Part shown: positions 1 through 35,612 of the stretch, one piece after another
How positions within the stretch are numbered: the first letter of the stretch is position 1
How the letters are laid out: each line of letters starts with the position of its first letter
DNA from: Chloroflexota bacterium
Lineage (GTDB): Bacteria > Chloroflexota > Limnocylindria > Limnocylindrales > CSP1-4
NCBI GenBank assembly: GCA_021825385.1
Contig: JAKAHU010000003.1
Location: 1 to 35,612, forward strand
Reading direction: 5' to 3'
Length of the DNA stretch: 35,612 bases
Position numbers and translations under genes: made by a program
Notes under the pieces: model-generated
Database searches by the model: none
The model's input: only the letters and a program-made list of their open reading frames with translations
What the model was told of the DNA's origin: nothing

Positions 1-111
1 ACCCTGGGCCGGCGCTGCTACGCGATGGAGATCGACCCCAAGTACGTCCAGGTCGCGATCGAGCGCTGGCAGAACTTCACGGGGCGAGCGGCGGAGCGCG
101 TCGATGGGTAG
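1..111 (+). CDS. DNA methyltransferase, C-terminal fragment
   Basis: This frame is open from the first base and ends with TAG at 109-111, so only the last 36 residues are present. The fragment contains YAMEIDPKYVQVAIERWQ followed by FTG, the usual C-terminal end of phage-type DNA N4/N6 methyltransferases, where an acidic residue after the first strand contacts S-adenosylmethionine. The catalytic DPPY/NPPY motif would lie upstream, outside the window. The stop overlaps the start of the small terminase gene by 8 bases, so the two are probably translated together. A methyltransferase just before the terminase genes is common in siphovirus genomes and may modify phage DNA before packaging. The family call is good; base specificity cannot be seen. 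Confidence 0.75.
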   Translation, partial: TLGRRCYAMEIDPKYVQVAIERWQNFTGRAAERVDG

Positions 112-595
112 GCGCGGCCCGGCCCCGATCCCGACGAAGGTGAAGCAGCTCCGCGGCGAGACCCGCCCGAGCCGGCTCAACCTGCGCGAGCCGATGCCGT
201 CTCCGGACGTCCCGAAGATGCCCGCGGACATGGACGACGCGGCGAAGGCCGTCTGGCGGCGGGTCATGCGCGACATGCGCCACACAGGCGTCATCCGGGC
301 CGCCGACGCCGACGTCCTGCGCTGCTACTGCGAGGCGGTGAGTCGCTACGCCCAAGCGGCGCGCCTGTACGCGCAGTCCGGGCCGATCGTCTCGCGCGAC
401 GGGAACCTCGTGAAGAACCCGCTCCACCAGGTCGCCCGCGACAACGCCGACGAGATCCGCCAGTTCGCCCGCGAGCTCGGCCTGTCGCCCTCGGCGCGGG
501 TGGGCCTGCGGATCGAGCCCGAGCACGCGCTCGACGCGCTCACCGCCGAGATCGGGCTGCCGCCGAGGCTGCGGGTGGTCGGCGATGTGGGCTGA
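104..595 (+). CDS. Phage terminase small subunit, P27 family
   Basis: This 163-residue protein is the probable DNA-recognition subunit of the packaging motor; it binds the phage genome and presents it to the large subunit. The N-terminus has the P27-family signature RGPAPIPTKVKQLRGE followed by RPSRLN and a proline-rich EP..P segment. A helical body (about residues 45-130) includes the usual AxxVWxRV and NPL..VAR segments. Length and position directly before the large terminase fit the family. The ATG at 104 lies inside the end of the methyltransferase gene, and the stop at 593-595 is 3 bases before the next start. Confidence 0.9.
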   Translation: MGRRGPAPIPTKVKQLRGETRPSRLNLREPMPSPDVPKMPADMDDAAKAVWRRVMRDMRHTGVIRAADADVLRCYCEAVSRYAQAARLYAQSGPIVSRDGNLVKNPLHQVARDNADEIRQFARELGLSPSARVGLRIEPEHALDALTAEIGLPPRLRVVGDVG

Positions 596-598
596 GCC

Positions 599-2122
599 GT
601 GGTCCCCGACGCCCTCTCCGGTGGCCCCCACTTCGCCGCGTACTGCGAGCGGTACATCCGCCACACCAAGGGCCGCTGGGCCGGACGCCCCCTCATCTAC
701 GAGGACTGGCAGCGCGAGTTCTGGTGGGAGGCCCTGGAGTTCGACCCCGCGACCGGCCTCCGCATCTACAACGAGGTCGGCCTCGGCATCCCCCGCAAGA
801 ACACCAAGTCGACGATGGCCAGCGCTGCCGGCTTGTACATGCTCGACGCCGACGGCGAGCCCGAACCCGAGGTCTACGTCGCCGCTGCCGCCCGCAACCA
901 GGCCGGCATCGTGCTCGGCCAGGCCCGGAGCATGGTCCAGCGCAGCCCGCTCCTGCTCGACCGCCTTGTCCCGCACCGGTACGCGATCGAGTGCCCCCGC
1001 AACGGCGGGGTCATGCGCTCCCTGTCGTCTGATGCCGCGCTCCAGCATGGCCTCAACCCGTCGGCCAACATCATCGACGAGCTCCACGCCCATCGCAGCG
1101 CCGAGCTCTACACGGCCCTCACAACCGGCACCGGCGCCCGCGAGCAGCCCTTCACGCTGTGGATCACGACCGCCGGCGTCGCCGGCGAGGGCATCCTCGC
1201 CGAGCTCTTCGACTCGATGTTCACCGGATCCGGCGAGCTCGAGGACCGGGGATCGCTGCTCATCTACCGCGACCGCACGAACGGCACGCTCATCTACTGG
1301 TACGGCGCCCCGCGCGACGCCGACATCGAGGACCCCGCGGTCTGGTACGCCGCGAACCCCGTCTCGTGGCTGCACGACGGCAAGTACCTGGGCGCCCAGT
1401 TCGCCCGACTCAAGGCTCGTGGCGCGCTCCTCGAATGGCGCCGCTACCACCTCAACCAGTTCGTCGGGTTCGAGGACACCTGGCTCCGTGAGGGCGCCTG
1501 GCGGGCGACCGAGGGCGACCTCCCGCTCAGCGTCGCGCTCCCGGTCGGCGTGGGCATCGACCGCAGCCCCGGCGGCGAGCTCGGCGCGGTCGCGGTCGCG
1601 CAGCGCCAGGGGGACCGGGTCGTGGTGAGGGCGCAGGTGTTCGCCCCGGAGTCCGCGACCGGGATGGCCAGCGCCGAGGCGATGCGCGTCCGCCTGAGGG
1701 GCCTGCGCGTCGAGTTCCCCCTGGCGCAGTCCCGCGACGAGCGGACGAAGCGGGCGCTCGCTGGGCCTGCGTTCGCCTTCGATCGCCTGGCCTTTGGCGA
1801 GTCGGCCGAGATGCTCGAGTCGGACGGGCTCGCGATGGTCGACGTCCCGATGACGGCGGCGGTCATGGGCCCGCCCTCGACCTTGACCTACGAGCTCATC
1901 ACGACCGGGCGCCTGGTCCACGACGACGACCCGATCCTCGCCGAACACGTCGCCAACACGACCGCGGTGCTGACCGACCGCGGGATGAAGATCACCCGCT
2001 CCAAGCACGGCTCGACGCGCCCGAACGTGGCTGCCGTGGCGATGGTCCGTGCCGTCGCGATGGCGATGCAGGAGCCGCCGACGCCGTTCGTCCGCACGCC
2101 CCGGGCGCCGGTGGGGTTCTGA
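599..2122 (+). CDS. Phage terminase large subunit (ATPase and nuclease)
   Basis: This 507-residue protein is the packaging motor that drives DNA into the prohead and cuts concatemers. The N-terminal ATPase has a variant Walker A, GIPRKNTKST (about residues 63-72), and a Walker B with catalytic glutamate, NIIDELHAH (about 157-165). The C-terminal half carries a nuclease-type segment starting near VGIDRS (about 317-322), as in Terminase_1/HK97-type enzymes. The GTG start at 599 follows the small-subunit stop by 3 bases. The length is normal for the family. The long minus-strand ORF at 77-2008 is its shadow. Confidence 0.93.
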   Translation: MVPDALSGGPHFAAYCERYIRHTKGRWAGRPLIYEDWQREFWWEALEFDPATGLRIYNEVGLGIPRKNTKSTMASAAGLYMLDADGEPEPEVYVAAAARNQAGIVLGQARSMVQRSPLLLDRLVPHRYAIECPRNGGVMRSLSSDAALQHGLNPSANIIDELHAHRSAELYTALTTGTGAREQPFTLWITTAGVAGEGILAELFDSMFTGSGELEDRGSLLIYRDRTNGTLIYWYGAPRDADIEDPAVWYAANPVSWLHDGKYLGAQFARLKARGALLEWRRYHLNQFVGFEDTWLREGAWRATEGDLPLSVALPVGVGIDRSPGGELGAVAVAQRQGDRVVVRAQVFAPESATGMASAEAMRVRLRGLRVEFPLAQSRDERTKRALAGPAFAFDRLAFGESAEMLESDGLAMVDVPMTAAVMGPPSTLTYELITTGRLVHDDDPILAEHVANTTAVLTDRGMKITRSKHGSTRPNVAAVAMVRAVAMAMQEPPTPFVRTPRAPVGF

Positions 2123-2124
2123 CG

Positions 2125-3567
2125 ATGCTCGACCCCACCCGGACCCTCGTCCCGGGCTCCCTCGACTGGTGGCTCGCCCGACTTGGTCGGCGCCTCGACG
2201 ATCGGCGCGTACCGATGACCCGCTTCGAGGACTACTACGCGGGCGTCCAGCCGCTCGCCTTCGCGTCCGCCAAGTTCCGCCAGGCGTTCGGCGACCGGTT
2301 CCCGGCGTTCTCGTCCAACTTCATGGCCCTCGTCGTCGACGCCCACCGCGAGCGTCTCCACGTCCAGGGCATCCGGATCGGCGATGCGCCCGAGGGCGAT
2401 GCCGACGCCTGGCGCTGGTGGCAGGAGAACCGGCTCGATGCCGAGTCGCAGAAGGCGCACACCGAATCGCTCGTCAAGGGGATCGCCTACGCGCTTGTCT
2501 GGCCGGACTCCGGAACGCACCTGCCCGAGGTGACGATCGAGTCGCCGCTCCAGGTCGTCGTCGAGACCGAGCCCGGCAAGAGCTGGAAGCGGCGTGCCGC
2601 CCTCAAGCGCTGGCTCGACGACGACGGCCGCTACCGCGCCGAGCTCTACCTGCCCGACGGGATCTACAAGTTCCACTCGGAGCAGAAGGCGGCGTGGTTC
2701 AGCGCTCCCGCGTGGGCGTCAGTCGCGACTTGGACGCGGGACGAGATCGCCACCGAGTCGTGGCCCGTGGCGAACCCGCTCGGCGTGGTCCCGATCGTGC
2801 CGATCGTCAACCGGCCCCGCCTGGCCGGCGACGGGCAGTCCGAGATCGCGATGGTGATGAGCAACCAGGACGCGATCAACAAGCTCCGCGCCGACGCCCT
2901 GATCTCGTCCGAGTTCGCGTCGTTCCGCCAGCGCTGGATCATCGGCATGGACATCCCGGTCGACCCGGAGACTGGCCAGCCGGTCGAGCCGTTCCGCTCG
3001 GCCGTCGACCGCCTGTGGATGGTCCCCCCGCCCGACCCCGATGACCCCAACCCGCCCAAGGTCGAGTTCGGGGAGTTCGAGCAGACCGACCTCGCGCCCA
3101 TCTACGCCGGGATCGACACCGAGGTCCAGCACCTGGGCGCGATCAGCCGCACGCCCTACCACTACCTCCTCCCGCAGTCGGGCCAGCCGCCCTCGGGCGA
3201 GTCGCTCAAGTCGTCCGAGACCGGGCTCATGGCCAAGGTCGCCGACTCGATGCTCAACAAGGGCGAGTCCTGGGAAGAGGTCTTCCGCCTCAACTTCGCC
3301 TTCCGGGGCGACCCGCGGGCGAACGACACCGCGTCCGAGATCATCTGGCAGGACCCGGAAAGCAGGACCGAGGCCGTCCACACCGACGCCCTCGTGAAGC
3401 AGAAGAGCCTCGGCATCCCCGACGAGATCCTGTGGGAAGGCCTCGGCTACTCGCCGCAGCAGATCGCCCGGATCAAGCGGCTGATCGCCGCGGCTCCACC
3501 GCCCGCACCGGTCCAGCCACCCGTGGTCATGCCGATGGTGGCGCCCGGTGCGCAGGTCAACCCGTGA
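2125..3567 (+). CDS. Phage portal protein, SPP1 gp6-like
   Basis: This 480-residue protein is predicted to form the dodecameric portal ring at one capsid vertex, through which DNA enters and leaves. The N-terminal segment RFEDYYAGVQPL and the NFMALVVDAHRERL region match the SPP1 gp6-type portal family. The middle contains IPIVNRPR-like and QDAINKLRAD segments typical of the stem/clip part, and the C-terminus is proline-rich. It begins with ATG 2 bases after the large terminase stop, the standard terminase-portal order. Confidence 0.9.
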   Translation: MLDPTRTLVPGSLDWWLARLGRRLDDRRVPMTRFEDYYAGVQPLAFASAKFRQAFGDRFPAFSSNFMALVVDAHRERLHVQGIRIGDAPEGDADAWRWWQENRLDAESQKAHTESLVKGIAYALVWPDSGTHLPEVTIESPLQVVVETEPGKSWKRRAALKRWLDDDGRYRAELYLPDGIYKFHSEQKAAWFSAPAWASVATWTRDEIATESWPVANPLGVVPIVPIVNRPRLAGDGQSEIAMVMSNQDAINKLRADALISSEFASFRQRWIIGMDIPVDPETGQPVEPFRSAVDRLWMVPPPDPDDPNPPKVEFGEFEQTDLAPIYAGIDTEVQHLGAISRTPYHYLLPQSGQPPSGESLKSSETGLMAKVADSMLNKGESWEEVFRLNFAFRGDPRANDTASEIIWQDPESRTEAVHTDALVKQKSLGIPDEILWEGLGYSPQQIARIKRLIAAAPPPAPVQPPVVMPMVAPGAQVNP

Positions 3568-3634
3568 AACCGAACACCCGTCCAATCGACCCCGGCAGTC
3601 CCCGTTGACACGGGGAGAAAGGCAGCTACCCTCG

Positions 3635-4222
3635 ATGGCAGAAGACACGACCACGGGCGCGACGCCCGGCACTGGCGCGACGCCGGTGCAGGCCGGTCCG
3701 GCAACCACGGCACCAGCCGAGCCCAAGCCCGCGACGGGCGAGGACGATCTCGGTGAGGCCGGCAAGAAGGTCCTCCGCGAACTTCGCTCCGCTGAGCGCG
3801 ATGCGCAGCGTCGAGCCGAAGCCGCCGAGCGCGAACTTGCCGATCTCCGGTCCGCAACCCAGACCGACCAGGAGAAGGCGCTTGCCCAAGCCAGGCGCGA
3901 GGCGGCCGCCGAAGAGCGCGCCAAGTTCGAGACGAAGCTCCGCCGGGCGGAAGTCCGTTCCGCGCTGCGCTCGGCCGGGCTCGCCAACGACGCGGTCCTC
4001 GAGCTCGCGATGAAGTCCGACCTCTTCGCGGCCCTCGCGGTCGACGACGAGGGCCGGGTGACCGACCTCGAGAAGGCGATCGCCCAGCTCAAGAAGGACG
4101 CTCCCGAGCTGTTCGTCACCGCGTCCGCCGGAACCGTCACCCGGGGCGTTCAGACGCCGCAACTCGACCGACCGAAGGATCTCGAGTCGTCCATCCGCGA
4201 CCACTACGAGCAGAAGCACTGA
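3635..4222 (+). CDS. Capsid scaffold-like protein
   Basis: I place the start at the ATG at 3635 (MAEDTT), not the GTG at 3548 used by the ORF track, because the earlier start overlaps the portal end and adds an arginine/proline-rich tail atypical of the family. The resulting 195-residue protein has a disordered Thr/Ala/Pro N-terminus, a charged coiled coil (about residues 40-110: VLRELRSAERDAQRR, then ERELADLR, QARREAAAEERAKFE) and a small helical C-terminal domain ending HYEQKH. Together with its place between portal and capsid genes this is the usual appearance of a siphovirus scaffold. It would guide prohead assembly and then be removed. No separate prohead protease is visible nearby. Confidence 0.75.
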   Translation: MAEDTTTGATPGTGATPVQAGPATTAPAEPKPATGEDDLGEAGKKVLRELRSAERDAQRRAEAAERELADLRSATQTDQEKALAQARREAAAEERAKFETKLRRAEVRSALRSAGLANDAVLELAMKSDLFAALAVDDEGRVTDLEKAIAQLKKDAPELFVTASAGTVTRGVQTPQLDRPKDLESSIRDHYEQKH

Positions 4223-4223
4223 C

Positions 4224-4241
4224 CGCCCGGCTCGCCGGGCG
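4224..4241 (+). other. Perfect hairpin before the capsid gene
   Basis: A 7-bp inverted repeat, CGCCCGG-CTCG-CCGGGCG, lies between the scaffold stop and the capsid ribosome binding site (AAAGG at 4246-4250). No T-run follows, so it is not a classical terminator. It could be a processing or stabilising element that uncouples capsid expression from the scaffold gene; that role is inference. Confidence 0.45.
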
Positions 4242-4260
4242 ATAGAAAGGACCGACCACC

Positions 4261-5550
4261 GTGCCTGTGACCCTCGCCCAGGCGAGCCTCAACGCCGCGA
4301 CTGACCTCGACCGCAACGTCATCGACGAGTTCCGCAAGTCGAGCTTCCTGCTCGACCGGCTGCCGTTCGACCAGGCCGTCAACCCCGCCGGCGGCGGCTC
4401 GACCCTCGTCTACGGCTACACCCGCCAGATCACCCAGCGCGGCGCGGCGTTCCGCGCCTTCAACGCCGAGTACACGCCGGCCGAGGTGACCAAGGCGCAG
4501 TACACGACCAACCTCCGCCCTCTCGGCGGCAGCTTCCAGATCGACCGCGTGCTGGCCGATGTCGGCGCGATCAGCGAGGTCGCCTTCCAGCTCGATCAGC
4601 TGATCAAGGCGACCAAGGCGTACTTCGCCGACCAAGTCATCAACGGCGACAGCGCGGTGACCACCGACGGCTTCGACGGCCTGTCCAAGGCCCTCGCGGG
4701 CTCGTCCACCGAGATCGGCGGCGGCCCGGTCCTCGACTTCACGGCGGTGAACACGCAGATCCTGGCGCTCCAGGTGGTCCAGCGCCTCAACGCCTGGCTG
4801 GGACTGATGGACGGGTCGCCCGACGCGCTGCTGATGAACTCCACGGCCGCGTCCTGGTTCTCGCTCATCGCCGCCCTCTCGGGCCAGCTCCGCTCCACCA
4901 CAGACGCCTTCGGGCGGCCGATCGCGACGTTCCGGGACATCCCGATCGTTGACCTCGGCGCCAAGGCCGGCGTGTCGGCGGACGTGGTGGCGACGTATGG
5001 CGGGACCAACGAGGCCCAGACGGTCACGATCACCGGCACCCCGACCGGTGGCACGTTTACCCTCACGTTCGCCGGCCAGACCACGGCACCGATCGCCTAC
5101 AACGCGGCCGCGGCGGCGGTCGTCTCGGCCCTCGAGGCCCTCCCGAACATCGCCACCGGCGAAGTCACCGCGACCGGCGGCGCACTCCCGGGTACGCCCG
5201 TCGTCGTCACCTTCGGCGGCACGTATGCGGGCATCAACGTCCCGCAGATGACCGCGAGCGGCGCGGCGCTCACCGGCGGCACCACCCCGGCGGTCGCGGT
5301 GACGACCACGACCCCGGGCGGCACCGGCACCGGCACCGCGGCCACCGGCCTCACCGACATCTACGCCGTGCGCTTCGGCCTGGACGGCTTCCACGGCGTG
5401 GCGGTCACGGGGTCGCTCGTCAAGCAGTGGCTGCCCGACTTCTCCACCGCCGGGGCGGTGAAGACGGGCGAGGTCGAGATGGGTCCCGTGGCCGTCGCCC
5501 TCAAGGCGACCAAGGCCGCGGCGGTCTTCCGCAACGTCAAGGTCGCCTGA
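4261..5550 (+). CDS. Major capsid protein (HK97-like fold) with inserted domain
   Basis: This 429-residue protein is the probable shell subunit. Residues 1-245 have features of siphovirus major capsid proteins: an N-terminal RNVIDEFRKSSFLLDRLPF, a GGSFQIDRVLAD strand, and FRDIPIVDLG near 224-233. The fold resumes at about residue 363 with TDIYAVRFGLDGFHGV and ends with a C-terminal strand segment. Between these (about 249-360) lies a Thr/Gly/Ala-rich beta domain beginning AQTVTITGTPTGG, a module I recall from several tail and capsid proteins of actinobacterial-type phages. The GTG start at 4261 follows an AAAGG ribosome site. Position after the scaffold gene supports the call. Confidence 0.88.
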   Translation: MPVTLAQASLNAATDLDRNVIDEFRKSSFLLDRLPFDQAVNPAGGGSTLVYGYTRQITQRGAAFRAFNAEYTPAEVTKAQYTTNLRPLGGSFQIDRVLADVGAISEVAFQLDQLIKATKAYFADQVINGDSAVTTDGFDGLSKALAGSSTEIGGGPVLDFTAVNTQILALQVVQRLNAWLGLMDGSPDALLMNSTAASWFSLIAALSGQLRSTTDAFGRPIATFRDIPIVDLGAKAGVSADVVATYGGTNEAQTVTITGTPTGGTFTLTFAGQTTAPIAYNAAAAAVVSALEALPNIATGEVTATGGALPGTPVVVTFGGTYAGINVPQMTASGAALTGGTTPAVAVTTTTPGGTGTGTAATGLTDIYAVRFGLDGFHGVAVTGSLVKQWLPDFSTAGAVKTGEVEMGPVAVALKATKAAAVFRNVKVA

Positions 5551-5574
5551 CCGGAAGGCACGGGAGCGATCGTC

Positions 5575-6144
5575 ATGTCCCTCGTGATGCTCGGTGAGGT
5601 CCGCTCGCTCGTCGAGACGGGCCTCACCGACGTCGACCTCCAGGCCGTGCTCGACCGCGAGGAGGGCTGGCTGGCGTCTCGGATCGGGCCGCTCACGGGC
5701 GTCCGCACCGAGACCTTCCGCCCGGTGCTTCCCGATGCCCCGATCTACATCCCGCGGCGCACCGACGCCGTTACGGTCACGGACAACGCGGTGCTGGTGC
5801 CCGAGACTGATCTGTGGTTCGTGCCGGCCACGGGGCTGATCCGCCGGATCAGCGTCCCCTGGCCGGGTCCGTGGACCGACTCCGCGAGCAAGCTCGGCAC
5901 CTGGACAGGCCCGGTCGCTGTCACGTACACGCCGACGGACGCGGACGTCCTGCGTCACGCGGTGATCGAGCTCGTCCGCGGCACGCTCGCCGAGACCGGC
6001 AGCGACGCCGAGACGATCGGCGACTACAGCTACAACCGTGGCGACGCATCCGTCCGCTTGGGCCGGCTCGCCCTCGCCCGGGGCGTGCTTCTCCGCCGGC
6101 CGGCCTACTCCGCTCGGCTCCGCTCGTCATTGGAGCCGGCATGA
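5575..6144 (+). CDS. Head-tail connector protein (gp6-like adaptor)
   Basis: This 189-residue protein probably docks below the portal as the first ring of the head-tail interface. The helical N-terminus (LGEVRSLVETGLTDVDLQAVLDREEGWLASRIGPL), a central beta segment and a C-terminal helix rich in Arg/Leu fit gp6/gp15-like connectors. A GGGAG ribosome site lies 8 bases before the ATG. It sits right after the capsid gene, the usual place for this function. Sequence signature is moderate; position is strong. Confidence 0.7.
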   Translation: MSLVMLGEVRSLVETGLTDVDLQAVLDREEGWLASRIGPLTGVRTETFRPVLPDAPIYIPRRTDAVTVTDNAVLVPETDLWFVPATGLIRRISVPWPGPWTDSASKLGTWTGPVAVTYTPTDADVLRHAVIELVRGTLAETGSDAETIGDYSYNRGDASVRLGRLALARGVLLRRPAYSARLRSSLEPA

Positions 6145-6479
6145 GCTTCGATCGGCTCCTGATCCACACGCTCGCGGTCGAGCGGGCGACGCCGGGGGCC
6201 ATCGGCGCCTATGGCCAGCCGTCCCGCACGTTCGCCACCCTCGCAACGTTCCGCGGCAGACTCGAGCCGAAGTCGGCCCGCGAGGTGGCGGCGCTCCACG
6301 GGGCGGGCGCCGTCGTCTCCGATCACACGCTCCGCACGCGGCCGCGTGACCTGCGGGCGAGCGACCGGATCCGCTTCGAGCCCGACGACGGGCGTCGCTT
6401 CGAGATCACCGGCATCCGCCTCATCGGTGCCCGGCACCACCTGACGATCGATCTCACGCTCATCGAGGCGGGCGTCTGA
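6141..6479 (+). CDS. Head-tail joining protein (stopper-like)
   Basis: The ORF track starts this frame at 5814, but that part is antiparallel-like shadow coding inside the previous gene. The ATG at 6141 overlaps the previous stop as ATGA and gives a 112-residue protein of normal family length. It is a small beta-barrel-type protein with FRGRLEPKSAREVAALHG, LRASDRIRFEPD and FEITGIR segments, typical of phage head-tail joining proteins (SPP1 gp16-like) that close the head after packaging. The family assignment rests on this pattern and the gene order. Confidence 0.75.
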   Translation: MSFDRLLIHTLAVERATPGAIGAYGQPSRTFATLATFRGRLEPKSAREVAALHGAGAVVSDHTLRTRPRDLRASDRIRFEPDDGRRFEITGIRLIGARHHLTIDLTLIEAGV

Positions 6480-6883
6480 TGGCCCGCAAGAACAACCGCG
6501 TCGTGCTCAACCGGGCTGCCCTCGACGCGGTCACGCTGGGGCTGGCCGACGGCCTGCTCGCGCTCGCGGATGCGGTGATCGCGGCGACCAAGGTTCCCGA
6601 CGCGCCGGTCCTGGGAGCGGGCCTCATCGAAGCGGGCGGGACCGTCGCCTACGTCGCAGGCAAGAAGGTCGGCGGGGCGGCCAAGAAGCCCTCGGCGATG
6701 AAGGTCCGCAGCATGGGCGTCGCGGTCGCCGGAGGCTTCCCGTTCCCGGCCCGGTTCCAGGAACTCGGCACGGTCCACCAGCCGGCCCGGCCGTTCTTGA
6801 CGCCGGCCCTCCTCTCCACCGTGTCGGGCGCGGAGCCATTCATCAAGGCGGCGACCGCGAAGCGACTGGCGGCCCTCCGGTGA
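6479..6883 (+). CDS. HK97 gp10-like tail-completion protein
   Basis: This 134-residue protein starts with an ATG that shares one base with the preceding stop (TGATG). It has a helical N-terminus, a central Gly/Lys-rich part and the segment FPARFQELGTVHQPARPFLTPAL, which matches the E-x-G-T-x-x-x-P-A-x-P-F-x-x-P pattern characteristic of HK97 gp10-family proteins found between head connectors and the tail terminator. Its exact role in tail completion is not fully known for the family. Confidence 0.78.
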   Translation: MARKNNRVVLNRAALDAVTLGLADGLLALADAVIAATKVPDAPVLGAGLIEAGGTVAYVAGKKVGGAAKKPSAMKVRSMGVAVAGGFPFPARFQELGTVHQPARPFLTPALLSTVSGAEPFIKAATAKRLAALR

Positions 6884-7296
6884 TCGATCCCCTCGACACG
6901 CTGCTCGGCGAGATCCGCGACAACAGCGCCGTCGCGGCGCTCACGACGCGCATCCGGGGCGGCGAGCCTGCCCCGGGCGACGCGGCCAGCCCGTTCCTGC
7001 GCTTCGTCGTCCTCGTCCGCCTGGGCTCAGCTCGCGACAAGCGGGCCCCCGTGCAGGAGGTCCGGATCGGCGTGCGCTGCTACGGCACGAGCTTCGCCGA
7101 CGCGGCCGCGCTGTACGGCGCGGTGTCCGAGGCCATCCACAACGTCGGGCCTCGGATTGGAGCGACCGGCGTGCTCATCCACCGCAGCTTCGACGACGCC
7201 GGCATGGGGGCCCAGACGGATCCCGACACCGGCCAGCCCCACGAGGACGGGGTCATCTCTCTGTTCGCGGCGACACAGGTCGTCGCGGCCACCTGA
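6880..7296 (+). CDS. Tail terminator-like protein (DUF3168-type position)
   Basis: This 138-residue protein begins with GTG overlapping the previous stop (GTGA). It has the build of small tail-completion proteins: an N-terminal helix (DPLDTLLGEIRDNSAVAALTTRI), alternating beta strands (FLRFVVLVRLG, VQEVRIGVRCYG) and a helix with AAALYGAVSEAIHNVGP. Such proteins cap the tail tube and control the end of tail assembly. The call depends on size, secondary-structure pattern and its position just before the tail tube gene. Confidence 0.65.
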   Translation: MIDPLDTLLGEIRDNSAVAALTTRIRGGEPAPGDAASPFLRFVVLVRLGSARDKRAPVQEVRIGVRCYGTSFADAAALYGAVSEAIHNVGPRIGATGVLIHRSFDDAGMGAQTDPDTGQPHEDGVISLFAATQVVAAT

Positions 7297-7314
7297 CGCG
7301 AAAGGAGCACCGGC

Positions 7315-8118
7315 ATGGGACTCGTCATCGATCCCAAGGCGTACATCATCGGCGCGGCCGAGGTCTACTACCGCTCGATCGGGGCGTCCGGCCCCTGGTC
7401 GAGCATCGGGGCGACGGTCGACGACGTCGTCTTCCGGGTGAACCAGACGACGTTCAACCCGTCCGAGAACTTCAACGGCGTCCTCGAGCCGATCCGCGAG
7501 ATGGACTACATCAGCAAGGCGGGCGCCGAGGCCGAGTTCACGATGCCCGAGTTCGCGGGCTCCAAGCTCGCCCTGGCGGTCCTCGGCGCCCAGTCCGCGA
7601 CGCTCCCGACGACCGACGCGGGCGGCACCCCGCTCACGACAACCCTCGCCGCAGCGGCCGCGATCGGCGACACGGCGGTCAAGGTGGTCGCGGTCACGAA
7701 CGCGGCGGTCGGCGACTACATCCGGATCAACGTCGCCGGTGCCCTCGCCGAGTACCGACGGATCGACGTCGTCGGCACCGCGGGGGCCGGTGGCACCGGC
7801 TTGGGGTTCCGCGACCCGCTCCTCAAAGCCCACGCCAGCGGCGTGGCGGTCGTCGAGACGGTCGGCGACGGCAAGACCGAGATCACCCCAGGCACCGTCC
7901 GCCGCCAGCCGCTCTCGGCCTACAACGACTTCGTCCTCGTGGCCCAGAGCCCGTCCGACTACTACGAGCTCTACCTCTACAACGCGATCAGCAAGACCGA
8001 CGCCGCCGAGGTCACGTTCGGCGACGAGAGCATGGCGGCGATCAAGGTCTCGCTCGGCACCCGGCGTGACGGGGCGAACCTCGCCCTGCCGTCCTGGCGC
8101 CTGCGCATCCCGGCCTGA
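7315..8118 (+). CDS. Major tail tube protein
   Basis: This 267-residue protein is the predicted subunit of the tail tube. A good ribosome site (AAAGGAG) precedes the ATG. The protein is mostly beta-strand: a start with a GAAEVYYRSIG strand, the REMDYISKAGAEAEFTMPEFAG segment seen in siphovirus tube proteins, an Ala/Thr-rich middle insert (about residues 100-180), and a C-terminal segment ending with the strand SWRLRIPA. Position between tail terminator and chaperone genes is diagnostic. Confidence 0.78.
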   Translation: MGLVIDPKAYIIGAAEVYYRSIGASGPWSSIGATVDDVVFRVNQTTFNPSENFNGVLEPIREMDYISKAGAEAEFTMPEFAGSKLALAVLGAQSATLPTTDAGGTPLTTTLAAAAAIGDTAVKVVAVTNAAVGDYIRINVAGALAEYRRIDVVGTAGAGGTGLGFRDPLLKAHASGVAVVETVGDGKTEITPGTVRRQPLSAYNDFVLVAQSPSDYYELYLYNAISKTDAAEVTFGDESMAAIKVSLGTRRDGANLALPSWRLRIPA

Positions 8119-8122
8119 TCCG

Positions 8123-8590
8123 ATGACCGCCAGTGAAGAGGAGGTCCTCGCGGGCCTCCTCACCGTGACGGTCGGCGGAATCGAGAAGACCATGCCGACC
8201 CTGCCCATCCGCGACGCCCGCGACTGGCGCAAGCGCCTGGCCGCCGAGGTCGCCCCGATCGCCGGACTGCAGATCGACGCGAACGACTGGGCGGGGATGC
8301 CCGAGAAGCTCCAGCTCGCCGAGGACACGATGCTCGAGCTCATCGTGGCCTACGACCGGACGGGGGCCCTCGGCGGTCGCGAGTGGCTCGAGGAGCACGC
8401 CTGGCCGCGCGAGCTCGGCCCGATCTTCACCGCGTGCGTCGAGGCCGTCTTCCCTTTCGATCGGCGGGCCGGAGTGCCGGGCGGTCCGGCGGGCGCACCG
8501 TCACCAGGGCCGAGCTTTACGAGTGGGCCCTCGCCCACTGGGGCCTCGATCCGCTCGCCCTTGAGCGGCGGCTCGACGGACGCCAGCTAG
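8123..8590 (+). CDS. Tail assembly chaperone, zero-frame product (gpG-like)
   Basis: I start this gene at the ATG at 8123, four bases after the tail tube stop, rather than at the track start 7739, which lies inside the tube gene. The 155-residue protein has a helical body (RDARDWRKRLAAEV, DTMLELIVAYDR, REWLEEHAW) and, after VFPFD, a low-complexity Pro/Gly/Ser tail of about 40 residues. That tail lies where a second frame takes over. Size and place fit the lambda G/T-type chaperone pair that coats the tape measure protein before tube assembly. Confidence 0.78.
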   Translation: MTASEEEVLAGLLTVTVGGIEKTMPTLPIRDARDWRKRLAAEVAPIAGLQIDANDWAGMPEKLQLAEDTMLELIVAYDRTGALGGREWLEEHAWPRELGPIFTACVEAVFPFDRRAGVPGGPAGAPSPGPSFTSGPSPTGASIRSPLSGGSTDAS

Positions 8591-8850
8591 AGATGCTCTG
8601 GACGGCCGGCCAGCGCCGGCTCGCACGAGAGGGCCGGGAACGGCTCGCCGAGCTCTACGTCGGCGTCCGTGACGGCTACGTCGCGGGCAACGTCGCGACG
8701 GGCAAGGCCAAGGCGCACGGCGGGGCCCATGTCCCCTCCTATCTCCGGCCTGACGCCGAGCAGCGCAGCTCGACGGCGACCCGCGGCCTCGGCCAGCTGC
8801 TGCGCGACTTCCCTGGCCACGTCGCCCGGGGCACGGAGTTCACCCACTGA
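8123..8850 (+). CDS. Tail assembly chaperone, -1 frameshift product (gpGT-like)
   Basis: The second frame (open from 8383) runs to a TGA at 8848-8850 and has no convincing start of its own. If ribosomes slip back one base at 8452-8458, residues 1-112 of the first chaperone join a 130-residue extension (RSAGRSAGRSGG, then RAELYEWALAHWGLDPLALERR) to give about 242 residues. The extension has the ELYEWAL..WG..P segment seen in T-type extensions of actinobacterial-type phages. The longer form would bind the tape measure protein and tail tube subunit. The stop shares a base with the tape measure start. Confidence 0.75.
8452..8490 (+). other. Probable programmed -1 frameshift site
   Basis: The heptamer CCCTTTC (8452-8458) has the X XXY YYZ form and is in phase with the first chaperone frame (C CCT TTC, reading Pro-Phe). 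After slipping, CCC and TTT still pair. A 6-bp perfect inverted repeat, GCCGGA (8468-8473) and TCCGGC (8485-8490), begins 9 bases downstream, a suitable distance for a stimulatory stem. This is direct sequence evidence; the slip itself is inferred. Confidence 0.7.
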
Positions 8851-10976
8851 TGGCCTCCATCGGCGACCTCTTCTTCCTGTTCCGCGGCGACGACGGCCAG
8901 CTGCAGCTCGACGCTGCCAAGGCTGGCGACAAGGCCGGGGCGGCGGCCGGGAAGCGCTACAGCGTGTCGATGGGGACCGCACTCAAGGCGAGCATCGGCG
9001 GCGCGATCGGTGGGGCGCTCAGCGCGGGTCTCGCCGTCGCCGTCAAGGGCGGGGCCGAGCTCAACGCCGCGGTCACGCAGTTCGCGGCCGACACCGGCGC
9101 GACCACCGAGGAGGCCGCCAAGGCGCAGTCGACGATCGGCGAGCTGTTCCGCACGAACCTCCAGAGCTTCGGCGAGATCGGCGGCACGCTCGCGGTCCTG
9201 CGCACAGACCTCGGGCTGACCCAGGACGCGGCGGACCAGGCGGCCCAGAGCTACCTCGACTTCGCGCAGGTCGCGGGCGGCACAGGTGCGGAGGCCGCCG
9301 GCCGGTTCGACGACCTCCTGGCGTCACTGAACCTCGACGCCTCGAAGGCGCCCGGGATCATGGACCAGCTGGTGGCGTCGCACCAGCGCTACGGCGAGTC
9401 GATCAACGGCAACATCGACGCCCTGACGGCCATGGCGCCGGCACTCAATGCGGCCAATCTCACGGTCGATGACGGGATTGGCCTGCTCAACATGTTCGCC
9501 TCGGCAGGCGTCGACGCCGCGGCCGCTCCGGCAGCGCTCACCAAGGCCCTCAAGAAGGTGAAGAGCCCCGCTGAGCTCCAGACGCTCATCGACCAGATCA
9601 GCGCCACGGAGGACCCGTTCAAGCGCGCCCAGCTGGCGTCCGACCTGTTCGGCGCCAAGGCTGGCCCCAAGCTCGCCCAGGCGCTCGCCCAGGGCAAGAT
9701 CGGTGACTTTCGGGTCAGCCTCGACGAGGCAGCCGGGGCCACGACGAAGGCGGCGGACACCATCCAGGCTGGGTTCGGCAATCAGGCCCAGCTCGTCATC
9801 AAGAACTTCGGCGGTGCGCTGGCCGAGATCGGCACGAACTTCGGGCCGCTCATCCTCGGCTTCTCCGCGCTCCTGCCCGCGTTGACGCCGATCATCACCA
9901 CGGCCGGGGCGGCGCTCGGCGGCCTCCTCGCCGCCGCGATTCCGATTGGCATGGCGCTCCTGCCGGTCCTGCTCATCGGGGCGCTCGTCGCCGCGGTGGC
10001 CTTCCTGATCGCCAACCCCGAGATCGTCGGCAAGATCGCGGAGTTCGTCGGGTCGATCCTGGCGGCGATCGGCGACTTCCTGGGAACCCTGGGTGACGTC
10101 TTCGCGACCGCATTCGGGGCGGCCGTCGACGCGGTCTCGGGCGCGATCTCGGCGATCGTCGGGATCATCGGCGAGATCCCGGGGAGAGTCGCTGGCTTCT
10201 TCGTGGCCCTCGTGGAGCAGTGGATCGGGCTCCAGCTCAAGGTCGCCTCGATCGTCCTCGACCTCGTTGGCCAGGTCGTGGGGTTCGTCCTCTCGATCCC
10301 GGGCAAGATCGTCGGCCTCATCGGCGAGGTCGCCGGTCAGTTCGCGACGCTGGGCAGCCGGATCATCGGGATCGTGACGGGCTTCATCGGCGAGGTCGTC
10401 GGGTTCTACCTCGCCCTCCCCGGGCGGATCGTCAGCCTCGTCGGGAAGATCGCCGGCTTCTTCATCGACCTTGGCGGCCGGATCGTCTCGACGGTCGGGT
10501 CATTCGTCGGCGAGATCGTCAGGTTCTTCCTCTCGATCCCGGGCAAGGTGATCGGGATCGGCGCGGAGATCGTCAAGGGGATCATCCGGGGGATGGCCTC
10601 GCTCCCGGGCCAGCTCCTCGACGTGGTCACGAACGCCTTCCGCTCGATCAAGATCGACATCGGTCCCTTCCACATCAGCTCGGCCGGCGTCTCGATCGAC
10701 CTCCCCAAGATCGAGCTTCCCTCGTTCGCTGTCGGCAGCCCGTTCGTGCCGCGGGACATGACCGCACTGGTCCACGCGGGCGAGATGATCATCCCGGCGC
10801 CTGAGTCCGCTGCGATCCGGGCCGGCCGCGCCGTGCTGGCGACGCCCACCGCGCAGGGCTCGGGTCCGGGCGGCCGGGCGCTCACCGTGAACGTCTACAA
10901 CCCGGCGCCAGAGCCCGCGTCGACCTCGACAAAGCGGGAGCTCCAGAAGCTCGCCGCGTTCGGGGTCCTGGCATGA
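8850..10976 (+). CDS. Tail tape measure protein
   Basis: This 708-residue protein sets tail length and is delivered with the DNA. The N-terminus (GDLFFLFRGDDGQLQLDAAKAGDKAG) is typical of actinobacterial-type tape measure proteins. About residues 330-400 are strongly hydrophobic (membrane-type segments). About residues 474-583 contain three 40-residue repeats with a VVGF..(S/A)(I/L)PG(K/R) core. The C-terminus has the common FAVGSPFVPRDMTALVHAGE motif, which looks like a tail-tip anchor. Position after the frameshifted chaperone pair confirms the role. It starts with ATG sharing a base with the preceding stop. Confidence 0.93.
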   Translation: MASIGDLFFLFRGDDGQLQLDAAKAGDKAGAAAGKRYSVSMGTALKASIGGAIGGALSAGLAVAVKGGAELNAAVTQFAADTGATTEEAAKAQSTIGELFRTNLQSFGEIGGTLAVLRTDLGLTQDAADQAAQSYLDFAQVAGGTGAEAAGRFDDLLASLNLDASKAPGIMDQLVASHQRYGESINGNIDALTAMAPALNAANLTVDDGIGLLNMFASAGVDAAAAPAALTKALKKVKSPAELQTLIDQISATEDPFKRAQLASDLFGAKAGPKLAQALAQGKIGDFRVSLDEAAGATTKAADTIQAGFGNQAQLVIKNFGGALAEIGTNFGPLILGFSALLPALTPIITTAGAALGGLLAAAIPIGMALLPVLLIGALVAAVAFLIANPEIVGKIAEFVGSILAAIGDFLGTLGDVFATAFGAAVDAVSGAISAIVGIIGEIPGRVAGFFVALVEQWIGLQLKVASIVLDLVGQVVGFVLSIPGKIVGLIGEVAGQFATLGSRIIGIVTGFIGEVVGFYLALPGRIVSLVGKIAGFFIDLGGRIVSTVGSFVGEIVRFFLSIPGKVIGIGAEIVKGIIRGMASLPGQLLDVVTNAFRSIKIDIGPFHISSAGVSIDLPKIELPSFAVGSPFVPRDMTALVHAGEMIIPAPESAAIRAGRAVLATPTAQGSGPGGRALTVNVYNPAPEPASTSTKRELQKLAAFGVLA
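10269..10598 (+). repeat. 120-bp coding repeats in the tape measure gene
   Basis: Three consecutive units begin at 10269, 10389 and 10509 (the last is truncated to about 90 bp). They encode 40-residue repeats beginning GQVVGF, GEVVGF and GEIVRF, each with an SIPGK or ALPGR core. A more degenerate unit may precede them. Such repeats in tape measure proteins change tail length when gained or lost. Confidence 0.8.
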
Positions 10977-11791
10977 CGACGCTCGCGATCTCGGCCGACC
11001 GCTGGACCTTCGGCGGGCTCGACCTGTCGAGCTACGCCTACCTCGTCCGCGAGGTGTCCGGCGCCGACGAGTTCCCGAAGCTCCGCGGCGACGATGCGCC
11101 GTTCACCGGGCTCCCGGGTCGGCGGCCGATGGGCAAGCTCGCCGACGCCAGGCGACTCGCCCTGGGCCTGTGGGTCAACCCGCTGTCGGTGGCCGGCATG
11201 CTCGTCGAGCCCACCAACCGCCGCCAGGCGCGCAAGAACCTCGACGAGCTCTACGCCGTCCTCGGTCGACGGGCGCAGCAGGCGCTCGTCCGCACCCTCC
11301 CGGACGCCTCGAGCCGGACCGCGATGGCGGAGGTCGTCGACGTGTCGGCCTTCACCGATCCGGTCTCGGGCGAGCTGTTCGGCCTCGTCGTCGACTTCGC
11401 GCTCGCCGATCCGTACCTGTACGGCGCGGACGTCGTCGTGTCGGGCGCAACACCGGCCTCGCCGACGGACCTCGCGATCACCCACCCGGGGACCGTCCGG
11501 GGCGGCAAGGTCCTCCTGGATTTCATCGGGCCCGTCGCCAACCCGCGGGTGACCAACGTCGGCAACGGCCAGTACGTCGAGGCGCTCGTCACCGTCGCGT
11601 CGGCGAAGCACCTGCTCATCGACGTCGCGGCGTTCACCGCGACGAACGACGGTGCCAACGCGATCGGCTCGATCCGCCACTCGGGCGCCTTCCGCTTCCT
11701 CGAGCTCGACCCCGGGGCCCAGACACTGCGGGTCAGCGCGACAACCCCCGGCGGCTCGCTCTCGGTCACCTTCTCGCCTCCGTACCTGTGA
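10973..11791 (+). CDS. Distal tail protein (Dit-like)
   Basis: This 272-residue protein probably forms the ring that joins the tail tube to the hub and adhesins. The start overlaps the tape measure stop as ATGA. The N-terminus (WTFGGLDLSSYAYLVREVSG, then a G(R/L)PGRRPMGKL segment) matches the N-terminal domain of siphovirus tail component proteins, and RRQARKNLDELYAVLGRR is the conserved helix. A beta-rich C-terminal domain (about residues 160-272) resembles the galectin-like half of Dit proteins. Order after the tape measure gene is as expected. Confidence 0.78.
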   Translation: MTTLAISADRWTFGGLDLSSYAYLVREVSGADEFPKLRGDDAPFTGLPGRRPMGKLADARRLALGLWVNPLSVAGMLVEPTNRRQARKNLDELYAVLGRRAQQALVRTLPDASSRTAMAEVVDVSAFTDPVSGELFGLVVDFALADPYLYGADVVVSGATPASPTDLAITHPGTVRGGKVLLDFIGPVANPRVTNVGNGQYVEALVTVASAKHLLIDVAAFTATNDGANAIGSIRHSGAFRFLELDPGAQTLRVSATTPGGSLSVTFSPPYL

Positions 11792-11801
11792 GGTCCTGAC
11801 G

Positions 11802-12716
11802 ATGCCGTACACCGCACTCCCGGACCGCCGGATCCCCTATGACAACGACGGGACCATCGTCGGCGTCGGCGCGTCCTACGGCGACTGGAACACGTACCAG
11901 AACCAATGGGCAGTCGTGTGGGCCCAGGGGATCTCGTCGTACATGTCGGGCAGCGACAGGGTCGAACTGAACGACTCGGTCTACAACAGCCTCTCGTCAC
12001 CCATCTCGGTCGCCAACGCCGGGCGCGCGGTGTGGTGGTTCTTCCCCGAGATGCGGGAGGTCACCGCGATGGTGATCATGACCGACGCCCCGACCGGCTC
12101 CTACGGGCAGGGGTCGGGCGCGTACGGCGTTCAGGCCATCGCGGGCTCCAACGACTCGGTCAACGGCGTTGATGGCACCTGGGAGTTCCCGAGCGTCACC
12201 GGCGTCGTCATGCAGCCTCGCGGCCTCGACAAGTGGCGCGCCAACATCGCGCCGCTGTCGTTCACGGGCGGCAAGAAGGTCATCCGCATCTACTACGGCA
12301 TCCAGAACACCTACGGCACCATCAACCCGATCGTCTGTCACCTCTACGGCGAGAAGGTCGCAGGGCAAACGCCGGACGACGTGATCTACATCGACCACGA
12401 CACCACGCCCGGAGTCGAGTACGCGGCGCCGGAGGACTTCGGGGACCAGCCGCTCGGCACGACGGTGGTCCGCCAGTTCCGGCTCAAGAACACGTCCGCG
12501 ACGAAGACCGCCAACTCGATCAACGTCCAGTGCAACGACTCCGACTTCGCGATCTCCACGGACGGCGCGACGTGGGTCGTGACGATCAACATCGCCTCGC
12601 TCGGGCCAGGCGCGCAGTCAGCAACGATGTACGTCCGCTGCACGACTCCGGCTCCCGGCAACCTCCTCGGTCCGCGCTTCGCCCGGATCGTGACCACCGT
12701 CGCCAGCTACACGTAG
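11802..12716 (+). CDS. Probable virion structural protein with Ig-like C-terminus
   Basis: I start this gene at the ATG at 11802, ten bases after the Dit stop; the track start at 11652 is inside the Dit gene. The 304-residue protein is rich in aromatic, Ser, Gly and Asn residues, with no membrane segment. About residues 1-200 look like a beta-rich, possibly carbohydrate-binding domain (NAGRAVWWFFPEMREVTAMVIM). About 205-304 resemble an Ig-like fold (FGDQPLGTTVVRQFRLKNTS). It lies between Dit and the hub, so it is likely a tail-tip or decoration protein. I do not recognise a specific family. Confidence 0.6.
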   Translation: MPYTALPDRRIPYDNDGTIVGVGASYGDWNTYQNQWAVVWAQGISSYMSGSDRVELNDSVYNSLSSPISVANAGRAVWWFFPEMREVTAMVIMTDAPTGSYGQGSGAYGVQAIAGSNDSVNGVDGTWEFPSVTGVVMQPRGLDKWRANIAPLSFTGGKKVIRIYYGIQNTYGTINPIVCHLYGEKVAGQTPDDVIYIDHDTTPGVEYAAPEDFGDQPLGTTVVRQFRLKNTSATKTANSINVQCNDSDFAISTDGATWVVTINIASLGPGAQSATMYVRCTTPAPGNLLGPRFARIVTTVASYT

Positions 12717-12730
12717 GAGGAGGGAGACCC

Positions 12731-13042
12731 ATGGCCCTCGCGAACGCTTCCGCGGTCACGGTTTCCACGGCGACGTGGACGACCGTCACCAGCGTCACCG
12801 GCGACGGGACGAAGCAGGTGATCGGGTTCGCCGTGAAGTGCGACGACGCGACGGTCGCCTTCGAGGCGCGGATGATGATCAACGGGGTGACGACGATCGC
12901 CGGCGTCGCCGCGCTCGCTGGTGACTCGGCGCAGATCTACGACGCGCCGACGACGATCCCGAACACGCAGAGCTGCGTCGTCCAGGTCCTCCACGCGGCG
13001 GGCGTCAACAAGGCCTTCACCGGCACGCTCCTGGGCTCCTGA
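12731..13042 (+). CDS. Small probable virion protein
   Basis: This 103-residue protein has a very strong ribosome site (AGGAGGAGGGAG) a few bases before the ATG at 12731, suggesting high expression. The sequence is beta-rich and Thr/Ala/Val-rich (VTVSTATWTTVTSVTGDGTKQVIGFAVKCDD), ending with AFTGTLLGS, which resembles small tail or decoration proteins. The track's longer frame from 12233 runs through the preceding gene and is not used. No known family is recognised. Confidence 0.6.
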   Translation: MALANASAVTVSTATWTTVTSVTGDGTKQVIGFAVKCDDATVAFEARMMINGVTTIAGVAALAGDSAQIYDAPTTIPNTQSCVVQVLHAAGVNKAFTGTLLGS

Positions 13043-13044
13043 TC

Positions 13045-14319
13045 GTGGGCCTGAGCCCGGCGGCGGCGATCCTCGGCTGCTTCGCGAAGCGCGCTGACAC
13101 GCGCCTCGAGTCGCCCGGGAACGCGACGACGAACACCGGGACGCTCCAAGCACAAGCCCGTCCGGTCGACCCGCTCGCGCGGCGGTCGACGACGACCTTC
13201 TACCTGGATCGCATCGGCACCTTCACGTCGCCAGCGCTCGTGACCAGCGCGGGGGTGAACGGTTTCGGCGGTCAGGTCGCCTCGTGGTCGCCCGCAACGC
13301 CGACGAACGGCCAGTGGTTCTGGCGCGCCCGCTCAACCGCGGCGGTCGGCGGGGCGGTAGGCGTGACCGGCCGGTACGCAGCGACGTTCAGCTTCACCCA
13401 GGAGGGCGGGGCGGGGATCCCTCGCTCGCTCTACCTGTACGAGAACAAGAGCGTCGAGGCAACAACGATCGCGGCCCGGAGCCTCTACCTGTACGAGAAC
13501 AAGGCGCTCCAGGCGATCTCCGTCCTGGCCCGAAACCTCTACCTCTACGAGAGTCGCGCGATCCAGGCCCTGGCCGTTCTCGCCCGCAGCCTTTACCTCT
13601 ACGAAGCGACGCGGGACGGCGAAGTCTTCCCCTGGCTGATGAGGATCGACCCGACCGAGCAGTACGCGGGCGGCCAGGTCGACCTCTACGGCGATGGCTT
13701 CGGCGAGCTCGTCGAGGTCGCGGCGGGCGCGACGAGCACCGTCGACTCGACGAACGGCTCGAACGTCGCCGGCAACGCGGTCGATCGGCTCGCCTCGACG
13801 TTCTGGGCGTCCAACGGGGGCGCGGGCGCGTGGATCCGCTTCACCTTCGGGGCGCCGAAGAAGATCGTCGCGGTCGCGCTCGAGGGCAGCGGCTCAACGT
13901 GGGGCGTGCCGGAGTTCCGCTTCTCCGATGGCGGCGCGAACATCAACGGCGGCAGCGCGGTTCCGCCCGGCGCTCCGGTCGGGACGGAGTACCCGGTCGG
14001 GACGACGCGGACGCTCTACGCGCTCCCGGCTCCGCGGACGACGACCTACGTCGAGGTCCGGATCGCGTCAGGCGGGTCCGGGACCCGGGGCCTCTACGAG
14101 GTCTGGATCTACGAGGACCTCGACGACCTGGCGGAGACGTCGCGGGTCTGGCTCAACTTCGGTCAGCCGGCGGTGACGGACCTCGGGATCGTGTTCTGGG
14201 CGAACCGTTCGCCGAACCTCTACCCGGCGAACAGCGGCGTCCCGATCACGAAGGCGGCGACGGTCACGCTCCCGGCCGCGGCGACCTCGGGCCTGGTCAT
14301 CGTCCGCGAGGAGACCTGA
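13045..14319 (+). CDS. Probable tail adhesin with FN3-like, repeat and discoidin-like parts
   Basis: This 424-residue protein starts with GTG 2 bases after the previous stop. About residues 45-115 resemble a fibronectin type III or similar beta domain (FYLDRIGTFTSPALV, then NGQWFWRARSTAA). About 127-187 hold four 18-residue repeats with (R)(S/N)LYLYE at their starts. About 215-330 resemble an F5/8 type C (discoidin) beta sandwich (GNAVDRLASTFWASNGGAGAW, then RFTFGAPKKIVAVALEGSG), a common ligand-binding fold. The C-terminus is another beta region. Together with location this suggests a host-binding tail protein; the ligand is unknown. Confidence 0.6.
   Translation: MGLSPAAAILGCFAKRADTRLESPGNATTNTGTLQAQARPVDPLARRSTTTFYLDRIGTFTSPALVTSAGVNGFGGQVASWSPATPTNGQWFWRARSTAAVGGAVGVTGRYAATFSFTQEGGAGIPRSLYLYENKSVEATTIAARSLYLYENKALQAISVLARNLYLYESRAIQALAVLARSLYLYEATRDGEVFPWLMRIDPTEQYAGGQVDLYGDGFGELVEVAAGATSTVDSTNGSNVAGNAVDRLASTFWASNGGAGAWIRFTFGAPKKIVAVALEGSGSTWGVPEFRFSDGGANINGGSAVPPGAPVGTEYPVGTTRTLYALPAPRTTTYVEVRIASGGSGTRGLYEVWIYEDLDDLAETSRVWLNFGQPAVTDLGIVFWANRSPNLYPANSGVPITKAATVTLPAAATSGLVIVREET
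13423..13605 (+). repeat. 54-bp coding repeat (RSLYLYE units)
   Basis: Units begin at 13423, 13477, 13531 and 13585 (last one partial). They encode RSLYLYENKSVEATTIAA, RSLYLYENKALQAISVLA, RNLYLYESRAIQALAVLA and RSLYLYEAT. The period is exactly 18 residues and the first half is nearly invariant. Confidence 0.88.
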
Positions 14320-14320
14320 C

Positions 14321-16492
14321 GTGGCCATCCGGACGTCCGACGGGATCTACCTCGAGGTCCTCCAGTCTGCGCCCGTCGCCGGCGTCCCGATCGAGATCGA
14401 CGTGTACGGCGGGAACAACATCGCCACGATGCTGGCGACGCTCGAGGGCGCGCAGGCGCCAGCCTTCACCGATCCCTTCGGCGACATCGGCTCAGGCCAC
14501 TTCCGGATTCCGACCACCGACCCGAAGGCGACGGGCTCGATCATCCGATCGGGCAACTACGTCAAGGTCAAGATCGCCGGCGTCTACCGGTATGCCTTCT
14601 TCCTGGAGAACCCGCGGAAGGTCGTCGCCTCGACCGAGAGCGAGGCGGGCGAGTACTGGGACCTCGGCGGCCGCGGCAACATCGCCTACCTCGAGCGCGG
14701 CTCGGTGTATCCACCCAGCTGGCCATCGGCCACCGGGACGACCCACGAGTACTCAGGCGTGACCGCCGCCTTCATCCTCGACGAGCTGCTCGCCGCGGCG
14801 CGGGATCGCGGCGCGATCCCGCAGCTGACGTGGGACTTCACGCCGACCCGCGATTCCGACAACGCGCCGTGGACCGACTCGCTCACGATGAGCGTGCCGG
14901 CAGGGATGAGCCTCCTCGACCTCTGGCGCCAGTTCGTGGGGATGGGCTATGAGTCGGAGATGACGCCGGATCTCCGGCTCCGCTTCTGGAGGGACCGCTC
15001 GCGCGACTTCACCGACTCCGTCATCTTCCGAGCGGGCAAGCACATCCGGGGCGAGGTCACGCGAGACGCGCAGGACGCCGGCCTGCGGACGCGGATGCTC
15101 GTCCAGGGCGACGGCGGGCGCTTCTTCGAGGTGACCGATCCTGTCCTCGAAGCCGATGCCTTCATCGGCCGGCGCGAGGGGTACCTCAGCTTCACCGCCT
15201 CGACCGACCCGACCACGCTCCAGCAGGTCGGCGACAACGCGCTCGCCGAGGTCTCGCTCGCGTCGGACGCGCTGTCGGTCCCGCTCCACCACGGCATCGG
15301 GAGCGGCGACTACGAGCCCTACGCCGACTACCGCAACGGCGATTGGGTCGCGCTCGACATCCCGGGCACGTACTCGCTCGCGAAAGTCCGGGTCCGCTCG
15401 CTCTCGGTCAAGGCGATCCCTGGCGGGGACTACGAGGTCGACGCCGACTTCAACTCCGTGTCGCTGGAGAACATCGTCCGGCTCAAGCGGATCGTCGATG
15501 CGCTCGGCGGCGGCGGATCGGCATCGGGCGTCATCGGATCGACGAGCGGCTCGATCTCGTCCTCGGGCGGCGCCGCGAGCGGCTCGACGGGTCGCGTCGC
15601 AGCAGAGCAGGGCGACACCCCGGGCTACCTCTACGACAAGATCGACCCGACGGGGAGCGTCGTGCCGTCTCTGGTCGGCGGGGTCGGAGCTCGGATGGTC
15701 CGGCTCACGGGCACGCCACCGGCGCTCGGTGCGCTGACGAACGTCGACCTGACCGGGCTCGTGGACGGCTACCAGCTGACGTGGGACGCCGCCTCCTCGT
15801 TGTGGGTGCCCCGAGCGGCCGGCGGAGGAGCGTCCTGGCAGGATCGGATCATCGCTCGAGGGTCGACCGCGAATCCCGCCGACGACGAGTTCAGCGACGG
15901 CGTGCTCGCCGCGGCATGGGTGGACGTCGGACCGGCCCATTCCCAGGTCTGGACCGAAGCCGCCGACGTCCTCTCGCTCCTCCACGCGAGCAGCTCGGAC
16001 ACCGGCGGCCAGGGCCAGTTCCATGCGAAGCTCCGACCGGTCCCGGGTGGCTTCGCGGTGGGGAGCGCGATCGAGGCCGGCGTTCGCTCGCTCGGGTCGT
16101 CGGGCGGCTATCCGATGGTCGGCCTGATGATGACGAACGGGACCGCCTACTCGAACGCCACCGACTACGTCTACGGCGCGACGTACTCGTCGGGCAACAC
16201 GACACAGGGCCGTCGCAACGTGACGATCCGGCGCGGGAAGTTCGTGACCGCGGAGTCGGCGGCGACGGATCCCGATCTCGACGCGACCGGAGACGTTGGC
16301 ATCCACCTGCGCCTCAAGTGGGCCGCGGTGAACACCTGGGAGCTCGCGATCTCACCGGACGCCGTCTCCTGGCTGACGGTCGCGTCGGGGATCGCCTACA
16401 CGATGACGCCGACCCACATCGGCGTCGCGTTCACGTCCTGGGGGATCGTCGGGAACCGCGTCGCTACCTGGGACTACTTCAGAGTCAGATAG
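14321..16492 (+). CDS. Tail hub / minor tail protein with lectin-like C-terminus
   Basis: This 723-residue protein begins with GTG just after the previous stop. Residues 1-410 resemble the siphovirus tail hub family (ReqiPepy6 gp37-like): PIEIDVYGGNNIATMLATLEG, a F..IPTTDPKA segment, NYVKVKIAGVYRYAFFLENP and a long beta region with TFTASTD-type and DWVALDIPGTYSLAKVRV strands. About 410-450 form a Gly/Ser linker. The C-terminal 200 residues (DDEFSDGVLAAAWVDVG, PVPGGFAVGSAIEAGV, THIGVAFTSWG) resemble a concanavalin/laminin-G-like or DUF1349-like carbohydrate-binding domain. It probably forms the tail tip and binds the cell surface. Confidence 0.7.
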   Translation: MAIRTSDGIYLEVLQSAPVAGVPIEIDVYGGNNIATMLATLEGAQAPAFTDPFGDIGSGHFRIPTTDPKATGSIIRSGNYVKVKIAGVYRYAFFLENPRKVVASTESEAGEYWDLGGRGNIAYLERGSVYPPSWPSATGTTHEYSGVTAAFILDELLAAARDRGAIPQLTWDFTPTRDSDNAPWTDSLTMSVPAGMSLLDLWRQFVGMGYESEMTPDLRLRFWRDRSRDFTDSVIFRAGKHIRGEVTRDAQDAGLRTRMLVQGDGGRFFEVTDPVLEADAFIGRREGYLSFTASTDPTTLQQVGDNALAEVSLASDALSVPLHHGIGSGDYEPYADYRNGDWVALDIPGTYSLAKVRVRSLSVKAIPGGDYEVDADFNSVSLENIVRLKRIVDALGGGGSASGVIGSTSGSISSSGGAASGSTGRVAAEQGDTPGYLYDKIDPTGSVVPSLVGGVGARMVRLTGTPPALGALTNVDLTGLVDGYQLTWDAASSLWVPRAAGGGASWQDRIIARGSTANPADDEFSDGVLAAAWVDVGPAHSQVWTEAADVLSLLHASSSDTGGQGQFHAKLRPVPGGFAVGSAIEAGVRSLGSSGGYPMVGLMMTNGTAYSNATDYVYGATYSSGNTTQGRRNVTIRRGKFVTAESAATDPDLDATGDVGIHLRLKWAAVNTWELAISPDAVSWLTVASGIAYTMTPTHIGVAFTSWGIVGNRVATWDYFRVR

Positions 16493-16501
16493 GGAGAGGT
16501 C

Positions 16502-16891
16502 ATGGCGTCCAAGACGAAGCCGATCGAGCCGACGATGTCGCAGCTCGCAAAGCGGGCCGTCGACGATCCAGATGACCATGCGTGGCATCGGGAATCAGTT
16601 GCGCGCTGGAGTGCGGCGGAGGTAGCCGACCCTGAGACGCCGTTGCTGGCCTACCGATCGCCCGCGCTGCCGGCCTGGTCGGAGAAGGCACCGGGCCACA
16701 TCAAGCGCGAGCTCCTCGGCCGCTTCCTTCAAGATCGGGACACCCGGGTCGTCCATGACGTCTATCGGGCGACACCGGAGTGCGGGGTCGACGCGATCCG
16801 CAACGGGACGTTCTTCCATTTCTGGTCCGAAGTCCTGGCCGATCCCGGCGTGGCCGACGACCTGCCGTGCGCCTACTGCATGGCGCGTTGA
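16502..16891 (+). CDS. Hypothetical protein at the end of the tail module
   Basis: This 129-residue protein has an ATG at 16502 preceded by GGGAGAGG. It is charged and soluble, with no signal peptide or membrane segment. It ends with LPCAYCMAR, a C-x-x-C pair that could bind metal or form a disulfide. I do not recognise a family. It is the last plus-strand gene before the convergent defence operon, whose end is 34 bases away. It is not an obvious lysis gene. It may be a tail-associated or moron gene. Confidence 0.55.
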   Translation: MASKTKPIEPTMSQLAKRAVDDPDDHAWHRESVARWSAAEVADPETPLLAYRSPALPAWSEKAPGHIKRELLGRFLQDRDTRVVHDVYRATPECGVDAIRNGTFFHFWSEVLADPGVADDLPCAYCMAR

Positions 16892-16925
16892 CGCGGGATC
16901 AGATCGTTGACCTGGCCCCGCCGGC

Positions 16926-20183
<3,258 letters not shown>

Positions 20184-20192
20184 CGTGGTCCC

Positions 20193-22976
20193 CTACTCGA
20201 GCCCGAGGCTCGTCTGTGCGGGCTGAGCAGCCCGGGCCGACTCCGCCCCACGGGACAGGTCAGGCCAGGCAACTACTAGGGCGTTGTAAGCCCGGGCCTC
20301 GTCGGTCCAGCCCTTGCGCTCGGCAACGTGATACATGCGGTAGGCGAGATCGCGGGCAGTGTCGCCGAGGCCGCCAAGTCGCGCGAGGAGGTCACCCGCA
20401 GCCGCTTCGCCGTCAGTCAGGAGCAGATGGGCGAGACGTTGCGTCGCTTCCCAGACTGGGATGCGATTGTCCTTCGTCGGGTCCCAGTTCCCGCTGTACT
20501 CGGCGCGCTCGAGAAGCCGGACCCGACCCCGCGATGCAGAGACGATGCCAGCCTCGACGAGCCCCGCGACCGAGCTGTTCTTCGCCTTCGACAGCGTCTC
20601 CGCGGTACCGTACGCGGACTCGCCGAGGCCGAACTGCTCGTACCAGGCGATCGCCCAGCGGGTGTCCGAATCGAACTCGCCCTCCTGCTCGGCGAGAATC
20701 TCGTCGAGGACCTGGTTGATGAGCGCGAGCGCCGTGCGGACTCGCATCGCCGAGCCGTCGGGCTCGAGCACCTTCGCATAGCGGCTGAAGACAGCCATGC
20801 CTGGCCCGATCGATGCCTGCGCGAGATCGACCGGTGCAATGTTCCCATGCTGCAGGGCTCTCATTGCCTCGGGCAACTCCTGCTTGAGCGATGCCACGAA
20901 GTCCTTACGAGTCGTGATACCGGCCGCTGCGATGCGCGGGCGACATACGAGGACGATTGATGATGCGAGAGCATTTCGCCCGAACTCCCTGAGCCCGCCT
21001 CGCTGCTCGGTGCGCATCGGCCAAGTGCCGTCGACCGCAAGGCCCGACGCCAACAGGCTCTCAAGCATCGTCTCCCATCCTGTTGAGGCGATTGATCCGT
21101 CCCCACTGCTCTCAGATTGACGAAAGGCGTAATAGATCGTGATCGGAAGGCCGTCGGCCGCCTGCGATCGAAGGTTCTCGAAGGTCAGTCGCAGACCCGC
21201 TTCGAAGTGCTCCTTCGCTGCCACCTTGCCTCCGAAACGCGCCTGATCAGCGACGAGCTCGGCGGACTTCGGCACGAGGATCGTCGAGAAGAGGTCTGGC
21301 CAGGTTGAGCCGAGCGACTGGCGAAGGATGGTGTAGAAGAAGTCGGAGAGGTCAGCGTAGGGAACGTTGTCGTAGTAGGGCGGATCGGTACTCACCAGGA
21401 CCGGTTCGGGCACTGTCACGATCCGGGCGTCAGCCTGCATCGAGGTGCCAGGGGCACCGCCGGGAAGCAGCCCGACGATCTTCGCGATCTGCTCGAACCC
21501 TTGGTGCCAACTGCCGGACGAGTCGCCCAGTGCGTTTGCCTCTGTGTAGTCCCAGACCATCGGTACGACAGGCAGCCCGAACGTCGGGACGAGGGTCAGC
21601 CGCTGACGGTTCCATGCACAAACGGACGTGCCGTAGTTGGCGACTTTGTCGATCGCGAAAGCGAGGTAGGTGCGGATCGCCTGTGCGTACGCGAGGGCCC
21701 CGCGGCCACCTGCCGATAGGGATTGGTCGTCCCCCTCCAGCCCGGCCGCCTCGGCGTCGCGCGCCACTCGAGCCTCTACCTCGTCGAGTAGCCCGATGAG
21801 AGTCTCGAGGACCGCTGCCTGTCGCCGTGTAAAGAGGTCCCGGAACTGGCTGAGCCCATATCGAGGTGGCGCCATGTACTGCGGGTGGGTCGACATGTCG
21901 ATCGCCGGTCCCCAGTCGGATTGGACAGCCAGCGCAATGCGCTCCTGCTCCTCGTCTCCAGCGACATAGACTCGCCCGCTCCGACTGTCGGCGACAACAG
22001 CAACCACCCGATGCCCAACTCGGCCTTTCATCGCTTCCGCCTTGACGTGATCGAGCGGGATCGACGCCGAGCAGACGACGCACCGACCGTTACCTCGAAG
22101 CATCGTGGGCTCGGGTGCGGTACCCGAACCGTGTCGGATGCGGAATGACACCGTGCGGTCCTGCCGATCGACAATCGGCTCGACCCAGACCCGGCGCCGA
22201 GCGGTGGTCTCAAGCTCGAATGACTTCAGGAGGGGCGCAGCAGCGCCGCACGCAGGGTTCGGGCACCGAACGGTTCGGGCCCACAGCCACGCGATGACGG
22301 TAGCGTCGCGGCTCCCCGAACCTTCGGGAGCCGCGACGGTCGGGTACATCGAACCAGCGCGCCGCCGCGCCTCGTCGTTCATCCAAGTTCCATACCGGCG
22401 GATGTCCTCGGCCAGCCCGGCGGCGCCTCGCCAAGCACCCGTCCCGCCCACTCCCGCACGCGCGCCGGAATGGACCGGAGGGCGGCCAGAGAACCGCGAC
22501 GGGATATCGATCTCCGCTCGCGTGATCAACACAGCCACAGGGTTCAGGTCGGAGGCGTACGCCGTCAGACCGAGCCGCTGCGCCTCCAGCGGGATCGAGC
22601 CACCACCGGCGAATGGGTCCAGCACCGCTGGCGGGTGCCCGCCGGTCGAACGGCGAATCTCGCGCCTCGCGTCCTCGAGCACCGATTCGACACCGGTGTT
22701 CTCCCATTGGACGAGTTGCTCTATGAGGCCGAACAGTCGCCGCCTCTCATCCTCCTGCGATTTGAGAGTTGGGAAGCGGTCGGGGTCAGCAGACGGGTCA
22801 TCGACGAGGCTCGCAAAGATCACGGCGCGAGCAGTTGCCAGGGGCCGACGCGCCCACCAGAGATGGAGACTGCTTGGATGACCGGTGTGGATTGCCTTCT
22901 CGCGCGCCGATGCGATGTTGATCGCCTCGAGCGGCAAGGCGAACTCGATCAGCTTGCGCCTCGGTCGGTCGCTCAC
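20193..22976 (-). CDS. DUF1156-type DNA methyltransferase
   Basis: This 927-residue protein starts with GTG overlapping the helicase stop (GTGA). Residues 31-57 contain the DUF1156 signature HTGHPSSLHLWWARRPLATARA. Motif I is DPFAGGGSI (about 120-128) and the catalytic motif IV is DPPYYDN (about 531-537), a class used for N6-adenine or N4-cytosine methylation. Between them lies a large insert with a zinc ribbon (CPNPACG and CVVCS, about 235-300). In this system the enzyme probably marks self DNA, while the helicase and DUF499 protein act on unmodified DNA; that is inference from related systems. Confidence 0.88.
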   Translation of the reverse strand: MSDRPRRKLIEFALPLEAINIASAREKAIHTGHPSSLHLWWARRPLATARAVIFASLVDDPSADPDRFPTLKSQEDERRRLFGLIEQLVQWENTGVESVLEDARREIRRSTGGHPPAVLDPFAGGGSIPLEAQRLGLTAYASDLNPVAVLITRAEIDIPSRFSGRPPVHSGARAGVGGTGAWRGAAGLAEDIRRYGTWMNDEARRRAGSMYPTVAAPEGSGSRDATVIAWLWARTVRCPNPACGAAAPLLKSFELETTARRRVWVEPIVDRQDRTVSFRIRHGSGTAPEPTMLRGNGRCVVCSASIPLDHVKAEAMKGRVGHRVVAVVADSRSGRVYVAGDEEQERIALAVQSDWGPAIDMSTHPQYMAPPRYGLSQFRDLFTRRQAAVLETLIGLLDEVEARVARDAEAAGLEGDDQSLSAGGRGALAYAQAIRTYLAFAIDKVANYGTSVCAWNRQRLTLVPTFGLPVVPMVWDYTEANALGDSSGSWHQGFEQIAKIVGLLPGGAPGTSMQADARIVTVPEPVLVSTDPPYYDNVPYADLSDFFYTILRQSLGSTWPDLFSTILVPKSAELVADQARFGGKVAAKEHFEAGLRLTFENLRSQAADGLPITIYYAFRQSESSGDGSIASTGWETMLESLLASGLAVDGTWPMRTEQRGGLREFGRNALASSIVLVCRPRIAAAGITTRKDFVASLKQELPEAMRALQHGNIAPVDLAQASIGPGMAVFSRYAKVLEPDGSAMRVRTALALINQVLDEILAEQEGEFDSDTRWAIAWYEQFGLGESAYGTAETLSKAKNSSVAGLVEAGIVSASRGRVRLLERAEYSGNWDPTKDNRIPVWEATQRLAHLLLTDGEAAAGDLLARLGGLGDTARDLAYRMYHVAERKGWTDEARAYNALVVAWPDLSRGAESARAAQPAQTSLGLE

Positions 22977-25900
22977 GCTGAAACCTCCACTACTTCTCCC
23001 TGGGCAAGTAGGTCCTTGATCGAGTAGTTCACCGACGTCGCCGCGGGGTCCGGTGCCAGCGAGAAGGGGCTGCGCAGGTAGATGGGCTCGGCGACTCGCT
23101 CACCGTCCACGCTGACGATCGCGAGATACCACCGGTCAGGCACATTGAGGCACTTCCCGATCTCGTTTCGAGTCACCGTAACCGTCGTGGCGCCCTCTGC
23201 TCGACCCTTCACCTCGATGAGGCGGAGCCGGCCGCCGGGCTCGCGGGACTCGACGTCCCAGCCGTACTTGCGGTCGCCGACGTCCTCGGGGAGGCGTCCG
23301 GCCGCCCGCTCAGCAGCCATGACCGCGGCCATCGCGAGGCGCTCGATACGTTTGGTCTCGCGGGCGAACAGCTCGGGTTCGGACGGAGCTGTGCCGGTCA
23401 GCCGATCCAGGAGGCCCCGCGGAACGACGATCGCCCCGCCGACGACGACCGGCGGGAGCGCCTGCACCTGGGCTTCCAGGTCGAGCTCGCGCATCCGAGA
23501 CCGAAGGCGATCAGCGAGATCATCAGCGCGCTGGCGGGCGACACTGCTCGCGAGGCGGGTTTGCTTACCGGCTCGCTCCTGCTCGCGCAGGCGGGCGTAC
23601 TGGCCATCCCAATAGTTGATCTCGTAGGTCAGGCGGGCGTGGACCTCGCGTCGGGTTCGCTCGATCCGGTCGAGGGTGCGCTCGCGGACCTCTGCGAGGT
23701 GGGAGCGGGCGAGGCGCTCAATGGCATAGCCCGTGGCGCGGGCCTCGAGCGTCGTGCCGACGAGCCATGCGGCGGCGTCGATCGTTGGCCCAACGAGGGC
23801 ACGCTCCTCGTCTGCGCACGGTCGGTAGTCGAGGTAGGGCGCAGCTCCGGCGCCGCCGGCATCGACCTCCCCGAGCTCCACGAACTCGAGGCGACGGCTC
23901 ACGACGGTCGGGTGCCCGTCGCGGGTGGGTCGCCCGTCGACGATCGCGTGTTCGAGATAGACCAGGGCTCGGATCGAGTCAGACGGATCGGTCTCGTCGA
24001 TCAGCAGAGCACCGCGGCGGAGGAGCTCGCGATGGTCCTGGAGGACGAGGTCGATCGTCGCTTCCAGGAGCGGGTGGCCGGGGCAGACGAACTCGGCGAG
24101 CGGGAACCCGACGACCGCGACCCGGTCCTTCTCGAACGCGATCCGCTCATACGCGCCGAGGACCCCGGGGCGCATCGCGGCCTCTCGTGCCCGATCCCGG
24201 ATCCGTCCGGGGACCTTCGTCAGCTCGTAGCGTCCTGGCTCGCGCTCACGGACCTGGCCGCCGAGGCGCCGGTACGCCAGGAGGAAGAAGTCGCGGACGT
24301 AGTGCGGCTGGAGCCGGTTCGCCTCGGCGCGTTCGAGATCGTCGCGAACCGCGGCGACCTTGGTCGTGTCGAGGAGGTTGGCACCGAGGGCACGTGTCGC
24401 GAGGAGGGCACGGAGGTGCTCGACGTCCAGGGCCTCGTCAATGACCCGTGTCATCTGGGTCCGGACCTCAGGGCTGTCGCCCAGGCGGATCGCCTCGATG
24501 AGGAGCTGGCGGAGCGGCTTGCCCTCGAACGTGACTTCCCCGAGAACATCGAACACGGTGCCCCCGAGGGCCTCCGTCTGGACGGCGATCTTCTGGAGCA
24601 GCCGGGCGTAGACGTCGCCCTCGCGGGTCTTGTCTGCAACCAGGTTCCACAGGTGGCACGGCTCGGTCTGGCCGATCCGGTGGATCCGCCCGAACCGCTG
24701 CTCGATCCTGTTGGGGTTCCAGGGCAGGTCGTAGTTGACCATCAGGTGGGCGCGCTGGAGGTTGATGCCCTCGCCCGCCGCATCGGTCGCGACGAGGACG
24801 ACGACCGCGGGATCGTTCTTGAATGCAGACTCCGCTGCGCGCCGCTGGTCGCGCGGCAGCCCACCATGGATCGCGACGATGGCCTCCGGCCGCCCGAGGA
24901 AGGTGCCGATCCGCTCAACGAGATAGTCGAGCGTGTCACGGTGCTCCGTGAAGACGATGAGCTTGCGCCTCCCACCGCCGGCATCGCGCATCTCGGGCGC
25001 CTCCTGGAGGAGCGTCGAGAGCTCGGTCCACTTCGTGTCCGTGCCGAGCTTCCGGACCTGTGCGGCGAGGGCCTCGAGCTCCTTGAGCCGTTCGATCTCG
25101 AGACGGAGCTCCGCGATCGTGCTGGCGGCAGTGGCGAGATCGACCGCGGTCTCCTCGGCCGCCTCGGCCTCCTCCGCGGTCGCCTCGTCATCATCGATCT
25201 CCTCGATGTCGGCGATCGTGATCGCGTTGAGGTCCGGCTGACTGATCCGGGCCTGGGCGCCGTCCCGCTGCAGCAGGGTCTCGGCGAGCGTTCGCTCCAA
25301 GCGGGCCAGACGACGCTTGAGCGACATATGGATCGCCGCGGGCGATGACGCGAGGCGGCGCTGGAGGACCATGAGCGCGAAGCCGACGATCAGCCCCCGC
25401 TTGCCCTCGCCCTCCGCCTTGAGCCGCTCGGCCCGGTTCATCTCCTCGCGGACGTAGGTGGTGACCTGCTCGTAGAGGGCGGCCTCGGGCCCGGACAGGT
25501 CGTAGGGCACCACGTAGGCGTACCGGGGCGGGAAGAGCGCCGTCCCGTCGAACTTGACGAGCTGCTCCTTCATCAGCCGGCGCATGAGCTCGCCCGGGTC
25601 CGATACCGGCGGGGCTGCGTCGGACGCCTTGCGCTTGTGCCCCGCAAACCGGTCGGGGTCGAGCAGGCTCATGAACAGCTCGAAGTCCTCCTCCTTGCCG
25701 TTGTGCGGCGTCGCGGTCAGGAGGAGGAAGTGCCGGGTGTGGGGCTTGACCCGCTCTGCGAGGAGGCGCCGCTTGGTCTTCTTGACCTCGCCCGAGAACA
25801 GCTGGGCGGAGAGCTTGTGGGCCTCGTCGAAGACGATGAGGTCCCAGTCGGGAGCGTTGTCGAGGATGAGCTGGAGGTCCTCGTCTCGGCTGAGCTTGTC

Positions 25901-26500
25901 CAGGCGGGCGATCAGCAGATCGCTGTCGGCGAACGGGTTGCCCGACGCCGAGCCCTCGATCCGATCGCGGGTGAGGAGCGTGAAGTCGAGGTGGAACTTC
26001 TCAGCCAGCTCGGCCTGCCACTGCTCGACGAGGGAGCCCGGGGTGACGATGAGGCAGCGCCGGAGGTCGCCCCGGACGATGAGCTCGCGGATGAACAGCC
26101 CGGTCATGATCGTCTTGCCGGCGCCCGGGTCGTCGGCCAGGAGGAAGCTCAGCGGCTGGCGGGGCAGCATCGCCTCGTAGACGGCGGTGATCTGGTGCGG
26201 TAGCGGCTCGACGAGGCTCGTGCTGACCGCGACGTACGGGTCGAACAGGTAGGCGAGGTCGATCCGCTTCGCCTCGCTGGCCAGCTTGAAGGCTTCCCCA
26301 TCGCCATCGAAGGCCCAGGGCTTTCCCTCTTCGACGATCGCCAGGCGCGGCTCGTCCTCGCGGTAGACGAGGCGCTCGGCCACGGCACCGTCGGCGGTCC
26401 GGTAGGTCAGCGTCAGGACCTCTGAGCCGTGCCAGCTGACATCAACCACCGTGACGGCGTGATCAGGCGTGACGCCCGCGATGAGAGCGCCCTTCGTCAA
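22973..26500 (-). CDS. SNF2-type helicase with C-terminal DUF3883
   Basis: This 1175-residue protein (from the TTG at 26500) has a superfamily-2 core: Walker A DDPGAGKT (about 123-130), DEAH box (about 225-228), TATPHNG near 261, and motifs V-VI (TDAAGEGINLQRAH, then QRFGRIHRIGQ) near 575-610. A long helical region follows, then a DUF3883-type segment near the C-terminus (about 1080-1140: KYGWDVESREPGGRLRLIEVKGR), a nuclease-like fold often found in restriction and defence proteins. The architecture is like DISARM DrmD. The true start may be 18 bases upstream at an ATC codon with a good ribosome site (see findings). It probably translocates on invading DNA. Confidence 0.88.
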   Translation of the reverse strand: MTKGALIAGVTPDHAVTVVDVSWHGSEVLTLTYRTADGAVAERLVYREDEPRLAIVEEGKPWAFDGDGEAFKLASEAKRIDLAYLFDPYVAVSTSLVEPLPHQITAVYEAMLPRQPLSFLLADDPGAGKTIMTGLFIRELIVRGDLRRCLIVTPGSLVEQWQAELAEKFHLDFTLLTRDRIEGSASGNPFADSDLLIARLDKLSRDEDLQLILDNAPDWDLIVFDEAHKLSAQLFSGEVKKTKRRLLAERVKPHTRHFLLLTATPHNGKEEDFELFMSLLDPDRFAGHKRKASDAAPPVSDPGELMRRLMKEQLVKFDGTALFPPRYAYVVPYDLSGPEAALYEQVTTYVREEMNRAERLKAEGEGKRGLIVGFALMVLQRRLASSPAAIHMSLKRRLARLERTLAETLLQRDGAQARISQPDLNAITIADIEEIDDDEATAEEAEAAEETAVDLATAASTIAELRLEIERLKELEALAAQVRKLGTDTKWTELSTLLQEAPEMRDAGGGRRKLIVFTEHRDTLDYLVERIGTFLGRPEAIVAIHGGLPRDQRRAAESAFKNDPAVVVLVATDAAGEGINLQRAHLMVNYDLPWNPNRIEQRFGRIHRIGQTEPCHLWNLVADKTREGDVYARLLQKIAVQTEALGGTVFDVLGEVTFEGKPLRQLLIEAIRLGDSPEVRTQMTRVIDEALDVEHLRALLATRALGANLLDTTKVAAVRDDLERAEANRLQPHYVRDFFLLAYRRLGGQVREREPGRYELTKVPGRIRDRAREAAMRPGVLGAYERIAFEKDRVAVVGFPLAEFVCPGHPLLEATIDLVLQDHRELLRRGALLIDETDPSDSIRALVYLEHAIVDGRPTRDGHPTVVSRRLEFVELGEVDAGGAGAAPYLDYRPCADEERALVGPTIDAAAWLVGTTLEARATGYAIERLARSHLAEVRERTLDRIERTRREVHARLTYEINYWDGQYARLREQERAGKQTRLASSVARQRADDLADRLRSRMRELDLEAQVQALPPVVVGGAIVVPRGLLDRLTGTAPSEPELFARETKRIERLAMAAVMAAERAAGRLPEDVGDRKYGWDVESREPGGRLRLIEVKGRAEGATTVTVTRNEIGKCLNVPDRWYLAIVSVDGERVAEPIYLRSPFSLAPDPAATSVNYSIKDLLAQGEVVEVSA

Positions 26501-26654
26501 ATCCTCGAGGCGCGCGATGGTTGTCCTCCAGTCCAGCCCGGGTCGCCCGGTTCACGCAGCGTCCCGCTCACGCGCACCACGTGCGTCGCCACGAACGATA
26601 CCCGTTCGCCGTGCCATCTCGGCTGTCATCGAGTCCAGCCGGGCATCGGGCACG

Positions 26655-26882
26655 TCAGGCGCGGGCCTCGACGGGGCGGTCGACGAGCTGTACGTCGTCG
26701 GCCGGCCAGGGGAGCCCTTCTGGCAGATCGGCTTCATCGCTGGCCGCTGCCCACTCTTCCCGCGAGCAGACCCACACCACCGGGAAGTCGCGGCCCATCT
26801 CGACCCCGGTGAGGGCCACCCGCTCCAATAGGTCACCGAAAGCCGTCCGGACCGTCACGGCATCGCCGCGCTTGATCTCCAT
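26655..26882 (-). CDS. Small protein leading the defence operon
   Basis: The track frame starts at 26954, but the ATG at 26880-26882 is preceded by AGGAGG at a good distance. The 75-residue product (MEIKRGDAVTVRTAFGDLLER, then VVWVCSREEWAAA) starts with a short beta-rich part and contains no membrane segment. I recall similar small proteins, with TAFG and (F)PVVWVC segments, next to such defence genes, but cannot name a family. It lies about 140 bases before the helicase in the same direction, so it is probably the first gene of the operon. It may be a regulator or an antitoxin-like partner; that is a guess. Confidence 0.65.
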   Translation of the reverse strand: MEIKRGDAVTVRTAFGDLLERVALTGVEMGRDFPVVWVCSREEWAAASDEADLPEGLPWPADDVQLVDRPVEARA

Positions 26883-26979
26883 TGGCCACCTCCTGACTCC
26901 CACACTATGTACAACACCAAACATCCTCTGGCGTGACGCTGCTCTCCGGCTCATCGTTGACCAGATGTGGCATAGGGGG

Positions 26980-27009
26980 TTGTGTTGTGGCGCGGGTTGG
27001 TGGCATAAT
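26980..27009 (+). promoter_or_regulatory. Candidate promoter for the DUF5343 gene
   Basis: A TTGTGT hexamer (26980-26985) is followed after 18 bases by CATAAT (27004-27009), a fair match to -35 and -10 elements. The next gene starts at 27056 with AGGAG (27045-27049) before it. The -35 is weak. Confidence 0.4.
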
Positions 27010-27014
27010 GGCGG

Positions 27015-27030
27015 CGGCTCGCTCGAGCCG
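27015..27030 (+). other. Hairpin in the DUF5343 leader
   Basis: A perfect inverted repeat, CGGCTC-GCTC-GAGCCG, lies just after the candidate -10 and before the ribosome site. It could be an operator (palindromic DNA) or an RNA hairpin in the leader. Confidence 0.4.
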
Positions 27031-27055
27031 TAGCCGTAGCCATTAGGAGCAGGTG

Positions 27056-27832
27056 ATGACCGACGAGAGCATCAAGCGCTACGCGCCCTATCTGGCGTGG
27101 CGCACGTTCTTCAACTTGATCCTGCAGCTCGACGAGAAGGGGCTTCCGACCCGGATCGACCGGAGCTTCCTCAGCCAGCGGTCCGGCGTCGATCAGGGCT
27201 ATCTCATCGCCACCCTCAAGGCGTTCGCCATGATCGCCGACGATGGGACCGTCCTCCAGCCCTTGAAGGACCTCGTCGCGGACCGGGACGGGCGCCAGGC
27301 GCTCGTTGCCGCCGTCCTCCGGGCCCACTACCCGGAGGTGTTCGCGCTGCCCTCGAACGCGACCCAGGCGGAGTTGGACGAGGTGTTCCGCGACGTCTTC
27401 GCCCAGACGGGCGCGACGCTGCGCAAGGCGCAGACCTTCCTGCTCCACGGCGCGGCATTCGCCGGTCTCAAGTTGAGCCCGTACTTCAAGACGCCTCGCG
27501 GCGTCCCGGGAGCGCCGGGCACGAGGCGGCCGCGGAGACGGGCAGCGCAGCGCGGTTCAGCTGCCGCCACGGCGACGGTCACCCCGGTCACGGTCACCAC
27601 TGACGCACCTGCCGTCCTGCACCCCGAGGCGAACGCCGACGAGATGAGGCTCCGGTACTTCGAGGTCCTGCTCAAGAAGGTCGATTCGGCCGATGAAACG
27701 GACACCGACCTCCTGGACCGGATCGAGCGCCTGATCGGCGTGGACCGACCTGGAGCGCCGACGGTGGCGGGTCGGCGCCCCCAGACGGAAGCCACCGGCG
27801 AGGACGCCGACGAACACCCCGCCGAGGCGTGA
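27056..27832 (+). CDS. DUF5343 family protein
   Basis: I choose the ATG at 27056 over the GTG at 27053 because AGGAG lies 6 bases before the ATG. The 258-residue protein has an N-terminal helical domain (about residues 1-150) with the DUF5343 pattern: YAPYLAWRTFFNLILQLDEKG, LSQRSGVDQGYLIATLKAF, AMIADDG.VLQPLKDL and FLLHGAAFAGLKLSP. Its winged-helix-like make-up suggests DNA binding, but no function is established. A Pro/Arg/Thr-rich linker and a helical tail (about 195-235) follow. It is divergent from the defence operon and begins the rightward replication/integration genes. Confidence 0.75.
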   Translation: MTDESIKRYAPYLAWRTFFNLILQLDEKGLPTRIDRSFLSQRSGVDQGYLIATLKAFAMIADDGTVLQPLKDLVADRDGRQALVAAVLRAHYPEVFALPSNATQAELDEVFRDVFAQTGATLRKAQTFLLHGAAFAGLKLSPYFKTPRGVPGAPGTRRPRRRAAQRGSAAATATVTPVTVTTDAPAVLHPEANADEMRLRYFEVLLKKVDSADETDTDLLDRIERLIGVDRPGAPTVAGRRPQTEATGEDADEHPAEA

Positions 27833-27870
27833 CCATCGCCTGACCAGCATCTCCGTCACCCGGGCATCCG

Positions 27871-28485
27871 ATGAGGCATCCCGACCCGTTGATCATGTCG
27901 GCGGACATCGCCCGGGTGGCGTCCGAGCGTCCTGACCTTGGCGAGGAGCTGGTCCAGGCGCTCTACAACTACTTCGTCTTCATCGAGGGTCGGCAACCTA
28001 CGCTCGACCAGTTCCGGGATTATGTCGACCGCCTGTCCAGCCTTGATGAGCGCGCGATCCGCCTACGCCTCGGCCTTGGGCTCCGGTCCGCCAAACGGCG
28101 GCGCGACCGCCAGGCCGAGCCGGGCGGGAGGGTGACTGTCGAGAGCCGTGCCGCGGCCAGGAGCGCTGACCATCACGGAGCGGTCCGTGGGCCCGGACGG
28201 ACCGAGCTCGACGGCGCAGAACGTGGCGAGCAGACTCGCGAGCGCAGCGGCATTGAGCAGGCACGGTCGAAAGGCGGATCTCCGCCCGGCTGGGGACTGA
28301 CCAGGGACAACATCGTCGACGCGGCGATCGAGCATCGCGAACCCGATGGGACCTGGCCGACCCAGGCAACCGTGAGCTTGGAGCTCGGGAAGGACGAGGG
28401 GGGCCGGCGCATACGCCAGGTCCAAGGCCCACGCGGCTGGGCGGGCATCCTGGAGGACGCCGAGGCCAGGCTGGCCAACCGGTAG
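27871..28485 (+). CDS. Hypothetical protein
   Basis: This 204-residue frame lies in line with the genes on both sides. About residues 9-65 are helical (SADIARVASERPDLGEELVQALYNYFVFIEG). A basic/disordered middle follows, and the C-terminus (PTQATVSLELGKDEGGRRIRQVQG, then GWAGILEDAEARL) looks like a helix-turn-helix-type or DNA-associated domain. No clear ribosome site decides between the ATG at 27871 and the ATG at 27895. I do not recognise the family. A minus-strand ORF across the same DNA (28063-28743) is less plausible. Confidence 0.5.
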   Translation: MRHPDPLIMSADIARVASERPDLGEELVQALYNYFVFIEGRQPTLDQFRDYVDRLSSLDERAIRLRLGLGLRSAKRRRDRQAEPGGRVTVESRAAARSADHHGAVRGPGRTELDGAERGEQTRERSGIEQARSKGGSPPGWGLTRDNIVDAAIEHREPDGTWPTQATVSLELGKDEGGRRIRQVQGPRGWAGILEDAEARLANR

Positions 28486-28557
28486 GAAACCCCGGCGCCG
28501 GAGCCATTGCCAGTTTCCTACCTCGTCGTCACGACACCAACCCGGCACTGTCGGCTC

Positions 28558-28761
28558 ATGGACGCGATCGTGAACCGGCGCCGCTGGCCCCGCCTGGTGC
28601 TGATACTGCCGCCAGACGCTAACGACGCGCTGACAGCGATGGCTCGTGAGCACTTCCGCGACCGCAAGCGGGAGGCGCTCCGGCTCGTCCTCGAGGGGAT
28701 CGCGCGTGAGGACGACACCGCGATGCCGGACCGCTCGCCGCAAGAGTCGGCCGACGAATGA
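28558..28761 (+). CDS. Small ribbon-helix-helix-like protein
   Basis: The track starts at a TTG at 28507; the ATG at 28558 gives a 67-residue protein that begins just before the recognisable domain. The segment RLVLILPPDANDALTAMAREHFRDRKREALRLVLEGI has the beta strand plus two helices pattern of ribbon-helix-helix (CopG/Arc-like) DNA-binding proteins. The acidic tail is short. The stop overlaps the replication gene start (ATGA), so it is probably co-translated and might regulate replication or integration. Confidence 0.6.
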   Translation: MDAIVNRRRWPRLVLILPPDANDALTAMAREHFRDRKREALRLVLEGIAREDDTAMPDRSPQESADE

Positions 28762-31346
28762 GGGCCCTTCTCGAGAGCGCCCTCTGCATGGCGGCCACCG
28801 GCTGGGGGGTGATCCCGTTGCACACCCCGATCGACGGCACCTGTGATTGCCATCGGCCCGACTGCTCCTCGGCCGGCAAGCATCCCCGGACGAAGAACGG
28901 CCTCAGCGACGCGACCACGGACGCCGATCAGATCCGCAAGTGGTGGGGCATGTGGCCCACGGCGAACATCGGCGCGGTTGTCCCGGACGGCTTCGTCGTG
29001 GTCGACGTGGACGTGGCGGATCTCGCCACGGTCTTCCGGAGCGATGAGCTGCCGAGAACGGCGATGTCGAGGACAGGCCGGGGCCGGCACCTGATCTACC
29101 GCACGACCACGGCGATCCGGCCCAAGGTCGGCGTCAGGGAGCACGTCGACCTCCGGGGGCCCGGCTCCTACATCGTCGTCCCGCACTCACTCCACATCAG
29201 CAACGTGCGCTACGAGTGGATCGTCCCGATCGAGGCCGGGATCGCGGACACACCGGCGTGGGTCGCCGAGACAGCCCGATCACCTCGGACGGCTGGCGAC
29301 CACCCCGAGGATTCGGACGCCATCCCCGACGGTCAGCGGAACGCGACGCTGACCTCGCTGGCGGGCACGATGCGGCGCCGGGGCATGACCGCCGCCGAGA
29401 TCGAGGCCGCGCTGCTGGCGGTGAACGCCGGCCGCTGTCGACCGCCCCTGCCAGATGACGCGGTCCGGGGCATCGCCTCCAGTGTCGGGCGCTACCCGCC
29501 GGGCGACGGGCGGACCTCCCCGCCGCCAGCCGCCGACGATCACGACGACGGTGATCCTGCCGCGACCGATGACCGCGACGGCGCGCCCGAGGTGGAGTCT
29601 GGCGATCCGGGCCCCGCCGAGCCCGCGGCAGGCGGGAAGCGATCCCAGGCGACCATGATCCTGGACCTCGCGGCGGACGTCGAGTTCTTCCACACCGCGG
29701 ACGACGTCGCCTACGCTCGCATCGAGCGCGAAGGCCATCACGAGGTATGGCCGCTTGGATCGAAGGCCCTTCGAGCGTGGCTGTCCCGCCAATTCCACAT
29801 GGAATATGGGCGAGCCGCCGGCGGCCAGGCGCTGCGCGATGCTCTCGACGTCCTGATGGGCCGGGCGCTCTTCGAGGGGCTCGAGTGCCCGGTGTACGTC
29901 CGGGTCGCTGGTGATGGCCCCGACATCTACCTCGACCTGGGCGACCCGCTCTGGCAGGCGATCAGGATCACGGCCACCGGCTGGGACCTCGTCGCCGACC
30001 CGCCCGTGCGCTTCCGCCGCCCGAAAGGTCTGCTCCGCCTGCCCGTGCCCGTCCGGGGAGGCACCGTGGATCAGCTCCGTCGATTCGTGAACGTCCGGGA
30101 TGACGACCAGGACAACCAGTGGCGCCTGTTCCTCGGCTGTCTCGTCGCGGCGTTCCGGCCGAACGGTCCGTATCCGATCCTCGCCCTCAACGGCGAGCAC
30201 GGCTCGGCCAAGTCCACCACAGCGAAGATCCACCGTCGCCTGATCGACCCCAACAAAAGCGTCACCCGCGCCACGCCGCGTGATGAGCGAGATCTGGCGA
30301 TCGCGGCGACCAACGGCGCCGTCATCTCCCTCGACAATCTCTCGACCGTCTCGGACTGGCTGAGCGACACGCTCTGCCGGGTCTCGACCGGGCTGGGCTT
30401 CAGCACCCGCACCCTCTACGAGAACGACGAGGAGACGCTGTTCGACGCCTGCCGCCCGATCGTCATCAACGGCATCGGCGTCCTGGGCACGCGCAGCGAT
30501 CTGCTCGACCGCACGATCGAGCTCGAACTGCCCCGGATCCCGGACGATCGCCGCCAGGACGAGGCCCAGTTCTGGGCCGCGTTCGATCGCGAGCAGCCGT
30601 CGATCCTCGGCGCGCTCCTGGACGCGGTGTCGGGCGCCATCGGTCAGCTCGATGCGGTCAAGCTCGAGCGGGCGCCCAGGATGGCCGACTTCGCCCGCTG
30701 GGTCGTGGCAGCCGAACCGGCGCTGGGGTGGCCCCCCGGCTCGTTCCTGAAGGCGTACACGGGCAACCGAGACGCGATCCACGAGATCGCCCTCGACGCG
30801 GCGGTGATCGTCGCGCCGATGCGCACGATGCTGGAATCGGGCGAGTTCGTGGGGACCGCGACGGAACTCCTCGACCGCCTCGCGGGCATCGTGGGCGAGC
30901 CGGCCACGCGGCGCAAAGGCTGGCCCGGGAACGCGACGTCGCTCTCGCGGGAGCTCGCCCGCATCGCGCCCAACCTCCGCTCGGTCGGGATCGAGGTTGA
31001 GAAGCGTCGCGAGTCGCACGGGCGCCGCCTGATCGCCATCCGCGAGGTCCCGGAAACGTCGTCACCCGCGTCACCGCCGTCACCGGCCTCGGGCGCAGGT
31101 GACGCAACAGCGCCGGAAGGTGACGGGACGGGTCTGTGGGGTGAGGCGAGCGTCACCGAGGATCGTGCTCGCGGTGACGACGGTGACGCTGGTGACGCTC
31201 CTCTGCCTACTCCGGCGCCTGACGACCTGGACGTCGTCCATGCCGCGATGCGGATCTTCGGCGACGACATGACCGACGAGTCGGCAGCACGCCTCAGGAC
31301 CGTGGTCGATGGCACGGATGGCTACGAGTGGGGCGGGCTCGCGTGA
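28758..31346 (+). CDS. Prim-pol / helicase replication protein
   Basis: This 862-residue protein is the probable replication initiator of the element. Residues 1-170 are a bifunctional DNA primase/polymerase (prim-pol) domain: GWGVIPLHTP, a CDCHRPDCSSAGKHPRTKNG zinc-type segment (about 29-48), acidic VVVDVDV (about 80-86) and SRTGRGRHLIYR (about 104-115). About 190-250 resemble a primase C-terminal domain (GQRNATLTSLAGTMRRRGMT). About 430-700 form an ATPase with Walker A GEHGSAKST (about 479-487) and ISLDNLS. The C-terminal 90 residues are low-complexity and acidic, encoded by DNA rich in GTCACC/GGTGAC motifs. It starts at ATG 28758. Confidence 0.82.
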   Translation: MRALLESALCMAATGWGVIPLHTPIDGTCDCHRPDCSSAGKHPRTKNGLSDATTDADQIRKWWGMWPTANIGAVVPDGFVVVDVDVADLATVFRSDELPRTAMSRTGRGRHLIYRTTTAIRPKVGVREHVDLRGPGSYIVVPHSLHISNVRYEWIVPIEAGIADTPAWVAETARSPRTAGDHPEDSDAIPDGQRNATLTSLAGTMRRRGMTAAEIEAALLAVNAGRCRPPLPDDAVRGIASSVGRYPPGDGRTSPPPAADDHDDGDPAATDDRDGAPEVESGDPGPAEPAAGGKRSQATMILDLAADVEFFHTADDVAYARIEREGHHEVWPLGSKALRAWLSRQFHMEYGRAAGGQALRDALDVLMGRALFEGLECPVYVRVAGDGPDIYLDLGDPLWQAIRITATGWDLVADPPVRFRRPKGLLRLPVPVRGGTVDQLRRFVNVRDDDQDNQWRLFLGCLVAAFRPNGPYPILALNGEHGSAKSTTAKIHRRLIDPNKSVTRATPRDERDLAIAATNGAVISLDNLSTVSDWLSDTLCRVSTGLGFSTRTLYENDEETLFDACRPIVINGIGVLGTRSDLLDRTIELELPRIPDDRRQDEAQFWAAFDREQPSILGALLDAVSGAIGQLDAVKLERAPRMADFARWVVAAEPALGWPPGSFLKAYTGNRDAIHEIALDAAVIVAPMRTMLESGEFVGTATELLDRLAGIVGEPATRRKGWPGNATSLSRELARIAPNLRSVGIEVEKRRESHGRRLIAIREVPETSSPASPPSPASGAGDATAPEGDGTGLWGEASVTEDRARGDDGDAGDAPLPTPAPDDLDVVHAAMRIFGDDMTDESAARLRTVVDGTDGYEWGGLA
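31061..31196. repeat. Iteron-like GTCACC/GGTGAC array (candidate origin)
   Basis: Nine exact copies of a 6-mer occur in 136 bp inside the replication gene: GTCACC at 31061, 31070, 31079 and 31152, and its reverse complement GGTGAC at 31098, 31119, 31173, 31182 and 31191. A tenth near copy (GGTGAG) is at 31140. Three direct copies at 9-bp steps face three inverted copies at 9-bp steps, and several inner copies are 21 bp apart. Lambda and satellite phages also have origins inside or near their initiator genes. Confidence 0.5.
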
Positions 31347-31522
31347 CCGCCCAGGCGCTGCCACCCGTGGGGCACGATCCGCTCATCGTCGCCCTCGCCC
31401 GCTACGTCGAGGCGCTCCATCGGCGCTATCCCGACGGCCCCGACCAGCTACGCCGGGAGGGACTTGACGCCAGAGCAAAGGTGTCCGAGATGGTCACGAT
31501 CCAGAAGGTCACGGCAGCGTGA
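31343..31522 (+). CDS. Small hypothetical protein before the recombinase
   Basis: The GTG at 31343 overlaps the replication gene stop as GTGA and gives a 59-residue protein, better than the track start at 31328. It contains DPLIVALARYVEALHRRYPDGPDQLRREG, a helical segment, and ends with EMVTIQKVTAA. Its stop overlaps the recombinase start (GTGA), so all three genes are probably translationally coupled. No family is recognised. It might be a recombination directionality factor or only a linker gene; nothing in the sequence decides. Confidence 0.6.
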   Translation: MTAQALPPVGHDPLIVALARYVEALHRRYPDGPDQLRREGLDARAKVSEMVTIQKVTAA

Positions 31523-33021
31523 AGCGCCTTCCCCGCTCGCTCGACGAGATCGGCGGTCTACGGGCGGCCCGCTGGATTCGGGAGTCGACGGCCGGCCAGT
31601 ACGACCGGTACGGCCCGGCGAGCCAGCGCGAGCAGCAGGACCGGTTCATCGAACGCCACGGCCTCGTCGACACCGGGCTCGTCTACCAGGTCGCGCACAG
31701 CGGTCGGACCGTCTGGCGCTCGGCGACGATGGCCACGATGGTCGACGATCTCCGGGCCGGCCGTTTCGACCTCCTCCTGACCGGCTATTCGGACCGCTGG
31801 CAGCGCAACCTGCGCCGGACCCTCGAGCTCCTTGAGGACGAGCTGCACCCGAATGGGGTCGCCCTCGTCATGTGCGACCGGAAGATCCTGAGCTCCGACC
31901 CCTCCGACTGGGACGAGCTGATCTCGGAGGCCGCCGGCGCGGAGAAGTACAGCCGTCGGCTCTCGGAGCGCATCACCGAGGGCTACGCCGCCAAGTTCGA
32001 CCAGGAGCACGACCCGGGTGGCCATGCCGCCCTCGGCTTCCGGCGCCTGCCGGAGCCGCCGCACACCCTCGAGATCGACCCCGACCGCATGCCCGTCGTT
32101 GTGGGCCTGTTCGAGCAGTACGCGCTGGGCAACGTGAGCGCGGTGCAGCTCGAGGCAGAGACCGGGCTCGCCGCGACACGCATCCGGATGATCCTCATGA
32201 ACCCGCTCTACAACGGCTGGATCCGGCGGCACCGCGGCACGAACGAGACGCGCCGACCGGCACCATGGCGGGCAGCACCCCCCGTCTCCGACGAGCTCTG
32301 GGCGCGGGTGGAGGAGGTCCGACGTGCCAAGACCCGCGGCGGAGGACCGAAGAACTGGGATCGTGTCGACCTGCTGGGCGGCCTCCTTGAATGCGTGTGC
32401 GGTCGCCAACTGCGGAACGACGGAACGTTCGCCGATGGCCGCCACCGCAAGCACCACGCCAACCCGTGCGAGGCCTGGGGCCGTAAGGCCCGCCTCGGCG
32501 ACGCGACCTGGGAGACGCCTGTGCTGGCCCAGGTCGCCGGCATCGCGCTCGACGACGTCACTCTCGCATCGGTCGTCGCGGCGCTCGGGTCGAACCAGCA
32601 GCCGGTCGCGATCGACCGGGCGCGGATCGAGCGGCAGATCCGCGAGCTGGCGCTGGAGCACGCTGGCGGCCTGCTCGGCGACGACACCTACCTGACGCGC
32701 CTCAAGGCACTCCGCGAGCAGCGGGACGCCATCGTGGAGCGAACGGCGGCGGGCCTACCCGGCCATCGCGCAGTCGAGTGGCTGCGCGCCCTCGGCGAGT
32801 CCTTGCAGACCGCAGACGTACCGAAGGAGAAGGCAGATCTGATGCACGCCATCTACGAGCGGATCACGGTCGCGGGCCCCGAGATCGTGGGTGTCCGGCT
32901 GACCGGGGCGGCCTACGCGCACGGATTGGCGCTGGCGCTGCCCGAAAAGGTTGAAATGGCGCGCCCGACAGGATTCGAACCTGCGACCTTCGGCTCCGGA
33001 GGCCGACGCTCTATCCGCTGA
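31519..33021 (+). CDS. Large serine recombinase (integrase)
   Basis: This 500-residue protein should integrate and excise the element. The resolvase domain has the catalytic serine at residue 23 in ARWIRESTAGQYDRYG, with SQREQQDRFIERHG and a RFDLLLTGYSDRWQRN segment. The recombinase domain (about 175-260: EHDPGGHAALGFRRLP, ATRIRMILMNPLYNGW) is followed by a zinc ribbon (ECVCGRQLRND, then HHANPCEAWG) and a coiled-coil region. Residues 480-500 (MARPTGFEPATFGSGG...) are encoded entirely by the complement of a tRNA gene, so the C-terminus depends on integration. The GTG start overlaps the previous stop. Confidence 0.9.
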   Translation: MKRLPRSLDEIGGLRAARWIRESTAGQYDRYGPASQREQQDRFIERHGLVDTGLVYQVAHSGRTVWRSATMATMVDDLRAGRFDLLLTGYSDRWQRNLRRTLELLEDELHPNGVALVMCDRKILSSDPSDWDELISEAAGAEKYSRRLSERITEGYAAKFDQEHDPGGHAALGFRRLPEPPHTLEIDPDRMPVVVGLFEQYALGNVSAVQLEAETGLAATRIRMILMNPLYNGWIRRHRGTNETRRPAPWRAAPPVSDELWARVEEVRRAKTRGGGPKNWDRVDLLGGLLECVCGRQLRNDGTFADGRHRKHHANPCEAWGRKARLGDATWETPVLAQVAGIALDDVTLASVVAALGSNQQPVAIDRARIERQIRELALEHAGGLLGDDTYLTRLKALREQRDAIVERTAAGLPGHRAVEWLRALGESLQTADVPKEKADLMHAIYERITVAGPEIVGVRLTGAAYAHGLALALPEKVEMARPTGFEPATFGSGGRRSIR

Positions 33022-33032
33022 GCTACAGGCGC
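32957..33032 (-). tRNA. tRNA-Arg (CCG), element attachment target
   Basis: The 76-base sequence on the minus strand folds as a complete tRNA with an encoded CCA: acceptor GCGCCTG/CGGGCGC, D-arm GCTC/GAGC, anticodon stem TCGGC/GCCGA with loop CTCCGGA (anticodon CCG), and T-arm GCAGG-TTCGAAT-CCTGT. It lies antisense within the 3' end of the recombinase gene. The element is on its 3' side, so insertion restored the gene. A -10-like TATCAT occurs 10 bases upstream (33043-33048 on the minus strand). Confidence 0.97.
32957..33032. other. Probable right attachment junction
   Basis: The recombinase coding sequence ends at the tRNA and host genes begin to its right. The other half of the attachment site, expected as a direct repeat of part of this tRNA, would be at the left end of the element outside this window. 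The exact crossover bases cannot be read here. Confidence 0.55.
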
Positions 33033-33443
33033 GCGAGCCACGATGATAGCGGTCGAGCGTCAAGGGAGCTTCGGCTTCCGGCCTGGCGCTCCGCCTGGCC
33101 CCGTCCGCGAAGCTCGCGATCACGCCCCGGAAACGTCGAAGCGGCTCCCGAGGGAGCCGCTTCGCTGCTGTCCCGGTGAAGCGGGCCCGTTGCCGGACCT
33201 CTTCTGCCACGTTCCAGGGGCATCTATCACGCCGGCTGCACCGGCTACCCTGACCCAACCTACCCATGACCCTGCAACTGGGGCAGCGGTCGCTCGCGCG
33301 ACTGGCAGGAGTGTAGCCGACGCCCCTCTCCGACTCAAGGGTTTCCGTGGGTTTGCTGGTTAATATTCCGCAACCTTCGGGGCGGGTCGTCCGCAACCTC
33401 CAGGTCGCCCGCGGGCTCGGGGCGGGGCCGGGCTCGCCGCGGC
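33033..33443. other. Intergenic region without a gene
   Basis: This 411-base stretch holds no convincing gene. It contains an 8-bp inverted repeat (GAGCTTCG at 33066, CGAAGCTC at 33108), a 13-bp hairpin at 33137-33164 and a short AT-rich patch near 33360. The plus-strand ORF at 33043-33363 is poorly supported. Upstream signals of the tRNA lie at its left end, and the end of the cyclophilin operon lies at its right. Confidence 0.5.
33137..33164 (-). terminator. Terminator-like 13-bp hairpin
   Basis: CGAAGCGGCTCCC and GGGAGCCGCTTCG form a perfect 13-bp stem separated by two bases. It lies about 280 bases after the minus-strand cyclophilin gene and before the tRNA. There is no long T-run on either side (only a short TTT on the minus strand), so termination is possible but not certain. 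Confidence 0.45.
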
Positions 33444-33947
33444 TCACTCCTGGTGGACCCTCACCGACGTCATCGTGACCGGCTGGCTCGGGAAGTCGCG
33501 GGCGTCGCGCGGCGCAGTCGCGATCGTGTCGACGACCTCGAGGCCCGAGAGGACCTTCCCGAAGACCGTGTAGCTCTTCGGCAGCTTCCCGCGGAGGTCA
33601 GCGTGGCAGATGAAGAACTGCGAGCCGTTCGTGTTCGGGCCGGCGTTCGCCATGGCGAGGGCGCCACGCTCGTAGTCGCCGGCGAACGGCTCGTCCGCGA
33701 AGCGGTAGCCGGGCCCGCCCGTGCCGACGCGGCCCCGGTTGCGGATCTCGCCCTTCTCGTCGACGCGCCCGAACTCGCCGTCGCCGCCCTGGATCACGAA
33801 GCCGGGGATGACCCGGTGGAAGATGACGCCGTCGTAGAAGCCCTCCTTGGCGAGCTTCGCGAAGTTCGCCGCCGCCTTCGGGGCGTCGGCATCGGCGAGC
33901 TCGACGACGATGTCGCCCGCCGTGGTCGCGATCGTGGCCTTCGTCAT
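33444..33947 (-). CDS. Peptidyl-prolyl cis-trans isomerase (cyclophilin)
   Basis: This 167-residue cytoplasmic protein catalyses proline cis-trans isomerisation during folding. It is a minimal cyclophilin domain: FYDGVIFHRVIPGFVIQGGDG (catalytic Arg in FHR), a GNGGPGY-like GTGGPGYRFADE segment, ALAMANAGPNTNGSQFFI and YTVFGKVLSGLEVVDTI. No signal peptide is present and the start ATG follows a GGAGG site. It is the last gene of a host operon with a second, lipoprotein cyclophilin. Confidence 0.95.
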   Translation of the reverse strand: MTKATIATTAGDIVVELADADAPKAAANFAKLAKEGFYDGVIFHRVIPGFVIQGGDGEFGRVDEKGEIRNRGRVGTGGPGYRFADEPFAGDYERGALAMANAGPNTNGSQFFICHADLRGKLPKSYTVFGKVLSGLEVVDTIATAPRDARDFPSQPVTMTSVRVHQE

Positions 33948-33996
33948 GGATGCCTCCTTCGGTGGCCGCCGGGCACGCCGCGCCCGCGGCGCTCGG

Positions 33997-34731
33997 TCAG
34001 GGACGGCTGACCGTCGCCTTCGTGACGGCGACGGGCTCGAGCGCCTGGTTCGCCGGCGTGCCGGAGTTCGGCATCGCCGCGATCGCGTCGACGACGTCCA
34101 TCCCCGAGGAGACGGTACCGAGGATCGCGTACGTGTTGGCCGACTCGAGCGCCGGTCGGGCCTGGTCGTCGAGCACGATGAAGAACTGGCTGCCCTCGGA
34201 GTTCGGCGCCGGGGTCCGGGCCATCGCGACCGTCCCGCGGCCGTACGGCGTCGTCACCGGGTCGTCCGTGATCGTGTACCCGGGCCCGCCGGTCCCCACG
34301 AGGCTGGCGTCGACGTTCGGCTTCCGGCCGTACTCGCCGTCGCCGCCCTGGATGACGAAGCCCGGGACGAGCCGGTGGAAGACGACGCCGTCGTAGAACC
34401 CGCACGCGGCGAGTGCCACGAAGTTCCCGGTCGCGTTCGGGGCGAGGGAGCCCTTCACGTCGATGACGATCGTCCCCTTCTCCGTCTCGAGCGTCACCTT
34501 CGCGGTCGCGTCGGCTGCGAGCGGCGGCGGGGCGCTCGTCGGGCAGCCGGCGGGGATCCCGCCGGCCGGGCTGGCCGGCGCCGAGGCGGGGGCGCTCGCA
34601 GGGGGCGAGGCGGGCGTCCCGGACGGCGAGCCGGCCGGCTGGATCGGCGAGGCGCTCGAGCCGCACGCGGCGGCGAGGAGCGCGGTGGCCGCGGCGAGCG
34701 CGGCGAGGCGGCGGGCGGGTGCGAGGGTCAT
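33997..34731 (-). CDS. Lipoprotein cyclophilin (peptidyl-prolyl isomerase)
   Basis: The track extends this frame to 35511, but that part is shadow coding of the HisA-like gene. The ATG at 34731 overlaps the HisA-like stop (ATGA) and gives 244 residues. The N-terminus has a signal (RRLAALAAATALLAAAC) ending in a lipobox cysteine, then a Pro/Ala/Ser-rich linker, then a cyclophilin domain (FYDGVVFHRLVPGFVIQGGDG, AMARTPAPNSEGSQFFIV). It should therefore be tethered outside the cytoplasmic membrane and help fold exported proteins. Confidence 0.88.
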   Translation of the reverse strand: MTLAPARRLAALAAATALLAAACGSSASPIQPAGSPSGTPASPPASAPASAPASPAGGIPAGCPTSAPPPLAADATAKVTLETEKGTIVIDVKGSLAPNATGNFVALAACGFYDGVVFHRLVPGFVIQGGDGEYGRKPNVDASLVGTGGPGYTITDDPVTTPYGRGTVAMARTPAPNSEGSQFFIVLDDQARPALESANTYAILGTVSSGMDVVDAIAAMPNSGTPANQALEPVAVTKATVSRP

Positions 34732-35426
34732 GCGGCGGCCTCCAGGGCGGCGGGGTACGCGATGCGGCCGGTGAGGAGCGCCTCCCCGAGGACGACGCCG
34801 GCCGCGCCGGCATCGCGGAGGCGCCGGATCCCGGCAAGGTCGACGACGCCGCCGGCGACGAGGACCTCGAGATCGAGGTCCCGGGCCAGGCGGCCGACGA
34901 GCGCGGCGTCCACCGCGCCGCCGTGGGAGAGGACGAGACGGCGGACGCCGAGCCCGGCGAGGTCGGAGGCGACGTCGTCGACGGCGGGGCGCCTCCCGTC
35001 GCGCCACGGGAACGCGGCGAGGCGCTCCGGTCGCGGGTCGAGCCCGACCGCCAGCCAGTCGCCGGCGACGGCGAGGCAGGCGCGGAGCGTCGGCGGGTCG
35101 TCGGCCATCGCCATCGGGACGACGACGCGGGTCGCACCCGCGGCGAAGGCGAGGCGGACCTGGTCCGGGCCGTCGACCCCGCCGGCGAGCTGGAGCGGCA
35201 CCGCGACGCGCGCCGCGATCCGCCCGACGACGTCGAGGCTCGCCGGGCGGCCCTGCCGGGCGCCGTCGTGGTCGACGAGGTGGACGACTCGGGCGCCCTG
35301 CTCGACGAAGCGCACGGCGATCAACTCGGGACGGTCCGTGGGGGCGCCGACCCCCGCGGCCGCCCCCGGCCAGAAGACGATCCGGGAGCGGCCCGCGGAC
35401 AGGTCGAGCGACGGGATGACGAGCAC
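34728..35426 (-). CDS. HisA-like TIM-barrel protein
   Basis: This 232-residue protein starts with GTG, 14 bases after the preceding gene. It resembles HisA, which isomerises ProFAR in histidine synthesis: N-terminal VIPSLDL with the catalytic-type Asp at residue 8, ARVVHLVDHDGARQGRP, LQLAGGVDGPDQVRLAFAAGATRVVV, a second acidic strand AVGLDP, and VLVAGGVVDLAGIRRLRDAGAAGVVLGEAL. The first loop (about residues 10-30) is unlike normal HisA, so it may be a paralogue with a different substrate. No other his genes are visible. Confidence 0.75.
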   Translation of the reverse strand: MLVIPSLDLSAGRSRIVFWPGAAAGVGAPTDRPELIAVRFVEQGARVVHLVDHDGARQGRPASLDVVGRIAARVAVPLQLAGGVDGPDQVRLAFAAGATRVVVPMAMADDPPTLRACLAVAGDWLAVGLDPRPERLAAFPWRDGRRPAVDDVASDLAGLGVRRLVLSHGGAVDAALVGRLARDLDLEVLVAGGVVDLAGIRRLRDAGAAGVVLGEALLTGRIAYPAALEAAA

Positions 35427-35440
35427 GCGGCGGGCCGGCC

Positions 35441-35612
35441 TCAGGGCCGCGGCGCGCCGGCGGCGGCAGCGGCTGCCCAGGCGCCTGTCGCCTCCGCCGC
35501 CTCGGCGCCACGCGCGGGGCGGGTGCCGGCGGTCTCCGCGAGCGCCTCCCGCGCGGCCGCGATCGTCGCCTCCACGTCCGCCCGCTCGATCCCGTAGTGG
35601 GTCACGGCCCGG
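35441..35612 (-). CDS. Probable L-threonine aldolase, C-terminal fragment
   Basis: The frame is open to the window edge and ends at the TGA at 35441-35443; 57 codons are visible and the start is outside. The first residues, RAVTHYGIERADVEATIAAARE, match the C-terminal end of low-specificity threonine aldolases (R-x-V-T-H-x-x-I/D), PLP enzymes that split threonine to glycine and acetaldehyde. The tail is Ala/Gly-rich. The active-site lysine would be outside the window. It is probably in the same operon as the next three genes. Confidence 0.6.
   Translation of the reverse strand, partial: RAVTHYGIERADVEATIAAAREALAETAGTRPARGAEAAEATGAWAAAAAAGAPRP

Follow-up and report, generated by a model that had tools for sequence, protein, structure and literature searches.

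A compact array of short repeats, nested in the last codons of a prophage initiator gene, probably consists of binding sites (iterons) for the initiator encoded by that same gene and serves as the replication origin of the prophage. The repeats lie in a stretch of 35,612 nucleotides of a Chloroflexota contig (JAKAHU010000003.1; the whole stretch is called the window below), which looks like a prophage, with terminase, portal and tail genes on its left. Selection on the array acts at the level of the DNA. Since the helicase family to which the initiator belongs matches the plan of the SaPI Rep and Cch proteins in fold, domain order and place of the array, we infer that the array is an origin, the best supported of the roles considered; it would be bound by the protein and would load two helicase rings.

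The initiator gene and its surroundings

The initiator combines a primase, a helicase and a winged helix in one polypeptide (Table 1). Its Pfam matches are PF09250 (3e-30) and PF08708 (1e-12), and the two features by which Prim-Pol (AEP) replication proteins are recognized, PF09250 and PriCT_1, are both present; matches to PHROGs also fall on the primase part. The helicase part has no specific family in Pfam or NCBIfam: among 62 members, none matched the D5_N, Pox_D5 or primase C-term models of Pfam, only weak matches to AAA_16, AAA_5 and VapE-like families were seen, and searching the PDB with a sequence profile of the family returned only weak, mostly generic P-loop matches. When the structure model of this part was compared with PDB folds using Foldseek, the SaPI5 primase-helicase 7ola ranked first (E 1.2e-8, TM 0.56/0.61), followed by AsfvPrimPol and the NrS-1 CTR, with 7pds and poxvirus D5 matched as well. 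Model residues 408-474 (pLDDT ~92) adopt a winged-helix-like topology, and this domain is presumed to be the reader of the iterons. The array occupies the last ~100 codons of the gene, in a low-complexity tail immediately behind the winged helix that is probably disordered.

Table 1. Features of the array, the initiator gene and the defence operon in the window
Feature	Position	Strand	Basis
Initiator gene: Prim-Pol + PriCT_1 + AAA+ helicase + winged helix + low-complexity C-terminal tail, 862 aa	28758..31346	+	ORF, Pfam
Prim-Pol (AEP) domain, residues 9-168	28782..29261	+	Pfam
Helicase + winged-helix part, 477 aa	29625..31055	+	structure model, pLDDT 93.2
Walker A motif GEHGSAKST	30192..30218	+	G/G/K columns invariant in 62 homologs
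Winged-helix-like C-terminal domain, strand-helix-helix-strand-strand wing	30846..31046	+	model secondary structure
Left arm: three CGTCACC units, 9-bp steps (31060, 31069, 31078)	31060..31084	+	
Spacer separating the arms, 88 bp	31085..31172	.	
Inner copy, inverted	31098..31104	-	
Inner copy, inverted	31119..31125	-	
Inner copy, direct, in another frame (Val-Thr)	31151..31157	+	
Right arm: three inverted CGTCACC units, 9-bp steps (31173, 31182, 31191)	31173..31197	-	
HmaC DUF499/HEPN ATPase	16926-20183	-	PADLOC
HmaB adenine methylase	20193-22976	-	PADLOC
HmaA helicase	22973-26500	-	PADLOC

Downstream of the initiator, the ORF of a serine recombinase (integrase; 31519-33021) starts ~170 bp past the initiator stop codon. 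A homolog of hisA of the chromosomal type (PF00977) is found on the minus strand at 34728-35426, near the right end of the window; the contig therefore probably ends on the right in host chromosome, which would put the boundary of the prophage between the serine recombinase and hisA. The prophage also carries a complete Hma-type defence operon (16926-26500, minus strand; PADLOC scores of 968-1537 bits).

A facing array of CGTCACC units

The original prediction of nine exact GTCACC/GGTGAC copies within 136 bp (31061-31196) holds at every position: copies start at 31061, 31070, 31079 and 31152 on the plus strand and at 31098, 31119, 31173, 31182 and 31191 on the minus strand, giving successive steps of 9, 9, 19, 21, 33, 21, 9 and 9 bp. 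The conserved word is best written as the 7-mer CGTCACC rather than as a hexamer. The proposed core of three direct units facing three inverted ones is likewise present, the two arms (26 nt, 92% complementary) standing 88 bp apart with three further copies between them. Fewer than one copy had been expected by chance, in agreement with the ~0.1 per 136 bp that we obtain from a shuffle count; over the whole window, 50 hexamer sites occur, against 25.2+-4.9 in shuffles. When all 6-mers and all 136-bp stretches are considered, the array is the maximum of the window (9 copies) and the remainder reaches 6, whereas 60 third-order Markov simulations of the window gave maxima of only 5-6. The 3.54-Mb genome bin has just two occurrences of the triple unit GTCACCN3GTCACCN3GTCACC, which face each other and both belong to this array, so that, by this search, such a density is absent elsewhere in the genome. 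Chance or base composition as the cause of the array is thus excluded by the shuffles, the simulations and the search of the genome bin.

A weaker cluster was seen in the tail-gene region of the window (12784-12925), where two plus-strand CGTCACC units 9 bp apart are followed, 86 bp and 120 bp on, by inverted copies. The spacer of the initiator array is not AT-rich, and a search for a switch of GC skew at the array found none; both results count against an origin.

Selection on the DNA rather than on the peptide

The encoded tail is indeed repetitive, in line with the low complexity noted originally, and has repeated SPx and GDx tripeptides. Three of the gene's five TCA codons fall inside the 53-codon array segment, bearing out the reported concentration of this serine codon, as do 7 of its 13 GGT codons. 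A single DNA word is nevertheless read in several frames, encoding Ser-Pro in three plus-strand copies, Val-Thr in one, and Gly-Asp in the minus-strand copies.

Six close relatives (the window, L002, L004, L005, L006 and L021, the others being 85-98% identical to the window) were compared. Third codon positions are invariant at 19 of 19 sites inside the repeats and at 29 of 82 outside, and 94% of all positions inside the repeats are invariant, compared with 54% elsewhere in the tail. The set also keeps the inner copies of either orientation, and L004 has one additional 9-bp unit. Across the family, we recoded each tail by keeping the peptide and redrawing synonymous codons from the usage of the same gene; the array was lost (p<0.01) in 51 of 69 testable tails, with a mean maximum of 6.9 copies in real and 2.8 in recoded tails. 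Permutation of synonymous codons within each tail gave a significant result for 52 of the 69. Both nulls are conservative because the peptide repeats are retained. Selection on the DNA itself, as originally suggested, is strongly supported by the invariance of third positions, by the recoding nulls, by relatives whose arrays are noncoding and by the excess over control DNA described below.

Arrays in distant homologs

A profile of the helicase part retrieved 80 genomic loci and 48 from viral contigs; together with those of related genomes and one phage, and after near-duplicates were dropped, 124 loci were analysed. The collection relied on one or two conserved peptide patterns and covers the family in part. 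Each locus was scanned in full for its most significant two-strand 7-mer cluster, and the zone running from 60 nt before to 800 nt past the point where the helicase match ends was considered. The best cluster fell in this zone in 72 of the 98 loci having any cluster, compared with 11.0 expected from its length. In 60% of these zones the count was at least 6, a level attained by 1.9% of the 1270 control stretches taken from these loci (Fisher p = 1e-67, a value that is indicative only, as related loci are not independent). Most homologs have kept an array, although its word has changed, so that the loss from functional homologs named originally as a refuting condition is not seen in most of them. 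In the locus scans a minority of homologs have no array near the gene, the helicase of phage Zeta1847 (L019) among them, and the location is thus not universal. Weak motif scores only were obtained for 17 loci.

Words differ by lineage, and the layout in common is one set of units, spaced in steps of ~9 bp, opposite an inverted one. Many tails consequently encode pairs of peptides that are each other's reverse complement at the DNA level, such as GVAGVAG/TPATPAT (L009), PSAPSA/ADGADG (L010), TPPTPP/GGVGGV (L041) and VTTVT/GDDGD (L103); the last of these loci shares the CGTCACC word of the window, its left arm being read as Val-Thr there and as Ser-Pro in the window. Distant relatives with this layout span many bacterial phyla, the taxonomy of binned contigs being tentative, and records of named strains with arrays include Streptomyces, Celeribacter, Rhodovulum and Rhodomicrobium. 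An archaeal record (L032) has facing units directly after the helicase match; reading frames are uncertain in a few loci, this one and L024 among them.

The array need not be coding. Among 78 loci with facing arms, it is coding in 46, follows the stop codon in 29 and spans it in 3. The near-identical sequences of L133 and L135 have the word AAGTCCT in common, at steps of 9-8-36-8-9, and the array is part of the coding tail in L133 and starts 15 nt past the stop codon in L135; a closely similar coding array is found in L125. In noncoding arrays, 79 of 159 steps are 9 bp, and the 9-bp period is thus not merely that of three codons. Steps divisible by three make up 61% in noncoding arrays and, under codon constraint, 84% in coding ones. 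An AT-rich unwinding element was sought in the spacers and only a small effect emerged (36% AT, against 33-34% for the loci; p=0.009 for coding and 0.13 for noncoding arrays).

Several other repeats were observed at these loci. Three loci (L127, L132, L143) lack an array where the gene ends and show strong clusters (CTTCACA, GTCAGCA) that lie 1.7-3.3 kb upstream and possibly are relocated arrays. In short-tailed Streptomyces homologs (L056, L062, L064, L066, L067, L069, L077, L094, L095, L098), CAGGGAG/CCTCCCTG forms a further two-strand cluster, which is found ~730-1170 nt past the helicase match and may serve transfer or regulation. L009 has, separate from its iterons, three near-perfect 20-bp tandem repeats (TGACCCATCTGAGTCTCGGG; 3485-3551) downstream of its initiator gene. 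Finally, initiators of a different family, RepAM/DUF3631 (PF12307), have facing CCGCTAC or CCGCCAC arrays of 7-13 copies across their own stop codon (L157, L158, L162, L166-L169, L175, L176).

Which part of the protein may read the word

Similarity of words is correlated with similarity of the winged helices when the helicase core is controlled for (partial Mantel r=0.21, p=0.001), whereas the reverse control gave no correlation with the helicase core (p=0.42). Among actinomycete loci, a GNRSR wing accompanies 6 of 6 arrays of the GCACC type and none of 28 of the GCGTC type. L045 and L068 have GCACC arrays, yet their helicases are nearest to members of the GCGTC type, and the helicase of L093 (GCGTC) is ~90% identical to those of L063 and L084 (GCACC). 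Because wing and array adjoin, exchange of a single 3' segment can contribute to this co-variation, which could thus partly reflect linkage. The primase partner varies, being a Prim-Pol in the window and L025 and a TOPRIM or CHC2 domain in L133 and L101, while the array stays; the array therefore belongs to the helicase/winged-helix module. As homologs of the TOPRIM/CHC2 type keep the array and the word tracks the winged helix, the likely binder, judged from these comparisons of sequence, is the winged helix at the end of the helicase and not the Prim-Pol primase.

Alternative roles of the array

The strongest competitor, which we nevertheless consider unlikely, is that the repeats are bound by the initiator for purposes of control, be it autoregulation, copy-number handcuffing, incompatibility or regulation of the downstream integrase gene. 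Plasmid iterons can also serve copy control, the integrase ORF begins close behind the initiator, and an AT-rich opening site is not evident. Initiation is nonetheless favoured by a helicase in need of loading, by the facing arms and by the SaPI/SCC precedent, and an array at the 3' end is poorly placed to regulate the gene's own promoter.

Less likely again is that the conserved feature is a long hairpin of the two arms, as RNA or extruded DNA, instead of protein sites. The arms are highly complementary, their RNA fold reaches -84 kcal/mol (z -3.95), and a stem-loop of ~100 nt that follows the gene is required by the Prim-Pol replicon pRN1 (PMC4234260). Against this, the steps of the units are mirror-symmetric between the arms in just 22 of 64 facing pairs, and the bases between words agree about equally well within an arm (65%) and between arms (72%), as a motif slightly longer than 7 bp would predict; on testing, the hairpin is weakly disfavoured. 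The conserved inner copies of both orientations and the tracking of the winged helix by the word also speak against it.

Other roles at the DNA level have an even smaller chance of being correct. Transfer origins, partition sites, packaging signals and recombination enhancers are often repeat arrays, and the family is found in phages and in actinomycete chromosomal contigs that may represent integrative elements, but the position of the array is tied to the helicase and winged helix, and its word follows the latter. Scarcely credible, lastly, is a low-complexity linker of SPx and GDx tripeptides kept for flexibility or charge, with the DNA repeats as a by-product: the tail is truly repetitive and multiples of three are commoner in coding arrays, but such a cause is contradicted by the disappearance of the array upon peptide-preserving recoding, by invariant third positions, by one word being read in different frames and by the same array recurring beyond the stop codon.

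A model for the proposed nested origin

If the array is the origin, the winged helices of several helicase protomers would bind successive 9-bp units of one arm and those of other protomers the oppositely oriented arm, so that two helicase assemblies would be placed in opposite orientation, flanking the spacer. ATP-driven unwinding would then open the DNA, and the fused Prim-Pol would prime both forks. More speculatively, a step of 9 bp turns the helix by ~-51 degrees, not far from the 60 degrees that separate adjacent subunits of a hexamer, and one protomer after another could thus reach one unit after another.

A broader proposal, which we hold with about even confidence, is that a large uncurated family of initiator helicases in several phyla carries its own origin as a facing array that shifts between coding and noncoding positions, with array word and wing switching together; the gene would be a self-contained, self-identifying and exchangeable replicon cassette of ~2 kb (helicase, reader and origin) able to change compatibility group in one step, and RepAM/DUF3631 would have the same layout. 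We found no mapped origins in the literature searched for phages or integrative elements of this helicase family, and the arrays would offer a route, by sequence alone, to the origins of a widespread group of such elements and to the matching reader domain. They would also provide dozens of natural word/reader pairs for studying how winged helices choose a DNA word, could make the compatibility of elements predictable, and would explain repeated C-terminal peptides (VTTVT..GDDGD, TPPTPP..GGVGGV, PSAPSA..DGADGA) as translated origin DNA.

Comparison with known systems

The origin of bacteriophage lambda sits inside gene O and consists of four direct iterons and an AT-rich region. It shares with the array described here (where binding is predicted) the nesting of initiator-binding iterons in the initiator's own coding sequence; unlike the window array, its iterons are direct and without facing arms, and O is not a helicase.

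The SaPI Rep and SCC Cch2 helicases bind, via a C-terminal domain, iterons situated just downstream of their own gene (PMC7581432). The present family resembles SaPI Rep and SCCmec Cch2 in having an AAA+ helicase with a C-terminal domain (DNA-binding there, predicted to be so here), iterons at the gene's 3' end, and SaPI5 7ola as the best fold match. It differs from them in sequence (~10% identity, no Pfam match of the D5_N/Pox_D5 type), in the Prim-Pol or TOPRIM domain fused at its N terminus, in arrays that are often inside the coding sequence, and in words that are mostly GC-rich 7-9-mers in facing arms. By analogy, the window protein may work like the SaPI Rep/Cch group, a comparison of mode of action and not of family membership.

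The domain order of Prim-Pol, SF3 helicase and winged helix recurs in ORF904 of pRN1, whose gene is followed closely by an essential inverted-repeat element comparable to the present arrays; unlike these, the pRN1 origin is described as a noncoding stem-loop without iterons (PMC4234260). Among actinomycete integrative elements, replication genes of the AICE RepAM (PF12307) and Prim-Pol/RepPP modules, for example SCO4617-SCO4618 of SLP1 (PMC3218068), are similar in kind, and RepAM loci have facing arrays across the gene end as in the present family; RepAM is, however, a different protein family with predicted rolling-circle replication (PMC3218068). The oriV of the IncU plasmid RA3 was also mapped at the 3' end of an initiator gene, repB, which differs in being a plasmid RepB and a single case (PMC9455977).

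Iteron origins beside an initiator-helicase gene, and origins nested in an initiator gene, are thus already known kinds, and our search of open papers for a nested facing array gave only analogues. What is new, as far as the open literature searched shows, is a nested facing array across a whole family, whose words vary by lineage in step with the winged helix and whose position is within the coding sequence in some members and beyond it in others.
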